Shown here one piece after another: positions 1-64,000 of a stretch of 64,000 nucleotides of DNA. The notes under the pieces were generated by a model. The model had not been told where the DNA came from and made no database searches. It saw only the letters and a program-made list of their open reading frames with translations. Numbering within the stretch: the first letter of the stretch is position 1; each line of letters begins with the position of its first letter. The stretch is taken from contig NZ_CP095550.1 in NCBI RefSeq assembly GCF_023078335.1, positions 1,116,001 through 1,180,000 of the forward strand, in the 5' to 3' direction. Origin of the DNA: Metabacillus endolithicus (GTDB lineage: Bacteria; Bacillota; Bacilli; Bacillales; Bacillaceae). The position numbers were made by a program, and so were the translations under genes.

Positions 1-951
1 AGCAATACCTGCCAAATCCAAATTCACTAATAGAGACTCAATTTGAGTTTTCGGAAAGTACATATTTAGAACGTGAGGTAAACCACTCAATTCTCCATTC
101 ACTTCAAATTGTATATCATGTTCTTTAAAAATCGAGATCATTTCCTGCTTATATTTCTTATATTCTTCTCGCTTACCTTCGCGATTGGCTGCAGCAATTT
201 CTGCAGCCCGACTGAATCCGCTAATTCCTGCAACATTCTCAGTACCAGCTCGTCGTTTCAGCTCCTGCTCGCCACCATATAATGAAGGCTGAAGTTTAAT
301 ACCGGCTTTTGCATATAAAAAACCAATACCCTTAGGTCCATTGATTTTATGTGCAGATGCAGTTAACAAATCAACACCCAACTCTTGTACATTAATTTCT
401 TCAATTCCATAAGCTTGAACAGCATCTGTATGAAAATACGCTGGATATTCCTTTAGAAGTTTTCCTATTTCACGTATTGGCTGAATTGAACCCACTTCAT
501 TATTACCAAACATAATTGAAACAAGCACTGTTTGGTCTGTTAGGTGTTGCTTGAGGTCATCTACAGAAATTAAACCACTTTTGTTAACAGGAAGGTAAGT
601 AATATCGTAACCTATTTTCTCAAGATATTTACAAGTGTGAAGTACTGCATGATGCTCTATTTCAGTTGTTATAATATGTTTACCGATTTGTTGATTCGCA
701 AGCGCTGTTCCGATTATGGCTAAATTATCAGCTTCTGTTCCGCCACTTGTAAAAATTAATTCTCCTGGACTTGCACCAATACTATTTGCAAGCATTCTTC
801 TTGACTCATCAAGAATTCTCCTTGCTTCTCTTCCAAAAGAATGAATACTAGACGGATTACCGAACGTATCAGTCATCACCTTCATCATTTGATCTGCAAC
901 ATCAGGGTGAATCGGAGAAGTTGCAGCATGATCTAAATAAACTTTTTTCAT
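1..951 (-). CDS. yrvO: Cysteine desulfurase, YrvO/IscS type (3' end outside window)
   Basis: A PLP-dependent class V aminotransferase fold enzyme that takes sulfur from cysteine; in this locus it normally feeds MnmA (TrmU) for tRNA 2-thiouridine. The reading frame is open from ATG 951 to the window edge, 317 codons. It starts MKKVYLDHAAT, has the HTDAVQ segment and the PLP lysine motif SAHKINGPKG. The window ends just before the expected catalytic-cysteine loop, so about 60 residues are missing. It lies 44 bp downstream of cymR, as in B. subtilis cymR-yrvO-trmU. A second desulfurase is at 36499. Confidence 0.93.
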   Translation of the reverse strand, partial: MKKVYLDHAATSPIHPDVADQMMKVMTDTFGNPSSIHSFGREARRILDESRRMLANSIGASPGELIFTSGGTEADNLAIIGTALANQQIGKHIITTEIEHHAVLHTCKYLEKIGYDITYLPVNKSGLISVDDLKQHLTDQTVLVSIMFGNNEVGSIQPIREIGKLLKEYPAYFHTDAVQAYGIEEINVQELGVDLLTASAHKINGPKGIGFLYAKAGIKLQPSLYGGEQELKRRAGTENVAGISGFSRAAEIAAANREGKREEYKKYKQEMISIFKEHDIQFEVNGELSGLPHVLNMYFPKTQIESLLVNLDLAGIA

Positions 952-995
952 TTCCTACCTCCTTCCTATTAAAAATTTAGTAGCTTAACAAGTTT

Positions 996-1412
996 CTAAA
1001 TATAAAACATATACGGCTCTTGATCTCCGTCTGTATAACTAGCCAAATCTTCAAGCGTTGTGTTATCTAACACTTCTTTTACAGCGTCACGAATTCGTAT
1101 CCACAGCTGTCTTTTTGCCGGCTCTTCATCCTCTAATACTTCAACAGGGCTTAAAGGCCCTTCAAGAACGCGAATAATATCCCCGGATGTAATATTTGCA
1201 GGCTCATCACCTAAAATATAACCACCATAAGCCCCCCTAATACTTTTTACAAGACGAGCATTTCTTAAAGGTGCGATTAATTGTTCCAAATAGTGCTCTG
1301 ATAAATCATGAGCCTGTGCAATGCTTTTTAATGAAGTTGGACCTTCACCGTGCTTTCTGGCAAGCTCAATCATAATTGTTAATCCATATCGGCCTTTTGT
1401 TGATATTTTCAT
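996..1412 (-). CDS. cymR: CymR, Rrf2-family repressor of cysteine metabolism
   Basis: A 138-residue Rrf2 winged-helix regulator. In B. subtilis CymR represses cysteine and methionine uptake and synthesis genes in complex with the O-acetylserine lyase CysK. The start chosen is the ATG giving MKISTKGRYGLT, preceded by a GGGGG ribosome site; an ORF extension 7 codons upstream lacks a good site. The HTH is near residues 25-50, followed by the typical IRGAYGGY wing, and the protein ends in MFYI. The three-cysteine cluster of IscR-type Rrf2 proteins is absent, which fits CymR. It probably shares a transcript with the desulfurase gene downstream. Confidence 0.95.
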   Translation of the reverse strand: MKISTKGRYGLTIMIELARKHGEGPTSLKSIAQAHDLSEHYLEQLIAPLRNARLVKSIRGAYGGYILGDEPANITSGDIIRVLEGPLSPVEVLEDEEPAKRQLWIRIRDAVKEVLDNTTLEDLASYTDGDQEPYMFYI

Positions 1413-1631
1413 AATAGTCCCCCTACATACCACGATCTAGTAAACTTGTTTGAAATTGGTTTATATTTATAAGATCTCATTATGGGTTCTTAATTAAACT
1501 TATAACCCTTTTCGTATAAGCAAGTGTTCAATTCATTAACTTTTTCCATTAGCCATTATAGCATAGATGGTGATATTAGACACTAAAACCGACTATATCG
1601 CTAGGACATGATTAATCTAACATGAAAAGTA

Positions 1632-2921
1632 TTATTGATTATTCTTCTTAAACTGCTCAAGCTTGTAATAAATGGCTGATAATCTCTTTTCCTCACCAGC
1701 TTCCGTTGGTTCGTAATATTTAGTTCCTTTTAAGTTACTTGGAAGGTATTCTTGCTGCACCCATCCGCCGAACGTTCCAATTGGGTGATCATGTGGGTAT
1801 TTGTATCCAACATGTCCTAACACTTTTGAGCCAGCATAATGGCCATCTCTTAAATGCATTGGGATTTCCCCAACTTTACCTGTTCGAACATCTGTGATGG
1901 CCATATCCAAAGCTTTGTATGCGGAATTCGATTTAGAAGATAAACACATCTCAACAACCGCAACAGATAAAGGAATACGTGCCTCGGGAAGACCTAACCG
2001 CTCACTTGCAATGACAGCAGACAAAACATTGTTTCCAACAGATGTATTTGCCAACCCTATATCTTCATAGGCAATCACCACTAGCCTTCTATTTACGGCT
2101 ACAAGATCCCCTGTCTCAAGTAAATGAGCCAAATAGTATAAAGCTGCATCTACATCGCTACCACGAATACTTTTTTGTAGGCTTGAAAGCAGATTATAAA
2201 AGTGAGTTCCCTTTTTATCACCATAAACACCTGCATTACCTGTCAGATCGTTAATAATAGAATCCTCCACTATATAGGTATCTCCTTCTTTAGTGGACGA
2301 GTAAACAATTGATTCTAATAAGGTTAAAGATTTTCTCGCATCTCCATTAGCACCATAAGCAATTTTTTTCACTTGCTCCTCGGATATTTGGATACTCATC
2401 ATCCCTAAGCCATTTTTTTCATCTTTTAACGCCCGTTGGAGAAGCAATTCAATATCATCAACAGTCAATCTTGTTAATTGCTTAATTTGTCCGCATCGGC
2501 TTCGTATCGCTGGATTTACATCATGAAATGGGTTCTCAGTTGTTGCACCAATTAAGATAATGTCACCTCGTTCTACATGAGGTAGTAAATAATCTTGTTG
2601 AGCTTTATTAAAACGATGAATTTCATCCAGAAACAAGATAACTTTTCCTGTTAAACGAGTCTCCTCAACAACAGCTTCTACATCTTTCTTTCCTGCTGTT
2701 GTCGCGTTTAACGCTATAAAAGGTATGCTAGTCGTACCTGCAATAGCAAAGGCTATTGACGTTTTTCCAACCCCTGGCTCTCCATACAATAACATGGATG
2801 GAACATATCCGTTTTTGATCATTTTATATAAACTTGTTTTTTCACCAATGATATCTTTTTGTCCTACGACCTCATCAATTGTTTTCGGTCTCATTCGAAA
2901 AGCAAGTGGCTCTCCATTCAC
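1632..2921 (-). CDS. rarA: RarA/MgsA replication-associated recombination AAA+ ATPase
   Basis: A clamp-loader-like AAA+ protein of 429 residues that acts at stalled replication forks (B. subtilis YrvN, about 421 residues). Walker A is GEPGVGKTS near residue 47, Walker B is LFLDEIHRF, and the sensor segment is GATTENPFHDV. The C-terminal half is the MgsA tetramerisation region with YEDIGLA and HYAGSKVLGHVGYKYPHD. The start is a GTG, not an ATG: GTG at 2919-2921 is preceded by GGGGG at 7-base spacing, and the nearby ATG is out of frame. It lies between cymR and the divergent rsfA-type gene. Confidence 0.95.
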   Translation of the reverse strand: MNGEPLAFRMRPKTIDEVVGQKDIIGEKTSLYKMIKNGYVPSMLLYGEPGVGKTSIAFAIAGTTSIPFIALNATTAGKKDVEAVVEETRLTGKVILFLDEIHRFNKAQQDYLLPHVERGDIILIGATTENPFHDVNPAIRSRCGQIKQLTRLTVDDIELLLQRALKDEKNGLGMMSIQISEEQVKKIAYGANGDARKSLTLLESIVYSSTKEGDTYIVEDSIINDLTGNAGVYGDKKGTHFYNLLSSLQKSIRGSDVDAALYYLAHLLETGDLVAVNRRLVVIAYEDIGLANTSVGNNVLSAVIASERLGLPEARIPLSVAVVEMCLSSKSNSAYKALDMAITDVRTGKVGEIPMHLRDGHYAGSKVLGHVGYKYPHDHPIGTFGGWVQQEYLPSNLKGTKYYEPTEAGEEKRLSAIYYKLEQFKKNNQ

Positions 2922-3114
2922 TTTAAAACCCCCAGTACAATTCTACCTATAATTATATATGGAATCTTGATGTAAAGAAATAAAAGGAGCTCACCGTAAT
3001 TAAGCACTCCTAAGAATGAAATATGAATCTATGAACTTGAATAAGTATGAGTTTCTAGGAAATGATAAGATAACGAACGAACATGTTAAAACGAGTAACT
3101 CGAAGGAGGTTATC

Positions 3115-3702
3115 GTGAAAAATAGACATGATGCGTGGACCCAAGAAGAAGATAGGCTTCTAGCAAAAACGGTAGTAAATCATATAAAGGATGGCAGTAC
3201 ACAAACTGCCGCGTTTAATGAGATCTCCGACAAGATAAACCGGACACCTGCGGCATGCAGCTATCGTTGGAATGCAGAGGTTCGAAAAGAATATGTGAAT
3301 GATATTGAATTAGCAAAAAAGAAACATAAAGAAAATAAACGCAAATATAATCAACATAACAATAAAACTACAAGCAAAAAGCCCAAAGAAGACCCTAACA
3401 TATTTGAGAGAGCAAAAACGATACAAACTCAAAGTGAGTTTATTAATATCAATGACTGTATAATCTATCTAAATCAATTAAATAACCTGCCCGAAAGCAA
3501 TACTGCACTGAAAGAAGAAAATAACCATTTACAAAAAGAAAAACAAGCGTTATATAAAAAAAATAAAGAGCTAGTGGACAGATATAAAAAACTAACAGAG
3601 CGGAAACATAAATTAGAAGAAGAATATAAAGTGCTGATGATTTTAATTCAACATGCACAAAATACATCGGAAGAAGAGCTAAAAAAGGAATACTATCATT
3701 AA
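3115..3702 (+). CDS. RsfA/YlbO-family prespore transcription regulator
   Basis: A Myb-like DNA-binding protein of the family of RsfA, which tunes SigF-dependent prespore genes. Residues 1-70 carry the family core (HDAWTQEEDRLLAK, then RTPAACSYRWN); about residues 125-190 are a Glu/Lys-rich coiled coil. The start is placed at GTG 3115 because GGAGG precedes it at 5-base spacing and the protein then begins VKNRHDAWT like RsfA; the frame is open 33 codons further upstream but without a site. Length is 196 residues. A strong terminator follows. Its exact regulon cannot be told from sequence. Confidence 0.85.
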   Translation: MKNRHDAWTQEEDRLLAKTVVNHIKDGSTQTAAFNEISDKINRTPAACSYRWNAEVRKEYVNDIELAKKKHKENKRKYNQHNNKTTSKKPKEDPNIFERAKTIQTQSEFININDCIIYLNQLNNLPESNTALKEENNHLQKEKQALYKKNKELVDRYKKLTERKHKLEEEYKVLMILIQHAQNTSEEELKKEYYH

Positions 3703-3703
3703 C

Positions 3704-3743
3704 AGCTAAGAGGCTGCTTGAATGCAGCCTCTTAGCTTTGTTT
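3704..3743 (+). terminator. Intrinsic terminator after rsfA-type gene
   Basis: A perfect 14-bp stem (3704-3717 with 3724-3737) has a 6-base loop and is followed by TTTGTTTTT on the plus strand. The stop codon of the convergent tcdA gene lies inside the right arm. No T-run follows the stem on the minus strand, so it mainly ends plus-strand transcription. Confidence 0.9.
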
Positions 3744-4505
3744 TTCATCTTTCACTCTTGTAATTTTAATATCCTTCAAAAGTTCTGTAATAACATGACC
3801 ACCCATGATTAACCCTGCCACAGACGGGACGAACGCATTTGAAGATGGAGGCATTTTAGCCTTTCTTATCGGCGCAGCATCATTTCCAACTTCTTTACGA
3901 ACTTCCTCACGAATTACGATCGGGCTTTCGTCTGAGAAGACAACTTTAATGCCTTTTTTAATTCCTTCTTTACGTAAACGAGTTCGAATAACTTTTGCAA
4001 TTGGATCTGTATGTGTTTTAGAAATGTCAGCAATTTGAAATCGAGTTGGATCCGTTTTATTTGCAGCACCCATACTTGAAATCACGGGTATATTACGCTT
4101 CAAACATTCTTTCATTAAATGAATTTTGTAAGAAATGGTATCTGAAGCATCAATCACATAATCCAAGTTTTGATCAAAAAATTGCTCATACGTTTCTTCT
4201 GTATAAAACATTTTCAGAGAAATAACTTCACATTCCGGATTAATATCCTTAATACGTGCAGCCATTAAATCTACTTTAGGTTGTCCTACAGTTGATACTA
4301 ATGCGTGAATTTGACGATTCACATTTGTAATATCAACATCGTCTTTGTCAACTAATACAAGTCTGCCTACACCTGACCTTGCAAGAGCCTCAGCTGAAAA
4401 AGAACCTACACCACCAATTCCTAATACAGCTACCGTACTATTTTTTAGAATATTTAATCCTTCCTTACCAATCGCCAGTTCATTACGTGAAAATTGATGT
4501 AGCAA
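3732..4505 (-). CDS. tcdA: TcdA, tRNA threonylcarbamoyladenosine dehydratase
   Basis: An E1-like (MoeB/ThiF fold) ATP-dependent enzyme that cyclises t6A37 to ct6A in tRNAs reading ANN codons (B. subtilis YrvM, 254 residues; here 257). The nucleotide-binding motif GIGGVGS is near residue 30, followed by DKDDVDITNVNRQ. DASDTISYK and SSMGAANKTDPTRF are typical. The C-terminus has NAFVPSVAGLIMGGHV. It lies downstream of the 6S RNA gene and converges on the rsfA-type gene, with its stop codon inside that gene's terminator stem. Confidence 0.93.
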   Translation of the reverse strand: MLHQFSRNELAIGKEGLNILKNSTVAVLGIGGVGSFSAEALARSGVGRLVLVDKDDVDITNVNRQIHALVSTVGQPKVDLMAARIKDINPECEVISLKMFYTEETYEQFFDQNLDYVIDASDTISYKIHLMKECLKRNIPVISSMGAANKTDPTRFQIADISKTHTDPIAKVIRTRLRKEGIKKGIKVVFSDESPIVIREEVRKEVGNDAAPIRKAKMPPSSNAFVPSVAGLIMGGHVITELLKDIKITRVKDEKQS

Positions 4506-4626
4506 CTAACTCACTCCAATTATTAACCTATTTCGTTATCTTGCATAATGACAGTATTTTTACCTGAAAACGAATATAACATACATCGATAGAAAAGCAA
4601 GCGTTTTTTGTTTTTTAATCCTATAT

Positions 4627-4654
4627 AAAAAGGGTCACCCTTGTGGAATGACCC
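4627..4654 (-). terminator. Terminator of the 6S RNA gene
   Basis: On the minus strand, GGGTCA pairs with TGACCC (4649-4654 with 4632-4637) and is followed by a run of five T (A-run 4627-4631 on the plus strand). It lies just past the 3' strand of the 6S RNA closing helix. Confidence 0.8.
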
Positions 4655-4664
4655 CCTTTCGCTT

Positions 4665-4863
4665 TGATATGTAGTAGTCCCGATCGTGCCGTCGCCATTT
4701 CCCTCGTTTTGATCCCGCACTCAGCAGGTGGGTGCTTTATTTCAGAGTTTGTAAGTCCTCAATCCGAGGTAGAGGCATGTACTCTGTCTGAAAACTCAAG
4801 CTCCCGTATAAACAATGTTAGGTCAAAACTAGGTGTACAACGAACACATCAGGACTTTGTGTT
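4665..4863 (-). ncRNA. ssrSA: 6S-1 RNA (BsrA/SsrS family)
   Basis: A regulatory RNA that mimics an open promoter and binds the housekeeping RNA polymerase holoenzyme in stationary phase. The minus strand shows the elements I recall from B. subtilis 6S-1: 5' AAGTCCTGATGTGTT, then TTGTACACCTAG, GGGAGCTTGAG, CCTCGGATTGAGGAC, and a 3' end with GATCGGGACTACTACATAT that closes the terminal helix. The position between aspS and tcdA (yrvM) is also the B. subtilis position. Size is about 190 bases for the mature form from about 4857. The real 5' end may be a few bases upstream, since the B. subtilis transcript is trimmed. Small ORFs predicted across it on both strands are not genes. Confidence 0.93.
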
Positions 4864-4869
4864 ATAGAG

Positions 4870-4898
4870 ATAATATCATAAGCAAATTTTCATTTCAA
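4870..4898 (-). promoter_or_regulatory. SigA-type promoter of 6S RNA
   Basis: Minus strand -35 TTGAAA (4893-4898), 17-base spacer, -10 TATTAT (4870-4875). The expected start is near 4863, a few bases before the mature 5' end. The -35 lies only 12 bases past the aspS stop codon and no terminator separates them, so read-through from hisS-aspS into the RNA is possible. Confidence 0.7.
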
Positions 4899-4909
4899 GA
4901 TCTTGACAA

Positions 4910-6673
4910 TTAGTCACGCAGTTCAAGATTTAATTCGAGCTGCGCTTCGCTAACAGTGCTTGGTGCGTTTGTTAATACATCACTTGCACTAGCTGTTTTA
5001 GGGAAAGCAATCGTATCGCGAAGATTTGTGCGTCCAGCTAAAAGCATAACTAATCTGTCTAATCCAAGTGCAATACCACCATGTGGAGGTGTTCCATATT
5101 CAAAAGCTTCTAATAAGAAACCAAACTGCTCTTTTGCTTCTTCTTCTGAGAATCCTAATAGCTTAAACATTTTCTCTTGAACATCTTTTTCGAATATACG
5201 AATAGATCCGCCACCTAGTTCGTAGCCGTTCAGAACTATATCATACGCTTGTGCTTTCATATTACCTGGGTCTGTGTCAAAAAGATCTATGTCTTCACGA
5301 GCAGGCATTGTAAATGGATGGTGAGCTGCATAATAACGTTTAGTTGCTTCATCATATTCTAATAACGGCCAATCTACTACCCATAGGAAATTAAACTTAC
5401 TTTCGTCGATCAGTTGTAAGTCTTTTCCTAGTTTTGAACGAAGAGCACCTAATGAATCTGCCACCACTGACTTCTTATCTGCAACGAATACAAGTAGATC
5501 TCCAACAGTTGCTTCAAGTGTTTGCAATAAACCTTTTTGTTCTTCCTCTGTGAAGAATTTAATAATTGGTCCTTTTAAGCCGTCTTCTTCAACCTTTAAC
5601 CAAGCTAATCCTTTTGCTCCATAAGGTGCAACGAACTCGGCTAATGCATCCATATCTTTTCTGGAGTATTTCTCAGCAGCACCTTTTACATTAATTGACT
5701 TAACTTGACCACCGTTAGCTACAACCGTGTTAAACACCTTTAATCCACTATCTTTAACGATTTCACTAACATCGACAAGCTCTAAACCAAATCGTGTATC
5801 CGGCTTATCTGAACCGTAACGACCCATTGCTTCATCATAAGTCATTCTTGGAAGTGGCAAATCAATTTCAACGTTCTTCGTTTCTTTCATGATTCTAGCC
5901 ATCATTTGCTCTGTCATCGACATAATATCGTCTTGACTCATAAATGAAGCTTCAATATCTATTTGAGTAAACTCAGGCTGACGGTCAGCACGTAAATCTT
6001 CATCACGGAAGCAGCGAGCAATTTGATAGTATTTATCAAAACCTGAAACCATTAGTAATTGTTTAAAAATTTGAGGTGATTGTGGTAATGCATAAAATTC
6101 ACCTTCATGCACACGGCTAGGTACTAAATAATCGCGTGCTCCTTCAGGAGTACTTTTTGTTAAAATTGGTGTTTCAATATCTAAAAAGCCATTATCATCT
6201 AAAAAGCTTCTCATCGATTTTGTCACATTATGACGCATTTGAATGGTATTCAACAATGCTGGTCTTCTTAAATCTAAATAACGATATTTTAAACGAACAT
6301 CCTCTGAAACTTCTTCTGATTTATCTTCAATTAGAAATGGCGGGTTTTTAGCTGCATTAATAATTGTTACTTTTTCAACAATTACCTCAATTGTACCAGT
6401 TGATACATTTGGATTAATTGTTTCCTCATCACGGCTTACAACCTTACCTGTTATATCTAACACGTACTCACTACGAACTCGCTCTGCAATCGCTAACGCT
6501 TCCGGTGAAACCTCCGGGTTAAAAACAACCTGTACTACGCCAGTACGGTCACGTAGGTCGATAAAAATAACTCCTCCCAGATCACGTCTTTTAGCAACCC
6601 AACCTTTTAATACAACTTCTTCTCCAATTGCTGATTCTGGAACTTCACCACAATAATATGTTCGGCCAAACAT
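4910..6673 (-). CDS. aspS: Aspartyl-tRNA synthetase
   Basis: A class II synthetase of 587 residues that charges tRNA-Asp in the cytoplasm; bacterial size. The N-terminal OB fold (about 1-110) includes [20 protein letters not shown]. The catalytic core has motif 2 [16 protein letters not shown] and motif 3 [13 protein letters not shown]; the GAD domain inserted in bacterial AspRS spans about 290-410. AAAGGAGAGGG precedes the ATG. The gene lies 14 bp after hisS and is probably co-transcribed with it under the hisS T-box. Whether it also charges tRNA-Asn cannot be judged from this window. Confidence 0.97.
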
Positions 6674-6687
6674 GTAATCCCTCTCCT

Positions 6688-7956
6688 TTATAACTTAGAT
6701 GTTAGATATGATATAACTTCTTCTATTGAAACTTCTTCTTGAGTGCCTGTTTCCATATTTTTAACGGCAATCACATTTCTTTCAAGCTCATCATCACCTA
6801 GTACCGCCACATATTTTGCTTGATGACGGTCAGCAGATTTAAATTGAGCCTTCATTTTTTTATCTTCATAATCTTTTTCTGCAATAAGACCTGCATTTCT
6901 CATTTCATAAAGTAAGGAAACGGCACGATCTTTAGCCTGATCCCCCATTGTAACCACATAACAGTCAATAGATGAAGTAATTGGAAGTTCAATTTTTTCT
7001 GCTTCAAGTGCTGCTAATAAACGCTCAATGCTCAAAGCAAAACCAATTCCAGGTGTTTCAGGCCCTCCTATGTCTTGAGCCAATCCATTATAGCGCCCAC
7101 CACCACATAGAGTGGTAATAGCACCAAAGCCCTCAGCATTACTCATAATTTCAAAAGCGGTATGGTTATAATAATCTAACCCTCTTACTAGTCCTGGATC
7201 TACTTCAAATGAGATACCATTTGCACCTAAATAATCTTGAACTTTTTGGAAATACTTCTTAGAATCATCGTTTAAAAATTCTAAAATGGATGGAGCAGTT
7301 TCCATTAATTCATGGTCACGATCTTTTTTACAATCTAAGATCCGTAATGGATTTTGCTTCAGACGCGTCTGGCAATCAGAACAAAACTCTTCAATTCGAG
7401 GTTCAAAGTGAGCTATTAGTGCTTCACGATGAGCTTTACGACTTTCTGCATCACCTAAGCTATTAATTACTAGCTTTAAGCTCTTTAATCCAAGTGTTTG
7501 GTATAAATTCATTGCTAAAGAAATTACTTCTGCATCAATTGCAGGATCATTACTTCCTAATGCTTCTACACCAAATTGGACAAATTGACGAAATCGTCCA
7601 GTTTGTGGTCGTTCATATCTAAACATAGGTCCGATATAATAAAGCTTAGTTGGCTGTGATGGATTCGCATAAAGCTTTTTTTCTACAAATGATCTTACAG
7701 TTGAAGCTGTTCCCTCAGGCCGAAGAGTAATACTTCTTCCTTTACGATCCAAAAAGGTATACATTTCCTTTTGTACAATATCGGTACTCTCTCCAACACC
7801 TCTTGCAAACAACTCCGTATGTTCAAATATTGGCGTGCGAATCTCCTTATACTGATATCTGTTACATAAATCTCTAGCAGTATTCTCAACAAACTGCCAT
7901 TTCTCAACTTCTCCAGGTAAAATATCCTGAGTTCCTCTAGGAATCTGGAATGACAT
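6688..7956 (-). CDS. hisS: Histidyl-tRNA synthetase
   Basis: A class II synthetase, 422 residues from the chosen ATG ([16 protein letters not shown]), which has AGGAGGAGA in front; a longer frame upstream would add 31 residues translated from the repeat element and has no support. Class II motif 2 is [15 protein letters not shown]; the histidine-binding loops are [14 protein letters not shown] and GGGRYNGL; motif 3 is [11 protein letters not shown]. The C-terminal anticodon-binding domain starts near residue 325. It is first gene of hisS-aspS and is preceded by a histidine T-box. Confidence 0.97.
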
Positions 7957-7974
7957 ACTTTCTCCTCCTAATAC

Positions 7975-8153
7975 GAAATGCGGAAGGCGCCCGTTTAACG
8001 GCGACAAGCATAAGACGAGTAGGAATAGAAGGTTGCCCTTTACCTTCAATTCCTACTTGGCTTATGACCTCAAGGCAGCCAAAAACGCAACGTCCTGTTG
8101 CATTGACTGCACCTGCACGTCCTGTGCTTCGCCGGTGGCGCCTGTAGTTAGAC
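7975..8153. repeat. Hairpin-forming intergenic repeat element in the hisS leader
   Basis: This stretch is far more GC-rich than its surroundings and folds on itself. Arms 8009-8033 and 8042-8066 are 25 bases each, match at about 22 positions as an inverted repeat, and enclose an 8-base loop. GGCGCC occurs near both ends (7987-7992 and 8137-8142). The general form (GGCGCC ends, CATAAG/CTTATG arm) resembles dispersed non-coding repeats I recall from Bacillus genomes, but I cannot name a family. It sits between the T-box terminator and the hisS ribosome site, so it would be transcribed. Short ORFs across it are artefacts. Confidence 0.65.
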
Positions 8154-8193
8154 ATTAATACTTTTTTAAAAGAACACCACAAATTTTTACAAC

Positions 8194-8232
8194 AAAAAAA
8201 CTCCCGTCCTACATCATGTAGGGACGAGAGTT
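8194..8232 (-). terminator. T-box attenuator terminator of hisS
   Basis: On the minus strand an about 13-bp stem (ACTCTCGTCC with GGACGGGAGT, minor mismatch) encloses TACATGATGTA and is followed by seven T. The conserved T-box sequence lies directly upstream, the normal arrangement for antitermination. Confidence 0.9.
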
Positions 8233-8490
8233 ATACCCGTGGTTCCACCCTAGTTGAAGCTGTCTAATGACCTCTTCCACTCAATCAGTTAACGCCTGTA
8301 TACGTCCTGCTCCTACTAAACGAATGTTTTTCAGAGAGAAACCTAAGGAGTGTTCTTCAATAAGTCATCATGTAGAAATGCTTTCAGCCCCGGACATTTC
8401 CTCTCTTGTCATGTGTATTCTTATTTACTGTTCTCCCTCAATGGTTCATAAAAATATGTATGTTTCATTGATAAGATTCTATCGAATTTT
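8194..8490 (-). promoter_or_regulatory. T-box leader, histidine-specific, controls hisS-aspS
   Basis: A transcribed leader that senses uncharged tRNA-His. The T-box core TGGAACCAC (8239-8247 on the plus strand) with AGGGTGGAACCACGGGT around it can pair with the tRNA acceptor end. In the 3' side of Stem I the sequence GAACACTCC places CAC (His codon) at 8350-8352 as the specifier. Stem I runs from about GGGAGAACAGTAAATAAG near 8435 to this point. The terminator at 8194-8232 is the attenuator. Known B. subtilis hisS-aspS control is of the same kind. Confidence 0.9.
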
Positions 8491-8495
8491 ATCTT

Positions 8496-8525
8496 ATCAT
8501 ACGTATCTTTGCTGTACATTGTCAA
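8496..8525 (-). promoter_or_regulatory. SigA-type promoter of hisS-aspS
   Basis: Minus strand -35 TTGACA (8520-8525), 18-base spacer, -10 TATGAT (8496-8501); start expected near 8489. The -35 overlaps the stop codon of the small HTH gene upstream. Confidence 0.75.
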
Positions 8526-8695
8526 GAACGATTTAAATGTTTTTTTAAATTTTTTACCTCGCGTAATGAAATTCCAAACTCTGAGGCAAGTTCAAAGGAG
8601 CTTTCATTTTGTTCTTTTGTCATAAAATCATGAAAATCGATTCCAAAAACATCACGTCGTGAATGCATTAATTCACCTTTATCACTATTTCTCAT
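8522..8695 (-). CDS. Small HTH-like protein (YrzK-like position)
   Basis: A 57-residue protein starting MRNSDKGELMHSRRDVFG at an ATG with AGAGG ahead of it. The C-terminal part, FELASEFGISLREVKNLKK, has the spacing of a helix-turn-helix (Ala, Gly 4 later, Val further on). Function is unknown. B. subtilis has a small gene, yrzK, between hisS and yrvJ; the match in position is the reason for the comparison, not a sequence search. Its stop codon overlaps the hisS -35 box. Confidence 0.65.
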   Translation of the reverse strand: MRNSDKGELMHSRRDVFGIDFHDFMTKEQNESSFELASEFGISLREVKNLKKHLNRS

Positions 8696-8830
8696 TTTTA
8701 ACACACCTCTTTTCAGAAAGGATCAAATTTATAATTCCCTTTTTGGAAGAATTTATTTCAGATTTTAAAGGATCATGAAGATCAGTAGAGAATGAATAAT
8801 TTGGTAGACCTTTAAAAGGAGGACTTTCTC

Positions 8831-10336
8831 TTGATTCGCAAAAACCGAACCAACATGATTTGTTTCATACTTTTATTTACAGCTTTTTTATTGAATTCTT
8901 CTGTTATAAAGGCCGAAAACAAACATGTGATCATAAATGTAGAACAAGACTATGTTAGAAGTGGAGCTGGTCTTACCTATTCAGTTATTGCCAAAGTTAA
9001 AAAGGGACAAACATTTAATGTGTTAGAAAAGAAAAGGAACTGGTTTAAAATTAAACTTTCCCCAACTTCTTCAGGATGGATCCCAAGTTGGTTTACTATA
9101 AAAGAAAATACTGATTCCAAACTTGCAAATAAAAAAACGACTAATTATGAAGTCATATCACTCGCATCTGGACTTAGAATTCGTTCAGGTCCTGGATTAT
9201 CTTTTGATATGATTGGAAGCTTTGAATATGGAAAAACAGCAATATATCTTGACAAAAGCGGTGAGTGGACACAAATACTCTATTCGGGTAAAACAGGTTG
9301 GGTGTCCAACAGTTACATAGAGAAAACGAATAGGACGTCAACTAGAATGGCAAAGGGAATTGTTACAGCTCCTATTTTAAGTATTAGAGATAAAGGAACT
9401 TTCACAGGTAAGGTTCTATCATCACTACCAAAAAACACAGAGGTGATGATTCTTCAAGAAAAAAACAACTGGTATAAAATATCTTTTAAAAATAAAACTG
9501 GCTGGGTTGCAGGATGGTTTATCAAAAAAACAGCAGATACCCATTTCGATACAGATTTAAGCAAGTCTGATCAAACCGTAAAAATAATATTCGATGGAAC
9601 CAATATCCGTTCAGGGACTTCTACGCAGAACACGATTGTGAAAAGAGTCAATTTAGGTGATACATTTCAAATTCTTGAAACAGATGGAGATTGGTATAAG
9701 ATTGCCCTTGATGACAGAAAAAGTGGATATGTTGCCGGATGGGTTGTTGAAACGAGTGGTGTAACTGATCCAATAAGAAGACCAGGTGCCGCACAATATG
9801 TTAAAGGTAAAACAATTGTTATAGACCCTGGACATGGGGGCCAAGATGGTGGAGCAGTTGGCAATGGGGGGACGTTAGAGAAAAATCTTACCCTTACAAC
9901 AGCAAAGCTAGTATATGATAAGCTGAAATCAGCTGGAGCAAATGTGTTTATCACAAGATCAACAGACACATACATTAGCTTAAATTCAAGAGTCAGCACA
10001 TCTCATTATCGAAATGCAGAAGCGTTTATAAGTCTTCACTATGACAGTGCTGTTGACCCAAATGCATCAGGTACTTCAGCCTACTTCTATCACTCACTTA
10101 AGGATGCACCATTAGCCTTCAGGCTTAACAAAGAGCTAGCTCAACAAACAAGGCTTAATGATCGTGGCGTCAAATTTGGGAATTTCCATGTTCTTAGAGA
10201 AAACCATTCACCCGCAGTCCTATTAGAGCTTGGATTTTTAAGTAATCGAACTGAAGAATTAACGATAAACAGTACCAGTTATCAAGAACATGCTTCACAA
10301 GGGATCTTTAATGGAATTGCGTACTACTTCAAATAA
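8831..10336 (+). CDS. yrvJ: N-acetylmuramoyl-L-alanine amidase with four SH3b domains (YrvJ-like)
   Basis: A secreted wall hydrolase, 501 residues, that cuts the amide between MurNAc and the stem peptide. The start is a TTG with AAAAGGAGGAC ahead. Residues 1-28 are a signal peptide (basic start, hydrophobic LLFTAFLL core). Four bacterial SH3 domains follow at about 30-95, 100-165, 175-235 and 245-310, each with the LxIRxGxG or VRSGAG and GWV pattern. The Amidase_3 domain spans about 328-501 with zinc residues in VIDPGHGGQDGG, LHYDS and the late LLELGFLSN segment. It stands alone between divergent and convergent neighbours. Confidence 0.93.
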   Translation: MIRKNRTNMICFILLFTAFLLNSSVIKAENKHVIINVEQDYVRSGAGLTYSVIAKVKKGQTFNVLEKKRNWFKIKLSPTSSGWIPSWFTIKENTDSKLANKKTTNYEVISLASGLRIRSGPGLSFDMIGSFEYGKTAIYLDKSGEWTQILYSGKTGWVSNSYIEKTNRTSTRMAKGIVTAPILSIRDKGTFTGKVLSSLPKNTEVMILQEKNNWYKISFKNKTGWVAGWFIKKTADTHFDTDLSKSDQTVKIIFDGTNIRSGTSTQNTIVKRVNLGDTFQILETDGDWYKIALDDRKSGYVAGWVVETSGVTDPIRRPGAAQYVKGKTIVIDPGHGGQDGGAVGNGGTLEKNLTLTTAKLVYDKLKSAGANVFITRSTDTYISLNSRVSTSHYRNAEAFISLHYDSAVDPNASGTSAYFYHSLKDAPLAFRLNKELAQQTRLNDRGVKFGNFHVLRENHSPAVLLELGFLSNRTEELTINSTSYQEHASQGIFNGIAYYFK

Positions 10337-10353
10337 AGCATACTTGAAAAACA

Positions 10354-10397
10354 AAAAGGTTAGTTTCCCAACAACTAGTTGGAGAAACTAACCTTTT
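10354..10397. terminator. Bidirectional terminator between yrvJ and dtd
   Basis: A 13-bp perfect stem (10354-10366 with 10385-10397) extends through an inner CCAAC/GTTGG pairing. Its ends are A-run and T-run, so it can work for both convergent genes. The dtd stop codon overlaps the right arm. Confidence 0.88.
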
Positions 10398-10836
10398 ATT
10401 TACTCTCAATAATTAATGTAACAGGACCATCATTTGTAAACTGAACATCCATCATAGCACCAAATGTCCCAGTTTCAACATGCAGCCCCTTTTCTTTTAA
10501 CTTTTGATTAAACATTTCATATAACTTGTTTGCATAATCTGGCTTTGCTGCATTCATGTAATTAGGACGTCTCCCTTTTCGGCAATCACCATATAAAGTG
10601 AATTGTGAAACAGAAAGTACTTCACCTTCTATATCAAGCAAGGAATAATTCATTTTTCCTGATTCATCTTCAAAAATTCTCAAATGAGCGATTTTTTCTG
10701 CTAAGTACTCAGCATCTGTCTCAGTGTCGTCATGTGTAATTCCTACAAGTACCATTACACCTGTTTTAATTTTTCCAACAACGTCTCCTTCGACTGTTAC
10801 TTGAGCATCCTTAGCTCGTTGAACAACTACCTTCAC
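10396..10836 (-). CDS. dtd: D-aminoacyl-tRNA deacylase
   Basis: A 146-residue proofreading enzyme that frees tRNA from D-amino acids (B. subtilis YrvI/Dtd). Both active-site signatures are present: SVSQFTLY near residue 76 and NDGPVT near 136 (the usual form is a Gly-cisPro pair, here GP). Length and [15 protein letters not shown] start are standard. It follows relA by 13 bp, the conserved relA-dtd pair. Confidence 0.96.
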
Positions 10837-10849
10837 AATAAAACCTACC

Positions 10850-13059
10850 TTAATTCATCATTCTTCGAACCGAATAAATATCCGGTATTTGTTTAATTCT
10901 TTCAACTACCTTTTGCAAGTGATTAATATTTGAGATAGAAATAGCCATATTAATTGTCGCAACTTTATTTCGATCAGATTTACCTGCAACTGACGAAATA
11001 TTCGTTTTTGTCTCATTCACAGCTTGAAGAACTTCATTTAATAAACCACGACGATCATATCCAAGTATTTCAATTTCAACATTGTATTCCTTACGACTTG
11101 ATAAAAATTTGATTTTCCCATTCAACATCAATTAATCGCTCTTTAGCATCTTCTGTATGCACATTTGTACAGTCAGATCGGTGAACAGATACTCCTCTAC
11201 CCTTTGTAATAAATCCAACAATGTCATCCCCTGGAACTGGATTACAGCATTTTGAAAGGCGAATTAATAGATTATCAATACCCTTAACTTGTACACCTGC
11301 ATCACGCTTACGGGAAGATGTAGAAGGAACTTGTTTTACTTCATTCATTACTTCCTGAATATTCTTTTCCTGTTCCTCTTGGTCACGTTTTTTACGCCAA
11401 TTTTCTGTTAAGCGGTTGGCTACCTGCAACGCTGTTACACCATTATATCCAACAGCTGCATACATATCTTCTTCATTTGAAAAGTTAAACTTTTCGGCTA
11501 CCCGTTGCAAATTATCAGATGTCATGACTTCTTTTATATCGAAATCAAGATTTTTGATTTCTTTCTCAACCATTTCTTTTCCTTTTTCAACGTTTTCTTC
11601 TCGACGTTGCTTTTTAAAGAATTGGCGGATTTTATTTTTTGCTTGTGAAGTTTGTGCAAGCTTTAACCAATCTTGGCTTGGACCATATGAATGCTTAGAC
11701 GTTAGGATTTCAATGATGTCACCAGTTTTTAATTTATAATCAAGCGTGACCATTTTGCCATTTATTTTCGCACCTATTGTCTTATTCCCAATTTCGGAAT
11801 GAATTCGATAAGCAAAATCAATTGGGACAGAACCAGATGGTAATTCAATTACATCTCCTTTAGGAGTGAAAATAAAGACCATATCTGAGAAAAGATCAAT
11901 TTTTAATGACTCCATAAACTCTTCTGCATTCGTCACATCATTTTGAAATTCTAGTATTTCTCTAAACCATGATAGTTTTTTCTCTAATGTTGTTTTCTCA
12001 TCAATATCTTTTCCTTCTTTGTAAAGCCCAATGTGCAGCGATTCCATATTCGGCAATCTGATGCATCTCAAATGTTCTAATTTGAACTTCAAGGGGATCT
12101 CCTTTAGGTCCAATAACCGTTGTGTGAAGAGATTGGTACATATTAGGCTTTGGCATTGCAATATAATCCTTAAAGCGTCCAGGCATAGGTTTCCAGCAAG
12201 TGTGAATAATACCGAGGACAGCATAGCAATCTTTAATGCTATTCACAACAATTCGGACTGCCAAAAGATCATAAATTTCATTAAATTGTTTATTCTGAAG
12301 AACCATTTTACGATAAATACTGTAAATATGTTTCGGTCTTCCAGAAAATTCCGCTTCAATATTTACTTCGTCTACACGCTCACGTACTTCATCAATTACT
12401 TGATCTAGATACTCTAACCGCTCCTGACGTTTCTTTTTCATTAGATTTACGATTCGATAATATTGCTGTGGATTTAAGTATCTAAGCGATGTATCTTCAA
12501 GCTCCCATTTGATTTTTGAAATCCCTAATCTATGAGCTAGAGGAGCAAAAATCTCAAGTGTCTCATTTGAGATACGTCTTTGCTTTTCTTGTGGCAAATG
12601 CTTTAACGTTCTCATGTTATGAAGACGGTCTGCTAGTTTGATGAGAATAACCCGGATGTCCTGAGCCATTGCAACAAACATTTTACGATGGTTTTCTGCT
12701 TGCTGTTCTTCTTTTGATTTATATTTTATTTTGCCTAGTTTTGTAACACCATCGACGAGCATTGCCACTTCATCATTAAATTCATTGCGCAAATCCTCAA
12801 GAGTGACCTCTGTATCCTCCACAACATCATGTAAGAAGCCACCAGCAATTGTTGATGGATCCATCTCTAAATCTACCAATATCCCCGCGACTTGAATAGG
12901 ATGGATAATATATGGCTCTCCCGATTTACGGAATTGTTCTCTATGTGCTTCTTCAGCAAAATCATAGGCACGTTGAATAAAAGCGGTATCTTCGACTGAT
13001 AAATATCGCTGTGCCTTTTGAATTACTTGCTCAGAAGATAATACTTGTTCATTAGACAT
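10850..13059 (-). CDS. relA: RelA/Rel bifunctional (p)ppGpp synthetase-hydrolase, two frameshifts
   Basis: The stringent-response enzyme. Three overlapping frames together give the whole protein: HD hydrolase ([13 protein letters not shown], about 50-150), synthetase ([13 protein letters not shown], about 200-340), TGS ([21 protein letters not shown]), zinc-finger region with [13 protein letters not shown], and the C-terminal ACT domain ([17 protein letters not shown]). The first shift is at about 12023-12025, where IAAHWA should run into [10 protein letters not shown]; removing one base of the run restores it. The second is in the five-base run at 11103-11107. Correcting both gives 735 residues, against 734 in B. 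subtilis. Start ATG has AAAAAGGTG ahead. The indels look like sequencing error. Confidence 0.93.
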
Positions 13060-13399
13060 GGAATCACCTTTTTGTATTGAAACTTTGATAAACCTCTAAA
13101 TAAGGAACTGCGCGAAAAATCTGATTTATTCATGTGAAAATCGAGGTGACGAAAAAATTTCATCAATACGATTAGAAAATTTACTATATTGTAACTATTA
13201 TCAATAAAAAAAGTGGAGATGTAAAGAGGTACATACTATTTTTTACCTACTCCAATTACTGGATATGTTCCTACTTGAGGAATGATAAGGACCATCTTAC
13301 AGAAAGTTTGCAAAAAAAGCACCCTTCAGAGTGCTCTTAAGAACAAAGGGGACAGAGTTACCTTATTAACTCTTATCCCCTATCATTTATTTTAGTTCA
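13060..13399. other. relA-apt intergenic region, 340 bases
   Basis: No gene is supported. The side near apt holds two stem-loops: an imperfect one at 13348-13380 (GGGGA and AGAGTT halves) and the apt terminator at 13312-13335. The side near relA is AT-rich leader and presumably carries the relA promoter, but I could not pick one convincing box pair. Confidence 0.6.
13312..13335 (-). terminator. Terminator after apt
   Basis: Minus-strand stem AGCACT/GGTGCT (13330-13335 with 13318-13323, one G-T pair), 6-base loop, followed by seven T. A second, larger imperfect hairpin lies just upstream at 13348-13380. Confidence 0.7.
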
Positions 13400-13912
13400 T
13401 TAAAATTTCATTAATGTTAATACATCATAGCCATCTAATAATTTACGGCCATCTAAATAAGATAACTCAATTAGAAAAGCAATCCCCGCAACAATACCAC
13501 CAAGCTCTTCAACAAGTTTAATGGTTGCTTCAATTGTTCCTCCTGTTGCTAATAAATCATCTGTAATTAAAACACGTTGTCCTGGCTTGATCGCATCTTT
13601 ATGAATAGTTAATACATCTTTCCCATATTCAAGACCATATTCAACACGAACTACTTCACGAGGTAATTTACCCTCTTTACGAACAGGGGCAAAACCTACT
13701 CCTAGTGAATAAGCAACAGGGCAACCAATAATAAAGCCACGTGCTTCAGGACCAACAACAAGATCAATATGCTTTTCACGAGCATATTCAACAATTTGGT
13801 CTGTCGCATATCTATACGCATCCCCATTATCCATTAATGTTGTAATATCCTTGAATTGAATTCCTGGTTTCGGATAATCAGGTACGACTGTTACGAATTG
13901 CTTTAAATCCAT
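13400..13912 (-). CDS. apt: Adenine phosphoribosyltransferase
   Basis: Purine salvage enzyme making AMP from adenine and PRPP. From the ATG giving [22 protein letters not shown] it has 170 residues, the usual size; an 8-codon upstream extension is not needed since GGAGG lies between. The PRPP-binding motif [13 protein letters not shown] is near residue 120, and GPEARGFI is the flexible-loop region. It follows recJ closely, as in other Bacillus genomes (recJ-apt-relA). Confidence 0.96.
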
Positions 13913-13928
13913 TTTTTCTTTGTCCTCC

Positions 13929-16283
13929 TTATACACCTACAGGCGCATCTAATGGAAATCTTTCTTCAAACCACTGCTTAAGCTGCATGTAAGATGTATA
14001 TAATAACGTTTTTTCTAGTTCTATTCTCATTTGTTTTTGGGCATATGTTTTCGATTCTGTTAAATCTCGTTTTCGAGTTGAAGAATTTGTCGAAATAACA
14101 CCATTTTCTATTGTAACAAATTCTAGTTCAAAAAACACCTGTGACATGAACTCAATTGTTTCTTTTGTCCAACCCTTATGAGCAGCTAGTTGTTCACCTT
14201 GCTCTTGAAGCTTAAAAGAGCCTTTCTTTAAAAGAAATCCATAATACCATTTAAAGTGTTCTCTTGTCGGAATCGTTGAAAAAAAGTGATCTGAATCTTG
14301 TTGAAATACCGAGTAAATTCTTGCAGGCTTTCCTTCAGAAAAAAGCGCATCAAAAGAATCTAGTGATGATGGAATATCCATTAAAATAACATGTTTATTT
14401 TGAACAGATAGATTTATGGCATCTTGTTTTGTTTTTAAAAACATAGCTTTTTGTTCGAAGCCTATACTCTTCACATAATCATGCGTTTTTTCCTGAAAAG
14501 TAACAATTATGCTTTTATCTATACTTGCTACTGAACTTACTAGCTTGTCCACATTTCTTGTTCCTCTAAAATCAAACAGCTGCCACTCATCAACCTTAAT
14601 GTCTTGTAACATGATTTGTGGTTTGCGAAGATTATTCCACTCATTAATAGATAGTTCCCCAATTGCTGATAAAGTAACAGAGGGTGAAAGTTCATCATGG
14701 ATATACCCCATACCAAACCCAACGCAATCAAGCTGACAATCTTCTTGAGAAAAAACCAACTTTAGATGATTTTGTTCAGCACCAATTTTCCGAACATTTG
14801 CTAATGTAACATTTTCAATTTGAATAACAGGTTTAGGATTGTTCATTCCAAAGGGTGAAAGAAGCTGCATTTCTTCTATTGAATTAACTGAAATATCTTC
14901 TAAATTACAGCTTACATCCACTTTTGTTACCGGTATAAAATCATTTTCTGTTAATATGTTTTGTGCCTTTTCAACAAGTCTTTCTCTTAGTAAATCAACA
15001 TCATCCAGATTTAGTGTCATACCTGCTGCCATTGGGTGCCCACCAAAATGAGGAAGAATATCGCGACATGTTGATAGATTTTCAAACAAATCAAAGCCAA
15101 CGATACTTCGAGCTGATCCTTTTGCAATTCCTTTTTCTCTATCAATGCTTAAAACAATTGTTGGACGATAAAAACGATCTACAAGCCTTGATGCAACTAT
15201 ACCAACCACACCTGGATTCCAGCCTTCTCTAGCAATAACTAGAACTGGATGATCCTCGATCGGAAAACGAGTTTCAACCTCCTCAATTGCTTCTTCTGTC
15301 ATTGTGCTAACAAGTTTCTGACGTTCTTTGTTAAGAGAATCAATTTCCTCTGCAATAGCTGCAGCTTCCTCTTCATCTTCAGAAAGAAGAAGATCCACTG
15401 CGGGGTCAGCTGATTGTAAACGACCAACTGCATTAATTCGCGGCCCCAGTGCAAAACCTATCGTATCCTCATTTATTTCATCCATCTTGACATTGGCAAT
15501 TTTCAACAATGCTTTTAGTCCAATACGTTTTGTTGTTTTTAACTGATTTATACCTTTTTTAGCTATTAATCTATTTTCATCATGAAGTGCTACTAAATCT
15601 GCAATTGTTCCTATTGCTGCTACTTCTAATAAATCAGTTGGAACGTCACCAAGCAGAGCATGACTTAATTTAAAGGCAACTCCAACCCCAGCAAGCTCTT
15701 TAAAAGGATAGGTACACCCTGGTTGTTTTGGATGGATAATCGCAATTGCTTCTGGAAGGATCGGACCTGGCTCATGGTGGTCAGTAATAATCAAGTCTAC
15801 CCCTAATTCTTTTGCCACTTGAGCTTCATGAACTGCTGCAATTCCTGTATCGACTGTAATGATTAAAGAAAAACCCTTTTCATGTGCATGTCTAAAAGCA
15901 GCTTCATTTGGTCCATATCCCTCGGTAAATCGATTTGGAATATAGAAATCTACGTTTGCACCCAGTGTACGTAAAGCTGTTAATAATACAGTTGTACTGC
16001 TTACTCCATCAGCATCATAATCTCCATAAACTAATATATGCTCATTTTGTTCTATCGCCGTTTTTATTCGGTGGACAGCCTTGTCCATATCTTTTAGAAG
16101 AAACGGATCATGAAAAGATTGTTTTTCAATTTCCAAGAATTCACGTGCTTCTTCTACTGAATGTATGCCTCTATTTACAAGTAAAGATGCGACTAACGGT
16201 GTAATGGATAAGTTATCAATTAGTGTCCCAATTAAGGTTTCATCAGATGATTGAACCATCCATCTTGTTTTTGCCTTTAACAT
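13929..16283 (-). CDS. recJ: Single-stranded-DNA-specific exonuclease RecJ
   Basis: A DHH-family 5'-3' exonuclease for recombination and mismatch repair, 784 residues (B. subtilis about 786). The DHH domain has [13 protein letters not shown] and VDTGI, then IITDHHEPG; the DHHA1 domain has the [11 protein letters not shown] motif near residue 415, followed by an OB fold and the Firmicutes C-terminal extension. The start chosen is ATG 16283 ([13 protein letters not shown]) behind GAGGGGTG; the frame is open 17 codons further. It ends 17 bp before apt. Confidence 0.96.
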
Positions 16284-16370
16284 AGTTTCACCCCTCAACC
16301 ATCCCATTATACAAGAGTGGTCAAGGGGTTTCAATTTAAGGATTATTCCAGAAGTAAATAGGCTTGATTA

Positions 16371-16715
16371 CTAAGCACCAGATGTTGGTTCATGATCCAT
16401 TTCTTCCTTTTTGTTATCAAGATCTGTTACATTCTTTTCTTTTTCGTCCTTTAACGTTTCTAGCTCCGTTATTAATTTCGCATTTTCTTTTTCAGCAACT
16501 TTCAATCTTCGGTGGATTGTTAAAATTCTAACAACTCCTGCAGATGCAATAATAAATCCTCCCATAAAAACTGAACCTAAAATAATTAGTACAAGGGGCC
16601 ATTCTGCTTTTCCAAATAAATAATCAACCTCAACTGGCTCAACATTTATAACTGCAAAGATGGCAATAATGATGGCAAAAATAATGGCTAGAATTAAACT
16701 CCATTGACGTTTCAT
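16371..16715 (-). CDS. yrvD: LapA-domain membrane protein (YrvD-like)
   Basis: A 114-residue protein with two membrane segments (about 5-25 and 38-62), the FAVINVEPVEVDYLFG stretch between them that marks the LapA/DUF1049 domain, and a charged coiled-coil tail from residue 68. Such proteins are linked to envelope and lipopolysaccharide assembly in Gram-negatives, but the role in Bacillus is unknown. It lies directly upstream of recJ, as yrvD does in B. subtilis. Confidence 0.8.
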   Translation of the reverse strand: MKRQWSLILAIIFAIIIAIFAVINVEPVEVDYLFGKAEWPLVLIILGSVFMGGFIIASAGVVRILTIHRRLKVAEKENAKLITELETLKDEKEKNVTDLDNKKEEMDHEPTSGA

Positions 16716-16733
16716 TTGTATTCCTCCCTTCTT

Positions 16734-17627
16734 CTAAGGTGAGTAAGGGTTAATATGTACCATTACATTTTGTACGTGTTCATGCTCACTCATTAGCTTT
16801 TCTTTTACAAGCTTCCCTATGTTATGACCTTCTTCAACCGTTATGTGAGGGTCAACGGAAACTTTAATATCTACGATAACATAATGTCCATGTTCTCTGG
16901 CATGCAACTCATCAATTTTTTTAACCTCACTTATTTTACTCACTGTATCCTTAAGATCAACAACATCTTCATCATGCAAAACATGATCAAGTGTTGTATG
17001 AATTGATTCAGCACCAAGCTTCCAGGCCATCTTTATAACCAATATAGCTACAAATAGTCCTGCAACAGGATCTGCATAAACAAGCCAGTCTATTCCCATC
17101 TTTTGACCAATTATCGCGGCACCAATACCAGCCAAAGCAGCTATGGAAGAATAAACATCTGAGCGATGCTCATAAGCATTTACAATGATAGCATCACTTT
17201 TTATTCTTTTACCCAATTTAAACTTATATCGAAACATCCATTCTTTAACTACAATTGACAATATGACTGCATATATTGCAAGTGGCTTCGGTGCTTCAAT
17301 TTCCTCAAAAAAAGACTCGAAGGAAGATTTACCAATTTCAAGTCCTACTAAAAACAAAAGAACAGCTACAATAATGGCAGCAATTGACTCTGCTTTTCCA
17401 TGTCCATAAGGATGATCTTCATCAGGGGGCTGTTTTGCAGCACGTACACCTATGAAAACAGCTAATGACCCTGCCACATCTGATGCAGAGTGAACAGCAT
17501 CTGCTACTAATGCACGACTTTCTGCAATAACACCAACTGCCCCTTTCACAATTGCAAGTACAATATTTCCAACTACTCCAATCATGGCAGCAAACTCAGC
17601 TTGCTTAAATCGATCATTTTTCCCCAT
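16734..17627 (-). CDS. Cation diffusion facilitator transporter (MneP/MneS-like)
   Basis: A 297-residue CDF exporter with about six membrane helices. Metal-site motifs are HSASD in helix 2 (near residue 46) and HRSDVYSS in helix 5 (near 154), and the C-terminal cytoplasmic domain (from about 210) has HAREHGHYVIVDIKV. In B. subtilis the closest kind of protein are the manganese exporters MneP and MneS; the H-x3-D / H-x2-D pattern does not prove the metal. It ends 18 bp before yrvD's start and may be co-transcribed. Confidence 0.85.
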   Translation of the reverse strand: MGKNDRFKQAEFAAMIGVVGNIVLAIVKGAVGVIAESRALVADAVHSASDVAGSLAVFIGVRAAKQPPDEDHPYGHGKAESIAAIIVAVLLFLVGLEIGKSSFESFFEEIEAPKPLAIYAVILSIVVKEWMFRYKFKLGKRIKSDAIIVNAYEHRSDVYSSIAALAGIGAAIIGQKMGIDWLVYADPVAGLFVAILVIKMAWKLGAESIHTTLDHVLHDEDVVDLKDTVSKISEVKKIDELHAREHGHYVIVDIKVSVDPHITVEEGHNIGKLVKEKLMSEHEHVQNVMVHINPYSP

Positions 17628-17768
17628 ATCTTCACCTCTTTTGCTCTTACCTATAGTTTAACCAACTGTTTACAATAAATGAGGGTTATCCCATCTCATT
17701 GTATTATTTCGTAAACACATGTGGTTACTTTAAATAATAACAAATTAGAGAGGGATAACCCTTAATTT

Positions 17769-20012
17769 TTATACTTGTGGTTCGTCACTTACCTGAGAAG
17801 GAACATCCTTCTTTTTAGTTAATTGCTTTCCTTTCCAAATTAGCCATAGCTGAGCAGCAATAAATAACGAAGAATAGGTGCCCGAAACCAATCCAACTAG
17901 TAAAGCAATCGAGAAATTCGTAATTGAAGCACTACCAAAGATCATTAGCGCTATAACAGCAATAACAACAGTCAATACTGTATTAAGGGATCTAGTAAAG
18001 GTTTGCTGTAAACTGCGATTTACAATTAACTGTAAATCTTCAACAGTTTTAACCTTTTTCTTCTTGTATAGCTCTCTAATCCGGTCAAACGTTACAATTG
18101 TATCATTAATTGAGTAACCGACAATTGTTAACACCGCTGCAATAAAGGTAATGTCAACCTCTAAACGGGTAATACTGAAGAAAGCAATGATAAAGAATGC
18201 GTCATGAAGCAAGGCAACAATCGACGCGAGCGCCATATAAAACTCAAATCGAATTGCTACATAAATGATGATTCCAATGGAAGCGATCAATATCCCGTAC
18301 ATTGCATTTCTTGCAAGCTCTTTTCCAACAGTTGGAGAAACTGTACTTACATTTGGATCCATACCATATAATTCATTAAAATGACTTTTTACTTCCGCAA
18401 TTTCTTGTTGATCTAGAACACCGATAAATCTAGCAACACCAATTTCATTGTTATTACCAGCTAAGACTACATCATCAGCTTCTAGACCTAGTTTTTCCAT
18501 TTCATCGTTTACTTCTTGGGTTGTTAAGCTTTTATCTGCTTGAACCTCAACACGTGTACCACTTGCAAAATCAATTCCAAGATTCAAACGGAATACAACT
18601 AAAATGACAATGCCTGCAAATACAAGAATTGTTGATAACATGAAAAATTTCTTGCGATGTTTTAAGAAATCAACATTATCAAAACGAGTAGGTGCAATCG
18701 TATCATCATCTGTTTCTTCAATACTGATGATATGCTCTTTCTTCACACCAAAATACCCTTTTTTCTTATCAAGCCAACGGCTCTCTACTAAAAGTCCAAG
18801 CAAGATTCTTGATAAAAATACAGCCGTTAAGAAGCTTACAATAATACTAATGATTAACATTGTGGCAAAGCCTTTAACAGAACTTGTCCCAAAGAAAAAG
18901 AGAACAGCTCCTGCTAGAATGGTTGTAATATTCGCATCAAAAATCGTTGCAAACGATCGTCTTGATCCAGCCTTAAAGGCAGACCGAACTGTACGCCCAA
19001 GTTTTAATTCTTCTTTAATTCGTTCATATGTGATAATATTCGCATCAACTGCCATTCCGACACCAAGAATAAGTGCAGCAATACCTGGTAATGTTAAAAC
19101 ACCATTCATCCAATCGAACACTTGAAGAATTAAGTATATGTACGTTGAAAGAGTAATTATCGCAATCAAACCTGGTAAACGATAGAAGAATAACATGAAT
19201 AGGAAAATGATAGCTATTCCTACAATTCCAGCCAGAACTGTTTGATCTAATGCCTGCTCACCAAACTGAGCTCCTACAGATGTTGAATACATCTCTGTTA
19301 ATTTAACTGGAAGAGAACCTGCATTTAATAAATTCGCTAAATCCTGTGCTTCTTGAATTGTAAAATTTCCTGTAATTGTAACATCTGTTTGATTGAACAC
19401 TTGATCAACATTTGGTGCAGAAAGATATTTTGGATCTTGCTTAGTTGCTTCTTCTTGGAATGAATCTCCCTCTTCATAATCAAGCCAAATAACAAGTTGA
19501 TTATAAGGGGCATTCCCCACAATTTCTTCTGTTACTTCTTTAAACTTCGTTGCATCTTTTAATTGAATCGCAACATTAGGCTTTCCTTGCTCATCAAATG
19601 ATTGCTTCGCTCCACCTTCTACTAAGTCAGAGCCGTTAAGCATTTCTTTGTCTTCATAATCTCGGAAAGTTAATTCAGCTTGTGTAGATAAAATTTCCCG
19701 TGCTTTATTTTGATCACTTACACCTGCAAGTTGAACACGAATTCGATCTTCACCTTCAATCTGAATATTCGGTTCACTTACTCCAAGGACATTTGCACGC
19801 TTTTGCAGAGCATTAACTGTACTTACAAGCACATCCCTTGTAATTTCGTCCCCTTCGTTTGCTGGTTCAACTTCATATAGAATTTCGAAAGCCCCCTGCA
19901 AATCTAGTCCCAAAATAATGTTGCTTGTTGCCCTATTTGTATTTAGGCCAATAATACTACCTACTACTAGGACAAGTAGAAAAAACGCAATTATGCGTCC
20001 GCGCTTAACCAT
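17769..20012 (-). CDS. secDF: Protein translocase SecDF (fused)
   Basis: A 747-residue proton-driven accessory of the Sec translocon. SecD and SecF are fused in one chain, as in B. subtilis (737 residues): SecD half about 1-430, SecF half from about 450. Twelve membrane helices are expected. The first periplasmic-type domain has GLDLQGAFEILYEV; the SecD membrane half has GMAVDANIITYERIKEEL and the SecF half has GYSINDTIVTFDRIRE, both with the conserved acidic residue. Acts with SecYEG and YajC in the membrane. Confidence 0.97.
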   Translation of the reverse strand: MVKRGRIIAFFLLVLVVGSIIGLNTNRATSNIILGLDLQGAFEILYEVEPANEGDEITRDVLVSTVNALQKRANVLGVSEPNIQIEGEDRIRVQLAGVSDQNKAREILSTQAELTFRDYEDKEMLNGSDLVEGGAKQSFDEQGKPNVAIQLKDATKFKEVTEEIVGNAPYNQLVIWLDYEEGDSFQEEATKQDPKYLSAPNVDQVFNQTDVTITGNFTIQEAQDLANLLNAGSLPVKLTEMYSTSVGAQFGEQALDQTVLAGIVGIAIIFLFMLFFYRLPGLIAIITLSTYIYLILQVFDWMNGVLTLPGIAALILGVGMAVDANIITYERIKEELKLGRTVRSAFKAGSRRSFATIFDANITTILAGAVLFFFGTSSVKGFATMLIISIIVSFLTAVFLSRILLGLLVESRWLDKKKGYFGVKKEHIISIEETDDDTIAPTRFDNVDFLKHRKKFFMLSTILVFAGIVILVVFRLNLGIDFASGTRVEVQADKSLTTQEVNDEMEKLGLEADDVVLAGNNNEIGVARFIGVLDQQEIAEVKSHFNELYGMDPNVSTVSPTVGKELARNAMYGILIASIGIIIYVAIRFEFYMALASIVALLHDAFFIIAFFSITRLEVDITFIAAVLTIVGYSINDTIVTFDRIRELYKKKKVKTVEDLQLIVNRSLQQTFTRSLNTVLTVVIAVIALMIFGSASITNFSIALLVGLVSGTYSSLFIAAQLWLIWKGKQLTKKKDVPSQVSDEPQV

Positions 20013-20149
20013 TATGTATCCTCCTTAATTTCCACAAAACGAAATGATGTAAAGCCGATAATAACTTACTAAAGATGCAGGCTTTGTTTATTTTACAAGG
20101 TTAACATTCCCCATCAAATTATACGCTTTTAAAAGATGCAGAATCAATG

Positions 20150-20443
20150 TTAAATCAAACCTTTTAACAAATCTTTACCTTCGTCACTTTCGAACCAATT
20201 TCCTCCTTTAAATGATTCAACAGTGGCATAGTTCATAAAATCTCCAACTTTTAATGAAAGAATATCACGCACAACCTCATGTACATAAAGTTCAGGTGTT
20301 TTTTTCCATTTTTTTGTTTTTAGAAATGACCAAAGCTTTTCTTCAGAAACATCCTCATAGCCTAAAATCATAAATTCTTCTAATTTGCTCTTAATTGCAG
20401 GTTTCACATGATGACGGAATTCATCAATTGGCTGCTTATTCAT
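20150..20443 (-). CDS. comN: ComN post-transcriptional regulator
   Basis: A 97-residue cytoplasmic protein of the YrzD/ComN family. In B. subtilis ComN binds the 5' leader of comE mRNA and locates it to the poles with DivIVA, controlling DNA-uptake proteins. The start MNKQPIDEFRHHVKPAIKSK has AAAGGAGTG in front; 19 extra codons upstream are not supported. It lies next to secDF and diverges from spoVB, as in B. subtilis. Confidence 0.85.
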   Translation of the reverse strand: MNKQPIDEFRHHVKPAIKSKLEEFMILGYEDVSEEKLWSFLKTKKWKKTPELYVHEVVRDILSLKVGDFMNYATVESFKGGNWFESDEGKDLLKGLI

Positions 20444-20589
20444 TATTATTACACTCCTTTTACGAGACATTTTAAGGGGTATGTTAAGGAAGTACCACAC
20501 AATCCTATATAACTTGTCATGCTTGGCCTATTGAGTCGCATATAGTAATTGTATAGTATTCCACGTTATTTGAGAAGGCAGGGAGAGAA

Positions 20590-22161
20590 ATGTCAAAGCA
20601 AACGTTTCTAAAAGGAACGCTCATATTAATCTTGGCAGGATTTATAACCCGTGTATTAGGATTTATTAACCGAATAGTTGTTGCCCGTTTCATCGGAGAA
20701 GAAGGGGTTGGTTTATATAACATGGCCGTCCCAACCCTTGTTTTAGCGATTACCATTACACAACTTGGATTACCTGTTGCCATTTCAAAGCTTGTTGCAG
20801 AAGCGGAAGCAAAAGGTGATTCTCGTAAGGTAAAGAAAATACTTGTTGTTTCGTTATCAGTAACCGGAACTCTAAGTATCATTTTCACACCAACTATGAT
20901 GCTTCTCGCACCATTTTTATCTGAGCATGTTTTTACAGATCAACGTACATATTGGCCATTGCTGGCAATTGCCCCCGTAGTTCCGATCGTGGCAATTTCC
21001 TCTGTTATCCGCGGCTACTTTCAAGGACGGCAAAATATGCGACCTGCTGCCATTTCCCAAGTGTTAGAGCAAGTTGTTCGTATTTCGTTGGTTGCAATAT
21101 GTACAAGTGCCTTTTTACCATATGGAATTGAATTTGCCGCAGCTGGCGCAATGATTTCAGCTGTTGTTGGAGAATTGGTTTCACTTATCTACTTGGCAGC
21201 CATGTTTAAAGTGAAAAAGAAAATAAGAATTAGAAGAAAATTCTTTAAATCTGTTAAAAATGGAAAAGAAACATTTAATCAATTAATGGGTATCGCACTT
21301 CCAACAACAGGAAGTCGATTTATCGGATCACTTTCATGGTTCTTTGAACCAATTGTTGTTGCAAACAGCCTTGCTATAGCAGGAGTTGCCACAGCTGTTG
21401 CTACAAAACAATATGGAGGTCTTACAGGATATGCAATACCTTTATTGATGCTGCCTTCATTCATTACATATTCTTTATCTACCTCCCTTGTTCCTGCAAT
21501 AAGTGAGGCAATGGCTAATAATCAGCTAAAGCTCGTTGAACATCGCTTGCAGCAAGCTTTAAGACTCTCACTTGTAAGTGGTGGGTTGGCATGTGTTGTG
21601 TTATATGTTTTTTCGGAACCTTTAATGAGCATCATGTATGGCAGCAGTAAATCTGCTATTTTCGTTCAAGTGATGGCACCATTTTTTATTTTTCATTATT
21701 TCCAAGGACCTTTACAGGCAGTGCTACAAGCTTTAGACTTAGCAAAAGCTGCTATGATTAATAGTTTAATAGGTTCAGCTGTCAAAACAGCTCTTATCTT
21801 CGTATTAGCAACAAGACCTTCTCTCGGTATTATGGGTGCTGCTTTGGCTATCGTCATAGGTATTATGCTTGTTACTCTTTTACATTTTGCAACAGTCATA
21901 AAAGTTGTTCCATTTACAATTCACATTAGAGACTATATTAAGAGTGGAATGACAATGGTCATAGCCGGTGTGACAGGATATTTATTTTACGAAAATGTCG
22001 TAATGGAATTCCCGATCATTTTAAGGTTAATCACATCTTTAACCGTTACCTCACTCATTTATTGCTTCTTACTTTTAGTGTTAAAACTTGTAGAAAAAGA
22101 CGAAATACAACGCATTCCTTTTGTAGGTCATTTTCTTGCTCGATTAATACCAGCAAAATAA
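20590..22161 (+). CDS. spoVB: Stage V sporulation protein B, MOP-family flippase
   Basis: A membrane protein of 523 residues with about 14 helices, of the polysaccharide/lipid flippase (MVF/MOP) family; needed for spore cortex synthesis, probably by flipping a lipid-linked precursor. The start MSKQTFLKGTLILILAGF has GGGAGAG ahead. Typical segments: GFINRIVVARFIGEEGVGLYNMA and YFQGRQNMRPAA. It is the only gene of its transcript and is closed by a terminator. Confidence 0.94.
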   Translation: MSKQTFLKGTLILILAGFITRVLGFINRIVVARFIGEEGVGLYNMAVPTLVLAITITQLGLPVAISKLVAEAEAKGDSRKVKKILVVSLSVTGTLSIIFTPTMMLLAPFLSEHVFTDQRTYWPLLAIAPVVPIVAISSVIRGYFQGRQNMRPAAISQVLEQVVRISLVAICTSAFLPYGIEFAAAGAMISAVVGELVSLIYLAAMFKVKKKIRIRRKFFKSVKNGKETFNQLMGIALPTTGSRFIGSLSWFFEPIVVANSLAIAGVATAVATKQYGGLTGYAIPLLMLPSFITYSLSTSLVPAISEAMANNQLKLVEHRLQQALRLSLVSGGLACVVLYVFSEPLMSIMYGSSKSAIFVQVMAPFFIFHYFQGPLQAVLQALDLAKAAMINSLIGSAVKTALIFVLATRPSLGIMGAALAIVIGIMLVTLLHFATVIKVVPFTIHIRDYIKSGMTMVIAGVTGYLFYENVVMEFPIILRLITSLTVTSLIYCFLLLVLKLVEKDEIQRIPFVGHFLARLIPAK

Positions 22162-22180
22162 AAATATCTTTTCTATTCGT

Positions 22181-22210
22181 GCAATTGAGTTATGCTCAAT
22201 TGCTTTTTTT
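22181..22210 (+). terminator. Terminator after spoVB
   Basis: A 9-bp perfect stem (22181-22189 with 22195-22203), 5-base loop, then seven T. Confidence 0.92.
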
Positions 22211-22214
22211 ACAT

Positions 22215-22246
22215 AAAAAAAGGTGAAAGTCAATGCGACCTCCACC
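22215..22246 (-). terminator. Terminator after yrbG-like gene
   Basis: On the minus strand GGTGGAGGTC pairs fully with GACTTTCACC (two G-U pairs, 5-base loop) and seven T follow. It faces the spoVB terminator. Confidence 0.85.
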
Positions 22247-22250
22247 AACA

Positions 22251-22910
22251 TTAGTTTTTATCTTCGTCCTTCAAATCAATGAAGAAAATGCCTTTTCCAT
22301 ATGTGCATAACGAAATTTGCTTTGTATCTTTATATCCAAGCTTCCGAAGTTGCTGTCTTAACCATAAGTTGTTTTTGTTAATCGTGAGCAAATTCTCATC
22401 TTGAATGTTTCCATCAACAATTAGAGGAAGCTGAAGCTCTGGCTGCTTTTTATTTTTTTTCTGTCTTTCAATGACTGAAAGTTTCCCTGTCGGCTCCAAG
22501 ATAGCAAATTCAACATCTGCAACATTGTTGATGTTTTTATCACGTAGCTGTGTCATCAAATCATCAAAGTTATATCTTTGTGTTCTCATGGCTTGTTCAT
22601 CTACTTTTCCACGATTTATAATAATTGTCGGCTTTCCGTCTAAAATATGCCTGATTTTTTGATTTTTGAGAGATAAATATGCTAATGAAATCTGAATGAT
22701 CATTAGAATCAGCATAGGAATAACTGTATTTATTAATGGGTCACTTGGGGCCTCAATTGCTGTTACTGCCATTTCTGCAATCATGATAAAGACCACTAAG
22801 TCCAATATGCTCAACTCACCAATTTCTCTCTTTCCCATAAGCCTAAAAATAAGAACAATGAGAAAGTAAAGAAATAGGGTGCGAGCCAAGATCGTTATGT
22901 AAAATTCCAC
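22251..22910 (-). CDS. yrbG: DUF421/YetF-family membrane protein (YrbG-like)
   Basis: A 219-residue protein with three N-terminal membrane helices (about 5-25, 35-52, 58-80) and two cytoplasmic YetF domains. The first has RHILDGKPTIIINRGKVD and NFDDLMTQLR, ending in AILEPTGKLSVI, all family hallmarks. YetF-type proteins are induced in sporulating or stressed cells and have no settled function. ATG has a weak AGGAGGCC-like site ahead. It lies downstream of the ArsB/NhaD transporter gene with 77 bp between. Confidence 0.85.
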   Translation of the reverse strand: MEFYITILARTLFLYFLIVLIFRLMGKREIGELSILDLVVFIMIAEMAVTAIEAPSDPLINTVIPMLILMIIQISLAYLSLKNQKIRHILDGKPTIIINRGKVDEQAMRTQRYNFDDLMTQLRDKNINNVADVEFAILEPTGKLSVIERQKKNKKQPELQLPLIVDGNIQDENLLTINKNNLWLRQQLRKLGYKDTKQISLCTYGKGIFFIDLKDEDKN

Positions 22911-22986
22911 TTTTCATGGCCTCCTTTTATCTAATTGCTTAACACTTATTTTGAACGATAACTTAACTTTTATGTAAACATTTCAT

Positions 22987-24279
22987 CTACATCGTAAAGT
23001 TTAGAAGATATCGAAAATAAACGTAAACAGAGGAGATACCAAGTGAGATAATAACGATTGGAAAACCAACTTTAAGAAATTCGATAAAATTGATATGCTC
23101 TTTTTCCTTTGCTGCAAGTCCCGCAACAACTAAATTAGAGCTTGCACCTAATAATGTCCCGTTTCCTCCTAAGCAAGCTCCTAATGCCAAAGACCACCAT
23201 AAAGGATCTAAATTTGTCATTCCGTAATCTTTAAACTCGATAATCATCGGAATCATTGCTGCTACAAAAGGGATATTATCAACAAAACCTGATAAAATAC
23301 CTGTCATCCATAAAATAAGCATTGATGTTTTAGGTAAATCACCCTCTGTGTAAAATACCATTCCACGTGCAAGCTCATCAATAACCCCTACTTCTTCAAG
23401 CCCGCCAATTAACATAAATAATCCTACGAAGAAAAATAATGTTCCCCATTCAACTTGTTTAAAAACCTCATCAGGCTTGTATTCATCGTGAGTAAGCAAT
23501 AATAACAATAATGCCCCTGCTAATGCAACACTCGTAAGATCAATGTGTAAAATAGGATTTAAGACAAAGCCAGCAATAGTCATAAGTAAAACGAAAATGG
23601 ACTTTGGTAACGCCGGTGTTAGTTTTAGATAGTTACTCGCCTTAATCGACGCTAGCTTTTTTTGATCAATCGTGTCAACCTGAAGCTTTGGCCAATAAAT
23701 CGCGATTAAGTAAATCAAAACAACTCCATAGATAATCAACACAATTGGACTTAAATGAGTAATAAAAGCATTGAACGTTAAATGCTCAACTGCTTGACCA
23801 ATCATGATATTTGGAGGATCTCCAATTAGTGTAGCTGTTCCACCAATATTTGAAGCGATAATAATTGTAATTAGATAAGGAATGGCTGGTATATCTAACA
23901 TTCTCACGATTGTAAGGATAATTGGAACAAGTAGAAGCACCATCGTCACATTTGCAAGAAAAGCTGATCCAATAGCTGTTAACGTAGAGATAACAATAAG
24001 AAGTGGAATAGGCCTCCCTTTTACTACTTTAGCCATTATAATTGCTACAAACTCAAATACACCTGTTTGACTTGTAATAATGACAATCAGCATCATCGCG
24101 AATAACAGCGAAATTGTATTCCAATCTATGTACGTAAGAAATGCCTTGTTTATATCATAAATTCCAACAATAAGCATAGCGACTCCACCCAAACCAGCCG
24201 CTAAAGCACGATCAATTTTTTCCGTCATTATAACAAAATAAGTAATAAGAAAGATGATAACTGTTAAAGTGGTAAGCAT
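22987..24279 (-). CDS. ArsB/NhaD-family (ion transporter superfamily) membrane permease
   Basis: A 430-residue permease with about 11-12 helices. ASNIGGTATLIGDPPNIMIG near residue 143 and GACLGGNGTLLGASSNLVVAG near 373 are the paired half-helix signatures of ArsB/NhaD and related anion or Na+/H+ antiporters; FVDNIPFVAAMIPMI lies between. The substrate cannot be told: no arsenic genes are near and the NhaD assignment is family-level only. GGAGGATAAATA precedes the ATG, and a 9-bp inverted repeat lies just upstream. Confidence 0.85.
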   Translation of the reverse strand: MLTTLTVIIFLITYFVIMTEKIDRALAAGLGGVAMLIVGIYDINKAFLTYIDWNTISLLFAMMLIVIITSQTGVFEFVAIIMAKVVKGRPIPLLIVISTLTAIGSAFLANVTMVLLLVPIILTIVRMLDIPAIPYLITIIIASNIGGTATLIGDPPNIMIGQAVEHLTFNAFITHLSPIVLIIYGVVLIYLIAIYWPKLQVDTIDQKKLASIKASNYLKLTPALPKSIFVLLMTIAGFVLNPILHIDLTSVALAGALLLLLLTHDEYKPDEVFKQVEWGTLFFFVGLFMLIGGLEEVGVIDELARGMVFYTEGDLPKTSMLILWMTGILSGFVDNIPFVAAMIPMIIEFKDYGMTNLDPLWWSLALGACLGGNGTLLGASSNLVVAGLAAKEKEHINFIEFLKVGFPIVIISLGISSVYVYFRYLLNFTM

Positions 24280-24295
24280 TATTTATCCTCCTTGA

Positions 24296-24340
24296 TAGTA
24301 AACACCATTTAAAAGCAGCCGGATAACATGATGTTTACTA
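24296..24340. repeat. Perfect 9-bp inverted repeat upstream of the permease
   Basis: TAGTAAACA (24296-24304) and TGTTTACTA (24332-24340) are exact reverse complements separated by 27 bases. The pair sits directly upstream of the permease ribosome site. It could be an operator or a leader hairpin. Confidence 0.55.
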
Positions 24341-24524
24341 CCGAATGAAATAGTACTCAATAAGTAAAAGGATTTTTTTAATCTACAAGCAAGTCCTCTT
24401 TACCATCATATGATGCAAGTCCACTAAAATATTTATAGTCTATTTTTTTATTCTATGAATATTCTTTAATAAGACGAGCTCACAACAAGCTCGGGACTTG
24501 TCTAGAGGGAAAGGGGGATGCTTT

Positions 24525-24911
24525 GTGGAAACAAAACAATGGGGTAAAGCAATCCTTTATGGACTTATCACCATCTTTGTTATGGCTTTAGCCACAAGCC
24601 TAGTATTTTCTTTATTATTAAAGTTTACCGATTTAACAGAATCATCAATTACATGGGTGCTTTTAGGTTTGTCGATTCTGGCCTTATTTATCGGTGGCTT
24701 TGTTGCCGGAGGAAATGGAAAGGAAAAAGGCTGGCTTATCGGAGGGATTACCGCCCTGCTTTTCTCACTCATTATTTTATTGTTTAAATTTCTGGGCCAT
24801 GGTGAAATTTTTACAATGGAAGAACTTATGTATCATGGAGGATTTTTATTAGTAGCAATGCTTGGTGGAATCTTTGGGGTTAACGTGTCTTCATCACGAG
24901 CAGCAAAATAA
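24525..24911 (+). CDS. yrzE: TIGR04086-family membrane protein (YrzE-like)
   Basis: A 128-residue protein with four membrane helices and no known function, conserved upstream of yajC in Bacillus. The start is GTG 24525 because AAAGGGGGA precedes it; the frame is open 9 codons further upstream. Gly-rich GGFVAGGNGKEKGWLIGG between helices 2 and 3 is the family mark. It converges on yajC and shares a terminator with it. Confidence 0.8.
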   Translation: METKQWGKAILYGLITIFVMALATSLVFSLLLKFTDLTESSITWVLLGLSILALFIGGFVAGGNGKEKGWLIGGITALLFSLIILLFKFLGHGEIFTMEELMYHGGFLLVAMLGGIFGVNVSSSRAAK

Positions 24912-24939
24912 AAAACAGGGTTAAATTTATACCCTGTTT
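24911..24939. terminator. Bidirectional terminator between yrzE and yajC
   Basis: A perfect 10-bp stem, AAAACAGGGT with ACCCTGTTTT (24911-24920 with 24930-24939), flanked by T-rich runs in both directions. Confidence 0.9.
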
Positions 24940-24956
24940 TTTTATTATGTACATAA

Positions 24957-25217
24957 TTAGTCTTTTATAACTTCACGTACTGATTTACGATCGAATGTTA
25001 AACGAGTGCCATCTCCTACTTTTAGGACGATTTTGTTTTCGTCAACTGAATCAAGGATACCATGTAGTCCTCCGATCGTCACAATTTTGTCACCCTTTTG
25101 TAGGCTGTTTTGCATTTCACGTACAGCTTTTTGTTGCTTTTGCTGCGGACGAATTAGCAAGAAGTAAAAAATTGCGAACATCAATACTAACGGTAAAACT
25201 GTTCCTAACATTTCCAT
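24957..25217 (-). CDS. yajC: Preprotein translocase subunit YajC
   Basis: An 86-residue single-pass membrane protein (B. subtilis YrbF) that joins SecDF in the Sec translocon. One N-terminal helix (about 5-21) is followed by LIRPQQKQQKAVREM and the small beta-rich domain with GDKIVTIGGLHG, the usual family features. It is the last gene of the queA-tgt-yajC run, 25 bp after tgt. Confidence 0.95.
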   Translation of the reverse strand: MEMLGTVLPLVLMFAIFYFLLIRPQQKQQKAVREMQNSLQKGDKIVTIGGLHGILDSVDENKIVLKVGDGTRLTFDRKSVREVIKD

Positions 25218-25242
25218 TTATTTCACCCCTTTCAAGCAAGTA

Positions 25243-26400
<1,158 letters not shown>

Positions 26401-26442
26401 TTAAATGTAACGCTCTGTTTGTCCTTAAGTAAAGGGACAATA

Positions 26443-27471
26443 TTAGATAATTAGCATAGCATCTCCAAAGCTGAAGAATCGATATTTTTCCTTTACAGCG
26501 GTCTCGTATGCATGCATAACATGGTCTCGTGTTGCTAACGCACTAACAAGCATAATTAATGAAGATTTCGGCAGGTGAAAATTTGTAATCATGCCATCAA
26601 TCCCTTTAAACTCATAGCCAGGATAAATAAATATATTTGTCCAGCCATTTTCAGCTGCAAACTTACCATTATGTTTTGAAGCGATGGTCTCAAGTGTTCT
26701 AGTTGAAGTCGTACCAACAGAGATAATTCTTCCTCCATTTGAACGAACTTCATTTAAAAGAGCAGCCGTTCCATCTGTTACTTGATAAAATTCAGCATGC
26801 ATTTCATGCTCTTCTACTGTTTCAGCACTAACAGGACGGAATGTTCCTAATCCTACGTGCAAAGTGATAAACGCAATATGCACACCTTTGTTTTTGAGCT
26901 CATCGAGAATTTCCTCAGTAAAATGTAAGCCTGCTGTTGGTGCAGCAGCTGAGCCGATTTCCCGTGAAAAAACAGTTTGATATCTTTCGCGGTCATCGAG
27001 TTGCTCTTTAATATATGGTGGTAATGGCATTTCGCCAAGCGCATCTAAAACTTCGTAAAAGATTCCTTCATAGTCAAAGCGTAATAAACGACCACCATGA
27101 TCACTTGAACCAACACAAGTTGCTTTTAAGTTCCCTGCTCCAAAGGTGATAATCGTTCCTTCTTTCACTCTTTTTGCAGGCTTAACAAGTGTTTCCCATA
27201 CATCATCTTCCTGTTGCTTTAACAACAGGATTTCAATACTTGCTCCTGTATCTTCCTTAACTCCAAAAAGTCGGGCCGGCATGACTCTCGTATTGTTAAG
27301 AACAAGACAATCACCCGGATTAATATAATCAACAATGCTCTTAAATGTTTCATGCTGAATGTCTCCGATGTCTTTTTGAAGAACCATTAATCTTGACGCA
27401 TCTCTTTCTTTTAATGGAACTTGTGCAATTAATTCTTCAGGAAGATGAAAATCAAATAATTCTACTTTCAA
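26443..27471 (-). CDS. queA: S-adenosylmethionine:tRNA ribosyltransferase-isomerase QueA
   Basis: Transfers and isomerises the ribosyl part of SAM onto preQ1-modified tRNA to give epoxyqueuosine. The start is taken as TTG 27471 ([19 protein letters not shown]), 6 bases after AGGTG, which gives 342 residues, the B. subtilis length; a GTG 3 codons upstream overlaps that site. Family motifs: [31 protein letters not shown] and [15 protein letters not shown]. It heads queA-tgt-yajC. Confidence 0.95.
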
Positions 27472-27521
27472 TACATTCACCTAATTTCTAATCTATCTAT
27501 TTACATATTTTTAACTACCCA

Positions 27522-27722
27522 TTACTTAAATCGTCCAAGAAACGAAAAAACTAATGAAAGAACAATACTGATAACAATACAGGTGACAATTGGGAAAAAT
27601 ACCGTTGTATTTCCTTTTTTAAACACAATATCTCCTGGTAGTTTCCCTATAAACTGCATAAAAAATCCGACTATAAGAAGGATTCCACCTATGATCATTA
27701 AAACTTTAGAAAAATCAATCAT
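27522..27722 (-). CDS. yrzS: DUF2905 small membrane protein (YrzS-like)
   Basis: A 66-residue protein with two membrane helices (about 6-24 and 43-62) and the connecting [19 protein letters not shown] loop, which is the DUF2905 signature. Function unknown. Its start overlaps the end of ruvB by 8 bases, so it is translated from the ruvAB message, as in B. subtilis. Confidence 0.85.
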
Positions 27723-28719
27723 GATGAGGAGCCTCCATTTTAAAATGTTGGTAAACCAGATCAGTTACAATTCTTCCTCTTGGTGTTCGTTGAAGAAAGC
27801 CTATTTGTAATAAATATGGTTCATAAACATCCTCGATTGTATGAGATTCTTCTCCTATTGTTGCCGAAATTGTATCAATTCCAACCGGACCACCACGGAA
27901 TTTTTCAATAATTCCAAGCAAAAGCTTATGATCGATATGATCAAGACCTAATTTATCCACTTGCAATCTCTCAAGTGCGTCTGTTGCCAATTCATTTGTA
28001 ATCGTTTCTACTCCTGTAACTTGAGCAAAGTCTCGAACTCTTCTTAACAAACGATTTGCAATCCTCGGCGTTCCTCTTGATCTTCTTGCCATTTCAACTG
28101 CAGCATTATAATCTAAGCCTATATCTAGTATTTCCGCTGTTCTCTCAATGATGTGGGCAAGCTGGTTTTCATTATAATATTCTAGGCGACTTAATACACC
28201 AAATCGGTCCCGAAGAGGTGCTGTTAATAAGCCTACCCTTGTTGTTGCTCCAATGAGCGTAAATGGAGGTAGATCTAATCGGACGGATCTTGCAGTCGAT
28301 CCTTTTCCAATCACGATATCCAGGCAAAAGTCCTCCATGGCAGGATATAATACTTCTTCGATTGAACGATGTAAACGATGAATTTCATCGATAAACAGAA
28401 CATCTCCTGGCTCCAAAGCGGTTAAAATAGCTGCTAAATCTCCGGGCCTTTCTATCGCTGGACCTGATGTGGTACGAATATTAACCCCCATTTCATTCGC
28501 AATAATAGTTGCCAATGTGGTTTTCCCTAACCCGGGAGGTCCATATAACAGAACATGATCAAGTGTTTCACTTCGCATTTTAGCAGCTTCTATAAATACT
28601 TTTAAGTTTTCTTTTACCTTATCCTGTCCGATATATTGACTTAGTGTTTGAGGTCTTAAACTTTGTTCAAGAGAGGATTCTTGTAAGTCTGCTTCACTTG
28701 AAACAAGACGTTCGTCCAT
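27715..28719 (-). CDS. ruvB: Holliday junction branch-migration helicase RuvB
   Basis: A 334-residue AAA+ motor that drives branch migration with RuvA. Walker A is GPPGLGKTT near residue 60, Walker B is FIDEIHRL, sensor is GATTRVGLL, arginine finger in [12 protein letters not shown]; a winged-helix domain ends the chain ([12 protein letters not shown]). It follows ruvA by 9 bp. Confidence 0.97.
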
Positions 28720-28728
28720 GTTATCACC

Positions 28729-29337
28729 TTACTTTAATAGCTTTTGCAAAGCTTTTTTTACATACTGATCAGTTGATAGATTTTCTTGTTGAAGAGAAGG
28801 AGTGATCTTTTTAATTTCACGTTCTGCATATCCTAAAACCTTTAATGCCTCTATAGCTTCATTTAAGGCATGATTTGCAGTTTCAGTTTGCTCTATTTCT
28901 TCATGGTTAAACAAATCTGGTGCATACAGAGCTGCCACATCTCCTAATTTACCTTTTAAATCTAAGATAATTTGACGTGCAGTTTTCTTCCCAACACCTG
29001 GAAATTTCACTAAAAATGTATCATCTTCATTCTCAATTGCTTCTATTACCTGTGAAGGGTTACCTGATGCAAGTATCGCTAAAGCACCTTTCGGCCCAAT
29101 TCCCGTCACATTTAAGAGCTTCATAAATAACGCCTTTTCTTCCCTTGATGGAAATCCATATAAAGCTAATATATCTTCACGCACATGTTGATATGTATAA
29201 ACAACAACTTCCTCTTTACGGCTTTTCGTATAGCTGTAAGGATTCGGGGCATGAATTTGATAGCCTAACCCATGATGATCAATAACAATGTGCTCAGGCG
29301 TAATATCATCAACAAACCCTTTAATAAACTCAATCAT
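28729..29337 (-). CDS. ruvA: Holliday junction DNA-binding protein RuvA
   Basis: A 202-residue junction-binding subunit. OB fold at about 1-65 ([12 protein letters not shown]), two helix-hairpin-helix motifs in the middle ([12 protein letters not shown] and [17 protein letters not shown]), and the RuvB-contacting C-terminal domain ([11 protein letters not shown]). AGGTGAAGAA precedes the ATG. First gene of ruvA-ruvB-yrzS. Confidence 0.97.
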
Positions 29338-29511
29338 TTCTTCACCTCATTATAACTGTACCTCATTGTATCAAAAAACGTTTCTATTCAGAAGTCATTT
29401 TATTCAATCTCTCAAAAGGGGTACAATTGTTCTCATCATTCTATCTTATCATTTATTATAAGATGTTTGTACGTATTTCTTATTTTAAAAAAGTTTTACT
29501 TATTTCCTTAT

Positions 29512-29553
29512 AGAAAAAGAGCTAACCTAAGAGAAACTCTTTAGATTAGCTCT
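29512..29553 (-). terminator. Terminator after bofC
   Basis: A long stem of about 16 bp with a small mismatch (29518-29533 with 29537-29553) and 3-base loop; on the minus strand it is followed by TTTTTC. Confidence 0.85.
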
Positions 29554-29558
29554 AATTT

Positions 29559-30085
29559 TCATTGTTTTTCGGTTTTTGAATAATACTGAAGGTTTTGTAA
29601 AACTTCTAGATATTGATCTTTAGATTGAATACGAATTCCCTCTTTAAGTTCATCATGTTTTCGACTCTCTAATTTTTCAACATCTAACTGAAAAAATGAT
29701 TGAATCACTTCATTCGTTTTTGGCTTTCCATTGAAGATCGTCAATGTGCCATCACCAGCAATACCAAAATATCCATTTGTCTTTAATAACGGAGAGATAT
29801 CATCAATATTTTTCTGAAAGACAACTCTATCCTCTTCTTGATTTAGCAATTGCCAATCCTTATATTCTGCCCAAAAATCTTTCATTGATAAGATGGTTTC
29901 CTTTGTCACTTCTTCACTGATTTCTCCATCTAAGTATTTTTCTTCAATATAACCTTTACTGTTAAAGGCTCCTGTACACTATGTTCTTCAGCATGAATAG
30001 GCTGTTGATTTACATTTAAAAGACTGATAAACAACATAACTCCTACAAAACTACAAATGGTAAGGATGCGGCTTCGATGAAACAT
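29559..30085 (-). CDS. bofC: BofC, SigK-checkpoint protein, one frameshift
   Basis: A forespore-exported protein which in B. subtilis blocks SpoIVB signalling and so delays pro-SigK processing. The C-terminal frame (TKETILSMKDFWAEYKDW, DDISPLLKTNGYFGI, SFFQLDVEKLES) covers most of the protein. The start of the chain is in another frame: signal peptide from MFHRSRILTICSF to about IHAEE, then LTVKVILKK. The two join at the T-run 29937-29941 (plus strand): one added base gives KKKYLDGEIS, matching the EKVYLDGDVS I recall for BofC. Corrected length is about 175 residues (170 in B. subtilis). A GTG at 30091 is an alternative start. Confidence 0.82.
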
Positions 30086-30177
30086 TCTCACCTATCTCAC
30101 CTCGCTAATGATTATTAAATCATTTTATATTGTGACCATTTATAGAAGTTTTAACCAAAAAATTTTTAATCTAAATC

Positions 30178-30206
30178 AAAAAGAACAAGGAGCAAAGCTC
30201 CTTGTT
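30178..30206 (-). terminator. Terminator after coxA-like gene
   Basis: A perfect 10-bp stem AACAAGGAGC/GCTCCTTGTT (30184-30193 with 30197-30206), 3-base loop, with CTTTTT after it on the minus strand. The gene's stop codon touches the stem. Confidence 0.85.
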
Positions 30207-30919
30207 TAACGGTTATTATTAAAAGGACGTTGAACTGCATCGCCTAAGTCATTCAATAATTCATTAACATCTGTATCAATGACATCTCTGTCTACAGCAT
30301 TTTGAATATCGTTATCGATATTTCGAATGCGTGTAAACGTTCCTTCATCTGTGTAAACTTGAATATTACGTCCGTTTGACATTTTTTGAAGCTCTTTTGT
30401 TACCTTTTGCTTCATATCTTTGTCATTTCGATCATTCGTATCAACCGCAACTAGCACATTGTCATCTGTAACAATGACTCGCGCATCCTCAACGTTGTCC
30501 ATTTTTTCGACGGAGTTTTTCACTTTTTGAGCAATCTCACCATCACCACGGTTATAATACCCCACTTCATTTAAATGGCGGTGATAATTCGCATCTCCAT
30601 GGCTATAACGGTTGTCCCGGACAAGACCGTTATCATTATTACCTAGCGGGACAGTTGGATTGCTCATATTACGGTTATCATACCGATTGTTAACTCGTTG
30701 AAAATAATTTCTATTATTTTCGCCATTCATTCCATCCATCATTTCAGTAACAGGACCTTCGTTATCTGCACCGTTACCTTCATTTGTATAGTATCCCATT
30801 GGCTGAGCTTGATTATTGTTATTGTTTTCTAAGGCACCTTGATTTCCATTACAAGCTGTTAAACCCGTTGTTAACAGTGCAATTGCTGTTAAAGCAGTAG
30901 CTTTTTTACCTTTTGTCAA
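30206..30919 (-). CDS. coxA: YhcN/YlaJ-family sporulation lipoprotein (CoxA-like)
   Basis: A 237-residue secreted lipoprotein. The signal peptide ends in the lipobox LTAC at residues 20-23, so the mature protein starts at Cys23. Residues 25-125 are Asn-rich, low-complexity; the YhcN domain follows (EIAQKVKNSVEKMDNVEDARVIVTDDNVLVAVD, an adhesion-like beta-alpha fold). Its place after safA is that of CoxA (YrbB), a spore cortex protein of B. subtilis; family members fall in the spore membrane or cortex. Confidence 0.82.
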   Translation of the reverse strand: MTKGKKATALTAIALLTTGLTACNGNQGALENNNNNQAQPMGYYTNEGNGADNEGPVTEMMDGMNGENNRNYFQRVNNRYDNRNMSNPTVPLGNNDNGLVRDNRYSHGDANYHRHLNEVGYYNRGDGEIAQKVKNSVEKMDNVEDARVIVTDDNVLVAVDTNDRNDKDMKQKVTKELQKMSNGRNIQVYTDEGTFTRIRNIDNDIQNAVDRDVIDTDVNELLNDLGDAVQRPFNNNR

Positions 30920-31065
30920 ATCAATAACCTCCCCAAGATACTATGTGAGCAAGATGATCGCTCATGTATTATCTTGTACAAGGAAGGAAAAATAAGTCTG
31001 TTAGTTAAAGGTAACTATTTAAAAATATGGTGCTTGAGAAGTAAGGTTTGACTTTAGAAAAATAT

Positions 31066-31095
31066 AAAAAAGCAAGGGTGCTTTCACCCTTGCTT
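31066..31095 (-). terminator. Terminator after safA
   Basis: A perfect 11-bp stem (31070-31080 with 31085-31095), 4-base loop, followed by a T-run on the minus strand (A-run 31066-31071). Confidence 0.9.
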
Positions 31096-31104
31096 TTAAG
31101 CAAA

Positions 31105-32538
31105 TTAATCTTCTTCCTCTTCATCACGTTCATCATAATTAGGCATTCCAAACATTTGACCACCTGGGGTTGGTTGCGCTGGATAGTATCCATAAGGACC
31201 TGCACCATATGGGGCATAACCTGGTTGGGCCATAAATGGTTGCTGATATGGTTGTTGATATGGCTGCTGATACGGTTGCTGAGCTGGAAAGCCGCCATAT
31301 GGTTGTGCCATAGGGTATCCGCCATATTGATATGGATTTGCATATGGTGTTGGTCCTCCGCAACCACAATCATCTTGATCATATGCCGGAGCTACTGCCT
31401 GTGGATACGGCATACTTGGCATTTGTGATTGGTTTTCATAATCATACTCATCAGGCATTTCATCATAAGCTCCCATAACCTGGTTAGGATATCCAGTGAA
31501 GCCCGGTCCAGGCATAACTGGTGACACAGGTACTCCTGCATATGGATTTACTGGAAAGTTAGGTGCAAATTGAGCAGGTGCTGCTTGTGGGTATGGCATA
31601 TTTGGCATATGTCCTTGATTTTCATAATCATAATCATCATCTTCATCATATTCCTCAGGACTTAGTTGCGTTGGATAAGGTTGGTTCGGCATCATCCCTG
31701 GTCCATATCCATATGGCATTTGCATTGGATAGTATGGAGCAGGTGGACAAAGCCCCGATCCTGGTAAAACGGGTGAAACTGGTACCATATACTGCGGTGA
31801 AACATATTGCGGCTGGTACATTGCCGGCTGATTATAAGCAGGCATCTGCATTTGTGGCATATTAGGTACATTCGGGACATTTGCCATATTAGCTAAATTC
31901 GGCATGTTTGGTACATTAGGCATATTGGCCATATCTTTTAAATCCTCCTTATCTTCTGTTGCTTCTGGTAAGTAAAATGGCTCTAATTTTTCTTCTGCAT
32001 CTACTTTTGTCATATCAGGCAAAACATTTGCCGGTTTTGGTGGAAGTTGTGGATTTGCCATATTTGGCATCATCGCCATATTCACCGTATAATAATTATT
32101 CACATCCATGCCAGTATATACCGGATGTTGCGCATTTGGTACAGGCGGTATATAGGGTTTTGATGGTTTTTCTGTTAAAGGCTCTTTTGGCATAGTGTCT
32201 TCAACATCTACTACTGCCTTTGGCTTTTCTTTTGCAAATGGATGCTCGGCGTTAGGCATTTGCTTCTGGATAGGAGCCTCCTCTTGAATTGGTGCAATTT
32301 GCTGTATAGGAGCCTCTTTTTTTATTGGCGCTGTTTGCTGTATAGGTGCTTCCTTCTTAATTGGTGCTTCTTTTTTTACAGCTACATTACCAGAAGGTAC
32401 TTTGATCTTCATTCCAGGCATGATAAGATCTGGATTACTTAATTGTGTATTCATTCCTTTTAACTCTTCAAAATCAACTCCGTATTTTTTTGCAATTTTC
32501 CAAAGAGTGTCGCCTTTTTGTACAATATGAATTTTCAA
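31105..32538 (-). CDS. safA: SafA spore coat morphogenetic protein, LysM domain
   Basis: Directs inner-coat assembly at the cortex-coat interface. The TTG start at 32538 has AGGAGGGA ahead and gives MKIHIVQKGDTLWKIAKKYG, a LysM domain over residues 1-48 as in SafA; the frame is open 44 codons further upstream without support. Length is 477 residues (B. subtilis 387). Beyond LysM the chain is low-complexity: hexapeptide repeats of the KKEAPI/QQTAPI type (about 55-95), then Asn-Met-Pro repeats, and a Gln/Tyr/Gly/Pro-rich tail ending DEEEED. An internal start yielding a C-terminal form, known in B. subtilis, is possible but not shown. Confidence 0.88.
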   Translation of the reverse strand: MKIHIVQKGDTLWKIAKKYGVDFEELKGMNTQLSNPDLIMPGMKIKVPSGNVAVKKEAPIKKEAPIQQTAPIKKEAPIQQIAPIQEEAPIQKQMPNAEHPFAKEKPKAVVDVEDTMPKEPLTEKPSKPYIPPVPNAQHPVYTGMDVNNYYTVNMAMMPNMANPQLPPKPANVLPDMTKVDAEEKLEPFYLPEATEDKEDLKDMANMPNVPNMPNLANMANVPNVPNMPQMQMPAYNQPAMYQPQYVSPQYMVPVSPVLPGSGLCPPAPYYPMQMPYGYGPGMMPNQPYPTQLSPEEYDEDDDYDYENQGHMPNMPYPQAAPAQFAPNFPVNPYAGVPVSPVMPGPGFTGYPNQVMGAYDEMPDEYDYENQSQMPSMPYPQAVAPAYDQDDCGCGGPTPYANPYQYGGYPMAQPYGGFPAQQPYQQPYQQPYQQPFMAQPGYAPYGAGPYGYYPAQPTPGGQMFGMPNYDERDEEEED

Positions 32539-32869
32539 TGCTTTCCCTCCTAAGCCTAAAAATAAATCTAAGCCAACTTCTTCGATGAATGAATGAACAT
32601 AATGATGATTGACAAATGAAGAAATCATTATGTTGCTTGAGCAAGTTATAAAGAATTCAGATAATGCCATTAATCTTCATAACAATTTATGAGTAAGAAA
32701 TGGCGAATATGAATAAAATGATAATAAAAGTGGATAAACCTAATGGAAACAGACCTTGTTACAATACTATGATTCAGTGTTGAAAATTATTAGAGTTTTT
32801 TTAAGAGAATTAAGTTATCTCATTAAAATAAAAAAAGAACCGACTAAGTCGATTCCTTTTAGGTGTATT
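32539..32869. other. safA-nadA intergenic region, 331 bases
   Basis: Between the nadA stop and the safA start there is AT-rich sequence with no ORF worth calling. It holds the nadA terminator at 32829-32855 and must hold the safA promoter. In B. subtilis that is a mother-cell promoter; I found no box pair clear enough to call. Confidence 0.6.
32829..32855 (-). terminator. Terminator after nadA
   Basis: Minus-strand stem GAATCGAC/GTCGGTTC (32848-32855 with 32837-32844, one G-T pair), 3-base loop, then seven or more T. Confidence 0.88.
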
Positions 32870-33982
32870 TTATACATTTGCGAGCATACGATCTAATGCT
32901 AAAACAGCATCTTTTGTAATTTGTTCCGGTACAACAATTTGGTTAGAGATTTCTCCCTTTTCAAGTCCTTCTAAGGCCCAGAGAAGATGAGGCAAGTCAA
33001 TGCGGTTCATTGTTAAACACGGGCACATAAATGGATTTAATGAGACAATTTTTTTATCTGAATGATTTTGGATGAGTCGATTAACAAGGTTCATTTCTGT
33101 TCCAATTGCCCACTTTGTTCCTGGTTCAGCTGCCTCGATCATATCAATAATATATTTAGTAGAACCGGCGTAATCAGATAAGCCAACAACTTCACGACTA
33201 CATTCAGGGTGAACAATGATATTCATATCAGGCTCTGTTTTTCGGATATGTTCAATATTTTTCACTGTAAAATTCTCGTGAACAGAACAATGTCCCTTCC
33301 AAAGAATGACAACAATTTCTTCTACATGATTACCTTCATACTCCAGCTCATTCGTAATCGGATTCCAGATTGCCATTTTGTCTAAAGGAACCCCTAAATC
33401 ATAAGCTGTGTTTCTTCCTAAATGCTGATCCGGTAAAAATAAAATCCGTTGTTTTTGAGTAAATGCCCATTCTAGCATTTTTTTTGCATTGGATGATGTT
33501 ACCGTTGCTCCACCATTTTTACCAACAAATGCTTTAATTGCTGCAGTAGAGTTAACATAAGTTAGCGGAAGAATTGTATCTCCAAAAATCATTTGCAGCT
33601 TTTCCCACGCACGATCTGTTTGATCGATATCTGCCATATCGGCCATTGAACACCCGGCTCTCATATCAGGTAAAATTACTTTTTGATTTTCTGATGTTAA
33701 CATATCTGCTGTTTCAGCCATAAAATGAACACCGCAAAATACAATATACTCAGCCTCTTTATTTAATGCTGCCGCTTGAGCTAATTGCAGAGAATCACCA
33801 GTAACATCAGAGAATTGGACAACTTCATCTTTTTGATAATGATGTCCAGGTATATAAAGCTTTGTACCGAATTTCTCTTTAATTTCCTTTACTCTTCTTT
33901 CCATTTCTTCCGTTGTTAAATTTTTATAGAATTCCGGCATCATTTCTTTCTTTTCATGTTCAAGGATATCTAACAGTTCCAT
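32870..33982 (-). CDS. nadA: Quinolinate synthase NadA
   Basis: A 370-residue [4Fe-4S] enzyme that condenses iminoaspartate with dihydroxyacetone phosphate to quinolinate. Cluster cysteines are expected in [24 protein letters not shown] and [14 protein letters not shown]. The long-form N-terminus ([19 protein letters not shown]) is typical of Bacillus. Last gene of nadB-nadC-nadA, 11 bp after nadC. Confidence 0.96.
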
Positions 33983-33993
33983 TGATGTTCCCC

Positions 33994-34824
33994 CTATTTT
34001 ACATTTAAGCTTATATCCAATGATCTATATGAATGTGTAAGCATTCCTAAGGATATATAGTCAACATTCGTATGACGATAATCCGCTAAATTGTGCAAGC
34101 CTATTCCACCAGAAGCTTCAGTGATAATATGCTTTGGTGTTATTTCTGCAAATCTCGCTACCTCTTCTGGTGACCGATTATCAAACATAATCACATCCGC
34201 ACCTGCATCAATCGCTTCTTGTAACTGCTCCTCTGTTTCAATTTCCACTTCAATCTTTATCATATGTCCCGTACTTTCTCTTACTTTATTTACAGCATTT
34301 TTAATTGAGCCAGAAAATGCGATATGATTATCTTTAATCATCACTCCATCATACAAGCCAAAACGATGATTAAATCCCCCACCACAACGAACAGCGTATT
34401 TTTCAAACATTCTTAAACCAGGAGATGTTTTTCTTGTATCACAAATCCTTGTAGTATTTGATTGAAGCAAGTGGACAGCTTTATTTGTTAATGTTGCAAT
34501 TCCACTCATGCGTTGAAGCAGATTTAAGATGACACGTTCTCCACTTAAAATAACGGCAACCGGTCCTTCAATTTCTGCAATAATGTCTCCTTTTTGAAGA
34601 AGATCACCATCTTGTTTTTTTAGATTTACTATTACATCAGAATGAAATAAAGAATAACCAGCTTCAATAATGTTCACTCCTGCAAGTACTCCCTCTTCTT
34701 TCGCAAGAATAACAGCCTCTCCTCTAGCCTCCACGCCAAAGATCGTCTGACTGGATACATCTAATTCACCTAGGTCTTCTAAGAAAAACTCTTCCAACTT
34801 TTTCTTTAGTTTTATAACATTCAC
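33994..34824 (-). CDS. nadC: Nicotinate-nucleotide pyrophosphorylase NadC
   Basis: A 276-residue decarboxylating phosphoribosyltransferase that turns quinolinate into nicotinate mononucleotide. Substrate-site segments: [46 protein letters not shown] and IKDNHI; the C-terminal barrel has [10 protein letters not shown] and MFDN. It sits 3 bp after nadB in the NAD operon. Confidence 0.96.
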
Positions 34825-34827
34825 TTT

Positions 34828-36381
34828 TTATACCCCCACAACCATTTCATTCTTTGATCTAAATACTTGTTTTCGATGCCATTTTTCTACTTGATTTGGA
34901 TAATCTAAACGATAATGACCTCCTCTACTCTCAGTCCTGCTAAGAGAAGAAGTTGTGATCAACCAACCAACTGTCAGCATATTTGTTCTTTCTATTTCAT
35001 CTATTGTGAAATCCTTCACATTAATATCCCAAAAATAGATCTGATCCCGATAAGATTCAAACCATTGCTTAGCGAAAAGAAGCTCTTCCTCTGTTCTTTG
35101 AATTCCAACATATTTTGTCATGATTTCTTGAATTTCTTGTTTAGTCGGAAGTTTTTTGTTGTCATAATTACTATTTTTATTTGAGTGAAGATTAATATTC
35201 GTTGTAGTTTGATGTTCAAAAGGTTGTGATAAAAGATAAGTTGCCAATCTTTGACCGAATACAAGCCCTTCCAACAAAGAGTTGCTTGCTAACCGGTTGG
35301 CACCGTGTACACCTGTACATGCCGCTTCACCAATTGCATATAAGTTCTTAATACTTGTCTCCCCTTTATCATTTGTAACGATACCACCCATTAAAAAATG
35401 CATGCCAGGAGCAACGGGGATTTTTCCTAATTCAAGTTTTACTCCATATTTTCTGCAAAGTGCAGAAATCGTGGGAAATCTTAAAGAAAAGTTCTCGATC
35501 ATAGAGATATCTAGAAAAACACGATTTCCTTTTTTCATTTCATAGAAAATGGCTCTTGAAACAATATCTCTTGAAGCCAAGTCAGCTTGAGGATGCAATT
35601 TACTCATAAAAGCTTCGTCATTTTGATTAATTAAAATGGCTCCTTCTCCTCGAACAGCCTCAGAAATAAGGCCAACACACTTTCCATCTATATGAAGCAT
35701 CGTCGGATGAAATTGAATAAATTCCATATCAGCAATGTCTGCTCCTGCCCTATATGCCATTGCAATTCCATCACCCGTGATCACATCTGCATTTGAGGTA
35801 TGCCCATAAACAGCTCCACAACCACCACTTGCAATAATTGTTTTACTTGCTAGGTATTGCTTACATTCCCCTTTGTTGTTTTTTGTATTAACACCAACAC
35901 ATTTTCCACTCTCAATTACTAGCTCGATCGCCATTTCATTTTCAATCATAGAAACATATTTTTTCGTCTTTTGATACAAAAAAGTGGTCAACTCTTTACC
36001 AGTTGCATCTCCACCAGCATGAATAATCCGATTCCTACTATGAGCCCCTTCTTTCCCAAGCAATAATTGTCCGTATGGATTAGTATCAAAATTCATTCCA
36101 TTTTGTATTAACCCCTGAATCTCAGAAGGACCATCTTGTACAAGGTACTCAACGTTCTGCACATGATTATGATCACAACCAGCAGCCAATGTATCTTTAT
36201 AATGAAGCTTCCAAGAATCTTTTGAATCTACTGCTGCAGCGACTCCACCTTGGGCAAGCATTGAATTACTTGCTGACCATGAAGACTTTGTAATGATTGT
36301 GACATTCAGGTAACGAAGATGATACGCAGCAGAAAGTGCCGCAAGTCCACTACCGATAATAATAACATCTGTTTGAGGCAT
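34828..36381 (-). CDS. nadB: L-aspartate oxidase NadB
   Basis: An FAD flavoprotein of 517 residues that oxidises aspartate to iminoaspartate, the first NAD step. The FAD dinucleotide fold is at the N-terminus (IIGSGLAALSAAYHLR), followed by SMLAQGGVAAAV. The active-site region has EFIQFHPTML and GEAACTGVHGANRLASNSLLE. GGAGGGGTG precedes the ATG. First gene of nadBCA, divergent from nifS, with a likely NadR operator between them. Confidence 0.96.
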   Translation of the reverse strand: MPQTDVIIIGSGLAALSAAYHLRYLNVTIITKSSWSASNSMLAQGGVAAAVDSKDSWKLHYKDTLAAGCDHNHVQNVEYLVQDGPSEIQGLIQNGMNFDTNPYGQLLLGKEGAHSRNRIIHAGGDATGKELTTFLYQKTKKYVSMIENEMAIELVIESGKCVGVNTKNNKGECKQYLASKTIIASGGCGAVYGHTSNADVITGDGIAMAYRAGADIADMEFIQFHPTMLHIDGKCVGLISEAVRGEGAILINQNDEAFMSKLHPQADLASRDIVSRAIFYEMKKGNRVFLDISMIENFSLRFPTISALCRKYGVKLELGKIPVAPGMHFLMGGIVTNDKGETSIKNLYAIGEAACTGVHGANRLASNSLLEGLVFGQRLATYLLSQPFEHQTTTNINLHSNKNSNYDNKKLPTKQEIQEIMTKYVGIQRTEEELLFAKQWFESYRDQIYFWDINVKDFTIDEIERTNMLTVGWLITTSSLSRTESRGGHYRLDYPNQVEKWHRKQVFRSKNEMVVGV

Positions 36382-36400
36382 AACACCCCTCCTGTAATTT

Positions 36401-36418
36401 ACACCTGTCTTGACACCT
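36401..36418. promoter_or_regulatory. Candidate NadR operator between nadB and nifS
   Basis: TGTCTTGACA (36406-36415) is a TGTC-TT-GACA inverted repeat, flanked by ACACC on the left and CCT on the right, in the 117-bp gap between the divergent nadB and nifS. B. subtilis NadR (YrxA) represses both promoters in response to nicotinate. The motif is my inference from position and symmetry. Confidence 0.5.
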
Positions 36419-36498
36419 ATATTTACATAAATTTAAAATAATGACAAGAGTTTTTATTTCTATCTTTGTAAGATTATTAGAATAATAGGGGTGATACC

Positions 36499-37626
36499 GT
36501 GATTTATCTTGACTATGCAGCAACAACACCAATGAGTGACAATGCTCTTCACATATATACGAAAGCCGCAAAAAGTGCATTTGGAAACAGCAGTAGCTTA
36601 CATGATATTGGGGAAATTTCAGCAAAAACACTACATGCCTCTAGAAAAATCATTGGAGATTCTATTGGAGGAAATGAAAAAGGCGTTTATTTTACAAGCG
36701 GAGGTAGTGAAGCAAATATAGTTGCTGTTCAATCTTTATTAAATGGCTTAGATTCTAACAAAAAACATTTGATTACCACTGTAATGGAGCATTCTTCGCT
36801 TTTTACTTATTTCAAAAGATTAGAATCTGAAGGATTTGAAGTAACTTTCTTACCTCCTGATAAATATGGGAACATTTCATTATCTTCAGTAAAAAAGGCA
36901 ATAAAGAGTGATACAGGACTTGTCTCTATTCAACACGGTAATTCAGAGATAGGAAGCATACAGCCTATTGAAGAAATTGGACTATCTTTAAAAGAAATGG
37001 GAATTATTTTTCATAGTGATTGTGTTCAAACATTTGGAAAAATACCTCTGAATGTTACCAATATTGATGCAATATCAATTTCAAGTCACAAAATTTACGG
37101 CCCTAAAGGAATCGGGGCAGCATATATTAATCCATCTATTCATTGGCACCCTGTCATACAAGGTACAACACACGAATCCGGGTTTCGACCTGGAACAGTC
37201 GATGTCCCTGCTGCTGCAGCATTTGCAACAGCAGCCAATGATATAATGACTAACAGAAATGACTTCTACAATCACTATCAAAAGTTGAAAAATTTGTTTA
37301 TTGACTTACTTCATCCCTATAAGGAAAAAATAACTGTATTAAACTGGGATAACAAGTTTCACTCCCTGCCAAACATACTGCCTATTATGGTCAAGGGAAT
37401 CGAGGGACAATATGTCATGCTCGAATGTAATCGGTTTGGCTTTGCTGTATCAACAGGAAGTGCATGTCAAGTCGGAATGCAGGCTCCCCCGAAATCTGTT
37501 GTTGCATTAGGATATAGTGATCAAGAAGCAAAGCAATTTATTAGGGCGTCTTTCGGAAAGGATACAACGGAAGAACATATTAGACGTTTTACTGATATTT
37601 TAATAAGAATTGTAGAAAATTTCTAA
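36499..37626 (+). CDS. nifS: Cysteine desulfurase NifS (NAD-operon type)
   Basis: A 375-residue PLP enzyme; in B. subtilis the homologue next to nadB supplies sulfur for the NadA iron-sulfur cluster. N-terminus MIYLDYAATTPMSD, HSDCVQTFGKI segment, PLP lysine in SSHKIYGPKG, and the catalytic Cys in STGSACQVGMQAP near residue 326. Start is GTG 36499 or equivalent behind AGGGGTG. Divergent from nadB, followed 66 bp later by nadR. Confidence 0.93.
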   Translation: MIYLDYAATTPMSDNALHIYTKAAKSAFGNSSSLHDIGEISAKTLHASRKIIGDSIGGNEKGVYFTSGGSEANIVAVQSLLNGLDSNKKHLITTVMEHSSLFTYFKRLESEGFEVTFLPPDKYGNISLSSVKKAIKSDTGLVSIQHGNSEIGSIQPIEEIGLSLKEMGIIFHSDCVQTFGKIPLNVTNIDAISISSHKIYGPKGIGAAYINPSIHWHPVIQGTTHESGFRPGTVDVPAAAAFATAANDIMTNRNDFYNHYQKLKNLFIDLLHPYKEKITVLNWDNKFHSLPNILPIMVKGIEGQYVMLECNRFGFAVSTGSACQVGMQAPPKSVVALGYSDQEAKQFIRASFGKDTTEEHIRRFTDILIRIVENF

Positions 37627-37692
37627 AAAACTTGATGGAATATAAAGAGCAATGGTTTACTAGTGTATAGAGTGTACTCTGGAGGAATGAAA

Positions 37693-38229
37693 ATGAAAGA
37701 TAAAATATTAGGAGAAGAGCGAAGAAGCCTATTATTAGACAGACTAATAAATGCCGAGGGCCCCATCACGGGTGGAGAGCTGGCAACCTTAGCGAATGTG
37801 AGCAGACAAGTTATTGTACAGGATATTTCGCTACTAAAAGCCAAAAACCATCCAATTATGGCAACAAGTCAAGGCTATGTTTATTTAAATAAAGAAGCGA
37901 ATGAACAAAAACTGCATGAACGTATTATTGCATGTAGTCATAATCCTGAACGAACAGAAGAGGAACTAACCATTCTGGTGGATCACGGTGTTTTCATCAA
38001 AGATGTTATTGTTGAACATCCTGTTTACGGTGACTTAACAGCATCTATTATGGTTGGAAATCGAAATGATGTAAAAGAATTCATGAAAAAAATCAATCAG
38101 CATAATGCTGCTTATTTATCACAATTAACAGAAGGTCTACACCTTCATACGTTGCAGGCAGATACAAGCGAAAAATTAGATCTAGCTTGTGAAGAGTTAA
38201 GTAAGGCTGGATTTTTAGTAAAAGAATAA
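37693..38229 (+). CDS. nadR: NadR/NiaR (YrxA), nicotinate-responsive repressor of NAD synthesis
   Basis: A 178-residue regulator with an N-terminal HTH (GGELATLANVSRQVIVQDISLLK, shown here as residues about 24-46) and a C-terminal 3H domain named for three histidines: SHNPE, VDHGVF, VEHPVYGD. The ATG at 37693 is chosen because GGAGG stands 7 bases ahead; the ATG two codons earlier is too close to it, and the frame extends 10 codons upstream. It follows nifS and should control nadBCA and nifS-nadR. Confidence 0.9.
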   Translation: MKDKILGEERRSLLLDRLINAEGPITGGELATLANVSRQVIVQDISLLKAKNHPIMATSQGYVYLNKEANEQKLHERIIACSHNPERTEEELTILVDHGVFIKDVIVEHPVYGDLTASIMVGNRNDVKEFMKKINQHNAAYLSQLTEGLHLHTLQADTSEKLDLACEELSKAGFLVKE

Positions 38230-38350
38230 TAGGTGACGCTAATGGCACGTGTTCTATTCTGAAGTACACTATACAAATTAACATTGCATAATCGTATAGT
38301 AATTCGTGCTAGGCTTAAAAAGCAATTTGGCAAGTAAATTAGCAAAGAAA

Positions 38351-38379
38351 AATGCTTGGAGATGCTCCAAGCATTTTTT
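38351..38379 (+). terminator. Terminator after nadR
   Basis: A perfect 10-bp stem AATGCTTGGA/TCCAAGCATT (38351-38360 with 38366-38375), 5-base loop, then TTTT on the plus strand and an A-run on the other side, so it may work both ways. Confidence 0.85.
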
Positions 38380-38448
38380 ACACCAAGTGAAGCACCCGAT
38401 TAAGCGATTACCAAATCTTCATGGATCATCAGGGAATAAGCTACTAAA

Positions 38449-38637
38449 ATAAGCGGAGAGATTCCTCTTATTGAGGTAATAGCACGAAAAATAGATGTAA
38501 TAAACGGAAAGATTCCGCCTATTTAATCAAAAAAGATGAAAAGGAACCATTTTAGTTTGCTTAACAGGGAAAATTCCGCTTATTTCCCCAAAACCAAGCT
38601 CCATTCTTCAGTCTAACCGGAAAAACTCCGCTTATTT
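38449..38637. repeat. Four diverged copies of a short CGGAA palindromic repeat
   Basis: Units near 38449-38472, 38499-38524, 38562-38584 and 38614-38637 share the form AA(T/A)AA-CGGAAA-ATTCCGC-TTATT, each a weak palindrome of about 24 bases. They start 50, 63 and 52 bases apart in the nadR-pheA gap. The unit looks like a dispersed Bacillus intergenic repeat, but the family name is unknown to me. Confidence 0.6.
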
Positions 38638-38673
38638 AAACCACCGGTTATTCAAGTAAGCCAGTAACTTTTC

Positions 38674-39560
38674 TTATTTTGCCTCTTTTTCTGCACCCTG
38701 CTTAATCATATAAGCATTGTAAGTACCTAACAGCTTTACTCCGCAGCCAAGTGCTTCTAATTCTGAGATAGCTCCCGGTATTAAGATTTCATCTACTTTC
38801 ATATCAATATCAATGATAAAAAAGTAGTTTCCTAAACCGGTTTTCATTGGTCGAGATTCGATTTTCGAAAGGTTTAGCTTCCGCCAGGTAAACGCAGATA
38901 GTACTTGATGTAACGCACCTGACTGATCCGATGGCAAGTAACCATTAGTGTTGTTTTTTCCTTCTCCGACACCAATTTTGAGCTTGGACACTCCCCATCA
39001 AGAGATGGATGAACAATAGCAAAACGAGTATGATTATAATGATAATCATGAATATTTGCCTTTACTATTTCTAAACCATATTCCTCTGCTGCTAGCTTGT
39101 TTGCAATAGCTGCGACAAGTTCTTCGGAATGCTGACTCACATAGTAAGCTGCTGCTCCAGTTGAAGTAGCATAGTCATATGTAATGCCCTTAAACGTTTT
39201 ATGCAAAAATTTATGACATTGAGCAATAGCATGGGAATGTGAATAAACACGATTCACTTGTTCCCACTTCTCTCTATTAGCAGGATGAACCATAAAGTGT
39301 TGCTCGATTGGTGAAACAATTTCCCCTACTATATATAATGGTTGCTCATGGATTAAATAGTCTATCGTTAAATTTACTGATCCTTCAAGTGCATTTTCGG
39401 TAGGTACGACGGCAAAATCAATCTCCCCACCAGCCACTGCATCAATACATTGCGGTATTGTGGAGTAAGCTACTTGCTCAATGTCATCACCAAAATATGA
39501 TTGAACAGCTAAGTGGGTAAATGTTGCTTTCGGACCTAAAAAACCTACCTTAATTGCCAA
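38674..39560 (-). CDS. pheA: Prephenate dehydratase PheA, one frameshift
   Basis: Turns prephenate into phenylpyruvate for phenylalanine. TTG start at 39560 (MAIKVGFLGPKATFTHLA) with AAGGAG ahead. The catalytic domain runs to about residue 185 (VVPTENALEGSV, DYATSTGAAAYYV, HTRFAIVHP); the C-terminal ACT domain has LPSDQSGALHQVL and ESRPMKTGLGNYFFI. The frame breaks between KTTLMVT and LPSDQSG at about 38936-38937, where one missing base of a short run explains it. The corrected protein has 295 residues (about 285 in B. subtilis). It follows pheB by 15 bp. Confidence 0.92.
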
Positions 39561-39575
39561 CTTCCATTCAACTCC

Positions 39576-40018
39576 TTATGCTCCTTGCCCTAAAATCTCA
39601 ACCTTTTCAACAAACTCTAATCTTCTTAGCTTTGACATAAGCTGATTAATTTCTTCAGTCATCCCATTTGTATTAAGTGATAGCGTTACATTAGCACGAC
39701 CTTGAATTGGAATCGTTTGATGTATCGTTAACACATTACAACCAGCATTTGCGACAACAGATAACAAATGAGAAAGTGTACCACTACGATCTTCTAAGTG
39801 AAAAAAAGGGTAATCAGTTTTTCTTTAACCATTGTATGAAACGGAAATACGGCATCTCGGTATTTATAAAAAGCGCTACGGCTCATATCAACACGCTGCA
39901 CAGCTTCGGCTACAGAGTCTACCTTCCCTCTTTCTATTAACTTCTTTACCTCAAGTGTTTTTTTCATTGCTTCAGGTAATATATCCTCACGCACCAAATA
40001 AAAGGTATCGTCCTTCAT
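39576..40018 (-). CDS. pheB: ACT-domain protein PheB, one frameshift
   Basis: A 147-residue ACT-domain protein cotranscribed with pheA; role in phenylalanine regulation is assumed. The first frame ([28 protein letters not shown]-like region, [10 protein letters not shown]) runs into a stop at the seven-base A-run 39801-39807; adding one base lets it continue [16 protein letters not shown] into the second frame. That gives 147 residues, exactly the B. subtilis length. GGGAGGG precedes the ATG. Obg lies upstream, pheA downstream. Confidence 0.9.
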
Positions 40019-40151
40019 GATTTCCCTCCCACTTTTTTCTCAATGTAGATAATTTATCACAATATTGGCTAAATTTCTTCCTTTTTTCAGAAGAAAAACG
40101 AAATTTCCTTATAAATTGACCAAAATATATGTATAGGATTTAATTAAGACA

Positions 40152-40180
40152 TAAAAAAAGAGAGCTAACGTTCAGCTCCC
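40152..40180 (-). terminator. Terminator after obgE
   Basis: Minus-strand stem GGGAGCT/AGCTCTC (40174-40180 with 40160-40166), 7-base loop, then a T-run (A-run 40153-40159). Confidence 0.85.
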
Positions 40181-40200
40181 TACTAGCTTAGTTTAATCTG

Positions 40201-41499
<1,299 letters not shown>

Positions 41500-41563
41500 C
41501 TACATACCTATACATAAAGTAAGCTATATTCAGCTCACTATTAAAGAAAATGAGTAATTGGAA

Positions 41564-42115
41564 TCACATGAGTGATAACTCCACCGTTATCTGGTATGTA
41601 CTAATTTCCAGTTCATCTACCTGAATAGCATGATTCCCTGATCTTTCAAACCAATTCTTTATTTGCTCTTTATCTTTTAGTATGCCTTCAAAATCAAAAA
41701 AGAAACGAATTCCTTCTTCATTAGAATGACCTGTATTCAAAGTAATACTTACATGATTTTCACCCGAGTAATCAACGGTGTTATCTAGTATATCCAAAAA
41801 TTCCTTACTCCATTTTGTAATTGGTTCATCATAGTGTGAAAAGCTCTTTATATCACCTAAAACTTCATATTCTAATGTAAAATGATGACTATACCAATTA
41901 AACGTCATGAGGTAACTTGCAAATAAAGGCATGTGCAGATTACACAACTTTGATTCTTGCTGTGCTTCAATGACAATCTCTTCAATAATATCCTGAACAC
42001 GATCATATTTTTGTAGTGACATATTACCCTTAATTAACTGCAATTTATTCATCCAGTCATGCCGGGAATGACTTAAAAGATCAATAATATTCATATCATT
42101 TTGATTGTTTTTCAT
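41564..42115 (-). CDS. spo0B: Spo0B sporulation phosphotransferase
   Basis: A 183-residue phosphorelay protein that moves phosphate from Spo0F to Spo0A. The active histidine is His19 in HSRHDWMNKLQLIKGN (equivalent to His30 in B. subtilis); the rest is a degenerate kinase-like domain with no ATP site (DILDNTVDYSGENHVSI). The ATG has a weak site, AGGAGAA. Position between L27 and obgE is the B. subtilis one. Confidence 0.92.
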   Translation of the reverse strand: MKNNQNDMNIIDLLSHSRHDWMNKLQLIKGNMSLQKYDRVQDIIEEIVIEAQQESKLCNLHMPLFASYLMTFNWYSHHFTLEYEVLGDIKSFSHYDEPITKWSKEFLDILDNTVDYSGENHVSITLNTGHSNEEGIRFFFDFEGILKDKEQIKNWFERSGNHAIQVDELEISTYQITVELSLM

Positions 42116-42418
42116 ACAATTTCTCCTACTATTTAATTAAAATCATTTTCATAAAGGAGTTATACTTATTTTTAGGCTGTATTAAAAATTATAACAAACA
42201 TTGTATTAGAACTTAAGGAGTAATTTCTAATTTAAGAAGAATTGTATTAAATGAAGTTGAAAATACGTGACGTGTAGTAGAGTTGAATAAGAATAGAGAG
42301 CTTATGTACTGTTCTAATTGTTGTTTTTTATCACTATAGATTCAATTGGATATTACTACATGAACATAACCATTTAATTAAAAAACTCTAACCTAGCCGG
42401 TTAGAGTTTTTCGTAAAA
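42116..42418. other. spo0B-rpmA intergenic region, 303 bases
   Basis: No gene is supported. The L27 end holds the terminator at 42379-42409. The spo0B side has a TATAAT -10 on the minus strand at 42188-42193 with a poor -35 (TTAAGT at 42211-42216), a candidate spo0B-obgE promoter. Confidence 0.55.
42379..42409 (-). terminator. Terminator after rpmA
   Basis: A perfect 11-bp stem AAACTCTAACC/GGTTAGAGTTT (42383-42393 with 42399-42409), 5-base loop, and a T-run on both sides. Confidence 0.9.
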
Positions 42419-42715
<297 letters not shown>

Positions 42716-42726
42716 TCACCTCCTGC

Positions 42727-43059
42727 TTAATGATGAGTTACCGAAATATATTGTCCATACTCTCTTTCAATTGTTTGTAATGAAACAACCATACCTTCTA
42801 ATAACAATTGAACTTTGTCACTTGTTGATGCATCGAGATTTTCGGGGATTTCTACTTTGAGATATCCTCCTTCTCCTCCTTGATCAATTTGTGGTTCAAT
42901 ATTTGTTAAAGAGAGAACTGCATTAACAGCTCCGAAGGTAACAGCAGATGCTCCAGCGCAAACAATGTCCTTGCCGTATTCATCGAATTCAGCATGTCCA
43001 GATAAGATGAACGCTGTAATTAGTCCCTCATTTGAACGATAAATTTTGGCATTTATCAT
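42727..43059 (-). CDS. prp: Ribosomal-processing cysteine protease Prp (YsxB)
   Basis: A 110-residue cysteine protease that trims the N-terminus of L27 so it can reach the catalytic centre. The dyad is His22 (LSGHAEFDEYGKD) and Cys34 (IVCAGASA), at the positions described for the family. It lies between rplU and rpmA, 11 bp after rplU, the invariant order in Firmicutes. Confidence 0.95.
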   Translation of the reverse strand: MINAKIYRSNEGLITAFILSGHAEFDEYGKDIVCAGASAVTFGAVNAVLSLTNIEPQIDQGGEGGYLKVEIPENLDASTSDKVQLLLEGMVVSLQTIEREYGQYISVTHH

Positions 43060-43070
43060 TTCAAATCGCC

Positions 43071-43379
43071 TTACGCGTTGATTTTTTCAATAACAACTTT
43101 TGTGTAAGGCTGACGGTGACCTTGCTTTTTACGGTAGTTTTTCTTAGCTTTGTATTTGAAAACAGTGATTTTCTTTTGACGACCTTGTTTTTCAACTTTA
43201 GCCGTTACAGAAGCACCACTTACAGTTGGGCTACCAACTTGAACGTTGTCTCCACCTACAAATAAAACTTTGTCAAACGTAACAGTCTCACCTTGGTCAG
43301 CAGCTAGTTTTTCAACGTAGATAACTTGACCTTCTTCAACCTTGATTTGTTTACCACCAGTTTCGATAATTGCGTACAT
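43071..43379 (-). CDS. rplU: Ribosomal protein L21
   Basis: A 102-residue 50S protein. The ATG giving [14 protein letters not shown] is used because TAGGAGGTG lies 8 bases ahead; three upstream codons are not supported. The C-terminal [22 protein letters not shown] is the L21 signature. It heads rplU-prp-rpmA and is preceded by a structured leader. Confidence 0.97.
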
Positions 43380-43388
43380 TCTCTGCAC

Positions 43389-43487
43389 CTCCTATAGACT
43401 AAGACTCGCCAAAATCAGGTGAATGCATAGCATTACTTACTACCATATTTTGAGCGGTTGTAGCACGGTGCGCTACAAGTCATAACA
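43389..43487 (-). promoter_or_regulatory. L21 leader (ribosomal protein leader RNA)
   Basis: The 5' leader of rplU. A 7-bp perfect hairpin TTGTAGC/GCTACAA (43458-43464 with 43472-43478) with a GC-rich loop ACGGTGC lies near its start. Firmicutes rplU transcripts carry a conserved leader thought to bind L21 or L27 for feedback control; the match here is by position and hairpin, not by model search. Confidence 0.55.
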
Positions 43488-43493
43488 TTAAAC

Positions 43494-43522
43494 ATATTAT
43501 CAAAAACATAAAGATTATGCAA
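43494..43522 (-). promoter_or_regulatory. SigA-type promoter of rplU-prp-rpmA
   Basis: Minus strand -35 TTGCAT (43517-43522), 17-base spacer, -10 TAATAT (43494-43499). The start falls near 43487, giving a leader of about 108 bases. Confidence 0.55.
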
Positions 43523-43533
43523 TAGATTTTTCT

Positions 43534-45009
43534 TTAAACTTTATTTTCCTTTGAATAGGTGCGAACTCTTTCCATTATTGATTGATAATCACCAAACTGT
43601 TTTATCCGATAGCTTGGGTTCGAGGTATGATACTCAGAACATATAATAGTATATTTTAATATTTCCTGAAGTTTTATAAGATGTTCATTATTTTCACCGG
43701 CTAACAAGTGTATAACATCATTAGTTGCTTCAATCCACACAGCTTCCTCATCCATAAACTGATATTCCCATAGTTCCCTTTCAAGCTTAAAAGCGATAGC
43801 TTCTGCTGATGGCATTCGCCCTGTACCTTTGCAAAGTCTACATGGTTCGGTTATTGAAATATCGACAGGTTGTCGAACCTTTTTCCTTGTTATTTGTAAA
43901 ATATTTAACTCGGTAAACCCTAAAACCTTATGCTGTACACGGTCTTGTTTCATTTGTTTCTTTACTGTTTCTTCAATAAACTGTCGATCTTCCTTTTGCT
44001 TCATATCAATAAAATCAATTAAAATAATGCCACTATGATTACGAAGACGAATTTGTTTTGCTGCCTCAATTGCGGCCAATTCATTTGTTTTCAAAACAGT
44101 GTCACGCATCGATAATTTCCCGGAAAATTTTCCAGTATTTACGTCAATTATCGTCATGGCCTCTGTTTGCTCAATAATGATGTATGCACCGTTCTTTAAC
44201 CAAACAATTTGTTTCAATAATTTCTCTATTTCCTGCTCGATTTTATAAAATGAGAAGATTCCCTCCTTTTTATCATGATAAACGATTGATGACTCGGGAT
44301 ATTCTGTTTTAAGGCTCTGCACACGTTCAAGTTGATCACTGATTAACGTGTCTTCCTTACTGATAGACATTTCATTCAAAAGACGATCAACAAAACTCCT
44401 TGCTTCATATACACATTGTGGCTTCGAAGTATCTATCTTTTTCACTTGTTCGAACTTCATCTTCAGACTATTATACTCTTCTTCTAAATCTTTCTTGGAT
44501 TTCCCTTTGCTTGCCGTACGCAAAAGAATCCCCTCTTGATTCTTACAAAATTCCTCTGTAAGAGCCAAAAGGCGATTTCTCTCTGTTTCATCTGTGATTT
44601 TTTTAGACACAGCTTTATAATTGCCATAAGGCATATACACTAAATGACTGCCACCAAATTCAATATTTGTTGTTAGTTTAGGTCCTTTTTGATCTGTTCC
44701 GCTTTTAACAACTTGAACAAGCAGCAGCTCACCTTCTCTAACATAATGAGAGACGGATGATTTTGTAGAAGATTCGGCAAGTTGAAAGCTCACCAAATCA
44801 TTACGATGCAAATAGCCATTATGAGGTAATCCGATATCAACAAACGCAGCCTGCATACCTGGCAAAACCTTTTTAACACGACCTGCAAAAATATTCCCTA
44901 CAATTTCATCTTCTGAGGAATATGATTGATGGATTTCAACGAGTTGCTCTTTCTCAAGAACAGCACATCTTGTTTCTTTTGTTTTTTCATTTATGATTAT
45001 CCTTCTCAC
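43534..45009 (-). CDS. rng: Ribonuclease E/G family protein (RNase G-like)
   Basis: A 491-residue endoribonuclease of the Rne/Rng family. An S1 domain lies at about 38-120 (GNIFAGRVKKVLPGMQAAFVDIG, HNGYLH). Catalytic aspartates are in TIIDVNTGKFSG and IILIDFIDMKQ; the zinc-link CxxC is EPCRLCKGTGRMPS near residue 385. There is no long C-terminal scaffold, so it is G-like. GTG start with a weak GAGAG site. It lies between rplU and spoIVFB. B. subtilis lacks a RNase E/G and uses RNase Y, so this is a lineage difference. Confidence 0.92.
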   Translation of the reverse strand: MRRIIINEKTKETRCAVLEKEQLVEIHQSYSSEDEIVGNIFAGRVKKVLPGMQAAFVDIGLPHNGYLHRNDLVSFQLAESSTKSSVSHYVREGELLLVQVVKSGTDQKGPKLTTNIEFGGSHLVYMPYGNYKAVSKKITDETERNRLLALTEEFCKNQEGILLRTASKGKSKKDLEEEYNSLKMKFEQVKKIDTSKPQCVYEARSFVDRLLNEMSISKEDTLISDQLERVQSLKTEYPESSIVYHDKKEGIFSFYKIEQEIEKLLKQIVWLKNGAYIIIEQTEAMTIIDVNTGKFSGKLSMRDTVLKTNELAAIEAAKQIRLRNHSGIILIDFIDMKQKEDRQFIEETVKKQMKQDRVQHKVLGFTELNILQITRKKVRQPVDISITEPCRLCKGTGRMPSAEAIAFKLERELWEYQFMDEEAVWIEATNDVIHLLAGENNEHLIKLQEILKYTIICSEYHTSNPSYRIKQFGDYQSIMERVRTYSKENKV

Positions 45010-45089
45010 AGTTATGAACTCTCTTTCTCTAACTTAAATTCATTCAACGTAAATGTTGATTTTACTATACCATAACATAGACAAGGGAA

Positions 45090-45956
45090 TTAATAGGCAT
45101 ACACAAGATCACCAATTTTTGAATCTGTTAATTTATCAGCAAAATAAGCATGCAGTAACTCATTTTCATCCATTTGAGAAATCTTCACGCCATCTCTTTC
45201 AACAATTATTAAGTGCTTACAGCCTCTTTGAAATTGAAGAAGCACATCATAAATGAGCTCATTTTCTTCCACAACAATTGGCTTTATATGATTAATTGAT
45301 GCCTGTTTTCCATAATATCTTTCCATTAAAAATCGTAGACAACTGTACATTCTGTTTTTATGTTCATGATACAAACTATAAATAAGGAAAGTAGTAATGA
45401 CCCACATATTAAGATGTGTTGGTGAAAACAACACCGTACTCACTACGTATAATCCTAAAAAGATAAGAGAAGAAATCATCATATGAAAGTGGGCTTTTTG
45501 ATATGACCAAAAATTTGAGAATAAAATAAATAACAGCTTTCCGCCATCAAGGGGCCAGATTGGTAATAAATTAAAAAGAAGAATGGTCATATTATAAAAC
45601 GAAAACAGTTGATAATCATCCGGGTTTACGAACCCGAAAAAATACAATAGAAAAACTGTACCTTGAAGCCAAAGATGCTGGATAGGACCTGCAAGCACCA
45701 CAATAAACTCTTCTTTTAATGAGCGATTACCATGTTCATCAACCTCGGCAACCCCACCAAATGGGAGAAGCATAATATTTTTTATCCTCCAAGAAAAAAA
45801 ATGAGCACTTATTGCATGGCCCATTTCATGTACAAAAATAATAATCATTAAAAAGAAGAGAGGTTTGAAATTTGCAGTAACGATACTAATAGTAATCATG
45901 ACCCATAACAAAGGATGTATATGAATTTTTTGTAGAAGTGAAAGATATTTACTCAA
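45090..45956 (-). CDS. spoIVFB: SpoIVFB intramembrane metalloprotease
   Basis: An S2P-type site-2 protease of 288 residues that frees SigK from pro-SigK in the outer forespore membrane. The zinc motif HEMGHA is near residue 43 and the third ligand is expected in NLLPIWPLDGGKLLF near 135. Six membrane helices and a C-terminal CBS-like domain (from about 220, ENELIYDVLLQFQRG) fit the family. TTG start 45956, overlapping the end of spoIVFA by 8 bases. Confidence 0.93.
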   Translation of the reverse strand: MSKYLSLLQKIHIHPLLWVMITISIVTANFKPLFFLMIIIFVHEMGHAISAHFFSWRIKNIMLLPFGGVAEVDEHGNRSLKEEFIVVLAGPIQHLWLQGTVFLLYFFGFVNPDDYQLFSFYNMTILLFNLLPIWPLDGGKLLFILFSNFWSYQKAHFHMMISSLIFLGLYVVSTVLFSPTHLNMWVITTFLIYSLYHEHKNRMYSCLRFLMERYYGKQASINHIKPIVVEENELIYDVLLQFQRGCKHLIIVERDGVKISQMDENELLHAYFADKLTDSKIGDLVYAY

Positions 45957-46740
45957 ATTGAATCACCTGAATTGGGTCTATAAATGCATCGCCCTTTTTA
46001 ATCGCAAAATAATACGTTCCTTTTTGATTTTCAGAAAGTTTTATTTTACCTAACTCCTTACCTTTTTCAACATAGTCATAAAGAGCAACATCCACTTTAT
46101 CTAAGTTTCCATACCATGACTTTGTGCCATCAGCATGTTGAAGAACAATCGTAAAGCCTGTTTGATCTTTTTCGCCAGCTTCGATGATAATCCCCTCATT
46201 CATCGCTTCAACAGATGGTCGATTCGTTTCCACCATTATTCCTTGTCCATTGTCTTTAAATGACTCTAACACCTTACCTGAGGCCGGTACAGCAAGTTGT
46301 ACCATTTGAGTATCGTTCTCTGTCTCTGTTTTGTTTACGTCCTTTGGTTGAAATAAAGCTAGTGGTTCTCCAAACTGATCTTGATACCATTTAGATACAG
46401 TCGCAAATTGAAACTCTTCCTCAAGTGAATAATTGATTACCGATTTAGCTTGATCAAACATCGGTGCTCCATTTTTAAAGACAATCGCTGTGACAAGAAC
46501 CAATATAGCAGAAAATAAAATCTTAAACATAAATACTTCTGTTCGAAAGAGTGGGTGTCCTCCGTTTGGCTTGCCAGGTCCCCCCTCATATGTAGGAGGA
46601 GAATAAATACCACCATATCGCTCTTCATCACTTATAAATAATGAGGTACGACTTGGTTCATGACTATTTCCATTTGATAAACCTTTTTCGCGTTTTCGCT
46701 TTGCAATTCTTTTTCTTACTTCATCCGCTCGATGACTCAT
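45949..46740 (-). CDS. spoIVFA: SpoIVFA, inhibitor and anchor of SpoIVFB
   Basis: A 263-residue membrane protein holding SpoIVFB in its complex with BofA. One helix near residues 75-95 separates a basic cytosolic N-terminus (MSHRADEVRKRIAKRKRE) from an extracellular LytM/M23-like domain without obvious zinc ligands (WYGNLDKVDVALYDYVEKGKELG). The ATG at 46740 matches the B. subtilis N-terminus; the frame is open 30 codons upstream. Overlaps spoIVFB. Confidence 0.9.
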   Translation of the reverse strand: MSHRADEVRKRIAKRKREKGLSNGNSHEPSRTSLFISDEERYGGIYSPPTYEGGPGKPNGGHPLFRTEVFMFKILFSAILVLVTAIVFKNGAPMFDQAKSVINYSLEEEFQFATVSKWYQDQFGEPLALFQPKDVNKTETENDTQMVQLAVPASGKVLESFKDNGQGIMVETNRPSVEAMNEGIIIEAGEKDQTGFTIVLQHADGTKSWYGNLDKVDVALYDYVEKGKELGKIKLSENQKGTYYFAIKKGDAFIDPIQVIQFE

Positions 46741-46801
46741 CCCCATCCATCCTTTTAGCAAGTTTGTACAAGTGTATGCCTTGTCCTGCCAGGATATGAA
46801 C

Positions 46802-46864
46802 AAAAAATGACCGGTATCAAAATTCACCATTGTAAAATGGTTAGAATTAAGACACCAGTCATTT
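46802..46864 (-). terminator. Terminator after minD
   Basis: A long imperfect hairpin: AAATGACTGGTGTC and GATACCGGTCATTT pair over 14 positions with two weak ones, enclosing a further inner stem; TTTTTT follows on the minus strand. Confidence 0.7.
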
Positions 46865-46881
46865 AATCTATAAATCTAGTA

Positions 46882-47685
46882 TTAAACTCGTACACCGAAG
46901 AATTTTTTTAGTTTTACAAACATCCCTTTATTTTGATCTTCTAAAGATTGTAATGGGACAGATTCTCCAAGAATTCGACGAGCAATATTTCTGTAGGCAA
47001 TTGCTGCACGGTTATCTGGATTCATCGCAATCGGCTCACCATTGTTAGATGCCTTAATAACATCATCATCATCAGCAACAATGCCGATTAAATCAATCGA
47101 TAAATGTGTCACAATTTCATCTACATCAAGCATATCTCCATTTTTCACTAAATGGTTGCGAATTCGATTAACAATAAGTTTAGGTGGTTCAATTTCTTCT
47201 TGTTCTAGTAACCCAATAATTCGGTCTGCATCACGAACAGCTGAAATTTCAGGTGTTGTAACAACAATTGCTTTATCCGCACCGGCCACCGCATTTTTAT
47301 ATCCTTGTTCGATGCCGGCAGGACAATCAATAACGATATAATCATAATCTTGTTTTAATTCATTAATGAGCTTTTTCATTTGTTCCGGTTTAACAGCCGT
47401 TTTATCACTTGTTTGCGCAGCAGGTAATAAATATAGTAAATCCTCAAAACGCTTGTCCTTTACAAGTGCCTGATGCATTTTACAACGACCTTCAACCACA
47501 TCTACTAAATCATAAATAATTCGGTTCTCAAGCCCCATTACAACATCCAGGTTTCGAAGACCGATGTCTGTATCTACTAGACAAACTCGTTTGCCTAATA
47601 TAGCTAAAGCTGTCCCAATATTTGCCGATGTCGTTGTCTTACCAACGCCACCTTTACCTGAGGTAATGACAATTGCTTCACCCAT
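46882..47685 (-). CDS. minD: Septum-site ATPase MinD
   Basis: A 267-residue Walker-type ATPase (deviant motif SGKGGVGKTT at residue 8) that holds MinC on the membrane and blocks division at poles. DTDIGLRNLDVVMG and DCPAGIEQGYKNAV are the switch regions. The C-terminal amphipathic helix GMFVKLKKFFGVRV is the membrane anchor. It overlaps closely with minC (2 bp gap). Confidence 0.97.
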   Translation of the reverse strand: MGEAIVITSGKGGVGKTTTSANIGTALAILGKRVCLVDTDIGLRNLDVVMGLENRIIYDLVDVVEGRCKMHQALVKDKRFEDLLYLLPAAQTSDKTAVKPEQMKKLINELKQDYDYIVIDCPAGIEQGYKNAVAGADKAIVVTTPEISAVRDADRIIGLLEQEEIEPPKLIVNRIRNHLVKNGDMLDVDEIVTHLSIDLIGIVADDDDVIKASNNGEPIAMNPDNRAAIAYRNIARRILGESVPLQSLEDQNKGMFVKLKKFFGVRV

Positions 47686-47687
47686 TG

Positions 47688-48371
47688 TTAGATTCCCCCT
47701 TCAAACCTCGTTAAATTCGGTCGTAGATGAGTAAGTTGCTGTAATCTCTCAATTACCATTTCTTCGTCTTCATTAATATAAGCACATTCCATCTCATTAC
47801 CTTCGTTTGGTATATGATCTGGAGCCCGATTAATAACCTCACCGATGCGCAGCTGTGTTGGCTTCATTATTGAAGCAGCAATTACAGCTTGTTGATTTCC
47901 ATTTACACCAGCATGCGCAATACCTCTTAACGCTCCTAGAACAAAAATATTCCCAGCGGCACTTACTGTTCCGCCTGGATTCACATCACCTATTAGCAGT
48001 AGATCTCCATTCACCTTAAGAACTTGACCGGAGCGCACAATTTTCGTAATAGAAACGATTTCCGTCTCTCTTTTTAATCTTAGTGCCTCATCCTTCGTCA
48101 TAACATTACTATCAATTGACTCTACCAAAAGATTCCGCTTCTGCTTAATAACCGATTCTAGTTTTTCTCGCTGATTCTTATCTATGAAACGATTTCCAAC
48201 CTTTACATTAACTCCAATAACCGGACCGCCTTGTTGAACATATTGCTTTAAAGACAGCATTTCCTCAAGCTCCTGGAGCAATTGGTCAAAAGAACATGAA
48301 TCATCGAGATGTAACGTTAAGCCATCTTTAGTGCCTTTTATCGTAACATATTGCTGTTTTTGGACCTTCAT
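47688..48371 (-). CDS. minC: Septum-site inhibitor MinC
   Basis: A 227-residue FtsZ inhibitor. The N-terminal domain (about 1-100) begins [18 protein letters not shown]; the C-terminal beta-helix has [29 protein letters not shown]. The ATG at 48371 follows GAGGTG at 6 bases; a GTG three codons up overlaps that site. Followed at once by minD. Confidence 0.95.
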
Positions 48372-48576
48372 GACGTTCACCTCAACGATTTTACTATTCG
48401 ACAGAAATGCTCTAAATCCTTTTTTATACTATCAAATAATATAAGATTTTAGGAAAGATAGTATATGAAAAACTAAGACTTTTGCCATAGAACTTGATAA
48501 TAAGCCGAGTTTTTCTAATGTAATCTTATCATTCATTCTATATTGAATGTTATAGGAATCTCATTGCCAGTAAATC

Positions 48577-49095
48577 TTAATCCTCTGACTCTGCCAACTT
48601 TAATTTCGTTAAAAATGTTTTTAATGGATAAATACATAAACCAGCAACAACAAGATTCATTGCCAAGGTTGGAAGTAACCTTAACGTTGTAAAATCATAG
48701 AGAGACATTTTTGTTGCATCAATTAAATAATTAATTCCATAAACATAATATTCAAGAACAGATATAGCTAAGAGAGTAAGAAATAAGACAATTAATACGT
48801 GTCCATGTAGTACCTTCATTGCCTTTGATATAAGATAGGCCAAAAATCCGTAGGCAAAAAGATAAATTCCCATGACTTCAATATAAATAATATCGTGTAA
48901 AAGTCCAAATATAAAGCCAAATAACATACCTTGGGTACGATTTAAGTATACAGTTATGAAAATGACAAAAATTAAAATAAATCTCGGAACAAATATATAA
49001 TCTTCGGATATAAATGAAAGTGAAACTAAATGTGCAAAAATGCTTTCACTTATAAAAGAAAAAAAGACAAGAAAAGGAAGAATGAAACGTCTCAA
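48577..49095 (-). CDS. mreD: Rod shape-determining protein MreD
   Basis: A 172-residue membrane protein with five or six helices and the GFIFGLLHDIIYIEVMGIYLF family segment. It acts with MreC in the elongation complex. Its start overlaps the mreC stop by 4 bases. Confidence 0.93.
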   Translation of the reverse strand: MRRFILPFLVFFSFISESIFAHLVSLSFISEDYIFVPRFILIFVIFITVYLNRTQGMLFGFIFGLLHDIIYIEVMGIYLFAYGFLAYLISKAMKVLHGHVLIVLFLTLLAISVLEYYVYGINYLIDATKMSLYDFTTLRLLPTLAMNLVVAGLCIYPLKTFLTKLKLAESED

Positions 49096-50024
49096 GATTC
49101 CTCCTCCTCCTCTTCAGCCAATGCTTCCACCGGGTCTTCTGATGCTGCGTTTCGCTTCGCTACCCATACCCGGTCAATATCGTAAAAATTAGCTGCAGGC
49201 TTTACATAGGCCATTTGTTCCAACCCATAAGAATCAGGCTCTACTTCGGTAATCTCCCCAATAAGAATTCCTCCAGGGAAAACTCCTCCTATGCCTGCTG
49301 TTATGACTTTTTGACCTTCCACAAGCTTAACATTTGATTCAATTCGACGAAGTAGAAGGGCTCCTTTTTCTTCGTCATAACCTTCAATTAACCCTGTTAT
49401 TTTCTCATTATTTTTAGTTGTGTCGTTTTCTTTTTCATCACCATCTGCTACTGGCAGTGGTTGCACCTCAGCTGATATTCGATTTTTCAAATCTGTTGCA
49501 CTTAAAAGTTGTACAGTCGATGTGAATTGAGAGGTTGATTTTACTTTCCCAACCAGTCCCTGAGCTGTGACAACAGCCATGTTCGGCTCAACCCCGTCTT
49601 GTTCTCCTTTATCAATGGATACATAGTCATACCATTTATCTGGATTTCGACCTATAACAGCTGAAAATATTGGATCATAATCCCTTAAATCGGCAACCTT
49701 TCCAAGCTCAGCCTTTAGTTTTTCATTTTCAATTTTGTACTCTTGTAAATCAGCTTCAAGCTGCATATATTCATCAAGTCTACTTTTTAGTAACTCATTT
49801 TCTTCATACGTATTTTTTAAATCGTTCACATTTTCAAAGAAGTTTGATACATATGTTGCAGGCTTATGAAAAATTGATTGAAAAACACTTACGGTGTCTT
49901 GCAAAAATTGTTCCGGCCATGATAGCTCTCGATTATCTTTTAAAGAAAAACCAATCAATGCCACTAAAACGATCACACTTACTAGTAACAAGATAAGGCG
50001 TTTATTTAGAAAAAACTGTGGCAT
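49092..50024 (-). CDS. mreC: Rod shape-determining protein MreC
   Basis: A 310-residue bitopic membrane protein of the elongasome. One helix at about 8-26, a coiled coil at about 60-105 (NDLKNTYEENELLKSRLDEY), then the beta-domain with IGRNPDKWYDYVSIDKGEQDG and VTAGIGGVFPGGILIGEI. The ATG at 50024 has GAGGG ahead. An acidic tail (EEEEEES) ends the chain. Confidence 0.95.
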   Translation of the reverse strand: MPQFFLNKRLILLLVSVIVLVALIGFSLKDNRELSWPEQFLQDTVSVFQSIFHKPATYVSNFFENVNDLKNTYEENELLKSRLDEYMQLEADLQEYKIENEKLKAELGKVADLRDYDPIFSAVIGRNPDKWYDYVSIDKGEQDGVEPNMAVVTAQGLVGKVKSTSQFTSTVQLLSATDLKNRISAEVQPLPVADGDEKENDTTKNNEKITGLIEGYDEEKGALLLRRIESNVKLVEGQKVITAGIGGVFPGGILIGEITEVEPDSYGLEQMAYVKPAANFYDIDRVWVAKRNAASEDPVEALAEEEEEES

Positions 50025-50209
50025 GATGAACACCCTCTTATTTCTAATTTAGTAGAAAAACTCGGCTTAGCGCCAAGTAGAATGGCGAAAACCTTTGTCT
50101 TTTTTATCCTATTATTTCAAAAATCTTATTCTTCTTACTAACATAAAACAGAGCCAGCACTGCGAGTCAGTACCAGCCTGATTTATAAAACTATTGCTCA
50201 TTACAAAAG

Positions 50210-51233
50210 TTAGCGACTGTCTCTAGCTTTATTTTTAAACAAATGAATATGCTCTAAAGCTTTACCTGTTCCGATTGCAACACAATCTAACGGATCTTCT
50301 GCAATTAATACCGGCATATTCGTTTCTTCACCAATCACTTTATCAAGGTTGCGAAGAAGGGCTCCCCCTCCTGTTAACACAATTCCACGATCCATAATAT
50401 CCGCAGCAAGCTCTGGTGGAGTTTTTTCCAATGTATTTTTCACTGAATCAACAATCATATAAACCGTGTCTTTTAGGAACTTCGGCAATTTCCTCAGCCG
50501 TAATCTCAATTGTTTTCGGTAATCCTGTTAATAAGTCACGTCCACGAATATCCATGTTTTCCACTCCATCAGGAGAACCTGCTGAACCAATTTCTACTTT
50601 GATCGCTTCAGCCGTACGATCACCAATCATTAAATTATATGTTTTGCGAATGTATGTAGTAATAGCCTCATCCATTTCATCACCGGCAACACGAATTGAT
50701 TGACTTGTCACAATTCCACCTAGTGAAATAATGGCTACTTCCGTCGTTCCTCCACCAATATCAACAACCATACTTCCTGTTGGTTCCCAAACAGGAAGAT
50801 TTGCACCGATCGCAGCAGCAAATGGCTCTTCTATTGTATAAGCATCACGGGCACCTGCTTGTCTTGTTGCATCAATAACAGCTCTTTCCTCTACCGCTGT
50901 TATACCTGAAGGAACACACACCATAACATAAGGCTTTCTTGAGAAAACACCTTTTGTTTTCGTTGCTTGCTTAATATAATACTTCATCATTGTTGCTGTT
51001 GTTTCATAATCCGCAATAACTCCATCCTTCATTGGTCGAAGGGCAACGACATTTCCTGGCGTACGTCCGATCATATTTTTTGCATCATTACCAACGGCAA
51101 CAATTTGCTTTGTGTCTGTTTGCAGAGCAACTACAGATGGCTCCCGAACAACAATTCCTCTTCCTTTAACAAACACAAGTGTGTTTGCAGTCCCCAAATC
51201 TATTCCAAGGTCTCTTGTACCAATACCGAACAT
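50210..51233 (-). CDS. mreB: Rod shape-determining actin homologue MreB, one frameshift
   Basis: The bacterial actin that guides side-wall synthesis. Frame one covers most of the chain: [19 protein letters not shown] (phosphate 1), [22 protein letters not shown] phosphate 2 and adenosine region; frame two has [14 protein letters not shown] (as [14 protein letters not shown]) and [16 protein letters not shown]. They meet at the four-base T-run 50471-50474, where the frame should read [18 protein letters not shown]; removing one base restores it. Corrected length is 340 residues (337 in B. subtilis). Loss of MreB is poorly tolerated, so a sequencing error is likely. Confidence 0.93.
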
Positions 51234-51421
51234 AGGGTGTATCTTCCTTTCTGAAACGAAATATGCTTTTGCTTATTTTTATGAAAATTGACAGAATGCA
51301 ACTTTCTTCTTTTTGAGGTTAGCTTGCTCGTTACTAACAAGTGAGTTCTTTTTCGTAACTTTTCTTCATCTTCCATAAAAACATGAGCTTTTTTGGTGAC
51401 CCTAAAAAACCCATAAGACTT

Positions 51422-51427
51422 ATTATA
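51422..51427 (-). promoter_or_regulatory. Candidate -10 box of the mreBCD-minCD promoter
   Basis: A perfect TATAAT on the minus strand lies 190 bases upstream of mreB and just past radC. A -35 at 17-base spacing is poor (ACTTTT), so this is a weak call. Confidence 0.35.
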
Positions 51428-51451
51428 TCGTAATTGCTCAAAAAAAAAGTA

Positions 51452-52141
51452 TTACATGTAGCCTTTTTCTTTCAGACTAACAAATTTTTGTTCACCAATG
51501 ATAAGATGGTCCAAAAGTTCTATGCCTAACACCTTTCCACATTCTGATAATCTTTTTGTTACCTCAATGTCTTCTCTACTCGGTGACGGGTCGCCGGAAG
51601 GATGATTATGAACACATATTAAAGAAGCTGCAGATCTTTTTAAAGCTTCCTTAAAAACCTCCCTCGGATGTACAATCGATGCGTTCAGACTGCCGATAAA
51701 CACGGTTTGTTTATGAAGCACTTGATTTTTTGTATTCAAGTAGAGACAAACAAAGTGTTCTTGACTCAAAAAGCGCATTTCTTCCATCACATAATTTGCA
51801 CCATCTTGCGGAGAGCGTATAACATAACGATCTTCATAGGTTAAACGGTTGAATCTGCGACCAAGTTCAAGAGCAGCTAGTATTTGGACTGCCTTAGCCG
51901 TTCCAATCCCTGAGATTGTCGTGATCTCCTCAACAGATGCATCTTTTAACATTCTTAAGCCTTCAAAATGCTTTAACAGTTTTTGTGACAAATCTAGTAC
52001 AGATTCTTTCTTTGTGCCTGTTCGCAACAAAATGGCTAATAATTCCTGATTAGAAAGTTTATCAGGACCTTCGTTTAACAAGCGTTCTCGTGGTCGTTCA
52101 TCTTGAGGGAAATCCCGGATTTTAAAAGTTGATGTTTCCAT
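51452..52141 (-). CDS. radC: RadC/YsxA, JAB-domain DNA-repair-associated protein
   Basis: A 229-residue protein with an N-terminal helix-hairpin-helix (IGTAKAVQILAALEL) and a C-terminal JAB/MPN metal site, HNHPSGDPSPSREDIE, near residue 176. The family name reflects an old link to recombination repair; the true activity is unknown. It lies between maf and mreB, as in most Bacillus. Confidence 0.95.
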   Translation of the reverse strand: METSTFKIRDFPQDERPRERLLNEGPDKLSNQELLAILLRTGTKKESVLDLSQKLLKHFEGLRMLKDASVEEITTISGIGTAKAVQILAALELGRRFNRLTYEDRYVIRSPQDGANYVMEEMRFLSQEHFVCLYLNTKNQVLHKQTVFIGSLNASIVHPREVFKEALKRSAASLICVHNHPSGDPSPSREDIEVTKRLSECGKVLGIELLDHLIIGEQKFVSLKEKGYM

Positions 52142-52249
52142 TTATCCTCCTTCATTTCCCTTTCTGCTCTGTTCATTCTTTTCTCTATGTGTAATAGAAT
52201 GTTTCCTTTGTTACCTTTTTATGCCACAAAATGATTTACATTTTTCCTC

Positions 52250-52819
52250 TTACCATGTGAACCCCGCTGTAACAAGCTCTCTTTTTGTTCTAGCAATCGG
52301 CAGACCAACTACTGAAAAATAATCACCATGTATTTCCTTTACAAGCAATGATCCATACCCTTGAATACCGTATGCACCTGCTTTGTCCATTGGCTCACCT
52401 GTTTGAACATATTCATCAATTTCCTTATCTGTTAAAGAATAAAACGTTACGCTCGTTTTTTCATAAAAGGAATGCACATCATCGTTATTTATAAGACATA
52501 CTCCTGTATACACCTCATGTGTTTTTCCTGAAAGCATTTTAAGCATTTGCACGGCTTCAGCGAAGTCCTTAGGCTTACCTAGCATTTTTCCTTCATAAAC
52601 AACAAGCGTGTCTGATCCAATAACAAAAGCATTTGAAACATTTTCGGCTACACTTTTGGCTTTTTGCTCAGCCAATGATTGAACCATTTCGGCAGGACTG
52701 AGCTTCTCGTCAACAACCTCCTCCACCTCACTGGCGATCACTTCAAAAGGAAGTTGGAGAAGCTCTAGAAGTTCTTTTCTACGGGGAGAAGCTGAAGCTA
52801 AAATGAGGTTTTTTTTCAT
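52250..52819 (-). CDS. maf: Maf-family nucleotide pyrophosphatase
   Basis: A 189-residue house-cleaning enzyme that hydrolyses dTTP, UTP and modified nucleotides; in B. subtilis it also affects septum formation. Motif [10 protein letters not shown] at residue 9, [16 protein letters not shown] in the middle, and [16 protein letters not shown] near the end. AGGATG precedes the ATG. Confidence 0.95.
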
Positions 52820-52950
52820 GTCAAAACATCCTTTCTTCGTTTCAGATTAGAAGATACTTCTATATCTTACCAAAGGATTTTTTTAGGACAATTTTGTAAT
52901 ATTAAATTTTAAAGTGTCGAATTTTAGTGATTGCTCAAATGCCAAGTTGT

Positions 52951-52993
52951 AAAAAAAAGACTGATAAAAGAGTAAAAATATCTTTTATCAGTC
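52951..52993 (-). terminator. Terminator after the spoIIB-like gene
   Basis: A perfect 13-bp stem (52959-52971 with 52981-52993), 9-base loop, followed by eight T on the minus strand. Confidence 0.93.
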
Positions 52994-53000
52994 TCTTATT

Positions 53001-54014
53001 CTACGATTGTAAGCTTGCAACAACCTCTAAAATTGCTTGCTGAGCTTCCCAGCCTTTATTAGCTTTAACATTTACAGCAGCTTCTGAGAGCTTGCTAAGT
53101 AAAGACTTTTCAGTGTCGTTCGCAGTTTCAATTTCTTTTAATTGTGACTCAATAGCTGATACTTCATCTTGATTCACACTTTGTCCATTTGTTGCTTGAG
53201 AAGCTAGTGAAGATAAAGTAACAATTGAGCTTACCCACTTATCAGGGGTCTTTGTAGTTGCAATGGAAAGGGATAATTGCTTTCCTCCCCAAAAATCATT
53301 AAATGAGTTCTGTTTATACAGATTGTTTAAGGCTTCTGTTTCGGCTTTCTCTTTCCCAATACCAGCTAAAACAGTGAAAGATCCATCTGTCTCAATCACT
53401 GTAGAAGCCAACCCTTTATTTTTTATAGTAGACGAAACTGTATCTGCTCCCTCTTTCGTTGAAAAGATTCCACCTTGTACAACGTAAAGCTGGAGAGTTG
53501 CTGGAGAGGTTGAAGCTGCTGCTGGCTCCTCTGTATTACCACCCTCGGTTGAATCTGCATCAGGTGTGTCATTTGTGACAACCGTAGGAACAGACGCATC
53601 TGGCATATCTTTATTAGATAAAAAGTTTAATGCAATATAACCAAATCCAACTCCTAGAAAAATAGCCATAAGAATCACTGTGAACATTTGTTTTAAAGGA
53701 AAAGTGGCAAAATTACTTTTGCTTTTTGTTTTTTTCGAATAAACAAAAGGGGTAACTGTTGAATTTGATAAAATTTTCTTTTTCTTAGGAGTCACTACCT
53801 TAGGATCATCTTCAAAAACACTGTCATCTTCATCAGGCAAAAGCCAAGGAAAATCTTCTTCTTCTTTTTTAGCAGAAGCCATTTCTTTTTCAGCCTGCAG
53901 CTTCTCTTCCCATGACGATATTTGATATTCTTCGTTTTTTGATTCTTTTTCTGACACAGGACGATCTTTACCATTTATTTTGATTTTTACTGTGTCTGAG
54001 GTCTGCTTGTCCAT
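53001..54014 (-). CDS. spoIIB: SpoIIB-like SPOR-domain membrane protein
   Basis: A 337-residue bitopic protein. N-terminal cytosolic region is charged (MDKQTSDTVKIKINGKDR onwards, with acidic DEDDSVFEDD), one helix at about 110-130, then a low-complexity linker and a SPOR domain (LYVVQGGIFSTKEGADTVSS, about 185-255) that binds denuded glycan strands at septa. SpoIIB in B. subtilis lies at the same place, upstream of maf, and aids engulfment. Here it is the gene after pilO. ATG 54014 has GGTGGTAGG ahead. Confidence 0.8.
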   Translation of the reverse strand: MDKQTSDTVKIKINGKDRPVSEKESKNEEYQISSWEEKLQAEKEMASAKKEEEDFPWLLPDEDDSVFEDDPKVVTPKKKKILSNSTVTPFVYSKKTKSKSNFATFPLKQMFTVILMAIFLGVGFGYIALNFLSNKDMPDASVPTVVTNDTPDADSTEGGNTEEPAAASTSPATLQLYVVQGGIFSTKEGADTVSSTIKNKGLASTVIETDGSFTVLAGIGKEKAETEALNNLYKQNSFNDFWGGKQLSLSIATTKTPDKWVSSIVTLSSLASQATNGQSVNQDEVSAIESQLKEIETANDTEKSLLSKLSEAAVNVKANKGWEAQQAILEVVASLQS

Positions 54015-54138
54015 ATGCCTACCACCCTTCTTTGAAAACACGACCACTCATAATGATCTAATGCTAACAGAAGGATAAAAAAAGAACAAGACATTTGTCG
54101 TCTCATCCTTAATTTTTTTCGTCATTTTTTTTAACAGG

Positions 54139-54918
54139 CTATGATCGATCTTCGTCTTCTTCTTCAATCGCATTTGTAAAAGGATTTTGTTTATCACTTG
54201 GCTCAGGCGTAAAAATTGGTGGTAGCTGTTCTCGTAACTCTTCCAAACTAGGTAAATAAAACGTCGAAATCACAACATTGTATTCATAATCTGTTTCTTC
54301 ACTATCTTCAAGCAGATGAACGAATTCAGGATTTCCTTCTACTGAAACAGATTCAATTTGTGTAATTCTTCTCGAGTTTTCTAGAACACCTATAAAATCT
54401 TCTAATTCATAATAGCTCGGAGATGTTACGGTTAACTCAACCGTTAATTTTTCTAATCCTTCCGGCATAGGCTCAGTTTTTACTTCTTTGGATGTTACTT
54501 CAGAATTTTCTTTTTCTGCATCAGGATCTAATTTTTCTTCATAAGCTTCGACAAGCTCATCGCCTTCTTCTTCAGCAGTAACCTCTTCACCTTCTTGAAA
54601 AGTTAATGACGTAATCATACTGTTAGAAATTGTCTCCGCTTTTTCTAAGTCTAGAAGAAATTGCTCTTCAAAAGGACTAACAGGAAGAATTTTTTGTAAT
54701 TCTACTGCAGAAAGCATTGCTTCATTACTACTTGAACCTGTACTAGCCTTTTGCAAAGTTTGAATAAGTGTATTCTCCGTTTCAATTTGACTTTGCAGAC
54801 TGTCTATTTGTTGAGTTTTTGGTTTTATTAATAGTAAATAAGAAAAATAAACAACAAGAGAAGATAGAACAAGTGTAAGGACGATGATTATTGTATGTTT
54901 TTTTCTCCATTCAATCAT
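54139..54918 (-). CDS. pilO: PilO-like type IV pilus alignment protein
   Basis: A 259-residue bitopic membrane protein: helix at about 10-32, coiled coil at about 37-65, then a ferredoxin-like domain (LTVELTVTSPSYYELEDFIGVLENS). Between them lies an acidic Glu-rich insert at about 108-150. PilO pairs with PilN in the membrane; the match is by topology and neighbours. Its start overlaps the end of pilN by 4 bases. Confidence 0.75.
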   Translation of the reverse strand: MIEWRKKHTIIIVLTLVLSSLVVYFSYLLLIKPKTQQIDSLQSQIETENTLIQTLQKASTGSSSNEAMLSAVELQKILPVSPFEEQFLLDLEKAETISNSMITSLTFQEGEEVTAEEEGDELVEAYEEKLDPDAEKENSEVTSKEVKTEPMPEGLEKLTVELTVTSPSYYELEDFIGVLENSRRITQIESVSVEGNPEFVHLLEDSEETDYEYNVVISTFYLPSLEELREQLPPIFTPEPSDKQNPFTNAIEEEDEDRS

Positions 54919-55498
54919 TCTTCACTGTCCTCCTCTTTAAAAGCCTTTAGGGCAGCTCTGTCAATAAGCAGTTTATACCCGGCTAGATATCGCGGAACAG
55001 AATCTTCTGCTGCTACATCAATTGGTACTGTTTCTACTGTTAGTAATTTCACTTCTTCCAATAAGTCAGATTCTTTAAGTCTTTTTAAATAATAGGCCGT
55101 TTCACTAGATGACTCAAACTGAACAATCAATTCTAGTGAAGAGCTATCCAAGTAATCCATTTGATAGAAATATCCCTTTTCAGGTAGCTGTTTTGTTAGT
55201 TCATTTAATAAAGGAACAAAATCTACTGGATATTCTTCAGACCATTGAATAGCCTTTTCCAAATCTGATACGGCATCGGAATCAGTACTTTGACTTGCTT
55301 GCTGCTGCAGAACAGTTGTCTGCTGCTGAGCTGTATCATATTCTTGTTCTAATTGAGCTATTTGTTCATTTTTTTGTTCAGTAATGAAAAAATAGTCAAC
55401 GTTGCACCAAGTAAGATGATTGCCACAATTAAAATAAAGAAGATGTTGGTGTAGTTTCGTTGCTGTTTTTGTGGGAGTAAATTAATTTCCGCTAACAT
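54915..55498 (-). CDS. pilN: PilN-like type IV pilus assembly protein, one frameshift
   Basis: N-terminus MLAEINLLPQKQQRNYTN is the PilN signature (INLLP) that binds PilM, followed by a helix at about 20-40. The frame then breaks at the six-base A-run 55387-55392; one added base joins it to the second frame (ITEQKNEQIAQLEQEY, coiled coil, then the ferredoxin-like domain DFVPLLNELTKQLPEKGYFYQM). Corrected length is 194 residues. The start ATG lies 7 bases after pilM ends, with AGAGGTG inside the pilM end. Confidence 0.82.
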
Positions 55499-55504
55499 GA
55501 TGAT

Positions 55505-56500
55505 TTACACCTCTTTTAATGCTAATCCAAGCACAGTATGAAACTTAGCGGGAACAGCTATGTTTTTATGTGTGTATACACGATCTTTGAAAAGAGTAAT
55601 AGTAATGGATGTTCCCAGTTCTTTTAAATCTTTCTGTAATTCATGTATATACGGGTTATCACCTAATAATTCAATATGTGATATTTGGTGGTCTCCTTGA
55701 TGAAGACTAAAACGATAGAAATTGATGATTTTTTCAATTTCTTTCACTACATCCCGAAATTGAAGAGCAAGCTCTTCAGGTTCTTTACATTCATATTGAT
55801 AGTATAATTGCGTTTCCGGCTCAAGTTTGTACGACCATTTTTTCAACATTCCCTCTAACGGTAAATGACGTGTAAAAATCGGCTTACAATCTTCAAAAAT
55901 ACTAAAGTTTACCGAGTCAAGTTTTACTTCCACTAGCAATGTGTTATCTTTACTTTTCACATGCTGTTTGTTATAAAGCAATCTGTAGTTAGAAAGTGCC
56001 GATAAATCTGCAGCAGTTGCTTCTAGCTTCAAATCATCAAGTAGCTCTGTGTATTGCTTAATCATAGCCTCTGGTGCTGCAAACAGAAGAATTTCCTTTT
56101 CAGTCTCAGTTTCTTGCAAAGGCACAAAGTCAAATACAGGCTCTTCAAATGGAAGATGAATGTTGTTTCCAAGCTCTAAATAAAGATAACCCTTGATTTC
56201 ATCATCCTTCAAATCTGCCGGCACCTTAACTTTACGTACACTGACGAAAGCATCAGGAGTAATAAATCGTACCTGTTTGCGTTTTATTCCCCATTCACTC
56301 ATACACTGATCCAAAATCATCGCAAGCTTATCAGCATCCTTAATCTGCCCGTCAACAACAATTCCTTCAGGTAAATACGTTTCAACAAAATGGTTCACTA
56401 CAAGTGGATCTATGCTTTTAAGTTCAAGCAATTGAATGGAGTAATTTGTTATATATAAGTTAATAGAATGTTTATTTTGTCTAAATAAAGGAAGAGCCAT
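55505..56500 (-). CDS. pilM: PilM-like actin-fold pilus assembly protein
   Basis: A 331-residue cytoplasmic protein of the FtsA/PilM fold that links PilN to the motor. Segments MALPLFRQNKHSINLYITNYSI, QVRFITPDAFVSVRKVKVP and FEEPVFDFVPL are as in Gram-positive PilM proteins; the chain ends with IAVPAKFHTVLGLALKEV. The ATP loops are weakly conserved. Follows the prepilin peptidase gene. Confidence 0.82.
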   Translation of the reverse strand: MALPLFRQNKHSINLYITNYSIQLLELKSIDPLVVNHFVETYLPEGIVVDGQIKDADKLAMILDQCMSEWGIKRKQVRFITPDAFVSVRKVKVPADLKDDEIKGYLYLELGNNIHLPFEEPVFDFVPLQETETEKEILLFAAPEAMIKQYTELLDDLKLEATAADLSALSNYRLLYNKQHVKSKDNTLLVEVKLDSVNFSIFEDCKPIFTRHLPLEGMLKKWSYKLEPETQLYYQYECKEPEELALQFRDVVKEIEKIINFYRFSLHQGDHQISHIELLGDNPYIHELQKDLKELGTSITITLFKDRVYTHKNIAVPAKFHTVLGLALKEV

Positions 56501-56515
56501 TATAAAAACCCCTTC

Positions 56516-57286
56516 TTAATATAAGTAAGAAAAGAATGTAAGCATGTATAGCGAGATAAGTTCAGAACCAAAGAAATATGCCACCAAAGCACCGATAACT
56601 AGAAATGGACCAAAAGGGAATGGTTTGCCCTTTTTCACACTACCTGTCAGCATTCCAGCTACTCCTACTATGGTACCAACTAATGTGGCGATAAAAAAGG
56701 TTAGGAGCACAAGTTTCCAGCCAAGCACAACACCAAAAACAGCTAAAAGCTTCATATCTCCGCCACCCATACCTCCTCGACTGACCAAAATAATAACGAG
56801 AGGTACAAGAATCCCCACAATTAGACCCGCGATTGGATCCCACCATGGTTCAGTACGTATGAACATTCTTTCAATAAAAAATAAAACAAGAAAAAACAAA
56901 TTCACCTTATCAGGAATAATCATATATTTCAAATCTGATACGGTAACAATCGTGCAAAGTGAAATAAGTGACCATGCTATAATCAATTCTTTTGACCATC
57001 CCACCAAAAGCGGTGAAATCGTAAAAAGAATCGCTGTTAGTAGTTCCATTGATGGATATAATGGTGAAATAGAAGTTTTGCAGTTTTTGCATTTGCCCAT
57101 TTGGAGTACGTATGACAGTATTGGGATTAGTTCGCTTGGTGATAGTTTTTTGTCACATACAGGGCAGGCTGAGCTTGGGTATGCGATGGATTTTTTTAGT
57201 GGGACACGGAGTCCGACTACATTGAAAAAGGAGCCTAGTGTTGCGCCTAGTATGAAGATGTAGGTGTGTAAGGTAATTATTAACAT
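56516..57286 (-). CDS. pilD: Prepilin peptidase (PilD/ComC type)
   Basis: An aspartyl membrane protease of 256 residues that cuts and N-methylates prepilins. The N-terminal half has the four-cysteine zinc site (CPVCDKKL, CKNCKTSI near residues 42-70); the catalytic aspartates are in SDLKYMIIPD and GMGGGDMKLL. About seven or eight helices. B. subtilis has its ComC at this exact locus, so this enzyme may serve both the pilus and the competence pseudopilus. ATG 57286 has GAGGGG ahead. Confidence 0.92.
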   Translation of the reverse strand: MLIITLHTYIFILGATLGSFFNVVGLRVPLKKSIAYPSSACPVCDKKLSPSELIPILSYVLQMGKCKNCKTSISPLYPSMELLTAILFTISPLLVGWSKELIIAWSLISLCTIVTVSDLKYMIIPDKVNLFFLVLFFIERMFIRTEPWWDPIAGLIVGILVPLVIILVSRGGMGGGDMKLLAVFGVVLGWKLVLLTFFIATLVGTIVGVAGMLTGSVKKGKPFPFGPFLVIGALVAYFFGSELISLYMLTFFSYLY

Positions 57287-57321
57287 AACTGCGCCCCTCA
57301 TCAAATAAATAAGAATACCAA

Positions 57322-57345
57322 GAAAGTCCCCAAACGAGGACTTTC
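57322..57345 (-). repeat. Stem-loop between pilin gene and prepilin peptidase gene
   Basis: An exact 8-bp inverted repeat GAAAGTCC/GGACTTTC (57322-57329 with 57338-57345) with an 8-base loop, in the gap after the pilin gene. No T-run follows, so it is more likely an mRNA-stabilising or partial attenuation hairpin than a terminator. Confidence 0.55.
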
Positions 57346-57368
57346 AATGTAATAAACGATACCATGGA

Positions 57369-57827
57369 TTATGGATTTTTAATATTAGTTCTTGCAAGCG
57401 CACTAGTTTCTGTTTTTCCGTCCAGGTACTCTACTGCGTTTTCTGTTGCATTGCTCTTTAGAATTACAAAGTATTGATAATTATTTCCACTTCTTTGAAC
57501 TTTAACCTGAGTAGCATCATCACCATAGTTTGAACCATCGCCACTTGGGTTTTGAATATTCTCAATATGCCCCTTTGAAATTAATTCGCTAAGTTTTACC
57601 GTTTTTGAATCTCCATCAGCAATTTTTACATTTTCAGTTGTTACGTATAATCTCGCTGCATTTGAAATCTGTTCCGCATTCGCTATATGGGCATCGATTC
57701 TAGAATTATTGATTAATCCACCAATCGCCGGAATCGCAATCGCAGCAATAATCCCTAAGATTACAACTACTGCTAATAGCTCGATTAACGTCAATCCGCG
57801 CTCATTTTTCATAAGTTTTTTTAACAT
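57369..57827 (-). CDS. pilA: Type IV pilin (PilA/PilE-like)
   Basis: A 152-residue major-pilin candidate. The class III signal peptide ends KNERG at residue 11, cut before Leu12, which leaves Glu at position 5 of the mature chain (LTLIE). The hydrophobic helix LLAVVVILGIIAAIAIP follows. The head has NAARLYVTTENVKI and few cysteines (none visible), so no disulfide loop. AGGAGGAAAA precedes the ATG. It lies between pilC and the prepilin peptidase gene with its own candidate promoter. Confidence 0.88.
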   Translation of the reverse strand: MLKKLMKNERGLTLIELLAVVVILGIIAAIAIPAIGGLINNSRIDAHIANAEQISNAARLYVTTENVKIADGDSKTVKLSELISKGHIENIQNPSGDGSNYGDDATQVKVQRSGNNYQYFVILKSNATENAVEYLDGKTETSALARTNIKNP

Positions 57828-57874
57828 TTCTTTTCCTCCTAAAAGCTTAGTTCTAATTCCCTAAATCTATGTTA

Positions 57875-57902
57875 ATTATACATCAATAGTTTAGGTAGTG
57901 AA
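57875..57902 (-). promoter_or_regulatory. Candidate promoter of the pilin gene
   Basis: Minus strand -10 TATAAT (57875-57880), 16-base spacer, -35 TTCACT (57897-57902), in the 93-bp gap between pilC and the pilin gene. It would allow the pilin to be made in excess of the machinery. Confidence 0.4.
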
Positions 57903-57920
57903 TATAAAAATATTGTAAAT

Positions 57921-59129
57921 TTACATCTGCACATGGTTAAATATGTCAAACATTGGAACAATAATAGCTATGACAATCGTACCAACTATTCCTGCTAATA
58001 GAACGATCATTAACGGCTCAATTAGTGACTTTAGTCGATCTGTACTATTTTCTACTTCTTCTTCATAAAAGTCCGCGACTTTTCCAAGCATTTCATCTAG
58101 TGAACCAGTTTCTTCTCCAATGGCGATCATTTGAGTAACAAGTGGTGGAAATGCCCAGTGCTTTTTCATTGGTTCAGTTAATGACAAACCATTTTCCAAG
58201 GAAACACGAGAATTGGCAATCACCTTTGCCACGACTTCGTTTTCAACGATTTTCTCAACAATGGCTAAAGACTGAAGAATCGGCACAGAGCTTGAAAATA
58301 ACGAACTGAGTGTTCTTGTCATTCTTGCTAATACAGCTTTTTGAATCATGCTTCCAAAAATCGGCATACGAAGGGCAACAACATCTAAATAATACTTTGT
58401 CTGCTTATTTTTACGTAACACATAAAAAGTAGAAAAAACAGCAACAAAAAACAGGATAACAATATACCAATACTCTTGCATAAAAATACTAGAGTTTAAG
58501 ACAAACAATGTGATAGCTGGTAACTGTGCTCCAAATCCTTCAAACATCGAAACAAAGGTAGGAACAACAGAAACTAGCAAAAAGATTACAACAACAACAG
58601 CAACAATCGCAACCGCCATTGGATAGGCCAAAGCAGATTGAATCTTTTGCTTTGTTCGATGCTGTTTTTCATATTGAATAGCAAGCCTGTCCAGTGTTTC
58701 TTCCATACTACCGCTTGCTTCACCTGCTTTAATCATATTCACAAACATCGAAGAAAAGATCCGTTTATGCTTTGCTGCTGCAACAGATAAGGCTTGTCCC
58801 GATTTTAAATCATCCTCCATTTGCTCTAATGCTTTTCGTAACGGCTTACTGCTAGTTTGCTTAGCTAAGATATTTGTTGCATCAACTATTGTCACACCAG
58901 CTCGTAACAACGTAGAAAATTGCCTAAGATAAACAACAAATTCCTGAAGCTTAACAGGATTACCAATCGCTATATCCTTTGTTAGCAGTGTTTCTGGAAT
59001 TTCTTCAATATTTGTAATTCTTATTCCTAGTTCACTCAGTTTCAGAACAGCTTCTCGCTTAGAATTAGCAGTAACTTTTCCAGACTTTTTACCTGAACGG
59101 TCACGACCTTCGTATTTAAACTTTGCCAT
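57921..59129 (-). CDS. pilC: PilC inner-membrane platform protein
   Basis: A 402-residue GspF-family membrane protein at the base of the pilus. Two repeats of the GspF domain, each with helices after SGQALSVAAAKH and VEKIVENEVV; three main helices (about 165-185, 215-235 and 373-395). The N-terminus MAKFKYEGRDRSGKKSGKV is the family start. It shares one base with the pilT stop. Confidence 0.92.
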   Translation of the reverse strand: MAKFKYEGRDRSGKKSGKVTANSKREAVLKLSELGIRITNIEEIPETLLTKDIAIGNPVKLQEFVVYLRQFSTLLRAGVTIVDATNILAKQTSSKPLRKALEQMEDDLKSGQALSVAAAKHKRIFSSMFVNMIKAGEASGSMEETLDRLAIQYEKQHRTKQKIQSALAYPMAVAIVAVVVVIFLLVSVVPTFVSMFEGFGAQLPAITLFVLNSSIFMQEYWYIVILFFVAVFSTFYVLRKNKQTKYYLDVVALRMPIFGSMIQKAVLARMTRTLSSLFSSSVPILQSLAIVEKIVENEVVAKVIANSRVSLENGLSLTEPMKKHWAFPPLVTQMIAIGEETGSLDEMLGKVADFYEEEVENSTDRLKSLIEPLMIVLLAGIVGTIVIAIIVPMFDIFNHVQM

Positions 59130-60178
59130 TAGTCTGTCGTCCCTTGTTTGTATGGTAAGGCTGCTTCAGAAGAAATAACGCCTGCTTTTACATACTCTGA
59201 AAGAGAGCTTTCAAAGGTTTGCATTCCTTGTGCCCTACTTGTTTGAATCACGCTCGGAATTTGGTATGTTTTTTCATTACGTATTAAGCTGGCAACTGCC
59301 GAATTATTCAATAGGATTTCTGTAACAGCACGGCGCCCTGATTTATCAACCGTAGGGAAAAGTCTTTGTGAAATAACCCCAATTAACACCGAAGCTAGCT
59401 GAAGTCGAATTTGTGGCTGCTGATTAGCCGGAAACACATCAATAATCCGATCAACCGTTGATGCAGCAGACGACGTGTGAAGAGTTCCTAGAACAAGGTG
59501 CCCTGTTTCGGCTGCCGTTATCGCTGTGTGAATCGTTTCTAAATCACGAAGCTCTCCAACTAAGATTACATCCGGATCTTGTCTTAGTGCTGCTTTTAAT
59601 CCTGATGCAAAGCTACCTGTATCAAAACCAACTTCACGTTGATCAACAATGCATTTTTGATGTTTATGCAAATATTCAATCGGATCCTCAAGTGTAATAA
59701 CATGGCGCTTCATCGTTTGATTCATAAAGGAAATCATCGACGCAAGTGTTGTTGATTTTCCACTGCCGGTTGGGCCAGTTACTAAGATAAGTCCATGAGG
59801 CTTTTCCACAATTGATTTTAAAATCGATGGCAACTGTAAATCGTCTATTGATGGAATATTTCTTGGAACAATTCGTACAGCTAAGGAAATACAAGAACGC
59901 TGGCGAAACGCATTAACACGAAAGCGAGATACACCCGGTATTCCGTAAGAAAAATCAAGCTCTCCTTTTTCTTCAAACAATGACCATTTTGCTGAAGAAA
60001 TCATTGCCTTTGCCATTTCTTCTGTATCAGCAGGCATTAACATGTTTTCGCCAATTCGAACTAACTCGCCATTAATTCTCATAACAGGAGGTACACCAAC
60101 TGACAAATGAATGTCTGAAGCTTGCTTTTCAAAAGCAAGCTTTAATATAGAGTCAATTTTTGCTTTCAATGTTTTCAC
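59129..60178 (-). CDS. pilT: PilT pilus retraction ATPase
   Basis: A 349-residue hexameric motor that disassembles the pilus. Walker A GPTGSGKSTTLASMI near residue 132, Asp box TLEDPIEYLH, Walker B VILVGELRDLETI, His box HLVLGTLHTSSAAS. There is no MshEN domain and no zinc site, as expected for PilT versus PilB. It starts one base after pilB ends. Confidence 0.93.
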   Translation of the reverse strand: MKTLKAKIDSILKLAFEKQASDIHLSVGVPPVMRINGELVRIGENMLMPADTEEMAKAMISSAKWSLFEEKGELDFSYGIPGVSRFRVNAFRQRSCISLAVRIVPRNIPSIDDLQLPSILKSIVEKPHGLILVTGPTGSGKSTTLASMISFMNQTMKRHVITLEDPIEYLHKHQKCIVDQREVGFDTGSFASGLKAALRQDPDVILVGELRDLETIHTAITAAETGHLVLGTLHTSSAASTVDRIIDVFPANQQPQIRLQLASVLIGVISQRLFPTVDKSGRRAVTEILLNNSAVASLIRNEKTYQIPSVIQTSRAQGMQTFESSLSEYVKAGVISSEAALPYKQGTTD

Positions 60179-61840
60179 CTACTCCGCTACAGTTACACGT
60201 AATATTTCTTCTGTTGTTGTTAATCCTTGCTTTACCTTAAGCAGGCCATCATCAATTAAAAAGATTGTTTTATTTTTTATCGCAAGATCACGGAGCTTTG
60301 AAAATGGTTCATTATTCATGATCACTCGCTTCATTTCATCACTCAACATAAGAAGCTCGTGGATGGCTAATCTTCCTTTATAACCTGTCATATTACAAGT
60401 TCCACAGCCTCTGCCTCTTACAACTTTATCAATGGATAAGCCTCTTTTAGCAAAAATCTCGATTTCTCGTTGTGTAGGAGCTTGTTCTGAAGCACAATCA
60501 CGGCATACTTTACGAACAAGTCGTTGAGCCACAACACCAGTTAAAGAAGATGCCACTAAAAATGGTTCTACTCCCATATCAACCAAGCGTGTAATGGTAC
60601 CTAATGAATCATTTGTATGAAGTGTGCTTAACACTAAATGTCCTGTTAATGATGCACGTACTGCAACATCAGCTGTTTCACGGTCACGAATTTCCCCAAC
60701 CATAATAATATTAGGATCTTGACGAAGAATGGATCGCAATCCTTTTGCGAATGTCATTCCAACATTTGCATTGACTTGAATTTGATTGATTCCTTCAAGC
60801 TGATACTCAACTGGATCTTCAATCGTAATAATATTTACTTCCTCTGAATTCAAATGGTTTAACGCTGCATACAAAGTGGAAGATTTCCCAGAACCTGTTG
60901 GACCTGTAATTAACATAATCCCCGTAGGATTTTCTATTAATGTTTTGAATCTTTTTAAATTTAAGCTATTAAAACCGAGCTTGTTTAAATCATTTAAGGT
61001 ACTGCCCAAATCTAAAATACGCATAACAATCTTTTCACCGTAAATTGTCGGAAGTGTTGAAACACGAAGATCGATTGGATGAAATTCGATATGCATTTTG
61101 ATTCGACCATCCTGTGGAACTCGATGCTCGGTAATATCTAAATTTGCCATGATTTTCAGACGGGCAACTAAAACGCTTTGCATATGCTTTGGAAATGTTC
61201 GTTCATTTTTTAGAACACCGTCAACACGAAAGCGAATTAACACTTTTGTTTCTTGAGGGTCAATATGAATATCACTGGCTTTTTGTTGAACAGCGTTTTG
61301 AAGAATTTGATTAACAAGTCTAACAACAGGTGAATCATCACTTGTGATTTTTTCTTCCTGAACCTCATCTTGAACAGTTAATTGGTTCATAATATCTGAC
61401 ATGCTGTCATCGATTTCATAGTACTTATTGATTGCTCTTAAAATATCATCTTTTGAGGCAATAGCTGTTTCAATTTGAAATCCTGTTGCAAGACGAAGAT
61501 CATCAATCGCATAGAAATCCATCGGATCTGCCATCGCAACAAAAAGCTTATCTCCCTCAACTTTGATTGGAATTAATAAATTTCGCTTAGCCATTTCTTT
61601 TGATACAAGCTTAATTAATTTTTGATCAAACGGAAAACGATACAAGCTTACATGCGGAATTCCTAACTGAAATTCTAGAACCTCAATTAATTGCTGCTCT
61701 GTAATAAAGCCTCTTTCAAGTAAGGCATCCCCTAATCGCTGCCCCTTTTGTTTTTCTGCTAGAGCCGATTGTAGTTGTTCTTCTGTTATAAGTCCTGAAT
61801 CTAGTAATAAGTCTCCCAATCTTTTTCTAGTATCGTTCAT
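60179..61840 (-). CDS. pilB: PilB pilus extension ATPase with MshEN domain
   Basis: A 553-residue GspE-family motor. Residues 7-58 hold two MshEN-type repeats (RLGDLLLDSGLITEEQL and RLGDALLERGFITEQQL), a fold known to bind cyclic-di-GMP. The N2 domain follows, then the motor: GPTGSGKSSTLYAAL (Walker A), TIEDPVEYQL, IIMVGEIRDRETADVA. A zinc site with CRDC and CGTC pairs is near residues 445-490. It ends next to the pilT start. Confidence 0.94.
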   Translation of the reverse strand: MNDTRKRLGDLLLDSGLITEEQLQSALAEKQKGQRLGDALLERGFITEQQLIEVLEFQLGIPHVSLYRFPFDQKLIKLVSKEMAKRNLLIPIKVEGDKLFVAMADPMDFYAIDDLRLATGFQIETAIASKDDILRAINKYYEIDDSMSDIMNQLTVQDEVQEEKITSDDSPVVRLVNQILQNAVQQKASDIHIDPQETKVLIRFRVDGVLKNERTFPKHMQSVLVARLKIMANLDITEHRVPQDGRIKMHIEFHPIDLRVSTLPTIYGEKIVMRILDLGSTLNDLNKLGFNSLNLKRFKTLIENPTGIMLITGPTGSGKSSTLYAALNHLNSEEVNIITIEDPVEYQLEGINQIQVNANVGMTFAKGLRSILRQDPNIIMVGEIRDRETADVAVRASLTGHLVLSTLHTNDSLGTITRLVDMGVEPFLVASSLTGVVAQRLVRKVCRDCASEQAPTQREIEIFAKRGLSIDKVVRGRGCGTCNMTGYKGRLAIHELLMLSDEMKRVIMNNEPFSKLRDLAIKNKTIFLIDDGLLKVKQGLTTTEEILRVTVAE

Positions 61841-61865
61841 CCATAATCCCTTTCTTTAATTAAGA

Positions 61866-63185
61866 TTATTTTTCAATCGCATTTTTTGAAGGAGTTTCCC
61901 AAATACCTTCACTGTCAGGTTTCACTTCATCCTCAGCTGTATCGCTATTTTCATTGTCTTCTTCAGAAGATGCTTCGTTTACTGTTGTTTCCTGCTCCGC
62001 ATTTTCTGTCTCTTCAGTGATTACTTCGTTAGTAGATTGATTATTTAGCAATCTATTAATTAAACCCGTTTCGATTATTTTATGAGTAGGAGGATAAAAA
62101 TCTTCTGCAATTTCCTCAGAATCAACAAGAGCTCCCTCTAGATCAAACACCTCGCGAGTAATCTTAACAGATAAACCATCTTTACCTTCTTGAATGACCT
62201 TTTCTTGACCTTCTTCTAGTAAACTAGTATATCGAATAATAGATTTTGGTTTATAAGATGTTTTTTCCTCTAAATTTATCTTATAGCTGTATAAAAAAGG
62301 TGCCCCATTTATTCTTACAAATAGCCCAGCATTTGTTAACTCTAAAGAAATCGTATATTCCGATTGATTCGGGTTATACCATTTTAAATCAGACTTATCC
62401 TTTATAATATTTGCCTCATACCCAAGTTCAATTGTTCCTGGCAACTCATGACCTGTATGGCGTTCAACAATGACAAAGTTGGATGATAGGAATGTTTTAT
62501 AAAGTGCTGATGAAACAACATTTAAACCTTCTTGTGGAAGATTTTCTGATTTCTTTGTAAGTTCTAGTAATGAAACTTGTGATTGAGCTGGTACGATGAT
62601 GGTACCAATTGAATCAACTACTTTTTGTACCATAGCATAATCAAATGATGTTGAAATGAAATTTTCTGCTGCTACGGTATTTAAGTCGCTTTTTACATAT
62701 GCATCAATTGAGAAAAATTGATTTTCTGTTTGCATCTTTCTCACAGCATCTAAGATCACTGCTTGGAGCTGCTCATGATCTATTGTTTCGTATCGCTCAT
62801 TAAGCAGGGTTTTTAGTTGTTCTTCATAAACATTTTGATTAACAGAGACAATCAAGTTATTACTCTCTCCACTTGTGATCGAGTCAACTGTTGCTGGAAA
62901 ATCCAAGTTAAAAAAGTCCTGATCTATAACTGTATTTTCCTCATTAATTGAGAGCTGCAAATATTCACCTTGAAACCATGTTGATACTTGCTGATTCAGT
63001 TCATCTACAGCCTGCTCTTTTGTCATATTTTCTATATTGACAGAACCAATTAAAGTCCCTGGCTCAAAAGTTCCTTTTGACAGAAATGCATCATAAGCCT
63101 TCACACCCATTTGTGAAAAACTAATCAAATAAACAGTGGAAATAAGTAATACTAAATATATTTTCAACCCTCTGTTTAAGTTCAA
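61866..63185 (-). CDS. VanW/G5-domain membrane-associated protein
   Basis: A 439-residue protein with an N-terminal helix (about 9-30, signal anchor), an extracellular region of two peptidoglycan-binding-4-like repeats (about 35-170), a VanW domain (VIVERHTGHELPGTIELGYEAN, about 240-290), a G5 domain (about 335-380, with VIQEGKDGLSVKITREV), and an acidic tail. VanW proteins of this type act at the cell wall but have no known reaction. TTG start at 63185. It lies just upstream of pilB. Confidence 0.75.
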   Translation of the reverse strand: MNLNRGLKIYLVLLISTVYLISFSQMGVKAYDAFLSKGTFEPGTLIGSVNIENMTKEQAVDELNQQVSTWFQGEYLQLSINEENTVIDQDFFNLDFPATVDSITSGESNNLIVSVNQNVYEEQLKTLLNERYETIDHEQLQAVILDAVRKMQTENQFFSIDAYVKSDLNTVAAENFISTSFDYAMVQKVVDSIGTIIVPAQSQVSLLELTKKSENLPQEGLNVVSSALYKTFLSSNFVIVERHTGHELPGTIELGYEANIIKDKSDLKWYNPNQSEYTISLELTNAGLFVRINGAPFLYSYKINLEEKTSYKPKSIIRYTSLLEEGQEKVIQEGKDGLSVKITREVFDLEGALVDSEEIAEDFYPPTHKIIETGLINRLLNNQSTNEVITEETENAEQETTVNEASSEEDNENSDTAEDEVKPDSEGIWETPSKNAIEK

Positions 63186-63202
63186 AATTGGTTGCTCCTT
63201 TT

Positions 63203-63994
63203 TTACATTTCAGTATTCATAGACAGTTCAACGAATGTACTTGGGCCATCATTTTGGGCCTTTTGAATATCATCAATTGACAATACTGTACCACTTTCAA
63301 TAAGTAACTGTTGATTCGATCCATAAATATCTTTAATGACTCTTTTTCCTTCTAGTAACTGAATTTGTTTTTCCTTAATCACATCAATTTGTTCATTATC
63401 CAGATCCTCAAATTGATCTTCCTTTTGTACTGGAGATAGATCTTCTAATAATTCTTCTACCGTATTATTTTGTTTTTCTGTTGAAACTTCCTCTTCAACA
63501 AGCTGCTTTGCAGACTCCAGTAATGCTGCAGCAGCATCTTCACTTACAACTAATATATCTTTTCCGAACGTTAAAACATTTTCAGACTTTACATAAACAT
63601 CTTTATTATTCACAAACAAGTGAAGACCGATAATAACACCAGTTTCTTCATTAACATAATACTCTTTGGCTTCTCCAAGTAATTGACCTTTTCGAGTAAT
63701 AACACGAGTATCGGTAATTTTAATTCGCTTATTAACAAGCTGATTCGCGATTGGAATTTCATTAAGGTCAATAATGGCGTTATCTGAATCGATTGTAACA
63801 GCAAACTCACCAATCCCAATTACTTTACTAAATGGAATAGCCTTTACACTTACTTGCCAGTCATCATGTTCAACAGTTAAAAAATCAACCGTCCCTTTTT
63901 CAGGATTCACAACAAGTGATTTTACATTGCCAAGCTCTACCCCAGCTGTAATACTAATAATTGGTAAACCTACGATTTCACTACTTTTTTTCAT
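63203..63994 (-). CDS. PRC-barrel protein
   Basis: A 263-residue cytoplasmic protein with two PRC-barrel-type beta repeats (about 1-78 and 88-155; EIVGLPIISITAGVELGNVKS, RVITRKGQLLGEAKEYYV) and an acidic C-terminal part with a third beta segment. The PRC barrel is found in RNA processing and photosynthetic proteins and often binds other proteins. No signal peptide is seen. It may be the first or second gene of the pil transcript; the window ends 6 bases upstream of the ATG, so the true start and its ribosome site cannot be confirmed. Confidence 0.75.
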   Translation of the reverse strand: MKKSSEIVGLPIISITAGVELGNVKSLVVNPEKGTVDFLTVEHDDWQVSVKAIPFSKVIGIGEFAVTIDSDNAIIDLNEIPIANQLVNKRIKITDTRVITRKGQLLGEAKEYYVNEETGVIIGLHLFVNNKDVYVKSENVLTFGKDILVVSEDAAAALLESAKQLVEEEVSTEKQNNTVEELLEDLSPVQKEDQFEDLDNEQIDVIKEKQIQLLEGKRVIKDIYGSNQQLLIESGTVLSIDDIQKAQNDGPSTFVELSMNTEM

Positions 63995-64000
63995 CTGTGT

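Follow-up and report, generated by a model that had tools for sequence, protein, structure and literature searches.

Why does the prepilin peptidase gene comC lie among type IV pilus genes in some relatives of Bacillus, and what does this say about genomes in which it stands alone? The question is raised by a window of 64,000 nt from Metabacillus endolithicus, in which a preliminary description had named eight genes running in one direction, pilB, pilT, pilC, a pilin, the peptidase, pilM, pilN and pilO. All eight are present on the minus strand where that description had placed them, and both position and profile matches confirm the set, pilO being the one member without a match at its cut-off. 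We compared the locus within a first set of 41 genomes (27 PilT-plus, M. endolithicus included, and 14 PilT-minus) and within an order-wide sample of 120 genomes, 102 of them outside the first set; the 21 genomes of a larger genus sample were already within the first set.

The gene run around comC

All features given here are on the minus strand. Inside the window the run opens with a gene for a PRC-barrel protein (63203..63994; Pfam PRC, 41.1 bits) and one for a VanW-G5 protein (61866..63185; G5 33.7 bits, VanW 32.7 bits), both part of the same run as the pil genes although missing from the earlier list of eight. The former immediately precedes the latter in 14 of the 27 PilT-plus genomes (M. 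endolithicus included), which are those in which it was matched. There follow pilB (60179..61840), encoding the extension ATPase with an N-terminal MshEN domain predicted to bind c-di-GMP (T2SSE 461.3 bits, MshEN 81.3 bits; NF053729, 66.1 bits with a cut-off of 38), pilT (59129..60178), encoding the retraction ATPase (TIGR01420, 484.1 bits with a cut-off of 319.1), pilC for the platform protein (57921..59129; T2SSF, 215.2 bits in two stretches) and pilA for the major pilin (57369..57827), a prepilin with a G/LTLIE cleavage site (N_methyl, 32.6 bits). Next come comC/pilD for the prepilin peptidase (56516..57286; A24_N 99.3 bits, A24 76.4 bits) and pilM (55505..56500), which is above the Pfam cut-off (PilM_2, 75.8 bits) and below that of NCBIfam (99.8 versus 133 bits). 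The run ends with pilN (54915..55498) and pilO (54139..54918). The name of pilO rests on its place, its size and an N-terminal hydrophobic stretch, with a weak T2SSM score of 18.7 bits versus a cut-off of 27.8; the gene was matched in place in 25 of the 27 PilT-plus genomes, all except G037 and G038. The 3′ flank of the operon is the gene for SpoIIB, a SPOR-domain protein (53001..54047; 22.5 bits, cut-off 21), which flanks the locus both with and without pil genes. M. litoralis is one named species that also carries this locus. Just outside the window, locus L008 holds three pilin-type genes, two for N_methyl proteins over cut-off and one for a PilX-like protein without a Pfam match, together with a gene for a secreted VWA protein.

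The gene ends had been said to overlap or nearly touch, which is so for most neighbours (overlapping or at most 25 bp apart) but not around pilA, which is separated by 93 bp from pilC and by 82 bp from the ATG of comC. The latter gap contains a terminator- or attenuator-like hairpin (57322..57345), and of the 16 PilT-plus genomes with a gap of 20–260 nt, the ones scanned among the 27, 15 have a stem of at least 8 pairs there. Scans for other control elements returned little. No c-di-GMP riboswitch was found in the window or in L008 at gathering scores, at which the only RNA families found there were two T-boxes, 6S and an L21 leader. Sigma-70 promoters (27 found, 36.5 expected) and terminators (9 found, 6.1 expected) are no evidence in themselves. 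A ComK box upstream of comC, sought in 17 genomes with a consensus motif, showed no excess over shuffles, in a test without power given that the positive control upstream of comGA stood out in only one of five genomes.

Is this operon intact? pilN lies in two frames. One (55358-55498) starts with the ATG at 55498, and its stop codon ends at 55358; the remainder, at 54915-55481, carries the PilN match (24.5 bits, cut-off 22.8). In this assembly mreB, folC and comGB are likewise in two frames, and relA seems to be so. In the relatives measured, folC, mreB and comGB are single frames, and pilN is one frame of 193–195 aa in six of six. Because mreB, folC and comGB are also split here but whole in relatives, indel errors in the assembly are a likelier cause of the four split genes than decay. 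Should the splits in pilN or comGB be real, this strain may have a non-functional pil or ComG system. Decay of the operon, with pilN broken and the system dead, would agree with the split frames of pilN and comGB and with the degraded state of the locus in other species, but it seems improbable in view of the genes outside the pil run that are split in the same way, the single frames in relatives, the full length of the remaining pil genes and the 98–100% identity of pilB, pilT and pilC in the two nearest species.

A predicted retractable pilus and the ComG filament

Judging from its genes, the locus probably encodes a retractable pilus system of type IVa kind for a cell with one membrane, distinct from the competence filament of ComG and served by the same prepilin peptidase. 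The following features of a monoderm type IVa pilus are found: a PilB with MshEN, PilT, a platform protein, a class III prepilin, the peptidase, PilM, PilN and minor pilins. PilT aligns to the solved PilT 2ewv (E 2.1e-105) and retains the GPTGSGKST, VGELRD and LHT motifs. The pilin, in contrast, reaches 21.2 of the 75 bits of the Com model of ComGC type, and PilC 135.8 of the 240 bits of that of ComGB type. A comG operon, its ComGC over cut-off, is present at 991–995 kb of contig C1, with ComEC at position 1083882. The pil operon thus accompanies ComG and does not replace it, so that the refuting case named beforehand, a genome with no comG elsewhere, does not apply, and the earlier view that a set with PilT is more than a transformation pseudopilus is supported.

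Could the products form a type II-like secretion system, an endopilus, and not a displayed pilus? PilB scores nearly as well on the GspE model (618.7 bits) as on its best model, TIGR02538 (631.0 bits), each below its equivalog cut-off (630.25 and 675.65), and among the models PilC fits GspF best. Nevertheless, PilT and PilM are present, the exposed subunits are hypervariable and the secretin GspD, mark of a type II secretion system, is missing: a search with the secretin profile PF00263 gave no match in the whole genome and did give matches in control genomes with secretins, bearing out the absence reported from the window. We regard an endopilus as very improbable.

The peptidase of the presumed type IVa pilus is the single match of the genome in a search for the A24_N domain, which marks the PilD/ComC type as distinct from peptidases without it such as those of TadV type, and it lies inside the pil operon. 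All 41 genomes of the first set have exactly one such peptidase, at most 5 kb from pilT in the 27 PilT-plus genomes. PilT, over its cut-off in 83 of the 120 genomes of the order sample, is the majority state there. One A24_N peptidase was found in 118 of these 120, and 82 of the 83 PilT genomes have such a peptidase no more than 10 kb away from pilT, 79 of them no more than 6 kb. Among the exceptions, G061 has the peptidase on a separate contig and G111 has two peptidases; in G100, G111 and G112 the distance is 8–10 kb. We infer that PilD/ComC cleaves the prepilins of both the pil and the com systems.

A common peptidase would also fit a role of the pil operon in DNA uptake, for instance if PilT retracted the filament of ComG or if DNA came in by way of the pilus as in diderms, with the PilX-like pilin as DNA receptor. 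The predicted structure of this pilin has as its nearest solved fold Thermus ComZ, a DNA-binding tip pilin (PMC6561018) and the sole Foldseek match below E 1e-3 among the matches listed. However, the match is in fold only (11% identity), no sequence link to ComZ being found, and the type IVa pilus of S. sanguinis is dispensable for uptake (PMC7212644). Moreover, whereas PilT occurs in 83 genomes of the order sample, all 120 have a ComGC match at E 1e-15 or better (over cut-off in 118), so the uptake pilin does not track PilT. We consider an uptake role unlikely. The type IVa pilus would more probably serve twitching and adhesion to surfaces, its exposed parts being hypervariable.

The lone comC of PilT-minus genomes

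What remains where PilT is missing? comC lies between folC and spoIIB in 10 of the 14 PilT-minus relatives; genomes with comC away from folC/spoIIB are G025, G031 and G035. Pil fragments adjoin comC in five of the 14; those of G008 and G011 are closest to the pil genes of PilT-plus sister species, and the slight cases are G024, with a pilin stem only, and G013, with two short ends. In six of the 14 the order folC-comC-spoIIB is free of pil fragments, and in three of these six a GGDEF gene intervenes. The contrast that the preliminary description had drawn with B. subtilis, comC alone between folC and spoIIB, is therefore upheld in kind among the relatives, to which the comparison was confined.

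These arrangements suggest that the lone comC of some Bacillus relatives is what persisted when the pil operon around it was lost. The remaining pil genes would have been deleted stepwise and comC retained because competence needs the peptidase. The opposite course, in which a lone comC is ancestral and pil genes were added around it or swapped in many times, draws on two pil/comC types that cut across the species tree within one genus (AU p 3.9e-65 against the species grouping, which was picked after the trees were seen), so that the cassette moves. It is unlikely all the same: the fragments in five of the PilT-minus genomes speak for deletion, comC has pil genes on either side, identically ordered in several families, and PilT is present in 83 of 120 genomes. 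The species tree (without G025, G029, G031, G035 and G038, which had fewer than two marker genes) has seven changes of pil state, and the direction, gain or loss, is not given by it. The gene trees indicate that lineages have swapped the pil cassette at one and the same site, and some of these changes may therefore be gains.

Two candidates at the locus were dropped. A match to orfU in PilT-minus genomes stemmed from a mislabelled G018 protein, encoded upstream of valS. The adjoining GGDEF gene, considered as a pilus-bound partner, is kept at the locus in six of the 14 PilT-minus genomes (G008, G010, G011, G016, G024 and G039) and is thus not tied to the pilus.

Exposed parts and known systems

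In PilA the stem is conserved and the head variable, the head being 51 and 39% identical to those of the two nearest species, where the figures are 98–100% for pilB, pilT and pilC and 96 and 93% for ComGC. The pilin head and the tip proteins are far more divergent than the motors. Searches that scored about 8000 candidates each gave at least 62 matches to the PilX-like protein (56 aligned) and at least 22 to the VWA protein (19 aligned). The latter (VWA_2, 68.3 bits) has a VWA fold with MIDAS, its DKSGS being invariant in the 19 aligned sequences, and carries a secretion signal, assigned by eye, and no match to the pilin motif. A Pfam scan at E up to 0.1 returned VWA families and weak strays only, with no beta-propeller of the Neisseria PilC kind. 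Among the matches listed, the leading Foldseek neighbours of its model are mostly pilus tip adhesins (Mfa5, PitA, SpaC, RrgA and S. sanguinis PilB). The models of the tip candidates thus resemble ComZ in one case and VWA pilus adhesins in the other, their tip location being predicted. The VanW-G5 protein has one N-terminal hydrophobic helix, seen by eye. BLAST matches to it occur at the locus in 25 of the 27 PilT-plus genomes (M. endolithicus included), with identity down to 24%, at most 31 nt from pilB in 22 of the 25, and in one of the 14 PilT-minus genomes, at a remnant locus. It is a candidate cell-wall part of the pilus.

In the mechanism that we propose, PilB, tuned by c-di-GMP through MshEN, would polymerise PilA on a PilMNO-PilC base, and PilT would retract the fibre. 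The putative ComZ-like beta-solenoid pilin and two minor pilins would cap it, possibly carrying the VWA adhesin there, the VanW-G5 protein would help the fibre to cross or anchor in the wall, and PilD/ComC would process the prepilins of both systems. We give about even odds to a wider reading in which, across the order, comC is a member of a type IV pilus operon and its product works for two filaments, and in which genomes of the B. subtilis kind, with comC alone, retain the final gene of a pilus lost many times. Where it survives, the pilus would have a swappable tip made of the ComZ-like solenoid pilin and the secreted VWA adhesin, a pilin whose head is hypervariable and, in VanW-G5, a wall component of its own in place of the missing outer-membrane parts. 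If so, the comC of B. subtilis, the main Gram-positive model of DNA uptake, would be a pilus relic, and most sampled species of the order would still have the pilus, their competence relying on an enzyme of the pil operon. The VanW-G5, VWA and solenoid proteins would be candidates for how a one-membrane pilus passes a thick wall and for its tip.

How does this compare with what is in print? Type IV pili had been called little described in Bacillaceae, a statement that we have to correct given PilT in 83 of 120 order genomes and Bacillales pil operons in print since 2011. The list of Imam et al. 2011 (PMC3244431) has such operons in Bacillus sp. NRRL B-14911, in two Geobacillus and in Exiguobacterium but none in B. 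subtilis, and a pilD/comC homologue in every species, not always in the same operon. Those operons are alike in pilB, C, D, M and N, some with pilT, and in sharing the genome with one com operon; that account, as far as consulted, describes no single shared peptidase, folC-spoIIB locus, remnants or VanW-G5, VWA and solenoid parts. Within the literature searched, largely outside subscription journals, the idea of comC as a remnant was not found, the papers listed for type IV pili and Metabacillus did not deal with this subject, and no obvious tie between G5/VanW proteins and monoderm pili was seen in the part surveyed. What appears new within that literature is the single peptidase inside the pil operon with the order-wide closeness of pilT and peptidase, the lone comC and pil fragments as putative survivors of pilus loss, the divergence of pilin head and tip relative to the motors, and the ComZ-like and VWA-adhesin-like models of the tip candidates.

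The pil operon of Paenibacillus thiaminolyticus, which has been deleted and tested (PMC9765702), is alike in its PilB with MshEN, its PilT and a monoderm set without secretin. Its genes lie in what is predicted to be a mobile insertion found in clinical strains, whereas ours occupy the comC locus of the chromosome, with folC and spoIIB as neighbours. Thermus thermophilus ComZ (6QVI; PMC6561018) may share with the PilX-like pilin a large beta-solenoid module, and the two have the ice-binding-protein neighbour 4NU2 in common; DNA binding is on record for ComZ and conjectural for the pilin here. The secreted VWA protein adjoining minor pilins recalls the PilY1/PilC tip adhesins of diderms, which differ in having a beta-propeller (PMC8179133), a family unmatched here. 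Comparable in plan is S. sanguinis, with a retractable type IVa pilus (predicted in our case) and Com in one monoderm and a VWA adhesin module proposed at the tip (PMC7212644, PMC10790768, PMC6916266, PMC8179133). As far as these papers describe it, its comC is a distant loner, its type IVa pilus is drawn with PilD and its VWA module is fused to a pilin, whereas here one peptidase is encoded among the pil genes, and the VWA protein is separate with a predicted secretion signal. According to a 2020 paper, S. sanguinis was the only monoderm so far to express both Com pili and retractable type IVa pili (PMC7212644); the Bacillus relatives would offer many more in which to study the two together.

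The pil locus and its separation from ComG

The preliminary description had seen pilB, pilT, pilC, a pilin, a prepilin peptidase, pilM, pilN and pilO on one strand, and profile searches located them on the minus strand of the window, where a PRC-barrel gene, a VanW-G5 gene, pilB, pilT, pilC, pilA, the prepilin peptidase gene (comC), pilM, pilN and pilO follow one another in this order from 63994 to 54139. A SPOR-domain protein gene, maf, radC and mreB (the last three named by eye) come after pilO on the same strand. Just beyond the window (in L008) comes a gene of unknown kind, and the minor pilins sought lie behind it on the strand opposite to the pil run, as two N_methyl proteins and a 549-aa PilX-like pilin; farther on are genes for a secreted VWA protein and a GGDEF protein, folC and valS. 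The whole set reads folC - GGDEF - VWA - (pilX pilW pilV, reversed) - unknown - PRC - VanW-G5 - pilB T C A comC M N O - spoIIB - maf, the labels pilV, pilW and pilX being taken from gene order and size. The contig is 5.05 Mb long, and its PilT is 85-86% identical to that of two Metabacillus litoralis strains and one Bacillus MAG.

This pil operon is distinct from ComG. Its pilin and platform protein score far below the Com cut-offs, and a search of the rest of the genome found a comG operon 180 kb away (L009; ComGC over its cut-off, the genes after comGC named by order) together with ComEC, so that the pil operon stands alongside a ComG system and does not replace it. The retraction motor PilT keeps the GPTGSGKST, VGELRD and LHT motifs when aligned to a solved PilT; no profile match to a secretin was obtained anywhere in the genome. 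A smaller replicon (C2, 246 kb) bears a Tad-like cluster (L010:5810-11005) of SAF/CpaB-like, TadZ-like, TadA-like ATPase and two TadB/C-like membrane proteins, with profile support (T2SSE) for the ATPase and the other genes named by eye.

Between pilA and comC lies a hairpin (window 57322-57345) whose stem persists in relatives though its letters differ (15/16 gaps of 20-260 nt); in G021, shuffles often match its stem length. It may set the pilin level above that of the remaining genes. Elsewhere the window carries a 6S RNA (4673-4858), a T-box leader 5' of a hisS-like gene (8217-8450) and an L21 leader (43392-43469).

Several genes are split in this assembly. pilN occupies two frames, and mreB (window 50210-51233), folC (L008:9550-10892) and comGB (L009:7189-8198) each form two overlapping ones, as apparently does relA (window 11091-13059). 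Relatives have pilN as a single frame of 193-195 aa (6/6 measured), folC unsplit at 433-449 aa (6/6), comGB unsplit at 350-361 aa (5/5) and mreB of 337-365 aa in the 10 genus members whose gene ends within the retrieved stretch. As mreB and folC are presumably needed by the cell, assembly indel errors seem the likelier cause of the split pilN, comGB, mreB and folC.

One PilD/ComC-type prepilin peptidase and two filament systems

Among this genome and 40 relatives, PilT exceeds its cut-off in 27/41 (PilT-plus) and ComGC in 39/41, the exceptions being G007 and G020 (PilT-plus, 89% complete). Exactly one A24_N peptidase was found in each of the 41, by a model that demands the PilD/ComC N-terminal domain and that TadV-type peptidases would escape, and none of the 27 PilT-plus genomes has it more than 5 kb from pilT. 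In an even sample of 120 genomes from across the order Bacillales (18 already in the first set), PilT passes in 83; 118 have one peptidase, G111 has two and G077 none. The peptidase is on pilT's contig within 10 kb in 82 of the 83 (G061 is the exception), at a distance of at most 6 kb in 79. The only breaks of the pattern among these 83 are G111, with its two peptidases, and G061, with the peptidase on another contig. ComGC reaches E 1e-15 or better in all 120 and its cut-off in 118, PilT-plus G058 falling slightly below. We infer that ComC cleaves both the pil and the com prepilins.

Probable loss, and exchange, of the pil genes

Comparison with relatives upheld the synteny: the locus stands between folC and spoIIB, maf or radC in 25/27 PilT-plus genomes (the contig of G022 ends and G038 has neither flank; in G029 about 20 kb of other genes separate folC from pilB), and comC lies between folC and spoIIB in 10/14 PilT-minus genomes. 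Of the others, G007 is cut by its contig and G025, G031 and G035 have comC elsewhere.

Pil fragments adjoin comC in 5/14 PilT-minus genomes. G008 keeps the final 36 codons of pilC, the greater part of pilA, codons 1-43 of pilM and 106-259 of pilO, the pieces of these last two genes each lying in two frames and the G008 remnants matching its PilT-plus sister G012 best; G011 has complete pilM, N and O, 94-98% identical to sister G001; G013, the last 28 codons of pilA and the last 69 of pilO; G035, VanW-G5, the last 76 codons of pilT, pilC, pilA, M, N and O, with pilB unmatched; the remnant in G024 is weak, the first 46 codons of the pilin being a generic stretch. No fragments were found beside comC in G005, G006, G010, G016, G017 and G039. 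In these five genomes the fragments favour loss of the pil genes, and a lone comC would then be what is left of a former pil operon. A quick species tree, covering 36 of the 41 genomes and blind to gain versus loss, requires at least 7 changes of the PilT label, 5 of them inside the genus.

The comC tree has two types inside the genus, and the species-tree neighbours G008/G012 and G010/G016 are split between them; forcing them together, in groups chosen after the trees were viewed, lowers the log-likelihood by 120 units (AU p 3.9e-65). PilB, PilT and PilC of G012 cluster with G018, G009 and G023, as its comC does. Judged from these phylogenies, the pil cassette moves between lineages.

Exposed parts, a candidate wall component and known pili

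Identities to the nearest species (G002/G015) are high for pilB (100/99%), pilT (98/98), pilC (98/99), comC (96/95), pilM (98/97) and ComGC (96/93), intermediate for VanW-G5 (83/86), GGDEF (83/86) and folC (92/89), and low for pilA (65/58), pilX (75/49), pilW (78/53), pilV (86/73) and VWA (70/58). The pilin head alone reaches 51/39%, and DNA identity is 46-72% across about 480 bases that span the pilA head and the gap following it, with flanks at 85-99%. The head of G015 shares 74% identity with the one in G004, a genome of another branch whose comC is 80% identical. Such variation is consistent with a displayed pilus that experiences diversifying pressure and in which heads are exchanged. In G040 (L197/L144) a tandem pair of VWA genes adjoins the PilX-like gene.

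VanW-G5 matches occur at the locus in 25/27 PilT-plus genomes (not G037 or G038) and 1/14 PilT-minus genomes, within 31 nt of pilB in 22/25, the window's copy being the one checked by profile. G5 domains bind wall sugars, and VanW-G5 is a candidate wall part of the pilus. A review leaves open how a monoderm pilus crosses the wall, with PilO suspected (PMC6916266). Beside folC, the GAF-GGDEF protein (L008:7735-9441; GGEEF site), also at the locus in 6/14 PilT-minus genomes, may supply PilB with c-di-GMP locally.

In Paenibacillus, pil operons (L032-L035) have a comC-type peptidase, their minor pilin genes run in the operon's own direction, and their 10 kb flanks gave no folC or spoIIB match. 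Earlier papers already describe Gram-positive pil operons with pilT and Bacillales pil operons (Imam 2011, PMC3244431), Paenibacillus type IV pili (PMC9765702) and S. sanguinis as a monoderm that has both Com pili and T4aP (PMC7212644).
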